In this document: positions 1 to 47,136 of the stretch, one piece after another | Layout of the letters: every line of letters begins with the position of its first letter | How positions within the stretch are numbered: position 1 is the first letter of the stretch | Source: Psittacicella hinzii | GTDB lineage: Bacteria; Pseudomonadota; Gammaproteobacteria; Enterobacterales; Psittacicellaceae | NCBI RefSeq assembly: GCF_003585885.1 | Contig: NZ_NRHC01000011.1 | Coordinates: 1-47,136, forward strand | Reading direction: 5' to 3' | Length of the DNA stretch: 47,136 nt | Program-made: the position numbers and the translations under genes | Notes under the pieces: generated by a model | What the model was told of the DNA's origin: nothing | Databases searched by the model: none | Seen by the model: only the letters and a program-made list of their open reading frames with translations

Positions 1-34
1 TGATGCCGTTTTATTATCTTACATTTAGTAAAAA

Positions 35-733
35 TTAGTTACCTTGAGACGCTGGTAAGTTTTTCACATATGATTGTGCAATGTTCATACGTGCTTGTAA
101 AAATGAAACTTTCTCTTGTAACGCTGTTAAATCAACGTTTTCAGTACCTGCTTGGTTAATTTGTTGATTTAAATAATCTTTAGCATGATTATACTCTTCA
201 AAAGCTAATTGGTATTTACCATCAGCAAAGAAAATATCTCCCGCTAAAGTACGAGCGTCTACATACCAATCACCTTGAGCGATAGCGTGTAATCCAGGAA
301 TACCATCTTCACCTTGACCTAATTGTAATAACAGTTTTGCTTTAGTAATTGCAATTAACTCTGGTGATAATTCATTATTTGCTGGAATAGCATTCACTAG
401 ATCATAAGCTTTTTGATATTGACCTTGGTCAGCTAAGTATTTTGCTTGGTCTAAGATTCCTAAAGCTGCTAAAGCTTTTTTAGGGTGATCCTTAATATAA
501 TTTAAAAGAAGATTATTTCTTGTTTCAACACCTTCGCCTTGATTAGCCACGCTCATAATTTGTACATATTCTTGGTACTCTGCTTGTGACTGACGAGTTT
601 GTTGATTTTTATACCAATTAATTCCAAAATATACCGCAAAACCAATTGCTACTGCAAAAAGGATCCATGGTAAATTTTTACGAAGTTTGGACATAAAAGA
701 CTGGAAGTCTTGTTCTTCGGTTGTATATGCCAT
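35..733 (-). CDS. yfgM: YfgM-family inner-membrane TPR protein
   Basis: 232 residues. The N-terminus is short and cytoplasmic, one hydrophobic segment lies at about residues 23-41, and the remainder is helical and Ala/Gln-rich as in the TPR_21 domain of YfgM. In enterobacteria YfgM is an ancillary subunit of the SecYEG translocon that helps periplasmic chaperone networks. It starts 14 bases after the hisS stop on the same strand, the conserved gammaproteobacterial neighbour order (hisS-yfgM, usually then bamB, which would lie off the window). The assignment rests on topology and gene order more than on distinctive motifs. Confidence 0.85.
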   Translation of the reverse strand: MAYTTEEQDFQSFMSKLRKNLPWILFAVAIGFAVYFGINWYKNQQTRQSQAEYQEYVQIMSVANQGEGVETRNNLLLNYIKDHPKKALAALGILDQAKYLADQGQYQKAYDLVNAIPANNELSPELIAITKAKLLLQLGQGEDGIPGLHAIAQGDWYVDARTLAGDIFFADGKYQLAFEEYNHAKDYLNQQINQAGTENVDLTALQEKVSFLQARMNIAQSYVKNLPASQGN

Positions 734-747
734 TGAATAGTTCCTAT

Positions 748-2001
748 TTAGATTTTAATATGTTCAACTAATTCAGATAAGATAACTTCTTTTTGTTCAC
801 CTGTTGCTAAGTATTTTAGATTTACAGCTTGTTTTGCAGCTAACTCTTCATTGATAATTAAAGCAATTGGTGAGCCTGATTTGTCAGCTTTAGCAAATTG
901 TTTTTTCAATTTACCACCTGCTAAGTTATTTAGAACTTTAAAACCAGCATTTCTTAATAAAGAAGCAACTTGTAAAGTATAAGCTTGAACATTACCATCA
1001 TTAATGATAAATACTTGTGCTGGAGGTGCAACTTCTTTACCATGAATCTCTTCAATTAATAGTAATAAACGTTCATATCCTAAACCAAAACCAAAACCTG
1101 GAGTTGCATGTCCTCCAAGGATTTCAACTAAGCGATCATAACGCCCACCACCACATACAGTAGCTTGTGCACCTAAACGTGTTGTTGTCCACTCAAACAC
1201 AGTATCGTTGTAGTAATCTAAACCACGTACTAGTTTTGGATTGATTGTAAAGTTAATCCCGTTTACAGTTAGAATATTTTTTAGTTGCTCAAAGTATTCA
1301 ATGCTTTCTTGATCTAAGAAGTCTTCTAACACTGGAGCATTTTGTAAAATTTCTTGCGTACCTGCATCTTTTGAATCAAGAATACGTAGAGGGTTTGATT
1401 CTAAACGTCTTTGTGAATCTGCATCTAGTTGTTCTTTATATTGCACTAGGTAATCATATAGCGCTTTACCAAATTGCGCACGAGCTTCGCTAGTACCGAT
1501 ATTATTAATTTCTAAATTAATATACTCAGATAAACCTAAAGCTTTCCAGAAGTCGTTAATCATAATTAATACTTCTGCGTCTAAAGCTGGGTTTTTAATC
1601 CCAAGTACTTCAACCCCTAACTGATGGAATTGACGATAACGTCCTTTTTGTGGACGTTCATAACGGAACATAGGACCAAAGTAATAGAGGCGTTGCTCTT
1701 GGTTATATGATAAACCGTGTTCGATACAAGCGCGCATAGTGCCCGCTGTACCTTCTGGACGTAAACTTACGCTTTCTTGGTCATTTGTTGTAAAAGAGAA
1801 CATTTCTTTTTCAACAATATCTGTAGCTTCCCCAACTCCACGAGCAAATAGTGCAGTTGACTCTAGGTAAGGTGTCTTGATTTCACTAACATTATATTTG
1901 TCTAAAATCTCTAATAATGTTTTTAAGGTTTTATTAAAAATATATGTATCTTGTGGTAAAACATCATTAAAACCACGCAAACTTTTGATAACTTTAGTCA
2001 T
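748..2001 (-). CDS. hisS: histidyl-tRNA synthetase
   Basis: Charges tRNA-His with histidine in the cytoplasm. Class II motifs are clear: RPEGTAG, then a motif 2 region reading FGPMFRYERPQKGRYRQFHQ, the histidine-specific LVRGLDYYNDTVFEW, and motif 3 GFGFGLGYERLLLL, followed by an anticodon-binding domain. The open frame extends 20 codons further upstream to 2061, but that extension runs through the promoter and hairpin at 2037-2086. The ATG at 2001 (MTKVIKSLRGFNDVLP) matches the usual family start and gives 417 residues, a normal length. It lies downstream of ispG and directly upstream of yfgM. Confidence 0.97.
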   Translation of the reverse strand: MTKVIKSLRGFNDVLPQDTYIFNKTLKTLLEILDKYNVSEIKTPYLESTALFARGVGEATDIVEKEMFSFTTNDQESVSLRPEGTAGTMRACIEHGLSYNQEQRLYYFGPMFRYERPQKGRYRQFHQLGVEVLGIKNPALDAEVLIMINDFWKALGLSEYINLEINNIGTSEARAQFGKALYDYLVQYKEQLDADSQRRLESNPLRILDSKDAGTQEILQNAPVLEDFLDQESIEYFEQLKNILTVNGINFTINPKLVRGLDYYNDTVFEWTTTRLGAQATVCGGGRYDRLVEILGGHATPGFGFGLGYERLLLLIEEIHGKEVAPPAQVFIINDGNVQAYTLQVASLLRNAGFKVLNNLAGGKLKKQFAKADKSGSPIALIINEELAAKQAVNLKYLATGEQKEVILSELVEHIKI

Positions 2002-2036
2002 AAAATACTTTGTTCTTAAATTCTCTAGCGTCTTAT

Positions 2037-2045
2037 AGTATACCA
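2037..2045 (-). promoter_or_regulatory. extended -10 promoter for hisS
   Basis: Read on the minus strand this is TGGTATACT, an extended -10 element (TGn-TATACT). A transcript would start near 2031, about 30 bases before the hisS ATG. It sits inside a perfect 7-bp inverted repeat (TATACCA / TGGTATA, 2039-2057). No good -35 is visible. Confidence 0.45.
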
Positions 2046-2060
2046 AAAAATGGTATAACA

Positions 2061-2086
2061 AAAAAGCCAGCTATCTTTACTGGCTT
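2061..2086 (-). terminator. hairpin terminator after ispG
   Basis: On the minus strand AAGCCAG and CTGGCTT form a 7-bp stem overlapping the ispG stop codon, followed by a run of T. It probably terminates or attenuates ispG transcription before hisS. Confidence 0.6.
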
Positions 2087-3203
2087 AATTTAAGTCTTTA
2101 ATTTCTATACGATTTTTTTCAACCGCAACTCTTGCTCTAATCTTAGCTTCAAGTTGGTCAATCATTAGATCATTATCTAAACGGTCAATGCGTTTACCAT
2201 CTTCATAAAAACCTGATTTACGCATACCACCAGTTACTCCCATATCAGCTACGAGAGCTTCACCTGGTCCATTTACCACGCAACCGATTATTGATACATC
2301 TAATGGTGTTAAAACATCTTGTAATCTATCTTCTAAAGCGTTTACTGTACCTATTACATCAAACTCTTGACGTGAACAAGTAGGACAAGCAATAAAATTA
2401 ATGCCTCGCTTGCGTAAACCTAAAGATTTTAAAATTTCAAAACCTGCTTTTACTTCTTCCACAGGATCTGCAGCTAAAGAAATACGGATAGTATCACCTA
2501 TACCTTCAGCTAGTAGCATTCCTAAACCAATTGCAGATTTTACTGTTCCTGAACGTAAGCTTCCTGATTCTGTAATTCCTAAATGTAAAGGAACCATAGG
2601 TAAAGCTTCCGCTAGTTTACGGTAAGAAGCTACAGCTAAATCAATATTTGACGCTTTAACTGAAACTTTAAAATTTTCAAAATTTAAACGATCAAGATAA
2701 TCAACATGTCTTAACGCAGACTCAACTAGAGCTTCCGGAGTTGGTTCTCCATATTTTTCTTGGAGATCTCTTTCTAATGAACCTGCATTAATACCTATAC
2801 GAATAGGAATATTTTTATCACGTGCAGTTTCTACTACACGGCGAATTCTTTCTTCGTTACCAATATTACCAGGGTTAATACGTAAACAGTCTACCCCATA
2901 TTCAGCAACTTTTAAAGCTATGCGATAATCAAAATGAATGTCTGCAATTAGTGGTACTTCTACACTTTGCTTAATTTCTTTAAACGCCTCTGCGGCATCC
3001 ATAGTTGGAATAGATACTCGTACAATATCTACCCCTACATCTTGTAAACTCTTAATTTGTGCTACCGTTGCTTCTACATCGGTAGTTCTAGTATTGGTCA
3101 TAGACTGTACTGTAATTGGTGCATCACCACCTACAGCTACATCTCCTACCCAAATTTTTCTGGTAGGACGACGATCTTTTATAACTTTAAATTCACTACT
3201 CAT
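2085..3203 (-). CDS. ispG: 4-hydroxy-3-methylbut-2-enyl-diphosphate synthase
   Basis: Fe-S enzyme of the MEP isoprenoid pathway, converting MEcPP to HMBPP. The 372-residue length is that of the bacterial family. The N-terminal TIM barrel begins with the typical [20 protein letters not shown] region. The C-terminal cluster domain holds Cys-Pro-Thr-Cys (about residue 272) and [11 protein letters not shown] with the third cysteine and the conserved glutamate. Gene order rodZ-ispG-hisS is conserved in gammaproteobacteria. Here it seems to have its own promoter at 3248-3256 and its own terminator. Confidence 0.97.
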
Positions 3204-3247
3204 ATTTTCTATTTTAGTAATCTGATAATTTAGATTTACTCGTCGAT

Positions 3248-3256
3248 ATTATACCA
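3248..3256 (-). promoter_or_regulatory. extended -10 promoter for ispG
   Basis: The minus strand reads TGGTATAAT, a perfect extended -10 (TGn-TATAAT), about 45 bases upstream of the ispG ATG. No -35 hexamer is recognisable, as expected for an extended -10 promoter. Confidence 0.55.
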
Positions 3257-3344
3257 TATCTCCAAAATATCTTTTATTATCGCCACTAACCAAGAGTTTG
3301 CTTTACTAAAAATTACTTAGCTAAATGTTAAATGATCTTAACTA

Positions 3345-3373
3345 AAAAAAGCTTCGCTATGCGAAGCTTTTTT
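3345..3373 (-). terminator. bidirectional hairpin terminator after rodZ
   Basis: A perfect GCTTCGC / GCGAAGC stem with a 3-nt TAT loop is flanked by A on one side and T on the other. On the minus strand it ends in a T run 7 bases past the rodZ stop. It separates rodZ from ispG. Confidence 0.85.
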
Positions 3374-3379
3374 AGAAGA

Positions 3380-4351
3380 CTATTTTAATTTAACATTTGT
3401 AATGTTACGCGCTGTAGGTAATTCTTGTTTTACCCCATTAATGTAAAGATATTTAACCCCTTTAACATTACCAATGCGTAAATCTGTATATTTTGTATCT
3501 ACTTCAAATAAAGTATCTAAAGGAACTTTTAGTTCGCCCCAAGATGATTGAGAACTAGAGGTTTTTACTCCAATCCAGCTATCTGCACTTAATTTGATGT
3601 ATACACCTTTTAAAGGTACTGCAGTACCATCTTCAGCTATCAGCTCAGTAGGTTCTGCCACAACTACAGGTTCTGCAACAGTTTCTTCTGCAGTTGAAGC
3701 TGTTGTTGTATCAGAAGCAGTTCCTTCTGTATTATTTGGGTTAGCCGTAGGAGCTAACTCTTGATTTGATTGTTCTTGTGTCACCTGTGCATTATTACTC
3801 TCAACAACCACAGGTGTAGGGTTTGATAATTGATTATCAACAAAAACTGATTTAACTACAACCGCACCAATTACAATTAAAATTAAGAGCGATAAAACTA
3901 AGAAAAATAGTTTTCTAGCACGCGACGGAGTATTAAAGCTACTATTTAGATGGCTATTACGTAAACTACTACTAGCACTGCGTTTAGCTTCAATTCCTGC
4001 TTCAGGAACTAATTTAGCAGCACGGTTTACTTGTTTAGCTGTATCTTCGAAAATCTGTTTATCTATTAAAGAATAATCATCTATGCCTAAGTAGTCAGCA
4101 TATTTTTTTAAGTACATTCTTAAATAAACATTATCAAAATCTTCGATATTAGTAAAATGGTTTTGTTCAAAAGCTTTTAATACGCGAGTATTAATGTGAA
4201 TTTTTTTGTTGATCTCTTCTAGAGATTCACCTTTTTCATTACGCTTTTGCTTTAAATAAGTTCCAAAATTCTCTGGGGTAAGAGTTTGGAGTTCTGTTTG
4301 ATCTTCTAATGTTGAAAGATTTTCTACTTTATTATTTTCCAAAGAGGTCAT
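3380..4351 (-). CDS. rodZ: RodZ, cytoskeletal cell-shape protein
   Basis: Bitopic membrane protein that links MreB filaments to the elongasome. 323 residues. The N-terminal HTH_25 domain (about 25-95) opens with FGTYLKQKRNEKGESLEEI. A basic stretch is followed by one transmembrane helix near residues 147-170 (KLFFLVLSLLILIVIGAVVV), a Thr/Ala/Glu-rich periplasmic linker, and a C-terminal DUF4115 domain containing KGVYIKLSADSWIGV. It heads the conserved rodZ-ispG-hisS cluster, but the strong hairpin at 3345-3373 follows its stop. Confidence 0.93.
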   Translation of the reverse strand: MTSLENNKVENLSTLEDQTELQTLTPENFGTYLKQKRNEKGESLEEINKKIHINTRVLKAFEQNHFTNIEDFDNVYLRMYLKKYADYLGIDDYSLIDKQIFEDTAKQVNRAAKLVPEAGIEAKRSASSSLRNSHLNSSFNTPSRARKLFFLVLSLLILIVIGAVVVKSVFVDNQLSNPTPVVVESNNAQVTQEQSNQELAPTANPNNTEGTASDTTTASTAEETVAEPVVVAEPTELIAEDGTAVPLKGVYIKLSADSWIGVKTSSSQSSWGELKVPLDTLFEVDTKYTDLRIGNVKGVKYLYINGVKQELPTARNITNVKLK

Positions 4352-4449
4352 AGTAAAACTTAAAAAAATAACTTGTGTCCAGACCTAGGTCTTAACATAC
4401 GCAAAAGTACTAATCACTATCCATTACTATATAAAAATGGATATCACAT
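4352..4449. other. intergenic region upstream of rodZ
   Basis: Non-coding. It holds a perfect 12-bp palindrome AGACCTAGGTCT at 4381-4392 about 30 bases upstream of the rodZ ATG, a possible operator, and an ATCCAT/ATGGAT inverted repeat around 4420-4445 enclosing an AT-rich -10-like sequence. No clear consensus promoter was found. Confidence 0.4.
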
Positions 4450-4498
4450 AAAAAATTAAAGAAATATCTTATCTTCAGATAATAAAACATTTCTTTAA
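4450..4498 (-). terminator. hairpin terminator after folC
   Basis: A long stem is formed by TTAAAGAAAT (4456-4465) with ATTTCTTTAA (4489-4498), and an inner TTATC / GATAA stem closes on TTCA. On the minus strand it is followed by a T run, consistent with folC termination. Confidence 0.6.
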
Positions 4499-4594
4499 CA
4501 TTATACCAATAATTACTATAACTTTTAAAAGAAAACTAACAAAAATTAATATTTTTCTAAAATATTTGCGCTAAAAGACTTAGATATCGCTTCT

Positions 4595-6568
4595 TTAATT
4601 AGCTTTTTCTAAAAAGTTATCATTTGTTAAAGCAAAATTGTAAGTTGAACAAATATCTGCCAGTAAATAAAAACTTCCCATAATTACTAAATTTATAGGC
4701 TCACTTGCTAAAGCAAGCTTAGTTAGTTTAATGTTTACTTGCCCTTCTAAGCTGTTTTCATCTACTATCTCGTCTACTATCTTGCCAATATTGCTTGACT
4801 GAACTTTAGAGAGCTGTTTGATATCTCTAGAGATATTCTTTTCATTTCTCTCAACTAAGCTTTTATATAAACAACTTTCAAGCGCTTGAGTTAAAGATTC
4901 AACTGTTTTAACTGAATAGTTAGCTGGTAAACGATTTAGTTGTTGTTCTAGAGTAACACCTCTAAGCTCATGCTTTATCGGCAGTAATATTATCTCCGCA
5001 TTTACATCAAGAGCTTTAATTTGCTCAAGACAAGAAGTTATATCTTTTTCTAAACCAAACGAAAGCAGATAAATGTTTTTACCAGTAAAAGAAGCTAACA
5101 ATTTCTGACATGTTTGCTTTACAGCAGCCGGATTATGTCCAACATCAAAAATTACATTAATTTGCTCTAATGGTAAATCTATTAGGTAATTTAAAGTTTT
5201 ACTAAAAAACTCTTTTTTACCATTCTTATTTAAGACAGAAAAACGCCCATAAAGTTTTATACTTTCTATAGCTTTATGAAAAAAGTCAGCTTCTCCCTTA
5301 ACAAGAGGAGTTAAATTTAAGTGTTGTAGAGCCCAAGAAAAGCAATTAGGACTACGTAATTCTAGAGATCCTCTAGTTATATTGCTTCTAGACTTAGTCG
5401 TAAAATCATTTAATCTACCTAAACTAAATCGCTCTTTTACACCTATTCTTACGTCTTGTTCTTCTTTTAAAGTAAAGAGATAATTGTACGCGGTGATACC
5501 TGCTTGCAAGTTAGAAAGCACATAATTACTTTTACCAGCTAAAGTTTTAACTATATCCTTAGGAAAGAGTTTAAGAAAATCTAATTGCTCTTTAATTTCT
5601 TGAGCAAGATAACTTTCATCTGCCAAGTAAATAACTTTACCAGCTTTACGAGCTATCGCAATTTTATTCTCTGCAATTTCCTTATGACTATTTCCGAGCA
5701 TATTTATATGATCTAGATCTACGCTCGTAATAACTGCAAGATGAGCATCTAAAGTATTGGTTGCATCTAATAATCCGCCAATCCCCACTTCTTGAATTAA
5801 AACATCTACCTCAAAAAGGTAAGCAAATAATTGAGCTAGTAGAGTATTTTGTTGAGAAAAATTAAAATATACCTCATGACTTTGCTCTGTTTGTGATAGA
5901 AACAAAGCTAACAGATCTTCAAGGATTTTAAAGCCCCAAAGATAAAAATTCTCGGCTATCTTTTCTCCATTAAATAAAATTCTTTCACGGTAGTCTAACA
6001 AGTGTGGACTGGTTAAAGTTATTACCTGCAAATCTTTTAAAAGAGAAGTTAAAAATGCGCAAGTAGTCCCTTTACCATTAGTCCCACCAACTGTTATAAC
6101 AAATGGAAGTGAACTCTTTGTTTTTACCAAAGTTGCATCTGTTCTACTTGCATTAAAAATGTCCACATTGTTAAATGCTTGTGGTGAAATTCTTTGAATA
6201 ATTAGATGTAACTTTTGCTCTAATTCTTGGGTAACAAGATATTGATCTTTTTGCTTATCTTGTAAGGTCTGCTGTAAAAATGAAAGATATTTTTGGAGAT
6301 CGATAGAAGCAAGAAAATTATCTTGAGGCAGCAAGTCCTTTTGACAAATCAATAAAGTTAATAACTTACGATTAACTTCTGACAAAAGATCTCTTTCACT
6401 TACTAAATTTCTAGATCTATTTAAATTCGCAACTAAACTGTATACTTGCCAAGTTAAAACAAAAATACGAATTAACTGGGAAATTCTGGTCAAATCTTCA
6501 ATTTGCGGAGAAGATTTTGCCGTTAATGACTTATTAACAAAGTCATTTAATGATATTTGTTTGTTCAT
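4595..6568 (-). CDS. folC: folylpolyglutamate / dihydrofolate synthase, unusually long
   Basis: Adds glutamate to dihydropteroate and folates in the cytoplasm. The Mur-ligase core is clear: P-loop TVGGTNGKGTTCAFL, then TSPHLLDYRERILFNGEKI, QEVGIGGLLDATN, ITSVDLDHINMLG and, near the C-terminus, FDVGHNPAA. The protein has 657 residues from the ATG at 6568 against about 420 in typical FolC. The P-loop lies near residue 165, so most of the excess is an N-terminal extension of about 110 residues plus inserts between the ATPase and C-terminal domains. A TTG three codons upstream (6577) is a weaker alternative start. It stands alone here, without the usual accD or dedD neighbours. Confidence 0.9.
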   Translation of the reverse strand: MNKQISLNDFVNKSLTAKSSPQIEDLTRISQLIRIFVLTWQVYSLVANLNRSRNLVSERDLLSEVNRKLLTLLICQKDLLPQDNFLASIDLQKYLSFLQQTLQDKQKDQYLVTQELEQKLHLIIQRISPQAFNNVDIFNASRTDATLVKTKSSLPFVITVGGTNGKGTTCAFLTSLLKDLQVITLTSPHLLDYRERILFNGEKIAENFYLWGFKILEDLLALFLSQTEQSHEVYFNFSQQNTLLAQLFAYLFEVDVLIQEVGIGGLLDATNTLDAHLAVITSVDLDHINMLGNSHKEIAENKIAIARKAGKVIYLADESYLAQEIKEQLDFLKLFPKDIVKTLAGKSNYVLSNLQAGITAYNYLFTLKEEQDVRIGVKERFSLGRLNDFTTKSRSNITRGSLELRSPNCFSWALQHLNLTPLVKGEADFFHKAIESIKLYGRFSVLNKNGKKEFFSKTLNYLIDLPLEQINVIFDVGHNPAAVKQTCQKLLASFTGKNIYLLSFGLEKDITSCLEQIKALDVNAEIILLPIKHELRGVTLEQQLNRLPANYSVKTVESLTQALESCLYKSLVERNEKNISRDIKQLSKVQSSNIGKIVDEIVDENSLEGQVNIKLTKLALASEPINLVIMGSFYLLADICSTYNFALTNDNFLEKAN

Positions 6569-6679
6569 GTAGATCAATATCTAAACTTTCAATAAACTGG
6601 GTTATAATAATCTTTAGGAATTTTTACAGAAAAAGCTTACAAGCAAAAGGTAGCTTTCAAGTAAGTAGCAAACCCTATC

Positions 6680-7678
6680 ATGACTATAAAAAAAATAAAA
6701 AAAATTAAAAGCAACAAAACGACTACAACAGAAAAGGTAGTAGCTAAACCAACCCATAAAGATAAATTAGCTTATGGCGTTCCTAATCTAAAAGCTATAG
6801 AAAAGTATTTTGATTCACATCAAGAAAACTTTACTAAGTCAATGAGAGCTATCTCTAACCAAGTTATAGCTAACCCTGATATCTTACGTGATAATACTTT
6901 AGCCTCTTGTGCGAAAAAACTAAACATTGGTGAAGTTTCTATAATGCGCTTTTGCAAGCTTCTGGGATTTAAAGGGTTTACTGATTTTAAAAAGTATTTT
7001 ATCGACCATTTCTTCGATATCCCTAAAAAAGAAATAAATCCAGATGACATCTATGATTTAGATGTTAATACTAAATCAAATCCTGCAGATGTACTTACAA
7101 AAGCAACAAATTACTTAGCTTCTGTTTCTCTAGAAACTAAACACAAACTGTCTTCACAAATAAATATCTTAAGCAAAGCTGCAGAGCAAATTTATGGTGC
7201 GCGTAATCTTCTTTTAATTAGTACAGAAGCTAATCGCTTTTTAATTGAAGAGATTGCCTATCGTTTTAATACAATTGGTATTATGGCGATTTGCGCTTCA
7301 AGCCCTGCTGATATAATCAGTAAAGCTTGTCTTCTTCATAAAGGTGACGTTGCTATTGCGGTACAAAGTTCAGGCTACAATAAGGATATCTTAAGCATAA
7401 TCTCGCTTTTACAAAAGCAAAGAGTTTTTACTATAGGGATGTGTAATGACGCCCGTGCTGATCTTAGTGTAAAAGTCGATTTAGCTTTTACCTCAAGTGG
7501 TACTTATGATAAAAACTATCATAACCTCCAGGATAGCATTTATACCCGTGTTAGCCAATTATTAATTTTTGAGTGCATTATCGGGCTAGTAACAGCTTTA
7601 GATATTCAACGTTCAACTAATAGTCGTTTAAACAACCTCAACGCTTTAGATCTATTAAACCAGAGTAAAAAGCGTTAG
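6680..7678 (+). CDS. RpiR/MurR-family transcriptional regulator (HTH-SIS)
   Basis: 332 residues. A Lys-rich N-terminal tail is followed by an HTH_6 domain with the family signature SIMRFCKLLGFKGFTDFKKYF (given only to mark it; about residues 90-110), and a C-terminal SIS sugar-phosphate-binding domain (about 165-300) with LLLISTEANRF and GDVAIAVQSSGYNKDILSII. Such proteins sense phosphosugars and repress or activate sugar catabolism genes; the target here is unknown. It is divergent from folC and 18 bases upstream of recO, so the two are probably cotranscribed. Confidence 0.88.
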   Translation: MTIKKIKKIKSNKTTTTEKVVAKPTHKDKLAYGVPNLKAIEKYFDSHQENFTKSMRAISNQVIANPDILRDNTLASCAKKLNIGEVSIMRFCKLLGFKGFTDFKKYFIDHFFDIPKKEINPDDIYDLDVNTKSNPADVLTKATNYLASVSLETKHKLSSQINILSKAAEQIYGARNLLLISTEANRFLIEEIAYRFNTIGIMAICASSPADIISKACLLHKGDVAIAVQSSGYNKDILSIISLLQKQRVFTIGMCNDARADLSVKVDLAFTSSGTYDKNYHNLQDSIYTRVSQLLIFECIIGLVTALDIQRSTNSRLNNLNALDLLNQSKKR

Positions 7679-7696
7679 TCTGAGACAACATTTTAT

Positions 7697-8869
7697 ATGA
7701 CGTTAAATGATACTTGGTACACTGGCTTTGTACTCTATAAAGAGGACTATGGGAATAATACGGTTAGACTATACTTTCTTAGCTTAGAGCAAGGATTAGT
7801 TCATCTCTATTGCAAAGGCGCAAATAGCAAAAGCTCAAAATTAGGTCCTGCTTTACAATATTTCTCTTTGCTACACTTACAAGTTGTTGGCAAAAAACTT
7901 AATTATATCAATAAAGTTGAAATTGAGAGTTTAGCAATTCGCTACCCTATTGAACAATTCTACTGTGCTTGCTATGTAAATGAACTCTTAATTAAGCTTC
8001 TCTCTACTGATTGCTATATGGCAGAGGAAGCTTTTGAGCTTTTTAACTTATATAAAGATACCATTTTAGAGTTATTTTTAGCGAATGATCATAACCAACA
8101 GAGTTTAACTTTACGTAAGTTTGAACTAAGCTTACTTAACTTTTTAGGGATACTACCGAATATTTCAAGAGATTATTTAAATAATGATATTGAAGTAAGT
8201 AAAAATTATTGCTTAGTTTCGGAACAAGGTTTTATTGATAGTAAAGAACTAGAGTATATGAATTTGCAATACCTAGAGCAGGAAGCCCAGTTAAGACAAC
8301 AATGGGAGCAAAATCCAGATCAAGTTGATCCTCTAGCTATGCAATATTTAGAATTTCAGCATTTACAGTTACAGCAACAAGAAAAGCTAACTTTTACCGG
8401 AAAAAATCTCCACTTATTCAAAGAACTTTTCTTAGTTGAAGCTAATAACTACCCAACTAGTAATAAGCTAAATTCTCAAACTCTTGAGCAAGTAGATTTA
8501 CAAAGCACAAGCTTCAATAATAAATTATTTAAAGTTAGAGTTGAAGTTGATCAGTGGCAACAAGTTATTACCCGTACCTCATATAAAAATGAGAGCTTTA
8601 CAGAAGAAGATTTAGAAAAAGCTCTAGCTAATAAACTCAAAGAATTTGAAGCTTTACAAAAGTCTCAAACTAATGATGCTTTTGCGCAAAACTTTTATAA
8701 CTATAAACTTTTTGCTCAACTTGATCAAAGCTCTCAAAGTTTATTTTTGCAACAGGCTGCTAACTTAAGTAGAACATTTTTAAATGTCTTACTCGGTAAT
8801 CGTGTTATTAACGCACGAGAAAAATTAATAGAGTACAAAAAACTTTTACGCGATTTGGAAATTGCATAA
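7697..8869 (+). CDS. recO: DNA repair protein RecO, extended
   Basis: RecO loads RecA on SSB-coated gaps together with RecR. The N-terminal OB fold is recognisable from WYTGFVLYKEDYGNNTVRLYFL through GLVHLYCKGANSKSSKLGPALQYF, followed by the helical domain (YACYVNELLIKLL-like region). At 390 residues it is much longer than the usual 230-250; the excess is a Gln-rich central and C-terminal insertion (about residues 180-340). In many gammaproteobacteria pdxJ follows; here phage DNA follows, so the prophage sits immediately downstream of recO. Confidence 0.85.
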   Translation: MTLNDTWYTGFVLYKEDYGNNTVRLYFLSLEQGLVHLYCKGANSKSSKLGPALQYFSLLHLQVVGKKLNYINKVEIESLAIRYPIEQFYCACYVNELLIKLLSTDCYMAEEAFELFNLYKDTILELFLANDHNQQSLTLRKFELSLLNFLGILPNISRDYLNNDIEVSKNYCLVSEQGFIDSKELEYMNLQYLEQEAQLRQQWEQNPDQVDPLAMQYLEFQHLQLQQQEKLTFTGKNLHLFKELFLVEANNYPTSNKLNSQTLEQVDLQSTSFNNKLFKVRVEVDQWQQVITRTSYKNESFTEEDLEKALANKLKEFEALQKSQTNDAFAQNFYNYKLFAQLDQSSQSLFLQQAANLSRTFLNVLLGNRVINAREKLIEYKKLLRDLEIA

Positions 8870-9075
8870 TTTTCGCGTATAATGGTATATTATGAAAAAC
8901 TACGCAACGAGAGATTTACTTTACGTTAAAATGCTTATTTATCAACTAAGTATTTACACATCGTTGCGTCGTCTTAGATACCTAAAAATGCTATAATATG
9001 GTATCTTTTTAAAAACATGTTACTAAATTGTTAACAAAATTGTAGTTCAATTTTAACTTTAATAAGGCTAAATTT
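8870..9075. other. prophage left junction region (attL candidate)
   Basis: Non-coding stretch between recO and the integrase. It contains a perfect 9-bp inverted repeat ACGCAACGA (8902-8910) / TCGTTGCGT (8961-8969), and GATACC/GGTATC arms at 8977-8982 and 9000-9005. These resemble integrase or excisionase binding sites. No tRNA gene is present. A matching attR core was not found inside the window, so the exact crossover cannot be placed. Confidence 0.4.
8989..8997 (+). promoter_or_regulatory. extended -10 promoter for integrase
   Basis: TGCTATAAT is a perfect extended -10 (TGn-TATAAT), about 80 bases upstream of the integrase ATG. It lies between the GATACC and GGTATC arms, so integrase or another protein could occlude it. 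Another TATAAT occurs at 8878-8883. Confidence 0.5.
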
Positions 9076-10209
9076 ATGTATGGTAAGTTAACCAAAACAA
9101 AGATTAAAGAGGGCGTTAAAAGAGCATTGGAAAAAGGGGTAAGAGTACGTTTATCAGACGGTAATGCTCTCTTTCTAGAAATACCTCCAAAACAATTGGG
9201 CAGAGGTACTTGGTACTATTATACACGCGTTAATGGCGTGACTAAGAGAATTAAAATCGGAGATTATGTCTACGATAGTAATCTAGGCATGTCCGTAGAA
9301 GAAGCTCGCGAGGCTACCTATTTAAAACGAAAAGAGGTACAAGAAAATCGCGAGCTATCTATTTATCCGACAGTGGCTGAACTTAGTCAATACTATATTT
9401 CATCAAAAGAGAAGAAACTATCAGAAAATTCTTTAAAAACTTATAAATATTTAGATAAGAAACTTAAAGAGATCTCTTTAAGTAACATAAAATCGATAGA
9501 TCTCAAACCTAGCTTATTACGTGAAGAGTTTAAAAAATTGTCAAATAGTGGTGCTAGGGTTATGAGATCTATATATAATTATCTCCTATCAGTGTTATCT
9601 TTTGCGGCAAAAGAACAGTTAATAAATCCAATTGAGCTACCTGATTACAGTAACTTACTTTTTGAAGATCATAAAGTTAAATCACACAACGCGCTTGAGT
9701 TTTCTCAGATGAGTGATTTTATTAATCATATAATAAATGGCGATTTTAATTATGACCAACTTCGTCTAACTGTGTTAATTATTTGCACGGCTTGCAGGAT
9801 GAAAGAGGTGCAAAATCTAAATTTAGATGAGTTAAAAGGTAACTGGTGGATAATCCCAGAAGAGAGAATGAAAGCCAAAAGAGAACATCAAATATACTTA
9901 GTTGATGAACTCAAACCTTTATTTTATGAGTTTAATAGTGGTTATGTAGATCGAAATATAACTAAGCCCTTTAATTGCACATTTCACGGCTTTAGAACTA
10001 CGTTTATGACCACAATGTATCAGAGATATCCTAATTATGAAGCGGCGCTATCTGCTTGTATTGCACACGGTAAAAAAGTAGTTAACCAAGCCGATAAGTT
10101 TTATAACAGATATGAGTTTCAAACAGAAAAAGAATTTCTCTTTAAAGAATGGTTTAAGCTCTTAGTTGAGAATACAAATATTTTGAAGTTAATCGATAAA
10201 CTTAAATAG
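9076..10209 (+). CDS. int: tyrosine site-specific integrase
   Basis: 377 residues. The N-terminal arm-binding DUF4102 domain (about 1-95) has RVRLSDGNALFLEIPP and SVEEAREATYLKRKEV. A SAM-like core-binding domain lies at about 98-185, and the catalytic domain from about 205. The active-site set appears complete: R241 (TACRMKEVQNL), Lys in the beta hairpin near 266-268, H304 and R307 (HGFR), H331, and Y343 in FYNRY. An AAGG sequence precedes the ATG. It belongs to the P4-like integrase group that catalyses phage integration and, with an excisionase, excision. It marks the left end of the prophage. Confidence 0.93.
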   Translation: MYGKLTKTKIKEGVKRALEKGVRVRLSDGNALFLEIPPKQLGRGTWYYYTRVNGVTKRIKIGDYVYDSNLGMSVEEAREATYLKRKEVQENRELSIYPTVAELSQYYISSKEKKLSENSLKTYKYLDKKLKEISLSNIKSIDLKPSLLREEFKKLSNSGARVMRSIYNYLLSVLSFAAKEQLINPIELPDYSNLLFEDHKVKSHNALEFSQMSDFINHIINGDFNYDQLRLTVLIICTACRMKEVQNLNLDELKGNWWIIPEERMKAKREHQIYLVDELKPLFYEFNSGYVDRNITKPFNCTFHGFRTTFMTTMYQRYPNYEAALSACIAHGKKVVNQADKFYNRYEFQTEKEFLFKEWFKLLVENTNILKLIDKLK

Positions 10210-10216
10210 GTGAAGA

Positions 10217-11149
10217 ATGTTAAGAATATTAATTATTGAGGGCGCTGATAAGGTAGGTAAGTCTTACTTTATTGACAAATTGCAAACAGTGCTAATGGGT
10301 ATCAATGTCCATGTTGTGTCAGACTTAAAACAAGATTTAATCTTTACCAAGTGGCTACGTGATTACATTGGCAATGGTAACATTAAAGAGCTTAACCCTT
10401 TAAGTCAAGCTATTCTTTTCGGAGTAGCTGGCAATAATAACTTGCATTTTGATTTGCAAAGAATTGCCGAGGAATTAGAGGTGGGTAATCGTGAAGATGA
10501 AAAGCATTTATTTATCTTAGATAGATCTGCCATTTCTAGTGTAATCTATACTTTAGCAAATCATATCAGTGAACAAATTAAGATAACAGATCAGGATCTA
10601 ATTAATCCAGATAATTCTGACTCCCTCAACTTGTTTGATATGGACAAAATTAATCTAATGATTGAACAACCCCATATCAAGCGCACGCTTGACTTCATAA
10701 GAGAGTTGAGAAATAAAGAGTTAAGTTTTAAAACGAGGTCAGGCAAAGTTGCATATTGTCCGGGGCTCTTGTTTATTAAAACAGAATTAACTGGTGTACA
10801 ACTACAAAGATTAAAAGGATCATCTGATTATTATGAAGATGAACAAAAGCAGATAATAGTATCTCTTTTATTTAAGAACTACATACACAACCATAGAGCA
10901 AGAGCGCTCAATAATTTAGTACCGAAATATGGGTGTGAGTTTAATAATTTATTGTTGCAAAAATTAAACAACAAGAACTTAGTCACAGACGTAGTCGTTG
11001 ATAATTGTTTTTCAACGCACACAGGAGATGAGTTCTCACTAATTTGTGCAATGCAAAAATATGGTACTAACACACTGGAGTGTGTTGCTGACGTCGCTGA
11101 AGTGCTTAACTCTGAAAACTTTTGGGACGATAAGCTTTTAGGATTATAA
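10217..11149 (+). CDS. thymidylate kinase-like P-loop nucleotide kinase
   Basis: 310 residues. Residues 5-17 carry a thymidylate-kinase P-loop (LIIEGADKVGKSY, with K15 and S16), and LDRSAISSVIY at about 101-111 matches the family DR motif that positions the nucleotide. The known family converts dTMP to dTDP; viral relatives can act on other deoxynucleotides. Typical Tmk has about 210 residues, so the C-terminal third is not accounted for. It starts 7 bases after int with an AGGTG ribosome site, probably in one transcript, a place where phages often carry accessory genes. The substrate is inferred only from fold-level motifs. Confidence 0.65.
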   Translation: MLRILIIEGADKVGKSYFIDKLQTVLMGINVHVVSDLKQDLIFTKWLRDYIGNGNIKELNPLSQAILFGVAGNNNLHFDLQRIAEELEVGNREDEKHLFILDRSAISSVIYTLANHISEQIKITDQDLINPDNSDSLNLFDMDKINLMIEQPHIKRTLDFIRELRNKELSFKTRSGKVAYCPGLLFIKTELTGVQLQRLKGSSDYYEDEQKQIIVSLLFKNYIHNHRARALNNLVPKYGCEFNNLLLQKLNNKNLVTDVVVDNCFSTHTGDEFSLICAMQKYGTNTLECVADVAEVLNSENFWDDKLLGL

Positions 11150-11159
11150 TGTTCTAGCC

Positions 11160-11199
11160 TTTAGTTCTTATTTTATCTTGGTGGTCAATAAGAACTAAA
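11160..11199 (+). terminator. 13-bp perfect inverted repeat after the kinase gene
   Basis: TTTAGTTCTTATT (11160-11172) pairs with AATAAGAACTAAA (11187-11199) around a 14-base loop. It lies just past the kinase stop and upstream of the strong terminator at 11204. The T run is poor, so it may be a first, weaker terminator or an RNA-stabilising hairpin. Confidence 0.45.
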
Positions 11200-11203
11200 T
11201 TTT

Positions 11204-11233
11204 AATGCCTACTTTTTCAAGTAGGCATTTTTT
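11204..11233 (+). terminator. convergent rho-independent terminator
   Basis: AATGCCTACTT / AAGTAGGCATT forms a perfect 11-bp stem with a TTTC loop followed by a T run. It separates the plus-strand int-kinase unit from the end of the minus-strand tail operon and could act in both directions. Confidence 0.9.
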
Positions 11234-11259
11234 TATTGCTTAAAATAATTTTGTTAGCT

Positions 11260-11991
11260 TTAGTTGGATTTTTTAGCCTTAGCTTTCTTAGCTTTATCCT
11301 CTTCGGCTTTTCTCAAGGCAAGCTTATACAGATCTGTAATAAACTCCGGAGCATACTCACGTACTTCATCATAGAACTCATCTGCTTCTTTACCAACTAA
11401 ATCCTGAAGTTTCTTCTCTTTCACTCTTAAGGTCAGATAGCTTTCGAAGTGGTTCAGAGCTTGCGCTAAATTTAACGCAACTTCTTGATTTTTAAGGATA
11501 TCCTCAATTTTGTCAGTTGCGGTAACGTTGTTTAGTAAGCAGTACTTGTAAATTTCGCTAGTATTTGGTAACTTGTCAGGTTTATTTTTGTACTCACGTG
11601 CTTCTAGTAAAAACTGACGTTCTAATAACTGATCAGAGAAAGTGTTACGTGTTTGCGTAACCCACTTATCCGCGCGTTCGCGGATAATACGCATAGCTTC
11701 TTCCACTGCTGAAGAGTTAACATAACTTAAGTACAGTTCTCTTTCCTCTTCAGTTTGCACATACTGCTGAAGATCTCTATCCCAGTGGGCAAAATCGTCC
11801 TCAATGTATGGCTTAGGTGGTAGTGAGGGATAACCCTCTCTATCAGGTTGAACATACTCCAGATTACTTAAGTAGTAATCATAATCATCTTCATCAATTT
11901 CTAAACTTGTTAAAGTTGGCGCTAAGGTGGTGCCATTTGTTTTGTGAAATTGATTTGTATCTGGGTCATACCAATATTTAACTTCAGTCAT
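11260..11991 (-). CDS. tail fibre assembly-like protein (Tfa-type)
   Basis: 243 residues. The N-terminal part resembles phage tail fibre assembly chaperones: a YWYDPDTNQFH opening, a LEIDEDDYDYYLS segment and REGYPSLPPKPY correspond to the family pattern of a short beta region, an Asp/Glu-rich helix and a Gly-Tyr-Pro motif. The C-terminal half is charged and helical and ends in a Lys/Ala-rich tail. It is the last gene of the tail operon, directly after the fibre gene, where Tfa genes sit. Similarity is by eye, so the name is tentative. Confidence 0.5.
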   Translation of the reverse strand: MTEVKYWYDPDTNQFHKTNGTTLAPTLTSLEIDEDDYDYYLSNLEYVQPDREGYPSLPPKPYIEDDFAHWDRDLQQYVQTEEERELYLSYVNSSAVEEAMRIIRERADKWVTQTRNTFSDQLLERQFLLEAREYKNKPDKLPNTSEIYKYCLLNNVTATDKIEDILKNQEVALNLAQALNHFESYLTLRVKEKKLQDLVGKEADEFYDEVREYAPEFITDLYKLALRKAEEDKAKKAKAKKSN

Positions 11992-12009
11992 AGTTCTCCT
12001 TTATCAAAT

Positions 12010-12771
12010 TTAAAATCCAATTGCAAACCAAAGAAAGCTAACTCTATTATTGCTTAGCGTTTCTTTAACGTAAAAAGTAAAGCCCTCTTTATCGTTTAAG
12101 TTACTATCTTCATCAAGGTAAACCTCTGTTTTGCCGGCTTTACTTGCAAATGGTGAAAATAACACAAACATACACTGGTTATCAAATGCCTTGGTGAAAG
12201 TAACTCGTTTTTTAGTATTTACTGGATTAACATCAGAGTATAAACCTTTTTTTATAGTTAGCCCGCCGGGTTTTGATGAAAATTGCTCATTAGTACCGTT
12301 TGGTTTTTGTTTTGCGCTTATAGTTGCTTCAGAGTTGTAATTTCTTGGACTATTTTCAAAGAAAGCAAGAGCTAGAAGTACTTGCTTTAATACGTCCATA
12401 GTTACTAGCTGATTACTTTCATTATTAAGATCTGCTGAACTTTTACCAGTCTGATAAATGGTTAGATCCTTTAAGAAATGTTCTGGACTATGGTTCTGTC
12501 CAGAATTAGCTGTGCGCTGTGCATAGATTGCTGGTAGAGCATTCTCCCATGTGTAGTCAGTTGTCCAGATATTCTTGTAATTACTCTTTCCTGTGTCAGT
12601 GATGTAATTTAAGCTCTTATAATTACTATCAAAAAATACCTGCCCCTCTAGGTTGGTAGCTGTATTGGGGGCTTGCATGGTTAATGAGTAAGTTAAACCT
12701 GCTTTAAAAGTATCAAATACATCAATAGGATTATGATCTGATCCTATAATCTCTAATAATCTAATCGCCAT
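12010..12771 (-). CDS. putative tail fibre / receptor-binding protein
   Basis: 253 residues. The C-terminal 70 or so residues, from KKRVTFTKAFDNQCMFVLF through FYVKETLSNNRVSFLWFAIGF, resemble the Gp53-like C-terminal domain of phage tail fibres, which ends in a buried aromatic W-A-I-G strand. The N-terminal part starts MAIRLLEIIGSDHNPIDVFD and would attach to the tail tip; it is not recognised. It lies between the J-type tip protein and the Tfa-like gene, which supports a host-recognition role. Confidence 0.6.
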   Translation of the reverse strand: MAIRLLEIIGSDHNPIDVFDTFKAGLTYSLTMQAPNTATNLEGQVFFDSNYKSLNYITDTGKSNYKNIWTTDYTWENALPAIYAQRTANSGQNHSPEHFLKDLTIYQTGKSSADLNNESNQLVTMDVLKQVLLALAFFENSPRNYNSEATISAKQKPNGTNEQFSSKPGGLTIKKGLYSDVNPVNTKKRVTFTKAFDNQCMFVLFSPFASKAGKTEVYLDEDSNLNDKEGFTFYVKETLSNNRVSFLWFAIGF

Positions 12772-12779
12772 TTAAATCC

Positions 12780-15700
12780 TTAATTTGTGTAGTAAACGGT
12801 AAAATTTACTCTTGCAGAAATAGGTTTGTTTTCTAAGTCTACAGTAGTCGCCTTAAAAGTTCTCTTATTGCTACTTACGTCGTCATCATAACGTACATAA
12901 GCCTGTGCATTGCTTGGGTTTGTGTTAGTTATTTCAGTTCTTAAAATGTTTACCATTTCAGTTGAACTTACAACTAAAGTGCCCTCTCCTTTGCTATTTG
13001 TAACAATCGATAAGCCTTGAGTTTTCTCTTCTACGGTTGTGCTATTTCTAATAACCTCAATAGCGGTAAGGTCGTAAATAAGTGAGTTTAAATCTTCTTT
13101 AGCTCCATATTTAAGACCTAAGGCTAAGTTATCCTTATCCAGATAATACCCACTAGTGCTTTTGGTGGTTATTACTTTTTCAACATTTACCCCGCCAATT
13201 GTTACCCCTCTAAGTAAAAGCTCATCACTATTTTTGATTAAATCTTGTTCACTCTTATCTAGACTTTTAAAAGATACAACTGACTTGTAATCCCCAGCCA
13301 TAGCAAAGTTATCTGGATCTCTCCAGGAGCGATTGTTAACGGATTTTATGCGATAAGTTTTTACCCTGTCGCCTGTAAAAATAGCTCTGTAAGTTGCTGG
13401 AGAAAATGCAACTGTTCTGATCTTAGTATTGTTTTCACGATGATAAGGTCGTCCACTATTGCCCGGCACAGTTAAACGCGAAATATCAATAACATAGTTA
13501 GGTATATTAACCTGTGTAGTGTTATTGCTCTTTATACTAACTGACCCCTTTTTAAAATATTGAAAATCATAAACATTGAAACATCTGAACTCGTATGCGT
13601 ATTTTTTCTTTGATAGTTCACTAACGCTGAAAATTGGAGTTTGCACTTGAGTTCTAACTTCTTGATTATTCCATAGAATGGTGTACTTTAAAAAGCGCCA
13701 ATTGGTACTCGTTTTGTCCAGTATTATCCAGTCAGGTTTAGCTTCGTTATCATTAACTAGCATAATTTGCGCTGAGGTGCCATTAATATCCACTTTAGCT
13801 TCTGGTGCGTTGCCAGAGATATTAAAATCAACCTCTTCAACAAGCTCATACTCTTTTCCAATTAAGCTAGAATATTCTACTTTGTAAGATTTACTCTCCC
13901 TTAAACGTAGCACATCAAAAAGATCGTACTTAAACGTAATAGAAGAGCTTTTAGTCGAGAATATACTTTTGTCCGTCTTAATGGTTACATCGTTCAATTT
14001 GACCCTTATATTTGCAAATAAAGGCACATTAACAACCTGATCATTGCTTGGTGTATTAATCTCTAATTTGTTATTACCCCTTACGCTGTTATGAACATAT
14101 AACTGTGCGTATTGGGTATCAACTTTAGCGTAAAAAGAACAGTCAATAATGCCCCAGTCATCATTCTTGTAATTCTTAGGTAATAGTTGATTAATAGCAC
14201 GATTAACAGGTACAACTTTACAATACAGAGGTCGGTAATAGTAACTTACGCCGTCGATGTCCTTACTTAAAAGAGAGCTCTGAAGTTTTAAAATTTCGAT
14301 CTCATTTGCTGAAAAGGTTGCATTTATGCGTGCAGAATTACTTTTGCTTACATCAATAACAACTATCTTGTTATTGCTTTCAGTTAGAAGTTCGCTCGCA
14401 TTAGTACGTAAGTTTTTAGGGTCAGAGCTGAACATTAATTTAACGTTTTCTATGTTCTTCTCATTGATTACATCTGTAAAGTTAACAGAGGTAGAAATGT
14501 TAATGTTTGAACGGGTAGATTTCTTTGTAACAATACTTAGATTATTAATCTTAGGTTTGCTAGGTACTAAGCTAGGTATGTTAATTTTGTAATCAAATTT
14601 TAAATAACCAGACTGGTTAATTGTGTCATTAATTACTGGATAGATTAAAATTTCAGTATCAGTCACTGGTAAACTTTGATCGCAAACAAAAATAATTTTG
14701 TTAGTGTCTGTTATCCCACTAAATAGTGCGCTTTGAGTTTTCTTATTACTAACTAACACGCGGTAGTTAGTACCGTCTCCTCGTGACTGATCGCTCCATG
14801 TAATAGTAAGTTTAACTTGACCATTACTTAGAGATAAATTAGCTTTAGCACTGCTAAGATTACTAACTTGCATTTGTAATCCGTAGTTGTTAGACTCGGT
14901 TGTGAAACCTATATCAACCTTACCGTCTACAACGTCAAACTTGACATTACTATATTTTTGTGCTTGGTAAGTAATTGTATGGTCAGGGCTAATCGATTTG
15001 CTAATAATACGATAGTATGACGGGGTGAAGTTTGTGGTGTAAACCGTATAAGTATCGTAGACTTTTGGCGGTGGTGCTTCAGTGATATCAATGGTTACGT
15101 AATAACCTTTATCATCTTTTTGCAAATCGTGTAAGTCATAAGTTAAAAGATCTTTACCACTTGACACTTGAAGATAAATCTTTTTCTCTTTTTTAAGTTT
15201 ATCGTCCAAGATATCAAAGTATAGATTTGCGGTGGTGCCATTTGTTGTGATTGCTTTAAAGCGACCATTAGCATACATACCTGAAACAATATAATCAGAG
15301 ATTGCAACCACATCGCCAACCTCTACCATAATGCTGTCATAATTACCAGTAAAGCTTACCGTATTAGTTTCAAACTTCTCAACTGCTAAGATAAATTTTC
15401 CATAGCGTATTGCCTGCTCTTTGCTTGTGCAACCTGTTAATGTCACACTTTTTGAAGCACGATAATCGCTCGCGTTTTTACTATCATTTACGAAAACTGA
15501 ACTCGTGTTATAGTCATTATCTGGATCGCTATATTTAACCTCAACTCTCTTGTTACGTGTACGTAATGCTGAACCTTGGTAGGTAAATTTACCATTAATT
15601 ACGTTTGAGTTAGCAAACATATAAACATGGCTTTGCGGTCGCTCTATGAGCATTTTAATTCCGGTATCGCTATCTACGATATTGGCACGACATTCCCCCG

Positions 15701-17378
15701 CGATCTGATTGATAATGTTAAACGCTTTAGCTGTCTTTGTAATTACCCCGTTGAACGTCCATCTCGGTGTACCGTCAACTAACTCATCACAGTATTGTGC
15801 ACAGTTATAAAAGCTCCATTTATCAACTTTATCTATTGGGATTTGTGCGCCTAAGCCAATGTAAAGATCTGTTAATAAATCGTAAATTATCCACGCAGGG
15901 TTGTTTGTCCAGTCAATCTTAAATTTACCGTCCCATTCTCCAGTGTATTGACGAGAATAAGGATTATAGTTAGTAGGTATTTTTACAAGACGCCCATAGA
16001 TATGAAATTTTCTAGTTGGTTCTTTGGTATAGCTTTTATTGTCCCACACACTAGTAACATAAGCTAAGGACGGGTACGACGGAGTATATTCTCTAACGGC
16101 TTGAACCCTGCTAAATTTCAACGGGTTAGAGCGGTTTGTGTCGTCTTCAATCTCTTCATTTTCACGGTAAACTGTGATAGTTAAAGGATATTCTTCATCA
16201 CTTGTGACGTAGTACTTAAAACTAAATTCCTTATCATTGGTCCACTTGCCTGTAATGGTGTCTTTGAAAAGAGTATATTTTTCCCCTTGTGCATTAGTTA
16301 CTTCAATTTTTGCTTTGACTTCTGCGTCAATTAACTGTGGGATTAACAAAACTACTTCAACATAAGAAGCGTTAGGGTAATTAACTGTTACAACTGCTGG
16401 GGTATCTTGATGAACGCTTTTATCTACTTTCTTAGTTACACTAGGGTAGTTATTTAAGTAAGGTATACTTTGGGTTGCCCAGCCGTGCACTAACTCACTT
16501 TGCACATTAGGCAACATTTTGATACCTTTAGCGTTCAAGATAGGTGTGTCATCGATGTAAATACTTCTATGCCCGTCAACTAATCCGCCGATAGGTCCAA
16601 TAGATAAAACATCTATCACATTCTCCTGTTGCACTAAGGTATTGGTTGGGTAATCTATCTTAGGCGTAACGCTTCGCTTAAATAATCTAGCAACTAATTT
16701 CGAACCTTTAGAGGTGTCAGGTACAACTCTCTGCTCAACCTTTTCGACCCCACTAGGTATGTTTGCCTTAAAGCTTCTAACTAGTTTTGCTATCTGTGAG
16801 TTCTGTGAAAGAATTTCATTTAATACTCTTTTACCAGAGCGACTAATACTCTGGGTTAGGGTGATGTAACTTTTAATATCTAGTAGAATTTCATTCTGTT
16901 TTTCGTGGCTACCATTAAGGTAGCTAGCACGATAATAATCCAGTACGTGACTATTAAAATTTAAATTATTAAGAGCTAGTGCCCAACCGTAAAATTGAGA
17001 GAAATAAGCCCCCTCACTTTCGCTGTAAGATTGTAATTTTGCAAGCAGTTCCTGAACATCTTCGCGCTTATCAAATGCTTCCTGCGCTTCTCTAACCAGC
17101 ACATTAATTAGGTATTGCGTCACGTTAATAAAAGCTTTACCATACTCACTGTAATAGGTAAAACTAAAACGTTCTTTAAAGAAATCTAAGGCGTCAGGTT
17201 CTGAAAAGCGCAAAATATCATCAACTTGCTCAATATACTGAACTGCAATTTTATACAATTCTTTATAAGGTGGCTCTTTACTAACCTTAATTTTGTAAGG
17301 AGATAGATGTAAGCTTTTAAAAGCTAATTCTCTCTCGTTTAACTTCTGAAATAAATCATCATTTTGTACCTCAGACAT
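12780..17378 (-). CDS. J: tail tip / host specificity protein J
   Basis: Lambda gpJ-type central tail fibre, the protein that contacts the host receptor. Recognisable from about residue 250 by NVIDVLSIGPIGGLVDG and SIYIDDTPI, followed by the phage-tail-tip hub region (WIIYDLLTDLYIGLGAQIP, then CAQYCDELVDG) and fibronectin-like modules. It has 1532 residues against 1132 in lambda; about 200 N-terminal residues precede the signature and the C-terminal part is long and beta-rich. Its ATG overlaps the stop of the I-like gene (TAATG), implying translational coupling. Confidence 0.9.
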   Translation of the reverse strand: MSEVQNDDLFQKLNERELAFKSLHLSPYKIKVSKEPPYKELYKIAVQYIEQVDDILRFSEPDALDFFKERFSFTYYSEYGKAFINVTQYLINVLVREAQEAFDKREDVQELLAKLQSYSESEGAYFSQFYGWALALNNLNFNSHVLDYYRASYLNGSHEKQNEILLDIKSYITLTQSISRSGKRVLNEILSQNSQIAKLVRSFKANIPSGVEKVEQRVVPDTSKGSKLVARLFKRSVTPKIDYPTNTLVQQENVIDVLSIGPIGGLVDGHRSIYIDDTPILNAKGIKMLPNVQSELVHGWATQSIPYLNNYPSVTKKVDKSVHQDTPAVVTVNYPNASYVEVVLLIPQLIDAEVKAKIEVTNAQGEKYTLFKDTITGKWTNDKEFSFKYYVTSDEEYPLTITVYRENEEIEDDTNRSNPLKFSRVQAVREYTPSYPSLAYVTSVWDNKSYTKEPTRKFHIYGRLVKIPTNYNPYSRQYTGEWDGKFKIDWTNNPAWIIYDLLTDLYIGLGAQIPIDKVDKWSFYNCAQYCDELVDGTPRWTFNGVITKTAKAFNIINQIAGECRANIVDSDTGIKMLIERPQSHVYMFANSNVINGKFTYQGSALRTRNKRVEVKYSDPDNDYNTSSVFVNDSKNASDYRASKSVTLTGCTSKEQAIRYGKFILAVEKFETNTVSFTGNYDSIMVEVGDVVAISDYIVSGMYANGRFKAITTNGTTANLYFDILDDKLKKEKKIYLQVSSGKDLLTYDLHDLQKDDKGYYVTIDITEAPPPKVYDTYTVYTTNFTPSYYRIISKSISPDHTITYQAQKYSNVKFDVVDGKVDIGFTTESNNYGLQMQVSNLSSAKANLSLSNGQVKLTITWSDQSRGDGTNYRVLVSNKKTQSALFSGITDTNKIIFVCDQSLPVTDTEILIYPVINDTINQSGYLKFDYKINIPSLVPSKPKINNLSIVTKKSTRSNINISTSVNFTDVINEKNIENVKLMFSSDPKNLRTNASELLTESNNKIVVIDVSKSNSARINATFSANEIEILKLQSSLLSKDIDGVSYYYRPLYCKVVPVNRAINQLLPKNYKNDDWGIIDCSFYAKVDTQYAQLYVHNSVRGNNKLEINTPSNDQVVNVPLFANIRVKLNDVTIKTDKSIFSTKSSSITFKYDLFDVLRLRESKSYKVEYSSLIGKEYELVEEVDFNISGNAPEAKVDINGTSAQIMLVNDNEAKPDWIILDKTSTNWRFLKYTILWNNQEVRTQVQTPIFSVSELSKKKYAYEFRCFNVYDFQYFKKGSVSIKSNNTTQVNIPNYVIDISRLTVPGNSGRPYHRENNTKIRTVAFSPATYRAIFTGDRVKTYRIKSVNNRSWRDPDNFAMAGDYKSVVSFKSLDKSEQDLIKNSDELLLRGVTIGGVNVEKVITTKSTSGYYLDKDNLALGLKYGAKEDLNSLIYDLTAIEVIRNSTTVEEKTQGLSIVTNSKGEGTLVVSSTEMVNILRTEITNTNPSNAQAYVRYDDDVSSNKRTFKATTVDLENKPISARVNFTVYYTN

Positions 17379-18520
17379 TATAAGGTTCCCCCTAACTTAA
17401 CGTAATTCTTCTTAGCTTGTGCAAATGTTTTTCCACTTTTTCCGTCTTCGCCAATCTGGTAGTACGCCTGTGCAATTGCTAACTCTAAGTATGCTTCTAC
17501 TTTCTGAAAAGTCTCATCTTGTGTCAGATCTTCAAAAGCAAACTGGGCACTAATTAAGTCCTTAGTTGGGTGAAGCCAGTAACGGGTATAAGTATACCTA
17601 TGTATAGATTGCCCCCCAGATTTATCATTGTATCTCCCATAAACAATGTAAGAATATTGTTCTGTTGAGATTTCATAACTATAGTAGCTATTGCCATTAA
17701 TCTTACTATTACGCTGATTTTGAGTTTGTGTTAAATGGGTGGCGCTTCTATTATGATATCTCTTAATATTCTCATCTTTGTATACGGTTACATCAATACG
17801 ATAATCTTGATATTTCTTTTCAAGCATAGTGGCTCGTTCATTGCTTAGCTTTCTTCTTTCTTGCTCTTCGATAGCAATGCTTGCGAAGTCAATCGTACGC
17901 TGATGTGCGCTGTATAAGTCGGCGTAGTTTACTTTTTCTTCTTCACTTTTACCAGTGTTAATTTTCTCTAACAATTTAGTTTCTGCTTGAGTTTGTTCAG
18001 TGCTAGGTTTGCTTAAAATCTGACTATTTAAGTGCTTAGATAACACAACCGAACCGGTCTTAATTTTGCCGTAAACGATAGGGATAGTTTTGCCCTCTAT
18101 ATCATTTTTCATGTTATTTGTAAAGGCGTCTTTACCCTCGCCGTCTTCGTCGTTATTCTGTGTAGTGGAGTCAGTTCCTTTTTTCTTTAAGCCTAAAATA
18201 CTTTTGAAGACATTTACCACGCCCTTAAAGAGGTTCTTAACTCCTTTCCAAATTTTGCCAAGAAAGCTAGCCGTATAAACTGGGATAATATGCAGTTCAT
18301 CTTGATCCTTTAAGACAACATCAACATCTTCTAATGGCGTTAAGCTGTCGTTTAAAAGGTAGATAAATACTATACCCGCCCCCTGCATGCGTTTAAATTC
18401 ATTTTTAAAGCCTTTATAACGACATTCAAGGCATTCTGCTAGTTCTCCTATTGATCTAATATTTACGTCGCAATACGGGGCAAATTTGCGTGCTAAATGG
18501 CTGTATAGTTTCACTCTCAT
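17378..18520 (-). CDS. I: tail assembly protein I-like
   Basis: 380 residues. The N-terminal 80 residues look like a ubiquitin-like gpI fold (VKLYSHLARKFAPYC ... DEDELHIIP-type ending), then a hydrophobic stretch around 82-110 (FLGKIWKGVKNLFKGVVNVFKSILGL), then a long charged C-terminal region with repeated Tyr residues. Lambda gpI has about 220 residues, so the C-terminal half is an addition. The start lies 65 bases inside the K-like gene in another frame and the end overlaps the J start, as in lambda-like tail operons. Confidence 0.75.
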   Translation of the reverse strand: MRVKLYSHLARKFAPYCDVNIRSIGELAECLECRYKGFKNEFKRMQGAGIVFIYLLNDSLTPLEDVDVVLKDQDELHIIPVYTASFLGKIWKGVKNLFKGVVNVFKSILGLKKKGTDSTTQNNDEDGEGKDAFTNNMKNDIEGKTIPIVYGKIKTGSVVLSKHLNSQILSKPSTEQTQAETKLLEKINTGKSEEEKVNYADLYSAHQRTIDFASIAIEEQERRKLSNERATMLEKKYQDYRIDVTVYKDENIKRYHNRSATHLTQTQNQRNSKINGNSYYSYEISTEQYSYIVYGRYNDKSGGQSIHRYTYTRYWLHPTKDLISAQFAFEDLTQDETFQKVEAYLELAIAQAYYQIGEDGKSGKTFAQAKKNYVKLGGTL

Positions 18521-18875
18521 AATCTACTCCTTGAAAATATAAATATTCTCTTTCTTGGTTACCCGCTAAAAACAGATACCAACCCTCGCTCGAGAATTGC
18601 ATTTGAGCGTAATCTTTTTCAGAAAATTCTAATTTACCCTTAGCAGGATGAGAGTGAACAATTGCTTTGAGCGTACCATTCTTAACGTGCTCGAAATACT
18701 TCTGTGTAGCAAAATAAGCTTTATCTTCTTCAGGATCATCTGCTGTGACATCAAGCAATTCTATAGATCCGTTTTGTATGTTCTCAATAACCAACACACT
18801 GATTTCTCCATTTGGATATTTATCTGCTAAGGCTTGTAATTGCTCTGCTTGCTCTTTACTCAGTTCCAACTTCAA
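18456..18875 (-). CDS. K: tail protein K-like, JAB/MPN domain only
   Basis: 139 residues forming a JAB/MPN metalloprotease-like domain; the JAMM signature is visible as IVHSHPAKGKLEFSEKD (His-x-His-Pro ... Ser-x-x-Asp). Lambda gpK couples this domain to a C-terminal NlpC/P60 peptidase; that second domain is absent here. The longest frame starts with TTG at 18875, directly abutting GAGGGG; the TTG at 18869 has better spacing to that Shine-Dalgarno and may be the true start. It overlaps both neighbours (L start region and I). Confidence 0.75.
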   Translation of the reverse strand: MKLELSKEQAEQLQALADKYPNGEISVLVIENIQNGSIELLDVTADDPEEDKAYFATQKYFEHVKNGTLKAIVHSHPAKGKLEFSEKDYAQMQFSSEGWYLFLAGNQEREYLYFQGVDYESETIQPFSTQICPVLRRKY

Positions 18876-19440
18876 CCCCTCGAAATCTGTCTGTATTATT
18901 TAATTCTTTACAACGTTTAAATGTTTTATTGCATTCTGTTTCCTCCCCAACATATGCACAATCACGATCTCCTAAATCATTAGGACATAGCTCACGGCAA
19001 TCTATTGGAGGTAAGGTTCTCTCTTGGTCTAAGTAAGTAACAATCTCTAACACAAGTTTATCCACATCGTATGAGCTAAACGCACTGATTTGAAATTCTT
19101 TAGACCATTCTGGGGACTTAATAATTAAGTTATCTTTGTAGATAATAGTTACTTTTACACTTCCGCCGATGAAGTTGTCATGCAATGCAAAAAGTGAAGC
19201 AAACCTTTGGTTAAGGTTACTTAATTGAACTTTGTTTTTACTGTTGCTAGCAATCTCTTCCTGCAAATTACTAAACTTAACGTTAAACGGTTTATATGGG
19301 GTTCCGTTGTAATTTAGAACCCCATTCCCTGCGTCGTAGTTAGTTAACCACATGTAAAAGTGTTCAAAATCTTCGTTTAATGTTGTCTTAGCAAATCTTA
19401 GATAAATATCAAATAAGAAAACTAAAGGCGCTCTGACCAC
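18856..19440 (-). CDS. L: minor tail protein L
   Basis: 194 residues. Its C-terminus carries the gpL-type cysteine pattern: CRELCPNDLGDRDC followed by ECNKTFKRC, then ELNNTDRFRG. In lambda gpL such cysteines bind an Fe-S cluster at the tail tip. The start codon is GTG, overlapping the stop of the M-like gene (TAGTG). It is about 35 residues shorter than lambda gpL at the N-terminal side. Confidence 0.85.
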   Translation of the reverse strand: MVRAPLVFLFDIYLRFAKTTLNEDFEHFYMWLTNYDAGNGVLNYNGTPYKPFNVKFSNLQEEIASNSKNKVQLSNLNQRFASLFALHDNFIGGSVKVTIIYKDNLIIKSPEWSKEFQISAFSSYDVDKLVLEIVTYLDQERTLPPIDCRELCPNDLGDRDCAYVGEETECNKTFKRCKELNNTDRFRGVEVGTE

Positions 19441-19796
19441 TAATTAACTCCTTTAAACTTAAACGCAATAGAAGCCTCAACGGCATTCTTTTGCGTTACA
19501 GTTGAAACTCCATCACATACCACTACGTATTCCTCCCTCTTGCCTAAGACCATAGGGCGAACGATAAAGCTAGTTCCATCCTTGTAGTGTCTAAGTAAGA
19601 AATCCCTAACTTTTATAATCTCTTCCACTCTGTGGTTCATCGTTGCACTTATTTTGATACTTGGACCATGAGGGTCTTGAGAATACCTTTCAGAGTAACC
19701 AAAACCATAATCATGCTCTTTGGTAGTATTCTCATGACTAAACGATACGCCATTAGGTAATTCCCAAGCAAATACTTCTAATTCTTGATTACTCAT
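19440..19796 (-). CDS. M: minor tail protein M
   Basis: 118 residues, close to lambda gpM (109). It has features of the phage minor tail family: an N-terminal FAWELPNGVSFSHE, an aromatic and Arg-rich middle, FLLRHYKDGTSFIVRP, and a C-terminal EASIAFKFKGV strand. It acts in the tail tip complex. Its ATG overlaps the stop of the small gene upstream (ATGAGTAA), and its stop overlaps L. Confidence 0.8.
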   Translation of the reverse strand: MSNQELEVFAWELPNGVSFSHENTTKEHDYGFGYSERYSQDPHGPSIKISATMNHRVEEIIKVRDFLLRHYKDGTSFIVRPMVLGKREEYVVVCDGVSTVTQKNAVEASIAFKFKGVN

Positions 19797-19938
19797 CTAC
19801 TTTCGTACCTCGTTGATCTACGATAAAAATATCAAAGTTTCCGTCATCATCGCCTGCAACCTGAACTTCTGCATCAGGCAAATTGTTATACACTGTAATA
19901 TTTACATTCTTACTAGTAATATTTAACTTCTTATTCAT
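19789..19938 (-). CDS. small 49-residue gene resembling the tape-measure C-terminus
   Basis: A short gene between tape measure and M: ATG at 19938, stop overlapping the M start, preceded by GAGG at good spacing, 4 bases after the H stop. The product (MNKKLNITSKNVNITVYNN, then PDAEVQVAGDDDGNFDIFIVD) resembles the last 45 residues of the tape measure itself (INVYNYSSDVDAEVTRQ, then NGDLDIYI). Both carry the beta pattern that ends many lambda-type tape measures. Coupled starts and stops make it a real gene. A duplicated H terminus that now acts as a separate subunit is inference. Confidence 0.75.
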   Translation of the reverse strand: MNKKLNITSKNVNITVYNNLPDAEVQVAGDDDGNFDIFIVDQRGTKVDE

Positions 19939-19942
19939 GTGC

Positions 19943-22900
19943 TTACCTCATTTCCCTTTCTACCAGAGCATTAGCCACTTCTTCACGTACTTTGTTAGTT
20001 ATGTAGATATCTAGATCTCCATTTTCTTGACGTGTTACTTCTGCGTCTACGTCTGAAGAATAGTTATAAACGTTAATAGTTTGAGCAAATCCTTGATCTG
20101 AACCAGAACCGCTTTTGCTGTTTTTACTACTTGAAGATGTGAACTCTAACGTTTGATTATTAAGCTTATCTAAAAAGTCAACCCCATATTTTGAGGTAGC
20201 CTGTGCATTAAGAACATACTCCTGACCATGCACAACGCCGGCGACTTTATTAGTACCAACATTACCAGTGTATCCCCCACTAGAGAACCCCATAATTGCG
20301 CCGATAGGGTTAGCCCCTAACATTCCAGTATTACCGGATTGCATAGCCGCCTGACCGGCTACGTTAAACGCTGTAGCAATCGCTTGACCTGATCCCGGCA
20401 CGATGTAATTCATTGTAGTTAACAGCGCTGAGACAATTGCGGCCTTAACTAACATAGTCGCAATACTTTTGGTAAATGAAGATAATAATTTTCTTAGAGA
20501 ACCTTGTCCTGTGACTACCATTTGCGCCATACCGTCAACTACTGAACCGAAGCCTCTGGTTACTGTATTCTGAAAGTCTTGGATAGTAGGCATTGCTTGC
20601 TGTAAAGATTTCACAAATAAGTTTGTATTATCTTCAGTTTTAGCTTTAAGCTTATCCTCTAATTCCCAACGTTCCTCGTAACTCTGACGTAACATTTCCA
20701 TTTCTTCATAATCCAAACCCATTGACATTTGCTTAAGTTCGATCTCTCTTTCACGTTGGAGTAGACGTTGTTCTGCAATCTCTTGATCTAACCCTTTTAA
20801 AGATAATTCAAATTGTAAGCGCTCAATTGTTTGGTCATTTTCTAGCATTGCTCTTTGCGCATTTGTAGACGCATTAATGTGATCAATTTGCTCTGCTAAT
20901 GCACGATAGTTGTCAATTTGCGACTGGGTTAAATTACGATAGCCCTCTGCTCCAGCTAGAATTTTTGCATTAACCTGATCTAACTGGGTCATTTGAGTTC
21001 GACCAGTCTCGAGAAGAATTTGATATTTAGCGTTTGCTTCTGAAATAGTTCCCTTAAGCTGATCTATGTTTTGCTGATACTTGCTGATGACTGCTGTTGC
21101 TGTTTTATCAACTACAGGCGCCTTGGTAGCAACCTCTTGAGGCTTATCGTTATTTTGCGCGGCTTTTAGGTTTTTAGCTTCATTAACTTGCGCCTGCATT
21201 TCCGCAGTTATTTGCTGTTGTGCTGTAATCTCTGCTCGTAGTGCATCGACCCTCTGTTGAGCTGCTTCGGCTAAATCCCTAGCTGCTACTCCTAACTTTT
21301 TATAATTATCTAGATCTTCCTGTGCATCTTCGAGCTGTTCTTGTTTAGTCTTTATTAACTCTTGACCGTTTTTAATTAACTCCTCACCTCTAGCTATCCT
21401 ATCGTCAAGGTTCTCTATTTCTGCTAAATTATGTACACGAGAAGCGTCTGCGAACTTTTTATAACTGTCGTAAGACCTTGTTATCCAAGTGTAAACGCCT
21501 TTAACTGCTTCAACAATACCCCACATAACGGCGCCAATTACTGTTGACTTAACTAGAGTATCTAATGCTTTAAACGCAATCCCTAACGCTGTGGTTGCTG
21601 TCGTTGCTATCCCTGTAGCTACTGCTTTAGCTGTTAAGGCTGCCTTTGCCTTAATACTTTCAACAGTTACGCTTCTTAGATTTGTCACTACCTGCTTAAG
21701 GCTTCCAATAAATCCAACAGTTGGCTTGTCCAGACCTTTAAAATACTCAATCATTTGCAAGGCTTTATAACCTGCAAATACCGCTAACCCAGCCTTAGCA
21801 ACTTGAAGCATACCCTCAAAATTATTAGCAATAGAGAGGATTACATTTGCCAAACTTTCTGATACAAAATCATTTTGCCCAATAAATTGAGTAAATTTAT
21901 TTTTGAGTTCAGTGATTGCAGACCCTACTGATACCGTTACCTTGCTATAAATTGCGTCGGTTTCAGTTGCTGTTGCTTGTAAGGCGTGAACAATATCCTC
22001 GGTTGTTAATTTTGAGCTATTTGCGTACTCTTTTAATTGCGAGGTAGTCATACCCATACCGCGGGCGATAGCGTCAATTAAGCCCGGAGTTTGCTCTGCC
22101 ACAGAGTTAAAGTTTTGCCCAGATAAGTAACCCATACTAAGGGCTTGAGAGAACTGAACCATAGAGTTCTTAGTCGCTTCTGCGCTTGATCCCCCGATAG
22201 CGATAGCTTTGGTTAAGGTAGTAGTAATCCCTAAAAGATCCTTCTGTTTTAACCCTAATCCCTCGGTACTTTTACGTAATGTTACGTAAGCCTCTGTAGT
22301 TGCTTCAATTGGTTGACGAGCGTCAGAACTAACTGCAAAAAGCTCATTCAAAATCGTAGTGGTACTCTCTGCAGGGTCTTTGATAAGGGTCAATTTAGTT
22401 GTAAGATCTTGGTATGCAACTGCTGAACTTTTAACCTGATCAAAGCTGAAATTAATTGCAAATAGACCTGCTAACTTTGTAAATAGTCCACTAAAATTTC
22501 CCTGCACATTACCAGCAACATTACCGAAGTTATTCAACTCTTTTGAAGCTTCATTTGTTTTGTCCTTTAACTCTTCAATATCTTTGGTTGAGTTGTCTAC
22601 TTCAGTACCTAGTTCTTTAACTTCTTTTTTAGCCTTATTTGAAGAGTTGCTTAGGTTATTAATGTTTTGATTTGTCGCATTAATTTGACTGGCTAAGCTA
22701 CTTAAAACAGAGCCTAATTTACCACTTTCTTTGATAATTTCTAAAAACTTAGGTAGTTCGCCAATTATCTTTGATTGCACTTCATACACGGACGGCAAAG
22801 CCTTGCTAATTTCGTTTAACGATTGTAAAAAAGCGGGCATTTTTTCCGTGAAAGTGCTTAATTTTTCGTTAACATTGTGTAGTTTGTTAACTTGGTCGTT

Positions 22901-23707
22901 AGTGATTTTTAAGGGGTCTTTAGTTGCATTATCTAAGTTATTGTTTAACTTTCCCACAGTATTAGATAAGCGACTAGTTTCTTCTCTAGCTTTCTTTGCT
23001 GAAGCTCGTGTGTTATCGATTTTTTTATCTATAGCTTTTAAATCGTTGCTAATAGTTTTTATATCTTTAACACTACTCTGAAAAGATTTAATTGTGGTTA
23101 GGTATTTTGAGATACTGCTACGCTGTGCGTCCACGCTTGCTGTAACAGTACCTAAATGATTTTTTAACTTTGCAAAGCTATTAGCTGTAGGGGTAACTGA
23201 CTTATTCAAGCCCGACATTTGCTCCCCTAGGTTAACTAATTTACGGACTTGTGTATCAGTTACCGGGAGCTTAAACTTTGCATTTCCTAACTCCTTTAAG
23301 GCGTTAACATCTTTAATGGCATTGCTTGAGCTTGTTAATCCTTTGCCTATGCTATCTAACGATCTAGCAAATGTTAAAGATCGTTCATTAACTCGATTTA
23401 TTAAGGTATCGTAATCACCCAAAGAGCTGACTGCAGAGTTAAAACTACCTGCTAAGTTGTTAGTCTTAACAGAAACCTGTTCAATACTGTCAAAAGATTT
23501 TTTATTAGCATTTACTAGGTCTGCTAATCCTCCAATACCTTTTTCGATACTGTTTGAGAATTTTTCTACCTTATCCGCGCTTGAGTTAAAGCTGTCGATA
23601 GTATCTTTTGTTTGCCCTAAAGCTTTAGAGCCCGCTTTAGCCGCACTTATTGCGCTAGACGTATCAAAATTTAACTTAAAACTGAAAGTTTGCTGAGACG
23701 ACGCCAT
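19943..23707 (-). CDS. H: tail tape measure protein H
   Basis: 1254 residues, the longest coiled-coil protein of the block. The N-terminal 400 residues are Ser/Asn/Lys-rich helices. A tape-measure core from about 420 (AVAYQDLTTKLTLIKDP ... QALSMGYLSGQNFNSVAEQ) matches the lambda H family. Hydrophobic segments occur near 640-740, a long Gln/Glu-rich coiled coil near 760-1000, and a glycine-rich hydrophobic C-terminal stretch. It sets tail length and is injected with the DNA. It abuts the end of the T frame, as in lambda. Confidence 0.93.
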   Translation of the reverse strand: MASSQQTFSFKLNFDTSSAISAAKAGSKALGQTKDTIDSFNSSADKVEKFSNSIEKGIGGLADLVNANKKSFDSIEQVSVKTNNLAGSFNSAVSSLGDYDTLINRVNERSLTFARSLDSIGKGLTSSSNAIKDVNALKELGNAKFKLPVTDTQVRKLVNLGEQMSGLNKSVTPTANSFAKLKNHLGTVTASVDAQRSSISKYLTTIKSFQSSVKDIKTISNDLKAIDKKIDNTRASAKKAREETSRLSNTVGKLNNNLDNATKDPLKITNDQVNKLHNVNEKLSTFTEKMPAFLQSLNEISKALPSVYEVQSKIIGELPKFLEIIKESGKLGSVLSSLASQINATNQNINNLSNSSNKAKKEVKELGTEVDNSTKDIEELKDKTNEASKELNNFGNVAGNVQGNFSGLFTKLAGLFAINFSFDQVKSSAVAYQDLTTKLTLIKDPAESTTTILNELFAVSSDARQPIEATTEAYVTLRKSTEGLGLKQKDLLGITTTLTKAIAIGGSSAEATKNSMVQFSQALSMGYLSGQNFNSVAEQTPGLIDAIARGMGMTTSQLKEYANSSKLTTEDIVHALQATATETDAIYSKVTVSVGSAITELKNKFTQFIGQNDFVSESLANVILSIANNFEGMLQVAKAGLAVFAGYKALQMIEYFKGLDKPTVGFIGSLKQVVTNLRSVTVESIKAKAALTAKAVATGIATTATTALGIAFKALDTLVKSTVIGAVMWGIVEAVKGVYTWITRSYDSYKKFADASRVHNLAEIENLDDRIARGEELIKNGQELIKTKQEQLEDAQEDLDNYKKLGVAARDLAEAAQQRVDALRAEITAQQQITAEMQAQVNEAKNLKAAQNNDKPQEVATKAPVVDKTATAVISKYQQNIDQLKGTISEANAKYQILLETGRTQMTQLDQVNAKILAGAEGYRNLTQSQIDNYRALAEQIDHINASTNAQRAMLENDQTIERLQFELSLKGLDQEIAEQRLLQREREIELKQMSMGLDYEEMEMLRQSYEERWELEDKLKAKTEDNTNLFVKSLQQAMPTIQDFQNTVTRGFGSVVDGMAQMVVTGQGSLRKLLSSFTKSIATMLVKAAIVSALLTTMNYIVPGSGQAIATAFNVAGQAAMQSGNTGMLGANPIGAIMGFSSGGYTGNVGTNKVAGVVHGQEYVLNAQATSKYGVDFLDKLNNQTLEFTSSSSKNSKSGSGSDQGFAQTINVYNYSSDVDAEVTRQENGDLDIYITNKVREEVANALVEREMR

Positions 23708-24010
23708 TTATAAACCTCCTACTCTTTGAGCATGCCATGGCATGAAATCGTCAACTATAGAATTTTTTGGCGGATTAGTTACTTTTACGTGTGGCGCCGT
23801 GACAAGAATTTTGTAGAGTAAAGAAATTATCCCCCCAGCAAGTAGCTCTTTATGTCTGTCTCCTGTAGGAAAGGTTGAGGTATAACGTTGCAACAACTTC
23901 ATATCCTCAACCTCCATGTTTCTAATTTCTTCAGGCGTCTTTTTTAAAAGAATAGCCAACTCACAAATTAAGATCTCATCACGACTTAATTCTTTGGTTT
24001 TAATAAAGTA
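23708..24010 (-). CDS. T: tail assembly chaperone T, made as a -1 frameshift product of G
   Basis: This frame has no credible start of its own: the only candidate is a TTG at 23959 without a ribosome site. It is open from 24010 and overlaps the end of G by about 25 bases in the -1 frame. The product after the shift reads ELSRDEILICELAILLKKT, then PEEIRNMEVEDMKLLQRYTS, then FPTGDRH, a pattern typical of G-T fusion C-termini (DUF4035-like). In lambda the GT fusion recruits the major tail protein to the tape measure. It ends one base before the H start. Confidence 0.82.
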   Translation of the reverse strand, partial: YFIKTKELSRDEILICELAILLKKTPEEIRNMEVEDMKLLQRYTSTFPTGDRHKELLAGGIISLLYKILVTAPHVKVTNPPKNSIVDDFMPWHAQRVGGL

Positions 24011-24384
24011 TTAAAGTCTTTACCCTCTAATACTGTCATAAGTAATAAAAAGTTATTATCAGAACCGCCTTTATAGAAGAGAGCTTTTGCTAATTCTTCA
24101 GTTAACTGAACATAGTCATTTTTACCGTCTTCTACATATAAATGTTTGCAGTAAAAATCAATAATATCGCTCTCGTATTGTCCTAAATCAACCTCTGCTT
24201 TCTTTTCATGCCCATCTTTAAGTAGGTTCTGGATGTGGTTCAATTTTTTTGACCAGATATAGTAATTACCTAGTTTAGGAGAAATATATTTGAACTCAAA
24301 TTTTTGCCCATTTTCAAACTCAACTGTATAATCTTTATATTCTGGTAAATCTTTTAATAACTTTTCTAAATCTTTTAAACTCAT
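23986..24384 (-). CDS. G: tail assembly chaperone G
   Basis: 132 residues, close to lambda gpG (140). Acidic helical protein starting MSLKDLEKLLKDLPEYKDYT with AAGGA upstream. It is the first gene after the V-G gap and is followed by the -1 frame T. It chaperones tape-measure folding during tail assembly. The function comes from position, size and the G/T frameshift layout. Confidence 0.8.
   Translation of the reverse strand: MSLKDLEKLLKDLPEYKDYTVEFENGQKFEFKYISPKLGNYYIWSKKLNHIQNLLKDGHEKKAEVDLGQYESDIIDFYCKHLYVEDGKNDYVQLTEELAKALFYKGGSDNNFLLLMTVLEGKDFNTLLKPKN
23992..24001 (-). other. candidate -1 ribosomal frameshift site
   Basis: The shift must occur between 24010, where the T frame opens, and the G stop at 23986. 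On the minus strand this window reads ACTTTATTAAAACCAAAG. It offers two lysine-slip tetramers: A-AAA (24001-23998) and A-AAG (23995-23992). Neither is a canonical X-XXY-YYZ heptamer like lambda's GGGAAAG. Confidence 0.55.
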
Positions 24385-24608
24385 GAGAAAATCCTTTTTA
24401 AATTAATGAAAATCAAGAAGATACTAGCCAAACCTTGACAAATTTTAATTTTTATAGTATGTAGTAGGTTTAATTTAGGTACTGGCTAGTTAATAATTAG
24501 TTACTATCCATTTTTAGGTACTACCTAAAAATGGATAGTAAACCTAAAACTTGACAAAAATATAATTGTATGTTAGAGAGAAATCTACACTACTTTACAG
24601 CGTCTGAC
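24385..24608. repeat. structured gap between V and G with a 20-bp-arm perfect palindrome
   Basis: 224 bases without a gene inside an otherwise tightly packed operon. Perfect inverted repeat: 24501-24520 pairs with 24522-24541 around one base (starts TTACTATCC, centre TAGGTACTACCTA). A second pair is ACTAGCCA (24422-24429) / TGGCTAGT (24483-24490). Two plus-strand TTGACA boxes (around 24434 and 24551) follow similar C/T/A-rich leaders and point antisense to V. No T run suitable for a terminator on the minus strand. Confidence 0.7.
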
Positions 24609-25331
24609 CTATGACGCTTTTGTAGCAAAAATTTCATAAGCGTCATTAACTGCAAGCTTAAATGTTCGCTTCATTGCGTCAGAAGAACCAGCGGAGAATT
24701 GCATGTCGTCCTTGCCCATAACGGTACCAAAGAAGTAAACAGAATGGACACCTGACAATACATTCTTAAAGGCAATCACTTGCTTATTTTCATAAGCTTC
24801 TATTAGTAGGAGATGACTTTCATTCTCCGGATCAAATAAGAGCTCAAAATTAACCTCATTAAATGTTTCATTACCCGCTACTGTTTGCTTCTTAAAGTTT
24901 GCAGTTGAAGTCACCTCAATACTATCGTAACTCGACCCAGGGGTTGCGTATTCTGTCGCACTAATTACCTGATCGCTAAATGTGACAACTCTTAGCTTAC
25001 AACCTGTTACTTTTGCCTTAGCAGTAGCCCAGTCAATAGGTTTGAGTTCTTTAAATCGATTTTTTAAACTTGATTTAATAGTAATCTCTTTGGTATTTGC
25101 TTCTACTCGTTCAACTACCCAGAAACCATTTAAACCACTAGGTCCACCCTCTAGCTTAATCGTAGTGCCGTCTAGTAATAACGCAGATACGTTTTGCTTT
25201 AAAGTAATTTTGCAATTGTCAAAATCAATCTCGTCCACATCTTGGGCTACTTGTAAAGATTTCTGGATATAAAGCCCAAATTGCGGAGTAAGATAAATTT
25301 TTACACCGTCATCTTTTTGTAATTGTGTCAT
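24609..25331 (-). CDS. V: major tail tube protein V-like
   Basis: 240 residues, similar in size to lambda gpV (246). It begins MTQLQKDDGVKIYLT and has the beta-rich layout of tail tube proteins, with EVTSTANFKKQTVAG, then FNEVNFELLFDPENESHLLLI and a terminal TFKLAVNDAYEIF strand; the SYDSIEVTS segment resembles the usual tube signature. It lies between U and G, the lambda order. It would polymerise into the flexible tail tube. Confidence 0.8.
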   Translation of the reverse strand: MTQLQKDDGVKIYLTPQFGLYIQKSLQVAQDVDEIDFDNCKITLKQNVSALLLDGTTIKLEGGPSGLNGFWVVERVEANTKEITIKSSLKNRFKELKPIDWATAKAKVTGCKLRVVTFSDQVISATEYATPGSSYDSIEVTSTANFKKQTVAGNETFNEVNFELLFDPENESHLLLIEAYENKQVIAFKNVLSGVHSVYFFGTVMGKDDMQFSAGSSDAMKRTFKLAVNDAYEIFATKAS

Positions 25332-25340
25332 TTAAAATCC

Positions 25341-25814
25341 TTAATAATTTACTGGCAATAATTTGAACTCACACTGTACAGTGATATGTTCGATATTCTT
25401 ATCGTTATCTATATTAAATTTTGTTCTACCCGCTATAACAAGTCTATACTTATATTTCTTATAGATTTCTAGATCCACGTCTTCAACAGTATCTAATGCT
25501 AGATTTTCAAGTGATACGGTTTTCGGAGCCCTTAACATCCTGAACAGTGCTTCCATATACATGTTTATGGATTTACTGTCACCTTTAGCTTTTGATAGTC
25601 TAAAAATAGTAACGAACTGACAATTGTTACTTATAGGATTTCCTAAAGTTAGCTCTTCAACTACAGCGCCTGAAATCTTATAATACAAAGTTAGAGGTAC
25701 TCTATTGACAGGCTCGTATCGATTTACGTCGGTACTAACTTGAACATTGTACTTGTTAGAGTAATCCCTAATTAACTGGCTCATAGCCTTATTTGCTACT
25801 TCAAAAATAATCAT
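25341..25814 (-). CDS. U: tail terminator U-like protein
   Basis: 157 residues, close to lambda gpU (131). Small alpha/beta protein with an N-terminal helix (ANKAMSQLIRDYSNKY) and a terminal beta strand (IEHITVQCEFKLLPVN). Located 9 bases upstream of V and 2 bases downstream of the Z-like gene. gpU caps the tail tube. No diagnostic motif was recognised; the call relies on size, fold pattern and position. Confidence 0.6.
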   Translation of the reverse strand: MIIFEVANKAMSQLIRDYSNKYNVQVSTDVNRYEPVNRVPLTLYYKISGAVVEELTLGNPISNNCQFVTIFRLSKAKGDSKSINMYMEALFRMLRAPKTVSLENLALDTVEDVDLEIYKKYKYRLVIAGRTKFNIDNDKNIEHITVQCEFKLLPVNY

Positions 25815-25816
25815 TT

Positions 25817-26575
25817 TTATGGATCCTTTTTGCTTTTGTATAGACCAAGAGCTAGCCTTAAATATCCACGTCCAAAAGTTGCTTTTAGCAGTTTATTATC
25901 ATTAAAAAAATCTGACATTGCTTCCTCGAACACCGGACTAATATCAACAACTCCTATGTACAAAGTGTTGACATCTCCTCGCTTAGTATAATATTCCACC
26001 TTAGTATCGTTAGCAAACTCTTCACTACCAAGGTAAACCTTCGGATTAGATTGCCTTATAACACTTCCTCCATCTTTGAAACGCATAATAAAGCCTTTAT
26101 CTAGTGTAGTTAAAAGGTCATAAGTATAGTTACCTAAAAAACGAAATTTTTCATGCATAGTGAACCAATAATATAGCTCTATATCGTAATCTTTAGGTCC
26201 ATAATAGCTAGGCTCATAATGATCTAAACTACTATCTTTCAAATCTACAATCCTAACAGTATCAAATTCTGCAGTTAAAGAGGTAGATGAACCGCTAGAA
26301 GTTAATTTATAATCAACTAATAAGCTACTAGTATTCCCCTTTCCCCCGCTAATGTTGTATCGTTCTGCAGTTTTACGATCCAGTCCATCCGGTATTGTCC
26401 TAAAGTCACGCCTTAATAAAGCACCTAGAAATAGAGAGGCTTTACTTCCAGCTTTAGCAACAATTGCACTTCTAACTTTATCTAATTCTTTACCACTTAA
26501 AATTTCGATTTTCTTCTCAAGGGCTTTCATGTTTCTATTGTATTCTCTTGGGTCAAATATGTCATTTCTTGCCAA
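25817..26575 (-). CDS. Z: tail completion protein Z-like
   Basis: 252 residues (lambda gpZ 192). The N-terminal helix contains NMKALEKKIEILSGKELDKV, and an RRDFRTIPDGLDRK segment resembles the minor tail Z family, which joins tail to head. The start is TTG at 26575, preceded by a G-rich stretch that can act as ribosome site; an ATG fourteen codons downstream is the alternative. Position between FII-like and U-like genes matches lambda. Confidence 0.55.
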   Translation of the reverse strand: MARNDIFDPREYNRNMKALEKKIEILSGKELDKVRSAIVAKAGSKASLFLGALLRRDFRTIPDGLDRKTAERYNISGGKGNTSSLLVDYKLTSSGSSTSLTAEFDTVRIVDLKDSSLDHYEPSYYGPKDYDIELYYWFTMHEKFRFLGNYTYDLLTTLDKGFIMRFKDGGSVIRQSNPKVYLGSEEFANDTKVEYYTKRGDVNTLYIGVVDISPVFEEAMSDFFNDNKLLKATFGRGYLRLALGLYKSKKDP

Positions 26576-26602
26576 GACCTACCCCCTTAAATTAAAAGTT
26601 TT

Positions 26603-27085
26603 TTAACCTGTATATTCTCTAAATCCATCTTCAAGATCATACCCTATGATTTCAAAGGTTAGATAGATATACTCTATTCGTCTATTCCAACTAATCAATT
26701 GATACAATTGGTTACTACCAACTTCTCTTCCCAAAATTTTAACTTCAGGCACGCTTTGAAACATACTAGTATCGTTAAATGATACTATGTTATTTAAAAT
26801 CTCATCTACACCCTTGAAAGTCTCAAGAAAACGCTCGTAGTTGACTTTTGTTTTGATTTGTGTTAGACGTGGTTGAGCTCCTAAGATATCGGACTCAGTT
26901 CTAGGTTCATTATCTTGAAGTACGTTTGCTTTAATAGTTTTAAATAAACTATCTCTATCCGCTTTTTCTTGAGTAAAATCTAAATATTTATGACCCTCAA
27001 CGCATATCTCAAAATCTTGCCAATAAACGCGTTCTATTTGCTTATAAAAGCCTGATTTACGTTTTAGCTTACTAAATAAGTTCAT
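26603..27085 (-). CDS. head-tail connector protein, FII position
   Basis: 160 residues, not recognised by motif. It is a soluble alpha/beta protein starting MNLFSKLKRKSGFYKQIERVY and ending LTFEIIGYDLEDGFREYTG. In the lambda order the slot between decoration protein and Z is taken by FI and FII; the size is near FII (117). A head-tail connector or neck role is inferred from location only. Confidence 0.5.
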   Translation of the reverse strand: MNLFSKLKRKSGFYKQIERVYWQDFEICVEGHKYLDFTQEKADRDSLFKTIKANVLQDNEPRTESDILGAQPRLTQIKTKVNYERFLETFKGVDEILNNIVSFNDTSMFQSVPEVKILGREVGSNQLYQLISWNRRIEYIYLTFEIIGYDLEDGFREYTG

Positions 27086-27101
27086 AGCTCATGATAGTTA
27101 A

Positions 27102-27137
27102 CTCTTACCCATTCACTATTCGTGAAATGAGTAAGAG
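27102..27137. repeat. hairpin between decoration and FII-position genes
   Basis: CTCTTACCCATT and AATGAGTAAGAG (one internal mismatch) enclose CAC-TATTC-GTG, giving a long imperfect stem. No T run follows on the minus strand, so it is more likely an mRNA processing or stability element than a terminator. Confidence 0.55.
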
Positions 27138-27151
27138 AAAAATTATAAATA

Positions 27152-27493
27152 CTAACCAAACTTCAGCATTACTTCTACCACTCTATCTGTGCCTTGAGTT
27201 TGTGGAGGAGTAAATACATAACCAACTACTGGATTGCCTGCACCAGTTCCTTTTTCAGTCGTCACTGATTTGGTCGTTTTATCGAAATACACCTTTTTAC
27301 CTTGGGTAAAAGTGTCTCCGTCTTTAGCTTTAACTTCAAAAGATCCATATGTGTAAATAAGAGCTTTCTCTCCTACTTCGAAATCTTTTGAGGCTACGCC
27401 TACCACATCACCTACTTGGTATAATTCACCGTTTTCAATTGCTACGGTCGCGTCAAATAATAGTGCTCCGTCATGTCTTACTAAATTAGCCAT
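27152..27493 (-). CDS. capsid decoration / cement protein (DUF2190-like)
   Basis: 113 residues. The sequence follows the DUF2190 capsid cement pattern: an N-terminal strand, NGELYQVGDVVGVASKD, GEKALIYTYGSFEVKAKDG, FTQGKKVYFDKTTKSVT, GNPVVGYVF and a terminal VVEVMLKF strand. It lies directly downstream of the capsid gene in the lambda D position and would stabilise the expanded shell. Confidence 0.75.
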   Translation of the reverse strand: MANLVRHDGALLFDATVAIENGELYQVGDVVGVASKDFEVGEKALIYTYGSFEVKAKDGDTFTQGKKVYFDKTTKSVTTEKGTGAGNPVVGYVFTPPQTQGTDRVVEVMLKFG

Positions 27494-27502
27494 TATTTAC
27501 TC

Positions 27503-29995
27503 CTATTTAACTGTCTTCATTAAAAGTGGTTTTTGTGGTAATAATAGATCTTCAAATTTGCCGTCTGCTTTTAGTTTAACGTGCACAATTTGCTCCGGTT
27601 TTTTCACATAAACCACGAAATCCATACGTGAACGCACTTCCACATCTTTTTCTGGAGTGATAGTTACGTCAGTGTTAATCGTTAAAGGTTGAGCTTCTAA
27701 AGAGTAAACAACGATAGGATTATCCGGCAGAATGTAGATATCTAACGGGTTTAAAGCTCCGCCTTTTCTCTCCGCGTTTGCTTTCTCAAGGTTGGAGTCA
27801 TAAACTCGTGTAAATGCGTTATAGAATGGGTTACTTTCGGCATTTGCAAGCCCCGGCACTGTAGTATTATCCATAAATGGATTAATTAGCGCTTCTAATT
27901 GACCTGAAGCTAATAAGTACTTCGGTTGTGCATTGTAATGAACGCCGTTTTTATCTTTTAAAGTAACAAATTTTTGTTTAACAGTAGTTAGAACGTCATA
28001 CATATAAGTTGGGTTCTGAACTTCGATAATGTTAGCCGTTGCTTTTTCAGCATTAACTACAGCCTGTAAAACTTTCACGCGTAGAGTGTGGATTGCACTT
28101 AATGCTAATTTACGCACATGGTCTAGGTACACATCGATTGAGCCTGAACTTTTGCGTAGACTTTCAAAAGTCATGTTAAAACCCAGTTTATAGCTCTTTA
28201 AGTTGATAGATTTAGTTTTATAATCTAAACCTTTCATAGGGGTCTTAGCGCCCTCTGTAACCTCTTCAAACTCAAACAGACCAGCTTCCTGAGTAGATAC
28301 AATAATATCGTTATAGTCTCCTGTTGCTTTGTTTGCAGTTAAGCTTAAGGTTTGTTCCATTGAGTATTCGAGCTCTGCTTCAACTTCAACTCTATAAAAT
28401 AGCTCTGTTAACTCTTTAAAATCACCACTTGATAAGTTATTTAATGACGGCTCACCTCTAAATTTTTTCTCCCCGAAAGTATTAAATAATACCCCCAGCT
28501 TCTGTTGAGAAGTCAGTGTGCTATTTTGTGAAGCATGAGCAAATGCTTCATTTACTCTGTTAGCAACATTCTCATTTTTTAAGATGTGCATTCTTGACTG
28601 GATAGCTTTAGCTAAACCAGCGTCATAGCCTTGGTTTGAGATTTCTTTGGCTAATAAATAGCTTACTGCTTGTAATAAAGTAGGTTTTGCATTCTCTGTC
28701 TCGGTCACGTGCATGTTGTTAACTTTTACCTCTTTAATTTCCGGTTTATTTAAATTCTGAAGATGATTGATAATTTTATTCTTAGTTTCTTCAACTGAAA
28801 TGCCTTTCTCAATGCAATCTAACATAAGCTCTGGCATGCCCTTAATATTCAGGCGATCTTTGAACAGATTAGAAATCTTCTTATAAAGCGACGCGTTAGT
28901 TTCTCGATTAGAAACTCTCTTTTCTTCCCTTGAAACTTGCGCTTTAGTTTCTGATTTCTCGTCTTCTTTTTCTTCTTCCTGATCGTCATCTTCTTCAGTG
29001 TTATTTTCTTCCTCGACTTCTTCGTCTTCTTCGACTTCTTCGTCTTCTTTTGCAAAATTATTAGCTTTTTCTTCTTTTTCCTCTTGCATATCTTCAGGCT
29101 CTTTTTCCACCTGATCCTTTTCTTCTTGCTCTGTAGCAGATTTATTTTCTTCTTTCAAATCTTTATTTGTCATTTCTAAGCTATCCTTGACTTGATTAAC
29201 AAAGTTAACTAAGCTAGCATTGTTTTGGTAAGCTACGCTATTCTTAAAGAACTCAATCTCCTCTTTATTTTCAGATTTAAGTAAGTCCTCAAAATTATCG
29301 AACTGTGAAAAAATGCCATTTAGTCTCGCGTTTTGTTCTTTACTAAGACCCCTATTCTGTGCGTCGTTTTTACTCTTTTGACCATAACATTCAAGTAGTT
29401 CCTTGAACGTTTTAAATGGTAAAACTTCTTTTATGTCTACTACTTCATCGCACAGCTTTATTTCCTGCAACTTACTAGGTAAAAGAATGTTATCGTTTCC
29501 ACTAGTCACATATGACCTGAACAAATTTGTAAGTTGATCCACATGAGCTTCCTCTAAATTTTTACGTTTAAATAAGTTCTCATAGACATCAACTAGTTTG
29601 TTGTTCAGAGTGGTCATTAAAGTCTTAAGCTCATCGATTTCTTTAATCGATAACGTGACAAACTCATAACTCACATTGCATGAGTGCACAATCATTTGCG
29701 ACAAGTAAGACATTCTTAAATGCGAACCACATAATGCAAGAAATGAAGCAATTGAAGACGCCTGAAAGCCAACGCTTACACGCTTTTCTCCGGGGTACAT
29801 ATCAAACAATGAGAGAATTGTCAAGCCCTCATTAATAAATCCTCCGGGGCTATCCAGATAGATATTTAAGGGGGTATTGACATCAACATCATCATGTGAT
29901 ATGAGAGATTGCAACTCTTCAGCAGTAAAGTCATAACCAACTACGCCGATCAAATAAAGATAGTTCTGTTTATCTTTCTCGAAAAACTTAATCAT
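27503..29995 (-). CDS. fused prohead protease - scaffold - major capsid protein
   Basis: 830 residues in three parts. Residues 1-200 are ClpP-like: LDSPGG at 48-52, nucleophile region GFQASSIAS (Ser81 likely) and MIVHS with His104. Residues about 260-380 form a Glu/Lys-rich scaffold-like linker with an in-frame repeat of EDEEVE. From about 440 an HK97-type capsid follows, with LEYSMEQTLSLTANK, the VTEGAKTPMKGLDYKTKS region and a terminal beta domain. The protease would mature the shell and remove itself with the scaffold. Lambda splits these roles between C/Nu3 and E; here one open frame holds all. The portal start overlaps its beginning by 8 bases on the same strand. Confidence 0.88.
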   Translation of the reverse strand: MIKFFEKDKQNYLYLIGVVGYDFTAEELQSLISHDDVDVNTPLNIYLDSPGGFINEGLTILSLFDMYPGEKRVSVGFQASSIASFLALCGSHLRMSYLSQMIVHSCNVSYEFVTLSIKEIDELKTLMTTLNNKLVDVYENLFKRKNLEEAHVDQLTNLFRSYVTSGNDNILLPSKLQEIKLCDEVVDIKEVLPFKTFKELLECYGQKSKNDAQNRGLSKEQNARLNGIFSQFDNFEDLLKSENKEEIEFFKNSVAYQNNASLVNFVNQVKDSLEMTNKDLKEENKSATEQEEKDQVEKEPEDMQEEKEEKANNFAKEDEEVEEDEEVEEENNTEEDDDQEEEKEDEKSETKAQVSREEKRVSNRETNASLYKKISNLFKDRLNIKGMPELMLDCIEKGISVEETKNKIINHLQNLNKPEIKEVKVNNMHVTETENAKPTLLQAVSYLLAKEISNQGYDAGLAKAIQSRMHILKNENVANRVNEAFAHASQNSTLTSQQKLGVLFNTFGEKKFRGEPSLNNLSSGDFKELTELFYRVEVEAELEYSMEQTLSLTANKATGDYNDIIVSTQEAGLFEFEEVTEGAKTPMKGLDYKTKSINLKSYKLGFNMTFESLRKSSGSIDVYLDHVRKLALSAIHTLRVKVLQAVVNAEKATANIIEVQNPTYMYDVLTTVKQKFVTLKDKNGVHYNAQPKYLLASGQLEALINPFMDNTTVPGLANAESNPFYNAFTRVYDSNLEKANAERKGGALNPLDIYILPDNPIVVYSLEAQPLTINTDVTITPEKDVEVRSRMDFVVYVKKPEQIVHVKLKADGKFEDLLLPQKPLLMKTVK

Positions 29996-31637
29996 TATTT
30001 ACCTGATCTTCCTCCTTATTTTCAGAAGTAGCAGTGGCTTCTTTTTCTTCTTGCTCTTGTTCTTGATCTTGGTCTTGCTCTTCTACATTAACAGCTTTAT
30101 TTCCTTGGTTATCTTGAGTTGCTTTATCACCATGTTCATATATTCCATAGTAAAGCTCTGGGATACCTAACTCTTCGCAGATATGTTTAAAGTTAGTAGT
30201 AGATTGAAGATTGTCTAGACTATTAACACCTAGCTCATTTGCTAATTTATCCAGTGTAGTAACACCTAACTGTAAGTTAAGCTTATTAGCAGTTGCGTCT
30301 TTAACTGGGTCAATACTTGGCAATCTAGGCTTATTAATAACAACCTTATCTATCCAGTGATAATCACTCTTAGAGATAACTCCCAACTTAACTGTATCTA
30401 AGTAGAAGTTAACAAAAGCACTGTACAGTGGTCTAATGATTGCACTAATCAATAGGTCAACTTTTTTGGCCACTTTCATTTCTGTGTAAATCATTGATTG
30501 ACGTGCAGCAGAATAAGAGCTTTCGAAACTGTTTGAGATACTTTCAGCGTCTAATGCCACCCCACTGGCTACCATTCTGGTCATTGTTTTTATAAACTCA
30601 CCAGCCGACGGGTTAGTTCTAGTTTGGGCATTATTTAAGTTAAAGTTGAAGCCATTAGGCGGTTTAAAGTAACCAATACTATCATTAATTTCAATCATAT
30701 CCACATCAGGCTCGTCATCCACTGTGTCAGCACTAGCTTGTGTGAGGATACCTAAGAATTTACCATTTAATGAAGTATTGTTAATTTCAGTAGAAGCGTA
30801 AATATTAATCTGCGCAGTTAATTTCAGCACAGGCGCTAATATACTAACGCCACGTAATTGCTCTGGCTCTCGTTTTTCAGCAATATGTAACACATTCTCG
30901 GCTTCGACTGAAACATACTGATATAAACTTGGCGGAGTTAATAACCTATCTTTAAAGTTGTAACGGACAGGCATACCTAACTCATTAACTTCGATAGGTA
31001 ATGGTATAGAATTGCTCTGAAAGTAAGGCTCTGGCTTACTATACTCAAGGCTTTCAGCCGTCCACATGCGCACCTTAAACTCGTGTTTAGCGTAGTCTTT
31101 TTTTAGTTCTAAACACACATCTCCGTCTGTCAACCACCTAGCAACAATATGATTTAATAATCCTGTAAAACTTAACTCTTTTGAGTTAATTACAGGTTGT
31201 AAACAAAACTTTTGCCACGCAATAGAGAGCTCTTTTGCTAATTCTTCGTCAACTTGTCCATTTTTATCAAGTGGTTGGGGTTGTAGACTATACCCATTTT
31301 TACCAACTAGCAAAGCCTGATATTGGTTAATAATTGCCACGCAGAGAGGATTATTTGCGACAGCATTACGTGCTTGTTGCATGAGAGAAAGACCCTCCTG
31401 CGCTAGCGTGTCGTTAATATTTCTTCTATCAAACTGTGGCTTATGGTAAGTTGACGGTCTAGCGGCGTCGTAAAGATTAGAAGCTCTATCTCTTTTTTCT
31501 CTACGCTCTTTTAGAACTGATTGATCATGCAATTCATTTTCTAAACGAAGATTTTCAATCTGTGCCTGTAACAGCTTTTTTTTCTCTTCAGCTTTGCGTA
31601 ACTCTTTTTTATGCTTGTTGAAAATATTGAAAATCAT
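29988..31637 (-). CDS. B: portal protein (lambda family)
   Basis: 549 residues, lambda gpB size. The N-terminal coiled coil is followed by YDAARPSTYHKPQFDRRNIND and ARNAVANNPLCVAIINQYQALLVGK-type segments typical of lambda portals, and a central AESISNSFESSYSAARQSMI region that fits the portal stem and crown. The C-terminus is Gln/Glu-rich and low in complexity. It forms the dodecameric channel through which DNA enters the head. It overlaps both neighbours by a few bases. Confidence 0.9.
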   Translation of the reverse strand: MIFNIFNKHKKELRKAEEKKKLLQAQIENLRLENELHDQSVLKERREKRDRASNLYDAARPSTYHKPQFDRRNINDTLAQEGLSLMQQARNAVANNPLCVAIINQYQALLVGKNGYSLQPQPLDKNGQVDEELAKELSIAWQKFCLQPVINSKELSFTGLLNHIVARWLTDGDVCLELKKDYAKHEFKVRMWTAESLEYSKPEPYFQSNSIPLPIEVNELGMPVRYNFKDRLLTPPSLYQYVSVEAENVLHIAEKREPEQLRGVSILAPVLKLTAQINIYASTEINNTSLNGKFLGILTQASADTVDDEPDVDMIEINDSIGYFKPPNGFNFNLNNAQTRTNPSAGEFIKTMTRMVASGVALDAESISNSFESSYSAARQSMIYTEMKVAKKVDLLISAIIRPLYSAFVNFYLDTVKLGVISKSDYHWIDKVVINKPRLPSIDPVKDATANKLNLQLGVTTLDKLANELGVNSLDNLQSTTNFKHICEELGIPELYYGIYEHGDKATQDNQGNKAVNVEEQDQDQEQEQEEKEATATSENKEEDQVNND

Positions 31638-32080
31638 CGTTTAACCGCCTTTAAAAATTTACCACGGCGTCGCTTGCTACGTACACCGTTAATCCTTTCG
31701 ATTTCATGATCCAAATCATCTGACGCGCTATTAAATTGTGCAACGATTGAATTAATCCCAACAAACTCAATCGTACCACCGCCCTCTTCAGCGATAGAGT
31801 GCACATGTGAGTTGTCCACACTTAATCGCTCGTCTAATGTTTTAAAGAAACCTTTAAATACGTACAGAAGTTTTCGAAGCTTTCGGTTTTCATGGTTAGG
31901 GTCAAGCTCATCTACATCTCTTTTGTACATGTTATAAATTTCTCTATAAGCTTGTAACCTTTCTTCAGCTTCTTCAATAGTCAAAAGCTCTCTATCGTCT
32001 TCTAGCTTCTGTCGCCTAGCTTTTAGTTGAGCATACGCCTTTTCACTAATTTTGAGTTGTAAATATCCGTTTTCACTCAT
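31634..32080 (-). CDS. connector-position protein (gpW slot)
   Basis: 148 residues, charged and helical, ending in a Lys/Arg-rich tail (RSKRRRGKFLKAVKR). It lies between terminase large subunit and portal with an ATGA-type overlap to the portal, the slot of lambda W. It is twice the length of gpW and no gpW motif is visible, so a head-completion role is inferred from position only. Confidence 0.5.
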   Translation of the reverse strand: MSENGYLQLKISEKAYAQLKARRQKLEDDRELLTIEEAEERLQAYREIYNMYKRDVDELDPNHENRKLRKLLYVFKGFFKTLDERLSVDNSHVHSIAEEGGGTIEFVGINSIVAQFNSASDDLDHEIERINGVRSKRRRGKFLKAVKR

Positions 32081-32096
32081 TTACTTTTTACCTTAA

Positions 32097-34388
32097 TTAA
32101 AATCTACTCTCCCCGATAAATGAAAAGCTCTTAACTTTTTTACCCTTAGTAACTTTTTTATCTTTGTTCTTAGGTTCTCGAGCAGGAGCGTTTAATGTGT
32201 TAGTTACAGCGTCATAGCAGTAAGCGTTACCCTCTTCAGCAGTTAATAGCCAATTAGGTCTTGCATTTTCGTCGATTTTAACCTCAATTTTAAGATCCTC
32301 AACTAGTGCTAAAAAGTACACAAACAAGTCAATTGCTTCGTTTCGTATACCGTTATAACGTTTTACATAAACCCCACGCTCGTCAAGAGTTTCTGCACTT
32401 AATTCTTTAGCTACTTGCTCCGGTATCCCCTTATTGAAAGTAATGCTATAAGGCTCTTCACTGTTTCGTTGTATGATATTAAAAAGTCTATGCTTAAAAA
32501 AGTTAGGCACAATTCTAAATATGTTTGCTTTCCAACTACTTGCCTTAGCTCTTGAAGTTACAGCAGCGCCATATCTACACCAGAATTCAATGCCATACAC
32601 TTTAAAAGGAGTTACTTTATTCTCTCCCTTAACTAAGCGGATCCTGTCGCTTTTACGCTTTTTAACCATTGACCTATAAAAACTATATGAGTTTACAGTA
32701 GCATTACCCGCCCCACCAATATCAAGCAATGTGATATAAGGAGCCATAGTCAAATTAGTATCTTTAATTTTTGCTCTATATTCGACTACCATTTTGTCAA
32801 TGCAATCGTACATACTACTGTCATTAACCGCAGGGTTTATCCTTTTACCATTCCACTCTGTGATGTCAAATCTATCTATTAAAAAATAACGTTTGGATTT
32901 AGTTATCGCAAAAATTTGAACTACAAATCTGGAGTCTTTATTACCACACTGTTGGTCTACAGCCGCGACAATCATAACCGTATCACGCGGAGCTACTCCA
33001 ATCTCATCCTGATCGTTAGACTCCTCAAGTTTTTCTTTGATTACATTTGCGTTGTTTGTTAAGTTGCGAGTTATAAATGGATCACCGAAAACAGTGTTAA
33101 CGACCGCCTTAAGGTTTTGCTCGTCGCCTGTTTTCTCAAATTGTCTTAGGGCGGATAAATAACGGTATACAATCTCCTCTAAACTGATAAAACCACACGC
33201 TGGAGCTCTTAACCAAAACGACGCGGTCTTACTTTCAGTTACTGCACCACTAACATTACCGTCTTTATCAATTTTCTCCCCCTTACGTATCCACTTACCT
33301 CGAGGAATTAAAGTTGTTAAACGCTCTTCATCAGTATGTTTGTGAAAACAGTGTGAGCACTCAACTCTTGCAGTACGCGAAGCTAATGTGTCATTAGTTT
33401 CTTGTTTATCCCACGTTATGGTTTCAGGAGTTGCCCAGAACCATTCTCTGCAATTTAAACATTGAAAATAGAAGCAGCGCTTATCACCTTGGTTGTATAG
33501 AGCAGCAATACCCTCACAGTCGTACGCGTCATGAGGTTCAAGCAATTGCTCTGTATTAACCACTGGGAAGCCCGGAGAACTTTCAGCCACCGCCATGGCG
33601 TCAAAGCCATAAGTTGTGGTTCTTGTTCGTCCAAGAGCCCAAGGCGTACCCTCACCGTCAAGGTTTTGATCCATACGGTCGTAGTCGGTAAGTACTACAT
33701 ACTGAACTGTTGTACCCGCTAAGTCTGTAACCGCAGGCTTACGGATCAGCACCCATGAGCCTTTCTTCAAACTATAATTTTTGAGGTTTAAATCTTCTCG
33801 TCGATTTCTAATTAAATCTTTTAATTCTGGACTTGCAAATATAGTCGGTTGAAAGTCTTTTTTTGCAAACTCAATCGCTTTCTCCCCACTCATTTGCAAG
33901 ATCATAATATCGCGCGCCGTGTACATGGCATAACTAGCGAAACCTTTAACCAGAGCTTCTGTTTTACCTGAACGTGCGCACCCCATGAAAATAATTTCAT
34001 TGTAGTGACGACTGTTAAGTAAATCTATAGGCTCACGCATATAAGCGGCTCTACCTTGAACACTAAAGTCTAAAGGTAAACCAGACTTATTAGGTATCTT
34101 CATTATGCGCTCAACTGTTGCGCTTACCGGCTCACGTGGCGGAGGTTTTAAACTCTCAATCAGATCCTTAAATAAGGATTTTAAACTAAGAAGAGGAACT
34201 AATTTTGTTACGTTGAAAGTTCTGAAGTTGCCTTTTTTGATAATCTTTTTAACTTCTTTCTTAACAACTCTATCAGTTTTTTCGTCTAACTCTTCTTCGT
34301 CTATTTCTCTTATTCTTTTCTTGCCATAAGGAGATGCATCTATTTCATTGAAGTTGGGAAAATCGAATTCTTCATCATTCTTCACCAT
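32097..34388 (-). CDS. terminase large subunit (GpA family)
   Basis: 763 residues. ATPase: Walker A GCARSGKT at 136-143 and a Walker-B-like VVLTDYD at 231-237. A zinc-binding pair of motifs (CLNC, then CSHC) lies near 305-350. The nuclease domain follows with IVAAVDQQ, and Asp residues in LIDRFDITEW and LLDIGGAGN. Lambda-type GpA terminases cut at cos and pump DNA into the prohead. The start overlaps the small subunit gene by 14 bases. Confidence 0.93.
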   Translation of the reverse strand: MVKNDEEFDFPNFNEIDASPYGKKRIREIDEEELDEKTDRVVKKEVKKIIKKGNFRTFNVTKLVPLLSLKSLFKDLIESLKPPPREPVSATVERIMKIPNKSGLPLDFSVQGRAAYMREPIDLLNSRHYNEIIFMGCARSGKTEALVKGFASYAMYTARDIMILQMSGEKAIEFAKKDFQPTIFASPELKDLIRNRREDLNLKNYSLKKGSWVLIRKPAVTDLAGTTVQYVVLTDYDRMDQNLDGEGTPWALGRTRTTTYGFDAMAVAESSPGFPVVNTEQLLEPHDAYDCEGIAALYNQGDKRCFYFQCLNCREWFWATPETITWDKQETNDTLASRTARVECSHCFHKHTDEERLTTLIPRGKWIRKGEKIDKDGNVSGAVTESKTASFWLRAPACGFISLEEIVYRYLSALRQFEKTGDEQNLKAVVNTVFGDPFITRNLTNNANVIKEKLEESNDQDEIGVAPRDTVMIVAAVDQQCGNKDSRFVVQIFAITKSKRYFLIDRFDITEWNGKRINPAVNDSSMYDCIDKMVVEYRAKIKDTNLTMAPYITLLDIGGAGNATVNSYSFYRSMVKKRKSDRIRLVKGENKVTPFKVYGIEFWCRYGAAVTSRAKASSWKANIFRIVPNFFKHRLFNIIQRNSEEPYSITFNKGIPEQVAKELSAETLDERGVYVKRYNGIRNEAIDLFVYFLALVEDLKIEVKIDENARPNWLLTAEEGNAYCYDAVTNTLNAPAREPKNKDKKVTKGKKVKSFSFIGESRF

Positions 34389-35094
34389 CGTCTAAAAAAT
34401 CATCATCTTCATCTGTTATGTAATCCTCATTCTTCTTTTTTTGAGGTACATAATCAACTGGGTAAGGGGCAATTGCATGGATATCTACTCCTAATCCTTC
34501 AATTACTTGCGTCAAGGAAATCTCCTCGCCCTCTACCATTGTTATTTCTTCTATAGTCTCCGCTAGATCCTTATAGATCTTTGTTTGAAGTCTATGGATT
34601 AAAGGATCTAATAAATCTAATAGTTTAGGTTCAACCCCCTGATCTGTTAATTCTTTTGAGTATCCTGTAAGAATTGACGACAGTTTTGAAAACATAACAA
34701 AAATTAATCTTCTCACATCGTCTTCATGCACTAACACTTCAGTAGCTAATAAAACTCTTATCTGAGAATATAATCCTTTAAAAATCTGATCATACTTTGC
34801 TGGATTTTTTAAGTGAAGCTTGCCAAATGGTTTGACTAACTTCTCTGAGTAAATATCATCAGAACTGTCTCCTGCTTTGTTTATTGCTCTACGCTTGTCT
34901 AGCGTTTGACAATACTCTAAGAACCATTTAAAAAAATCTTTAGTAGAAAAATAATTGCGTTCAATTGGGACTCCAATTCTTTCTAAATTTTTTCTAAGAG
35001 TTCTGAAGTCAATATTTAGGTCGTCCGCTACATGCTTACAGTGTAATTTCGCAGGTAGATTTAACTGCTCTTTTTGTGTTTTCTTACTAGACAA
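34375..35094 (-). CDS. terminase small subunit (Nu1-like)
   Basis: 239 residues. The N-terminal part holds a winged-helix-like region (KHVADDLNIDFRTLRKNL, then GVPIERNYFSTKDFF) like the Nu1 DNA-binding domain; the C-terminal part is acidic and would contact the large subunit. It begins with TTG at 35094, supported by GGAGG nine bases upstream. It opens the structural operon next to the GC-rich cos/pac candidate. Confidence 0.75.
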   Translation of the reverse strand: MSSKKTQKEQLNLPAKLHCKHVADDLNIDFRTLRKNLERIGVPIERNYFSTKDFFKWFLEYCQTLDKRRAINKAGDSSDDIYSEKLVKPFGKLHLKNPAKYDQIFKGLYSQIRVLLATEVLVHEDDVRRLIFVMFSKLSSILTGYSKELTDQGVEPKLLDLLDPLIHRLQTKIYKDLAETIEEITMVEGEEISLTQVIEGLGVDIHAIAPYPVDYVPQKKKNEDYITDEDDDFLDDGEE

Positions 35095-35639
35095 AACTCA
35101 AACCTCCAGCGAGTTTTTTTATAAACAAAATGCACTTATTAAGACTTTCTAGTTATACAATAATAAGCTACGCTTTTATACCCTTAAGATAGAATTAATT
35201 AACTCATGTTATTAATAAAATTTCGAAAAAATGAAAGTTAAAAATTTTCTAAAACGACCAAATTTTTCGTCATCCAAAAATTTCAAAATCTCCAAAATCG
35301 AGAAAAATTTAAACTTTTGAACTCAAAAAAATTTATGAAAACTCGCTCTGCATTATGTCTTCTTTTTAACTTTTTTGGCACTAAAAAATCCAAAATAAAA
35401 AACCCCGAAATTATCCCAAAAACCAAGCGATTTTTTATCGATTTTTTTAAAATTTTTTCGCAGCAACAACAAAATACCAAAAAAACGGCGTCAACGAGTT
35501 GCGTGCAAAAAAAAACACCTTTTGTCTGGTTTGGCGAAGCGCCCCCAAACGCGACGGGTTTTATAAAGTACCTTAGACCTACCTCACCCTCCCTTTATTA
35601 TGCTTTTAATGTTATAAATTAAAGGTTAGGCTTTGATAT
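35095..35639. other. AT-rich gene-free stretch upstream of the terminase
   Basis: About 545 bases with long A and T runs and short inverted repeats such as CGAAAAA / TTTTTCG near 35224-35270. Open frames on both strands here are low in complexity and lack ribosome sites. Probably leader and packaging-flank DNA. Confidence 0.5.
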
Positions 35640-35945
35640 AATTATTATATTTTTCTATTAGATAAGGGTAGGGGGGAGGGGCATGCCACCCACCCTCTAG
35701 GCCTATGGTATGTTATGGTCACTTGGCTCACCATAACAATGCGAGCTTATCTGATCATGTGCCCCCACCCACATCACTAAGAGCACATATCAGCCTTATG
35801 CTTATCCACCCAATCGGATACCTTGCCCGCTTAGATATCTGTCCCACACCTCACTAGCCATGTAAGTTACATAACCAGCTACTCAATGCCCCCTATAATT
35901 AATTGTTGCTTTGTTAACCAATTAACTATGGGGCGGATACTTTAG
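35640..35945. other. GC-rich hairpin block, cos/pac candidate
   Basis: An island of C/G-rich DNA in an AT-rich prophage, just upstream of the terminase genes. It contains GAGGG / CCCTC arms around GGCATGCC (35675-35700), TGTTATGGT / ACCATAACA (35711-35738), CTGATCATGTGC / GCACATATCAG with one bulge (35751-35793), and a DnaA-like TTATCCACC near 35802. Lambda-type terminases recognise cosB and cosN next to the small subunit gene, so this is the best candidate for the packaging site. Confidence 0.5.
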
Positions 35946-35957
35946 CCTATAGCTAAC

Positions 35958-36828
35958 TTACAAATGGTAATATATTGTTTCTTTACGTCGAGCGTTTGGG
36001 CTCATTGTCACACACTTATCAACCATTTGCACGTCACTAAAAGCTTTAGCATTTAGATCATGCTTAACCATTTTCTTAAACAAATCCTCGATCTGAAGAA
36101 ATCTGTTATTGATGTAGAAGAAGAGATAAGGCGGTCTTATTAACAGCATTAACTCAAGTAAGTCAGCGTAGTTAAAAGTCTCACCCTCTTCAGAATATCC
36201 CTCTAGGTTAGTGCCTATATAAGGGGGGTCTAATAAAAACACCACTTTGTCATGTTGGTATTCTTTAGCGGTTAATAATTCTTTGTAATCACAGTGGACT
36301 ACTTCAATACCGTCTAAATAATCCTCACAAAGTTCAATTTGTTTTTGTGGCACACGGTAATACAGGCAGTTAATGTATTTTAAAAATTGCTCTTTATTTA
36401 AGGCAATGTTGCCCGAATAAAGAAACCAAGCAGACAGGAAGCGGTAGTTTACCCCCCCCCCCATTAACTTCTTGATTATTAAGCCAATTTTTAATTTCTG
36501 ATAGGATGTTCTTATCGTCTAATTTACCCATTCTACTAGGTTTATTCTCTCCGATAATTCTGGTAATGTCAGACCAATTTGACCTTGCCACTGAAATATT
36601 AGCTAGCTCATTTGTATAATGATCGAAGTCGTTATATACCACTTTAGCTTCTGGAAACCAACGCTTAGCGTTGTGTGCTAACAATCCAGTGCCACCAAAT
36701 AGATCAACTATTGTGTAACCAGCACCGTCGGAGTTAGAAATAACCTTTTGTAAAAATGCCTTTACATCTTTTAAGAAATAGCGCTTTTGCCCAAAGTATG
36801 GCACAGGCGCCTTGTTGTAAATCTTCAT
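35958..36828 (-). CDS. D12-class adenine methyltransferase, frame interrupted at an 11-G tract (phase-variable)
   Basis: Two overlapping frames (36828-36394 and 36464-35958) together match the intact paralogue next door along its length. The first half has APVPYFGQKRYFL and the SAM motif VDLFGGTGLLAHNAKR; the second has the catalytic FLLDPPYIGTNLEGYS. The break lies at a run of 11 G on the minus strand (36452-36462). With 10 G the frames join as NGGGVNYRFLSAWFL, corresponding to SLNFRFLSCWFL in the paralogue, and give about 289 residues. As sequenced the product stops shortly after the tract. The ATG at 36828 is chosen by alignment to its paralogues. N6-adenine methylation is expected; the target is unknown. 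Confidence 0.85.
36452..36462 (-). repeat. 11-G homopolymer in a methyltransferase gene
   Basis: Eleven consecutive C on the plus strand (G on the coding strand), inside the region encoding a Gly run. Such tracts slip during replication. Loss of one base restores the full frame; the present length truncates it. Confidence 0.95.
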
Positions 36829-36845
36829 ATCTAACAAAAATATTT

Positions 36846-37718
36846 TTATAAATGGTAGTAGATGCTCTCCTTTCTACTTGCAGATACATTTAAACCTACA
36901 TCTCTATGTAACATTTGCATATAACGAAATGCTTTAGCATTTAGATTTTGCTCTAGCATTTTCTTTGTAAGGTCTTCTATCTGTAATAACTGATTGTTAA
37001 TGTAGAAAAGCATATAAGGCGGTCTAATTAGCGTCATGAGCATAAGCATGTCTGCGTAATTAAATTCTCGACCTTGTTGAGAGTATCCTTTTAAGTTAGT
37101 GCCAAGATATGGCGGATCTAATAAGAAAATTACTTTATCCTTTTTAAATTCTTCTTTGTTTAAAATCTCTCTGAAGTCACATTGCACTATCTCAAGCCCC
37201 TCAAGGTATCCCGTGCAAGGATTAATTTGCTTTTGCGGGATACCATGATAGAGATCATTTAGATGATACAAGAATTCTTCTTTGTCTCTTGCAATACGAC
37301 CGGAGAATAAAAACCAACAAGAAAGAAAACGAAAGTTTAAACTACTCTCATCTTTAAGAGATTGATTATTAATATAATCTCTAATATCTGATAGGACTTT
37401 ACTATCGGTAATTTTCTCTTTATGTTTATAAGTTTTACCTTTTAAAATCTCTTTGAGATCTAACCAATTCTGCATGGCGACTGGTATTTTCTCCACCTCT
37501 TTAGCATAGTTATCAAAATCGTTGTAGATAACTCTAGCATTAGGATAGAGACGTTTTGCATTGTGAGCTAATAAACCTGAACCTCCAAAGAGGTCAATAA
37601 TGGTATAGCCGTCACCTTTAGCGTTGCCTATTGCTTTCTCTAAAAAGGATTTTAAATCTTGTAGAAAGTAGCGCTTTTGTCCATGAAATGGTACTGGCGC
37701 CTTGCTATAAGTTTTCAT
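36846..37718 (-). CDS. D12-class adenine-specific DNA methyltransferase, intact
   Basis: 290 residues, complete alpha-type order: N-terminal APVPFHGQKRYFL, SAM site IDLFGGSGLLAHNAKRLYP, then a target-recognition region, catalytic FLLDPPYLGTNLKGYS at about 200, and a C-terminal ASRKESIYYHL. Dam-like phage enzymes methylate adenine and protect against host restriction or time packaging. At the place where its neighbour has a G tract this one encodes KDESSLNF without a homopolymer, so it is stably on. 17 bases separate it from the phase-variable copy. No strong ribosome site is visible. Confidence 0.88.
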   Translation of the reverse strand: MKTYSKAPVPFHGQKRYFLQDLKSFLEKAIGNAKGDGYTIIDLFGGSGLLAHNAKRLYPNARVIYNDFDNYAKEVEKIPVAMQNWLDLKEILKGKTYKHKEKITDSKVLSDIRDYINNQSLKDESSLNFRFLSCWFLFSGRIARDKEEFLYHLNDLYHGIPQKQINPCTGYLEGLEIVQCDFREILNKEEFKKDKVIFLLDPPYLGTNLKGYSQQGREFNYADMLMLMTLIRPPYMLFYINNQLLQIEDLTKKMLEQNLNAKAFRYMQMLHRDVGLNVSASRKESIYYHL

Positions 37719-37740
37719 AGTTTGAATAAATAAAGTTTAG

Positions 37741-38040
37741 CTACTTGTTAGTTTTGTACTTTTCTTTTAGGAGGATATCTACAAGTGTGTTGTGTGTTAT
37801 GGCACACGTCCTTGACGCATTCTGCAAATGAATAGCGTATCTATATACATCTCCCCATGTAGATCCTTTAAAGTCAGGGACTACACAAATAGCTAAAAGT
37901 TCGTTAGGCAAGACCTCAATCACAGTTAACTGATTAACTGTGCTACTTGCTTGTTGTTGACTCGGTATTGTTCTCTGACAACCACTTAACAAGATTATCA
38001 GAGATAGGGATAGCAGAACATTGATTAACTTTAAGCTCAT
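37741..38040 (-). CDS. outer-membrane spanin lipoprotein Rz1-like
   Basis: 99 residues. A signal sequence with lipobox (ILLSGC, Cys at about residue 21) predicts an outer-membrane lipoprotein; the mature part is short and contains further cysteines. It overlaps the end of the Rz-like gene by 98 bases in another frame, the classic nested Rz/Rz1 arrangement. With Rz it would fuse inner and outer membranes in the last step of lysis. It is longer than lambda Rz1 and not Pro-rich. Confidence 0.8.
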   Translation of the reverse strand: MSLKLINVLLSLSLIILLSGCQRTIPSQQQASSTVNQLTVIEVLPNELLAICVVPDFKGSTWGDVYRYAIHLQNASRTCAITHNTLVDILLKEKYKTNK

Positions 38041-38338
38041 CGGATAGCAACTCTAGGGCGGACTGAAATGATTTGTTGAATTGTATTTTTTGATCATTAG
38101 CTTCTTGCAAAGCTTTCTGCATGTCGAGAATACGTTGACGCATTTCACTGGCATATCTTTGCTCTTGTTCAATCTGCTTGATATACTCACCGTTTAGTTT
38201 TGCTAATCGATAAATTTCTTCATTCTTATTAGTTGTTTGGTATTGGGTAATACCCACATACGCTAGCAAAATCATCATAATAAGAGAAGTCGCATTAGTC
38301 TGAAAGTACTTAGAGAATAACTTTAAAAAGCTAAGCAT
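37943..38338 (-). CDS. inner-membrane spanin Rz-like
   Basis: 131 residues: one N-terminal transmembrane segment (about 16-32, TSLIMMILLAYVGI) followed by a long periplasmic coiled coil rich in Glu, Gln and Lys. It overlaps the endolysin stop by 8 bases and contains the start of the Rz1-like gene. Role: inner half of the spanin complex. The function rests on topology and cassette order. Confidence 0.8.
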   Translation of the reverse strand: MLSFLKLFSKYFQTNATSLIMMILLAYVGITQYQTTNKNEEIYRLAKLNGEYIKQIEQEQRYASEMRQRILDMQKALQEANDQKIQFNKSFQSALELLSDELKVNQCSAIPISDNLVKWLSENNTESTTSK

Positions 38339-38882
38339 TGTTTAACTCCTCCGTAGAATGATAGAGTTTAACTTCATCATTTCTTCGATTAACCAAACCA
38401 CTTGATACCATACCGCTTACGTATCGCCATACTCTAAATTGCTTATCAACTTCAGGGCTATGAGGTTTTTTATTTAACACCTTTAGCAGAGTGCTAGTGC
38501 TAAATCTACCGATACCAATGTTATAAGCTAAGCTATAAAGAGCAGCTAATTGGTTTGAGTTTAATGTACGCTCTACTAAAAGCTCAATCTGTTTCGAAAG
38601 TTTATCAACATGCAATTTGATTAGCTCCATACCCTCCTCTTTAGTCATTGGGGTATTCTCATACTTAGCTAGAATTGCCTTATCTGTAAAGCCGTAGCCA
38701 ATAGTCCAAATACCTGCTTGATCCAGATATTTCTTTTCTCTAAACCCCTCCCACTTTGCAATAAATGGGACAGCTTTAGCTACAGCTAATTTTCTATTTC
38801 TTTCTTTATTTGCTTGAGCTCTAGCGTCAATCTCAGCTCTAATTAATTCTTCTTCATCGATGTAATTATTTGTCGTTGTCAT
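38331..38882 (-). CDS. endolysin, GH24 (T4/P1-type) lysozyme
   Basis: 183 residues. The catalytic core starts near residue 37 with FIAKWEGFREKKYLDQAG (catalytic Glu45) and IWTIGYGFT (T66 in the active site), ending GLVNRRNDEVKLY, the typical GH24 close. The first 36 residues are charged and form no signal-anchor, so release through the holin is expected, unlike SAR endolysins. It cleaves peptidoglycan glycan strands. It overlaps the holin end and the spanin start. Confidence 0.92.
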   Translation of the reverse strand: MTTTNNYIDEEELIRAEIDARAQANKERNRKLAVAKAVPFIAKWEGFREKKYLDQAGIWTIGYGFTDKAILAKYENTPMTKEEGMELIKLHVDKLSKQIELLVERTLNSNQLAALYSLAYNIGIGRFSTSTLLKVLNKKPHSPEVDKQFRVWRYVSGMVSSGLVNRRNDEVKLYHSTEELNNA

Positions 38883-39246
38883 CTTTACCTTTAAACTTTA
38901 ATTTTCTATCTATAAAAATATCGAACACTTTAGTAATCACTTTTTGCACAGCGCTAACTGTGCTATCTATCCCTGCATATCCAACTATGGCGGCCAATAC
39001 TGGTAAGTATTGCTCTGGTATACCATGGAGAATGCAAATTGGAGCGCCAATATAGACAGCGCTAAATATGAAGAGCACTTCATACCAATATTTAAGAATA
39101 GTTCGTTTTCCGTCCCTCTTGAACCTAAACAGGTAGAAAGCTACGCCAATAAGCGCCCATTTTAAACTTTGTAAATTAATAAAGAACTCGATAAAGGTCT
39201 GAAAGTCACTGAATACTCTAGGAAGTTCTACGCTTGTCGACTTCAT
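38866..39246 (-). CDS. holin (LydA / phage_holin_3_3-like)
   Basis: 126 residues with three predicted hydrophobic segments (about 28-45, 55-73, 82-102), a positively charged loop FRFKRDGKRTI, and PEQYLPVLAAIVGYAGIDS, the pattern of LydA-type holins. The C-terminus is Lys/Asp-rich. It overlaps the endolysin start by 17 bases. It would time membrane permeabilisation and lysozyme release. Confidence 0.78.
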   Translation of the reverse strand: MKSTSVELPRVFSDFQTFIEFFINLQSLKWALIGVAFYLFRFKRDGKRTILKYWYEVLFIFSAVYIGAPICILHGIPEQYLPVLAAIVGYAGIDSTVSAVQKVITKVFDIFIDRKLKFKGKDDNDK

Positions 39247-39520
39247 TTATATTTCTACTATTAGAGTTAAGGGATTGCTTGTGTATATGGGAGGATTTAT
39301 TTTTACTAGGTTTGAAATTTGTGAAATAAATACAACCAATTAAAACCACCATAACCACTACCTGATAATCATAATAGTTGTAGAAACCTACTAAGTAATA
39401 GTAAAGGTAGATAAAGAATTTAGAGGTAATCATGCCACTATCATAGTATTGTGATAATGGATAATAGATCCCAAATCTAACCACCTCCAACGTACAAATT
39501 AATTTCACTAGCTTGTTCAA
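39218..39520 (-). CDS. small membrane protein upstream of holin
   Basis: 100 residues with two hydrophobic stretches (about 30-48 Tyr/Phe-rich, and 54-68 VVVMVVLIGCIYF) and a polar basic C-terminus. The start is TTG with AAGGA ten bases upstream, and the end overlaps the holin start by 29 bases. Its place in the lysis cassette suggests an antiholin or second holin; no family was recognised. Confidence 0.5.
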   Translation of the reverse strand: MNKLVKLICTLEVVRFGIYYPLSQYYDSGMITSKFFIYLYYYLVGFYNYYDYQVVVMVVLIGCIYFTNFKPSKNKSSHIHKQSLNSNSRNINEVDKRRTS

Positions 39521-39623
39521 AGTAATACGTCCTTATAAATTTGTTGAGCTTGCCATTAGTAACCAGAGTAGCCACAATAAGGTACATAAACATATTAATA
39601 TAAGCTTTTTAACCCGCATAACG

Positions 39624-40451
39624 CTATGAATTATCTATCATAATATCATCGTAATACCCCCCCCCATGGGTAGATCCAAACCCCTTGTATGTGTTAAAAT
39701 CACGCAGTTGTTCGCAATCTATTGGGTACTTACCTAAAGCAATCATTAATTGAGCGTAGTTGAATTTTGAAGAGCCAAACATTATGAACTTATTTTTATT
39801 TTGAGTAATTAAGCTAATTAGCTTAACTAGATCCTCAATATTAAACTCACTCTTATAGGCGCTCTGACTTGTGAAAATATAAGGCGGGTCAATAATGAAC
39901 ATAACTTTTGAATACTCTTTATATTGCTCAATTAGTTCATCGTAATTTTGTCTGGTAATTTCTAAACCGTCTAAGTACTCGTATGCACTATAATTACCTG
40001 ACGTAATTACATTAAAAAATGCGTTCTTTTCAATATGCTCCCACGTAGTGGCGTTAATACTACTAAATAGTAAATTAGCGCCTAATGTAGGTATATCTAG
40101 ATAACCGTCGAAGTTCTTAATCTTATTGATAATCTCATCTTTATAATCGTCTAACCTTTGCTTAAAAGGCACCACATTGTGGTAAGTAGAATAAAGATCT
40201 TTTATCAATCTGTTTGTGTCTTCTATATGTAACAAACGCTCTTCATAGTTATCGAAGTCATTGTAAATAACTTTAGCGTTTGGTTTTAGACGTTTAGCAA
40301 TGTGAGCTAATAAACCAGAACCTCCAAAAAGGTCAACTATAATCCAATCTTGACCTTGGTCAGGTATCTTGTTTAATGCAAGCTTAAAATTATCTAACAT
40401 TCTCCTCTTTTGCCCTGTAAAGGGTAAAGGAGCCTTATTGTAAATCTTCAT
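39624..40451 (-). CDS. third D12-class adenine methyltransferase, with a 9-G tract near its end
   Basis: 275 residues. The N-terminal APLPFTGQKRRML and SAM site VDLFGGSGLLAHIAKR match the other two copies; the catalytic motif is FIIDPPYIFTSQSAYK. It is more divergent in the target-recognition region (about 70-150), suggesting another target or strength. Near the C-terminus the frame passes through nine G (39657-39665, encoding GSTHGGGYYDD); length change there would replace only the last nine residues. As sequenced it is intact. It begins the block that contains the lysis genes. Confidence 0.87.
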   Translation of the reverse strand: MKIYNKAPLPFTGQKRRMLDNFKLALNKIPDQGQDWIIVDLFGGSGLLAHIAKRLKPNAKVIYNDFDNYEERLLHIEDTNRLIKDLYSTYHNVVPFKQRLDDYKDEIINKIKNFDGYLDIPTLGANLLFSSINATTWEHIEKNAFFNVITSGNYSAYEYLDGLEITRQNYDELIEQYKEYSKVMFIIDPPYIFTSQSAYKSEFNIEDLVKLISLITQNKNKFIMFGSSKFNYAQLMIALGKYPIDCEQLRDFNTYKGFGSTHGGGYYDDIMIDNS

Positions 40452-40490
40452 TATGTTTGTTACTAATAAGCTAAAGCTTCGTTTGTTGAT
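40452..40490. other. start-proximal flank of the third methyltransferase
   Basis: Short non-coding run between the methyltransferase ATG and the repeat array. It contains AGCTAAAGCTT. No Shine-Dalgarno precedes the ATG. Confidence 0.3.
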
Positions 40491-40730
40491 TTGTAATTTA
40501 TTTTTTTTATTTTGTTTACAAATTTGTAATTTATTTTTTTTTACTAATTTGTAATTTATTTTTTAGACTAAGTTTATGATTTGTAATTTATTTATTTTAA
40601 ACTTAGTTTATTGATTTTTATTTCTTTTTAGCTTCGTTTGAAAGTTTGTAATTTATTTTTTTAGATTTCGTTTGCAAATTTGTAATTTATTTTTTAAATT
40701 TCATTTAGAAATTTGTAATTTATTTTTTAG
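40491..40730. repeat. AT-rich iteron-like array, about 33-bp period
   Basis: Seven copies of TTGTAATTTATTT(T) begin at about 40491, 40524, 40549, 40581, 40646, 40680 and 40713, with a degenerate one near 40611. Most intervals are 30-34 bp, about three helical turns, with A/T tracts in phase. It lies upstream of the methyltransferase and next to inverted DnaA boxes, so it looks like an origin-type iteron or curved-DNA array rather than coding sequence. Confidence 0.8.
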
Positions 40731-40734
40731 TTTT

Positions 40735-40867
40735 ATATCCACACAAATTAGCCTTAAGTTAAAAGATAAATTTATTAATAACCATAGCTAATCAGTTTAT
40801 AACTAAATTGAGCTCTAAGTTATTTTGTTAGTTTGTTTTTGTTAAAGGAGCAATTCTGTGTGGATAA
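40735..40867. other. inverted pair of DnaA boxes, replication-origin candidate
   Basis: TGTGGATAA at 40859-40867 is a perfect DnaA box (complement TTATCCACA). Facing it, ATATCCACA at 40735-40743 differs in one base. The outer arms TATCCACACA (40736-40745) and TGTGTGGATA (40857-40866) are a perfect 10-bp inverted repeat enclosing AT-rich DNA. Together with the iteron-like array this resembles a plasmid or phage origin. Confidence 0.5.
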
Positions 40868-40934
40868 GAAAAGAGGAAAATAAGTTATTAATGCTAAAGC
40901 AATAAAAGCTAAAGCAAGAGGAAATCTAAGTGGC

Positions 40935-41567
40935 TTAAGATTTCTTTTTAGTGTTTACTTTCATAGAGTGATCCAATTTAAAACGCTCTTCAAGTTTTAA
41001 AAGTTTACCCTCTGTATAAGCTTTAAGTTTTACTTTCATCTCTTTTGTAAGAGGGCGATAGTTTGCAACTTTAGCAGGGGCTTTTTTATTAGCTTTAGCT
41101 TTAGCTTTGCTAGCGCTCTTTGTATTTTCTTCTTTACTTATGGTTGCAACTTTAGTGATTTGAACGAAGCACTGGGCGGGTTTAGTCTTATCGATGATAT
41201 TTTCTATCTTGTAAATCGATAAACGAATAACTTGACTATCATCACACCATACACCTGCCTTGGTCATAGTATCGAAAAGCGTCTTAGTATAGGTATCGAA
41301 AAGCGTCTTAGTATAGTTATCTATATCTCTTCTAGTGTTATCACTTGGAGATAAGATAATATTGACTGCATATCTATTGTCTGGAATAGGCTCCTCCCAG
41401 AGTTGTTCTCTCATCTGTTTACGGATAAGAAAAATATGCTTATTTCTGAATGCTCTATATATAGGAGTAATTGCCCTATCTTTTTGTTTAGTCCCTTTTT
41501 TACCACGTGGACTTCGATAGATATACATCTGATTAGCAGTAACAGGGAAATCTAGCGTTAATAACAT
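40935..41567 (-). CDS. RusA-family Holliday junction resolvase
   Basis: 210 residues. Catalytic acidic residues: RRDIDNYTK (Asp pair) and GVWCDDSQV (DD) of the RusA fold, which resolves four-way junctions before packaging. Between them an 8-residue unit YTKTLFDT occurs twice in tandem, from a 24-bp DNA duplication at 41270-41317. The last 70 residues are a Lys/Ala-rich tail absent from E. coli RusA (120 residues). The ATG follows the terminator of the upstream RNA unit by 18 bases and has no Shine-Dalgarno, so expression should depend on read-through. Confidence 0.82.
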   Translation of the reverse strand: MLLTLDFPVTANQMYIYRSPRGKKGTKQKDRAITPIYRAFRNKHIFLIRKQMREQLWEEPIPDNRYAVNIILSPSDNTRRDIDNYTKTLFDTYTKTLFDTMTKAGVWCDDSQVIRLSIYKIENIIDKTKPAQCFVQITKVATISKEENTKSASKAKAKANKKAPAKVANYRPLTKEMKVKLKAYTEGKLLKLEERFKLDHSMKVNTKKKS

Positions 41568-41584
41568 ATTTAAATTTTTTCAAA

Positions 41585-41781
41585 CAAAAAACGGCTTACC
41601 GTTGTGCGATTAACACAAAGGTAAGCCGTTTTTTAATAACCTGTTTGTGAGACATTTAGAAGTCTTTTAAATAGCCAGAATTAAACTTGGGAGTCCCAAG
41701 CTTAACCTGACAGGTACTTCTACATTGGAAAATAATATTATAAATCAATAGAAAAATTATAAAACCATTATACTATCTTTC
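41585..41781 (-). ncRNA. candidate sRNA / leader RNA unit 1
   Basis: About 197 nt from a near-consensus minus-strand promoter to a strong terminator. It contains the stem TTAAGCTTGGG / CCCAAGTTTAA (41681-41705), matching the central stem of unit 4. The one non-Watson-Crick pair there is G-U on the minus strand but A-C on the plus strand, supporting minus-strand RNA. No ribosome site with an open frame is apparent. It ends just before rusA, so it may be a separate RNA or the leader of the late transcript. Confidence 0.6.
41586..41634 (-). terminator. terminator of RNA unit 1
   Basis: Perfect 15-bp stem (41586-41600 with 41620-41634) that includes the flanking A and T runs; the core is CGGCTTACC / GGTAAGCCG. 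The loop contains TGTGTTA on the minus strand, shared with the other three units. Confidence 0.92.
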
Positions 41782-41787
41782 TTTTTT

Positions 41788-41816
41788 AATATTATCATAT
41801 TCTGACAACTCTGTCA
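41788..41816 (-). promoter_or_regulatory. promoter of RNA unit 1
   Basis: On the minus strand TTGACA (41816-41811), a 17-base spacer, and TAATAT (41793-41788). This is a near-perfect sigma-70 promoter directed toward rusA and the late genes. Confidence 0.85.
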
Positions 41817-41947
41817 ATACGAAATTTAAACTTTTTTATACTTTTTTTAACAACCTCATACGTTGTAACCTAATAACAGTTTCTTATGAAGTAATGAATG
41901 ATTTAATAGCTCTGAAGTAATCAGAACAAGTCAGAATTATTTAAACC

Positions 41948-41989
41948 AAAAAAAACGGCTTAAATGTGCTACTAACACATTTAAGACCG
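41948..41989 (-). terminator. terminator of RNA unit 2
   Basis: Minus strand: CGGTCTTAAATGTG and CACATTTAAGCCG pair with a single bulged base, followed by eight T. The loop includes TGTTAGTA. Confidence 0.88.
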
Positions 41990-42143
41990 GAAGGACTTGA
42001 GAATTGTATGTAAAAAATTAAGAAAACAATGAATTTGAATAAAAATACTTCAAAGTATAAATTGATCAAAATGAATGCCCATAAAATTAAGAATAACCTT
42101 ATGATAAAGATAAGGAGAGTTTGATTTATAACTATGAAGATAA
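41948..42143 (-). ncRNA. candidate RNA unit 2
   Basis: Runs from a TATAAT at 42154-42149 on the minus strand, without a good -35, to terminator 2. It contains a CCTTAT / ATAAGG hairpin but not the central stem of units 1 and 4. The terminator and flank are closely related to unit 3 (GTCAGAA-TATTTAA-CC before the A run on the plus strand). The promoter is uncertain. Confidence 0.35.
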
Positions 42144-42264
42144 TACTTATTATATCCAATTTTTAATATCAGTTTAAAGTTTTTAATGATATTTAGACAA
42201 AATATCCAAGCGTTGTGTAAGTTTATTTTTAAAGGTTCAGAAATGGTCAGAAATATTTAAGCCT

Positions 42265-42302
42265 AAAAAAAGTCCTAAAAGTGTTATTAACACATTTAAG
42301 AC
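42265..42302 (-). terminator. terminator of RNA unit 3
   Basis: Minus strand: GTCTTAAATGTG pairs with CACTTTTAGGAC (one U-G pair and one mismatch), then seven T. The loop holds TTAATAA. Confidence 0.82.
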
Positions 42303-42387
42303 CGATTAGGAAATTTTTAGGGAATTTAAAACTTAAAAAATATAATAACTAAGAGAACTTAATTTAAATTTTCATTTGATAGTAATC
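42265..42387 (-). ncRNA. candidate RNA unit 3
   Basis: Possible transcript of about 120 nt between a TATAAT at 42399-42394 (minus strand, poor -35) and terminator 3. It could equally be read-through sequence from unit 4. Sequence downstream of the hairpin is homologous to unit 2. Confidence 0.3.
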
Positions 42388-42439
42388 CCTTATATTATAT
42401 TAAATTTAAAATTTAAAGGGGAAAGTTTTTATGATTTTT

Positions 42440-42666
42440 AGACAAAAAACGACCTACCGTCGTGTCTTAACACAATGGTAAGTCGTTTTAGATTAGTACT
42501 TTAATAAAAGTTCTCTTTACTATCCCATACTGCATTGCTTAGTTTAAGCTTGAGTATCTCAAGCCTAAACTCAAGAAGTATGTTAGTAAAAGAATTCTTA
42601 CACTTCACTAAAAAATATAAACAGAGGTTTTAATATACCATTATGGAGATAAATCAATATTAAACC
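42440..42666 (-). ncRNA. candidate sRNA / leader RNA unit 4
   Basis: About 227 nt from promoter 42673-42701 to terminator 4. A 14-bp central stem (42541-42554 with 42558-42571) has a 3-nt loop; its single irregular pair is G-U on the minus strand. An outer CATACT / AGTATG stem (42526-42531, 42577-42582) encloses it. The central stem and terminator match unit 1 in sequence and structure although the rest diverges, as expected for an RNA family. Confidence 0.6.
42444..42489 (-). terminator. terminator of RNA unit 4
   Basis: Minus strand AAAACGACTTACC / GGTAGGTCGTTTT forms 13 pairs including one U-G (a C-A mismatch on the other strand), followed by T residues. The same loop motif TGTGTTA occurs as in unit 1. 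Confidence 0.9.
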
Positions 42667-42672
42667 ATTACT

Positions 42673-42701
42673 AGAATAGCAAATTTATGTTTGCTTGTCA
42701 A
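42673..42701 (-). promoter_or_regulatory. promoter of RNA unit 4
   Basis: On the minus strand TTGACA (42701-42696), a 17-base spacer, and TATTCT (42678-42673). Strong sigma-70 match, directed left into the unit array. Confidence 0.82.
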
Positions 42702-43082
42702 CTCCTAATAATGTTATTTTTGTTTCAAAGCATGTGGGTGTTATGTTTTAGTTTCTTGTATCGATTGCTCTTGTTTATTAGCAAAGCTAGCTTAACAGTA
42801 ATAGCTTTAGCCCTTAAACTATAAGTTAGCTACTAATCTACTTTAGCATGTATTTACATGCTTAGCACAAGCTAAAGAAGTGTTATTAACCCTTGAAGTA
42901 TTATTATAGTAACTTTAGCTCTTTAGCGTTTTTATGAAAACTTTAGCACTGTTTGCGCTTCGCGCAATATGTAGCTTATTTGAGGTTTGCTTTCTAGTAA
43001 TCCTATTAATATAACTGGAGCTTAGTTTTTAAAGTTGCCAATCCAGCAATTTAGTCTGATCTTTGCTTGCCAAAAAATAGGC
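42702..43082. other. gene-free region upstream of RNA unit 4 with repeated CTTTAGC
   Basis: No gene seen. ACTTTAGC occurs at 42840-42847, 42912-42919 and 42940-42947, with CTTTAGC also at about 42815 and 42921. A palindrome AGCATGT-ATTT-ACATGCT lies at 42845-42862, and GCGCTTCGCGC near 42955. These could be regulator binding sites upstream of the sRNA promoter. Confidence 0.4.
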
Positions 43083-43130
43083 AAAAAAAGCCTCCCCCCT
43101 CCTCCGGACTTGAGAAAAGAAAAGGCTTTT
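43083..43130 (-). terminator. terminator downstream of ssb
   Basis: On the minus strand AAAAGCCT pairs with AGGCTTTT over a long loop with G-rich and CTT-rich sides that can pair further, then the T run continues to seven. Likely end of the ssb transcript. Confidence 0.55.
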
Positions 43131-43691
43131 ATAACGTCTCGGTCACTTAAAAAACGGCTCTGAATTAAAAGCCCTCAAATTCTCCTACATTTTACCACAA
43201 TTATCAGAGGATTAGCTCGATATCAGGCAGATTTCTCGAACTAATCGGTATCTAATTGATTGGGTAAAATTTTAGATCATAAGATACGCTTTTAATTAGT
43301 GACCGTTTATTAATTAAACGAAACAAGTCACAATCAAAACTATAAAATAAAGGTTTACAATGAGGCAAAAATTAAATCAATACTAGCTAACATTTAGTTA
43401 GCAATTTTAATCCCTAAAGAAGAACTTTTAAATATCAACTTACTCCCCTCGAATTTACTCCCCTCATGTTGTTTGTTAAAAAATTTTCTTCTGCATAAAA
43501 AAGCATAAGCATGTTACTAGGTTATTTATTTTTAGAGAGACCCATTAGGAGAAACGGAACTATAAAAAATCCACGAAATCGTTCTGTAACATGCTTAAAC
43601 TTCAAAATATTACTAAATAAGTAACTGTATTATCCAAACAACAAAGTATTAAGAAAAGAACTAAGAGTAAATTGAAGAAGCAAAATTGTAT
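43131..43691. other. gene-free trailer of ssb with inverted and direct repeats
   Basis: No convincing gene. It contains ATTAGCTCGA (43211-43220) / TCGAACTAAT (43236-43245), two copies of TTACTCCCCTC 15 bp apart (43440-43465), and the long inverted repeat described at 43507-43596. Confidence 0.4.
43507..43596. repeat. structured element with perfect 11-bp closing stem
   Basis: AAGCATGTTAC (43507-43517) is perfectly complementary to GTAACATGCTT (43586-43596). Inside, ACGGAAC and GTTCTGT can extend pairing with one wobble. The roughly 90-nt element could be a folded RNA in the ssb trailer or a paired protein site. No family was recognised. Confidence 0.45.
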
Positions 43692-44678
43692 TTAAAAAGG
43701 CATATCATCGTCTGGTATGCTCGTCTGTTCATCAGAGCGTCCAGAACTGAAATCATTTGCAACCCTAGCGCCATTATTTACATGTCGGCTCTGTGGTTGC
43801 GGAGGGGTTGGCTCGTACGGATTGCTTGCGCTTGTAGGAGCTTTAGCCACCTCGTTTGTAGTGGTTATATGAGCGCCAGAATATTTATCCTTTAGCTCTT
43901 CTAACCCTTTACGTAGATCGTAATCTGATCCTACGTTATTGAAACCATTTGGTTGGTTTGAAAATCCAGGGTTAGGATTAAATCCTTGCCCTTGGTTGTT
44001 GATACTCGTCTGAATATTATTATTTTGGTTTTGAGTAAAACCATTATTATTGTTATAACCAGAGTTATTACTAAAGCCTTGACTTTGTGAACTACCCACT
44101 TGTTGTTGGTTACTAAAGCCTTGGTTCTGATTAAACCCTGAATTATAATTGGAACTCGTCTGAATACTATTATTAAAACCTTGACCTTGGTTATTAAAAC
44201 TTTGGTTTTGGTTATTATTAAATCCTTGGTTGTTAAAACCTTGATTTTGATTTTTGAAGCCTTGGTTATTGTTATAACCTTGGCCGTTACCGTTCGAATA
44301 CTGATTAAGAAGATCGTTAACTGCTTCTATAGATTTTAAGATAGCATTACGACCTGTTACTGTGTAAAAAATATCACTCGCTGTGATATTCTTACTTACT
44401 TTCTGAATACCATTTTTATCGATATAGTCCTTAAACGAACAATCGCCTATAATGACAACTTCACAACCTTTAGCTAAAGCTTTACATCTTTCAACTATGT
44501 TCGGTTTATAGCAGACCACATTGTACCACTCAACGAACTCGGTAACCCATTGATTGCTACTTTGATCAAAAGAGACCTGATTATAAGCAACGCTTAAAGT
44601 TACAAACTCATTGCCACCTTGGCGTGAATTGTAAAATGTTGGATCTTGACCTAATCGACCTTTAAATATAATTTGCAT
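43692..44678 (-). CDS. ssb: single-stranded DNA-binding protein with long Asn/Gln/Gly linker
   Basis: 328 residues. OB fold at 1-110 (MQIIFKGRLGQDPTFYNS, VSFDQSSNQWVTEFVEWYNVV, CEVVIIGDCSFKDYIDKNG). Then about 130 residues of repeated NQGFNN-type units, and the acidic tip DDDMPF that recruits repair and replication partners. E. coli SSB has 178 residues, so the disordered linker is more than twice as long. AAGGA precedes the ATG, and a consensus promoter lies upstream. A phage copy would coat replicating DNA and work with RusA. Confidence 0.92.
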   Translation of the reverse strand: MQIIFKGRLGQDPTFYNSRQGGNEFVTLSVAYNQVSFDQSSNQWVTEFVEWYNVVCYKPNIVERCKALAKGCEVVIIGDCSFKDYIDKNGIQKVSKNITASDIFYTVTGRNAILKSIEAVNDLLNQYSNGNGQGYNNNQGFKNQNQGFNNQGFNNNQNQSFNNQGQGFNNSIQTSSNYNSGFNQNQGFSNQQQVGSSQSQGFSNNSGYNNNNGFTQNQNNNIQTSINNQGQGFNPNPGFSNQPNGFNNVGSDYDLRKGLEELKDKYSGAHITTTNEVAKAPTSASNPYEPTPPQPQSRHVNNGARVANDFSSGRSDEQTSIPDDDMPF

Positions 44679-44753
44679 TTATCAATCCTTAATTTAAAAA
44701 AATATCAATCGATAAATACAGAGTTTAAAAATCTTTTTTTGTTTACGCTTGTA

Positions 44754-44782
44754 ATTATATAATAATTTTTTAAGCCAGTCAA
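44754..44782 (-). promoter_or_regulatory. ssb: promoter of ssb
   Basis: Minus strand TTGACT (44782-44777), a 17-base spacer, TATAAT (44759-44754). About 75 bases upstream of the ssb ATG. An imperfect GGGGTAT / GTAACCC repeat just upstream (44793-44810) may be an operator. Confidence 0.85.
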
Positions 44783-44832
44783 TACCTAAATGGGGTATTT
44801 TGTAACCCTATTTTGTGATTGCATTCTAAAGC

Positions 44833-44865
44833 AAAAGAGCTACCAATATAATTGATAGCTCTTAA
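44833..44865 (-). terminator. hairpin upstream of the ssb promoter
   Basis: AAGAGCTA pairs with TAGCTCTT, and inner CAAT / ATTG closes on ATA; the one irregular pair is U-G on the minus strand. A short T run follows on that strand. It probably stops leftward transcripts from the repeat region before the ssb promoter. Confidence 0.6.
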
Positions 44866-44950
44866 AATTATATTTTCACAGAAAAACAGAAAAGTAAATA
44901 TAAAATTTTAATCTTATTATCAAATGTTTAAAAATAAAAAATTATTCTTT

Positions 44951-45240
44951 TTTATCAAGGGTAAGGATATTCTATAAACTCTTAAAATTAAATTTCATAA
45001 GCAAATATTAAGTTTAGAAATTAATTTATTTTTGACAAGGGTAAGAATATCCTATTACTATTAAAATTAAATTTCATAAGCAAATATTAAGTTTAGAAAA
45101 TTAATTTTTTTTTGACATGGGGAAGAATATTCTACTAACTCTTAAAATTAAATTTCATAAGCAAATATTAAGTTTAGAAAATTAATTTTTTTTTGACATG
45201 GGGAAGAATATTCTACTAACTCTTAAAATTAAATTTCATA
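44951..45240. repeat. 80-bp direct repeat array
   Basis: Units begin at 44951, 45031, 45111 and 45192 (last one partial, to about 45240). Each holds a TTGACA-A/T-GGG-K-AAG-AATAT head, then TTAAAATTAAATTTCATAAGC and a TTAAGTTTAGAAA tail. Units 3 and 4 are almost identical; the first reads TTATCA in the head. No gene runs through them. Confidence 0.9.
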
Positions 45241-45735
45241 AAAAAATGTATAAGATTATAATTTAATTCTTTTCTGTCAGGAGTATAACAGTTAACAATT
45301 GGTTTTTATTTTATATTAGAAAATCTCTAAATGTTAAAAATGTTAAAAATTGTTAATTGTAAATAAATTAAGGATAATTAAGGATATACCCCCCTTACAA
45401 CAGAAAATTAATTTGAAAGTTTAATTTTCTATAGCGAACCTAATTGTTTTGGAATAGAACGTATATTCTCACCCTTGTCAAGGATAAATTAATTTCTTTT
45501 TTACTTTAATAGCGAAGCTAGTTTTAATAAAAAGTAAATTAATCTTTAAATTTTAATATTCTTAAATTAAGGGCAATATTACTATAATTAAGAGTAAGAC
45601 TTTATCCTTGTCAAAAATAAATTATTTTAAATATTTAAATTAAAATCGTAAGAAAAATTCAAATTAATTTTTTCAGATTTTAGCATACTTTTCATTTTTT
45701 TTCAGTTATTTTTAAATTTTTATAAAAAATAGTTA
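45241..45735. repeat. inverted copies of the array head and AT-rich spacer
   Basis: Gene-free. The repeat head recurs in inverse orientation at 45451-45496 (core CCCTTGTCAA at 45472-45481) and at 45598-45630 (CCTTGTCAAA). A GTTAACAATT / AATTGTTAAT pair lies near 45290-45360. The head sequences therefore face each other across about 200-400 bp. Confidence 0.65.
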
Positions 45736-45771
45736 TTTTACTTTAGCTTTGTTTTTTACTTTAGCATTGTT
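45736..45771. repeat. two 18-bp tandem repeats with ACTTTAGC
   Basis: TTTTACTTTAGC-T/A-TTGTT occurs at 45736-45753 and 45754-45771. A near-palindrome TTTACTAAAGTAAA lies at about 45848-45861. The ACTTTAGC core is the one seen upstream of RNA unit 4. Candidate operators for the regulator gene at 46039. Confidence 0.45.
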
Positions 45772-45997
45772 TTCTCGAACTTTATAATTGTTTTTTATTT
45801 TCTTAATGTATATTTTAACTAAGTTTAGCTTACTTCTTATTATGCCTTTTACTAAAGTAAACTAATTTAATAAAAAAGTTTATTATTTTTCGCTCCTAAA
45901 TTTTAATTTTTTTAGGGGCATCCTTTCATTTTTTAGGATAGAAAATATTTACTTTTTATTTTTTTGCTAGAAAGAAAGCAAACATATGCCCCAAAAA

Positions 45998-46014
45998 AGT
46001 ATTATAATTATACT
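45998..46014 (+). promoter_or_regulatory. -10 element inside an imperfect palindrome
   Basis: AGTATTATAATTATACT contains TATAAT (46003-46008) about 30 bases before the ATG at 46039; its outer arms AGTAT / ATACT are symmetric. It could be an autoregulated promoter. No -35 is obvious. Confidence 0.45.
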
Positions 46015-46038
46015 AACTTGCAAGTGAAAGAAAATATA

Positions 46039-47112
46039 ATGACGAAAATAGTAAATTTTTTTAAAAAATTATCTCTTGTTAATGTTAAAGAAAAGAAATA
46101 TATTTTAGACTGGTATCATGGTCTAGCTCATATAAAAAACATTGACAATGAAGAAATTATAAGACGTATAACCAAAGGGAATGATATTTTTGTTAAAGAT
46201 GTTATTTCTGATAATAAAATATTACCTTTAAGTTTTAAAAACAAAGTTACCGCTAAGCAACTGTTAACTTTTTTTGATATTTACTCAATAAATTTTCAAT
46301 CATTTTTATACACAGAAACAGATATGTATAGTATAAAGATGTTAAAAAATAATGAACTTAATAAAGACTTAGCTCATCTTACTAATTTTATCCAATTAAG
46401 TTCATCTCAATTGTTAGAGTTCTTATCTGATATCTATAAATACCTAGATACAAATGGAACTAAACTATCATTAGAGTTAGGTTTTGCTTCTTCGTATATT
46501 AATAAATTAAAGTATAACTCTACAATGGCGCAAAATGTTTTGCATGCTCTTAGTTTAAGGTACGATCTCCGTGAAAATAACTTTATGCCTTTTATAGAAT
46601 ATTGCGAAGCTAAGGGTTGGCTTGATAAGAAAAAACTATATAGTGATGATAACTTTATAAATTTCTTCGATAACGATAGTACACGAGATAAATTAAAAAA
46701 ATTATCTGAAGAAATAAATAAATCTACAGGGCTATCTGTTTCTTCTTTAGAAGATTATACAATTACAATGCTACCCACTGGAACTGATGCTTTAGAAGAT
46801 TGGAATATAAGAGAGCATAAGCATGTATTAATAACCAATGCAAAACTTAGCCCAGCGGCTTCTTACGGAGATATTTTAGAATTTACCTTATACGATAAAT
46901 TTAACGGCAACGGTATATATTTAATAACAGAAAAGAACAATGAAGATGAGGGGGAAACTCTTGCTATATTAGATCATCAAAAAATACAAGATACTGACTC
47001 CATTTATATTGTGAAAAGTGTTGAAGATACTAAAGCTTGCCTGCTGTCTGAACTTTATGAAAATATAAATATTTTAGGAGTTTGTTCGCTCCGTTATAGA
47101 CCAAAACAATAA
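46039..47112 (+). CDS. putative CI-like phage repressor with degenerate S24 domain
   Basis: 357 residues from the ATG (a TTG 25 codons upstream would lie before the likely promoter). Residues about 141-180 (LSLELGFASSYINKLKYNST) look like a helix-turn-helix. Residues about 265-355 follow the LexA/CI C-terminal order: KLSPAASYGDILEFTLYD, GNGIYLI, a charged hairpin, and a final ILGVCSLRYRP strand like the usual iGrvvw ending. Aligned to SMEPT-GD the catalytic Ser is Lys269, and no Lys falls where the VKRL lysine should be. The remaining N-terminal 140 residues are unrecognised. It is divergent from ssb across a repeat-rich control region, the place expected for a lysogeny regulator. Confidence 0.5.
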   Translation: MTKIVNFFKKLSLVNVKEKKYILDWYHGLAHIKNIDNEEIIRRITKGNDIFVKDVISDNKILPLSFKNKVTAKQLLTFFDIYSINFQSFLYTETDMYSIKMLKNNELNKDLAHLTNFIQLSSSQLLEFLSDIYKYLDTNGTKLSLELGFASSYINKLKYNSTMAQNVLHALSLRYDLRENNFMPFIEYCEAKGWLDKKKLYSDDNFINFFDNDSTRDKLKKLSEEINKSTGLSVSSLEDYTITMLPTGTDALEDWNIREHKHVLITNAKLSPAASYGDILEFTLYDKFNGNGIYLITEKNNEDEGETLAILDHQKIQDTDSIYIVKSVEDTKACLLSELYENINILGVCSLRYRPKQ

Positions 47113-47136
47113 ATAAAAATAAAAAATAAGTACCAC

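Follow-up and report, generated by a model that had tools for sequence, protein, structure and literature searches.

Phase variation has mostly been studied in surface and restriction genes of the host. In phage Mu, Mom carries out a broad adenine modification of phage DNA that acts against restriction, and the adenine methyltransferases Hia5, Hin1523 and Nma1821 occupy the mom position in Mu-like phages; the last three are reportedly the subject of a study by Drozdz et al. According to the accessible part of the source, their targets are very short (PMC5399793). M.Btr192IV and its orthologue M.Btr189ORF5700P, two prophage methyltransferases of Bibersteinia trehalosi, are described as highly similar to Hia5 and carry 12 CAAG copies inside the coding sequence, 63 bp after the start codon (PMC4996451, accessible sections). 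The same sections describe M.Btr192IV as promiscuous for adenine when cloned and both genes as silent in their native hosts, and the authors call the significance unclear (PMC4996451). Cj0031 of Campylobacter is given, in the accessible part of its source, as a phase-variable Type IIG enzyme (PMC4687069). Phase-variable methyltransferases are already known, and so, in the accessible sections of PMC4996451, is a repeat-bearing Hia5-like prophage gene.

The DNA analysed here (the window, 47,136 nucleotides) is one whole contig (G000:C13) of the 2.3-Mb draft genome, in 162 contigs, of the bird-associated Psittacicella hinzii. An earlier note on this DNA had called its methyltransferase prophage-borne, and a lambda-like gene set running from about 9 kb to the contig end agrees with that. 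The features are as follows.

9076-47136, no strand assigned: lambda-like prophage with genes A, B and C, truncated where the contig stops (integrase, lambda-family portal, gpA terminase, lysozyme, RusA, SSB)
35958-36828, minus strand: gene A, adenine methyltransferase of the D12 class whose assembled frame is interrupted by the G tract (from the ORFs, the tract and homology to gene B)
36452-36462, minus strand: 11-G tract of gene A
36394-36837, minus strand: 5' half ORF of gene A, motifs GQKR and DLFGG (PF02086 24.6 bits, cut-off 22)
35958-36464, minus strand: 3' half ORF of gene A, motif DPPY (PF02086 16.1 bits, below the cut-off of 22; PHROG 56 at 9.8e-14)
36846-37718, minus strand: gene B, intact paralogue without a G tract (PF02086 37.7 bits, cut-off 22)
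39624-40451, minus strand: gene C, third of the paralogues, with an open frame in the assembly (aligned over 99% of its length, it shares 38-39% identity with SuMu_53 and with proteins of Moraxella phages)
39657-39665, minus strand: 9-G tract of gene C, near the C-terminus, encoding the turn that leads into the final strand

Eleven C on the plus strand, that is eleven G on the coding strand, lie at 36452-36462 inside gene A. Read from the ATG at 36828, which follows the end of gene B by 17 nt, the 5' half encodes 144 aa and meets an out-of-frame stop just past the tract; the 3' half ORF (168 aa) has an ATG at 36464, right at the tract, and overlaps the 5' ORF by about 70 nt. With ten G the gene becomes one 289-aa ORF, which aligns end to end with gene B at 57% identity, and with nine or eleven G it is truncated. 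Apart from the tract, gene A has no other lesion. The genes are assigned to the D12-class adenine methyltransferases by PF02086 scores above the cut-off, reached by gene B and by the 5' half of gene A, together with the motifs GQK, DxFGG and DPPY. The earlier note had described an adenine methylase broken at eleven G beside an intact paralogue, restored and alignable with that paralogue on dropping one G, and with motifs kept in both halves; all this is borne out. Its span of 36394-36837 covers the 5' half of the gene but omits the 3' half.

The second tract, that of gene C, was absent from the earlier note. Its frame is open at nine or twelve G. In a structure model the tract encodes the turn that links the final two strands. 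Downstream of it stand Y267 and D269, two residues that at least 90% of the 49 sequences in an alignment share; altered C-terminal ends resulting from a frameshift at the tract would be expected to abolish activity. Gene C has the D12 motifs and matches PHROG 56 at 2.9e-26, with no match to PF02086. By PHROG 56 and tblastn, genes B and C are close to proteins from phages of Haemophilus, Moraxella and Bacteroides, and both share 38-39% identity with SuMu_53 of a Haemophilus phage. Membership of the Dam family (TIGR00571) was rejected, gene B scoring 29.7 bits against a cut-off of 114.85 and gene C giving no match. No solved structure related to gene B by sequence was found, and the best match of a fold search with gene B, 7m6b (TM 0.49/0.56, 16% identity), indicates a class-level resemblance only.

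Words of eight G are expected 0.11 times in the window according to dinucleotide shuffles, and six overlapping matches are seen, in two tracts; none of 100 shuffles reached six. Runs of eleven G are expected 0.0004-0.008 times in the window under Markov models of order 1-5. These shuffles and models rule out a chance origin of the 11-G run. A lone 9-G run such as that of gene C is weaker evidence, because order-3 and order-5 models fitted on the window allow about 3-6 nine-G runs in a genome of this size. The 3' half of gene A (164 codons) stayed open in none of 10,000 base shuffles. Between genes A and B, pN is 0.262 before the tract and 0.240 after it, and pS 0.747 and 0.852, respectively; as a rough estimate, this suggests equal purifying selection on both halves, the selection tests being rough and compatible with a recent loss because synonymous sites are near saturation. 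The tract position maps to an inter-helix loop in the model of gene B (mean pLDDT 91). Gene A thus carries the features of a contingency gene, namely a frame-toggling repeat in the coding sequence and intact, selected sequence on both sides of it. Homopolymer runs of this kind readily gain and lose units. We consider it probable that slipped-strand phase variation governs gene A as an adenine methyltransferase gene carried by the phage.

The earlier note had proposed comparing tract lengths in related prophages. A prophage of the sister Psittacicella genome G002 (L143, P. hinzii strain 111) has three tandem paralogues, one of which carries an in-frame tract of nine G, at another codon than the tract of gene A. 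Among 188 distinct relatives, pooled from best-scoring subsets (78 of 78, 79 loci from 207, the best 80 of 536, and others), the longest G run is at most six in 185, and 9, 9 and 13 in L093, L143 and L213; these frequencies describe the best-scoring relatives, not the whole family. L213 is a Bacteroidales genome, and L093 and L305 are uncultivated phage contigs, L305 being a tract-bearing family member added by a pattern scan. The six tract-bearing genes are out of frame in A, L093 and L305 and in frame in C, L143 and L213, and their tracts occupy three sites: before motif I in four genes, mid-gene in A and C-terminal in C. On a 74-row tree, supported branches leave no fewer than six changes to account for the six tracts. 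In L179, which is closely orthologous to L305, GGGGTGGG stands where L305 has nine G, a difference that, judged from the sequences, looks like the birth of a tract.

The pattern scan of viral contigs for a G run before motif I returned seven contigs, and a C-run control none. It supports tracts in the family of genes A-C by two contigs only (L305, and L308, which is L093), because five of the seven hold other methyltransferase types. These other-type phage methyltransferases (L303, L304, L306, L307 and L309) carry nine G just before a C-terminal motif I, and L303 is out of frame at nine G. Among 394 genomes of the host's order (Pasteurellales), the pattern next to motif I occurs only in P. hinzii (L143), in a scan that covers tracts at this site and is blind to the sites of genes A and C.

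Among the best-scoring relatives, 14 of 238 regions, or 10 of 197 distinct regions, have repeats of CAAG type at the gene's 5' end. Their copy number varies: 9 copies of CAAG stand against 21 in two contigs whose encoded proteins are identical beyond the repeat, and 18 against 12 in a second pair with 97% identity. Differences in repeat length were confined to such CAAG-bearing relatives. For most of the CAAG-bearing regions the closest ATG upstream lies out of frame, and for L267 and L287 it lies in frame; some of the repeats could precede the true start, because start codons there are not fixed. Upstream of position 5001 in L287, about 167 CAAG-type copies lie in frame within a 509-aa ORF.

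G runs of 9-12 occur nine times in the host genome and runs of 7 four times, and runs of 8 are absent. One of the nine long runs is in a gene of 970 aa, near codon 54, and is in frame at nine G.

G000:C18:384-3293, minus strand, with the tract at 3127-3135: host Type IIG restriction-methyltransferase (PADLOC model, 7e-216)

This gene likely encodes, as far as its sequence tells, a restriction enzyme that is phase-variable and stands opposite the prophage methyltransferases. The host also has an HsdR gene. A DpnI-family search gave no match in the host genome and likewise none in 14 control genomes, so that the missing match is no evidence of absence. Intergenic G tracts of 9-12 lie at C57:37143, C78:6716, C157:2882, C157:10030, C121:10125 and C101:68019 of G000, several of them 0.8-1.3 kb from adhesin- or fimbria-like genes, so named from their translations alone. 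Further matches to the PHROG 56 DNA methyltransferases occur at C104:4501-5589, C19:17-661 and C29:11121-12062. In the genome search the host's family comprises four genomes, all of the single genus Psittacicella; the methyltransferase gene is absent from G001 and G003, and relatives of the Type IIG gene are present in G003. In-frame G runs inside long ORFs were also seen in the sister genomes, of 13 in L123 (G002:C173:15349) and of 9 in L113 (G001:C32:6344).

Gene A might instead be a recent pseudogene, broken by a single slip while the adjoining intact gene B does the work, with no selected switch. Broken or partial members of the family elsewhere in the order (G173 and G135) would fit such a history, as would the number of nine-G runs that the higher-order models allow per genome. 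It is nevertheless unlikely, given how rarely a run of eleven G is expected in the window, the lack of a second lesion in gene A, and a host genome with nine G runs of nine or more but none of eight; gene C also has a tract, and those of relatives stand at other sites and reflect six separate gains. The earlier note had preferred a switch to decay, and this preference finds support in the tract, the intact ORF on its far side, selection on both halves and the loop site, as well as in the tract-rich host genome, the tract of L143, the six poly-G gains and the varying CAAG copy numbers.

Long homopolymers are error-prone and the draft is fragmented, so that the true tract length might differ from the assembled one and gene A simply be intact; we regard this as very improbable, and about ten G would still lie within the gene, leaving the interpretation as a switch standing with gene A ON. 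Still less credible is recoding or a split enzyme, in which ribosomal or transcriptional slippage, or a restart at the 3' ATG, yields product and the tract tunes dosage. The position of that ATG at the tract and the overlap of the two ORFs suit it, but the relatives' tracts lie before motif I or near the C-terminus, where, judging from the sequences, a restart would give no two useful halves.

Under slipped-strand phase variation, gene A with ten G, and by arithmetic also with thirteen, would yield the full and presumably active enzyme (ON). With eleven G, as assembled, translation would end soon after the tract and before the catalytic DPPY, with expected loss of function (OFF). Being in a loop, the tract should tolerate length changes. 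We infer slippage of the tract during replication, which would leave lysogens and virions as a mix of ON and OFF. With gene C carrying its own tract (ON as assembled) and gene B constant, the phage may step its total methylation. The enzymes would likely serve to methylate adenines broadly in phage DNA and so to shield it from restriction, a role suggested by their homology to the methyltransferases that Mu-like phages carry beside Com, in the mom position. Restriction escape is a likelier role than an effect on the epigenome of the lysogen, which is possible. More tentatively, and with somewhat less than even confidence, we propose that phage adenine methyltransferases of this family repeatedly become contingency loci, through poly-G at three sites as well as through CAAG repeats, because full modification is costly, for instance under methylation-dependent restriction, so that bet-hedging pays; here the host Type IIG gene and the prophage methyltransferases would both carry G-tract switches.

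If the main interpretation is true, a recurrent switch acts on the phage's own DNA-modifying enzyme, and virions from one lysogen would differ in restriction resistance. Several phage lineages have known tract positions, which makes a concrete system in which to test phage bet-hedging against host defences. A literature search that covered few subscription papers did not turn up a phage adenine methyltransferase reported to switch by poly-G. As far as our searches go, the new element is poly-G inside the gene, occurring in paralogue arrays and gained repeatedly among phages of Psittacicella and of a Bacteroidota-type clade.

The relation to the mom-position enzymes runs through SuMu_53, which directly follows Com. 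A Com-like zinc-ribbon ORF lies just upstream of the gene in 52 of 232 tested relatives, one of which (L076) looks spurious; all four upstream ORFs checked against Pfam score over the Com cut-off. The window itself yielded no Com-like ORF. Homology thus ties the genes to the Com-adjacent family, but they do not directly follow Com in the mom position, and the prophage is lambda-like. In the 74-row tree genes A and B group with the three L143 paralogues (100/100), outside the Com-associated clade that holds SuMu_53, and gene C falls with that clade (94/90), a placement that is unsure because of its long branch. Non-specific activity is less sure for gene A than for gene C, because genes A and B lie outside the Com clade and the window has no Com-like ORF.

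SuMu_53 thus belongs to the same family as genes B and C but sits after Com in a Mu-like phage and, unlike gene A, lacks any long repeat within the scanned region. Hia5, Hin1523 and Nma1821 are likewise prophage adenine methyltransferases, whose homology to the family of genes A-C is traced indirectly, by way of SuMu_53 and the neighbourhood of Com. Mom of Mu differs in both chemistry and control, gene A being controlled, on our interpretation, by slippage. Cj0031 would share with gene A the poly-G/C switching of a DNA-modifying enzyme, but it is, in the accessible part of its source, a host restriction enzyme of a different family. The Bibersteinia genes are, like gene A, prophage-borne with a simple repeat in the coding sequence, a likeness drawn from their description in the accessible sections only; their repeat is CAAG near the start, whereas that of gene A is poly-G in mid-gene, and those sections describe no tandem array (PMC4996451).
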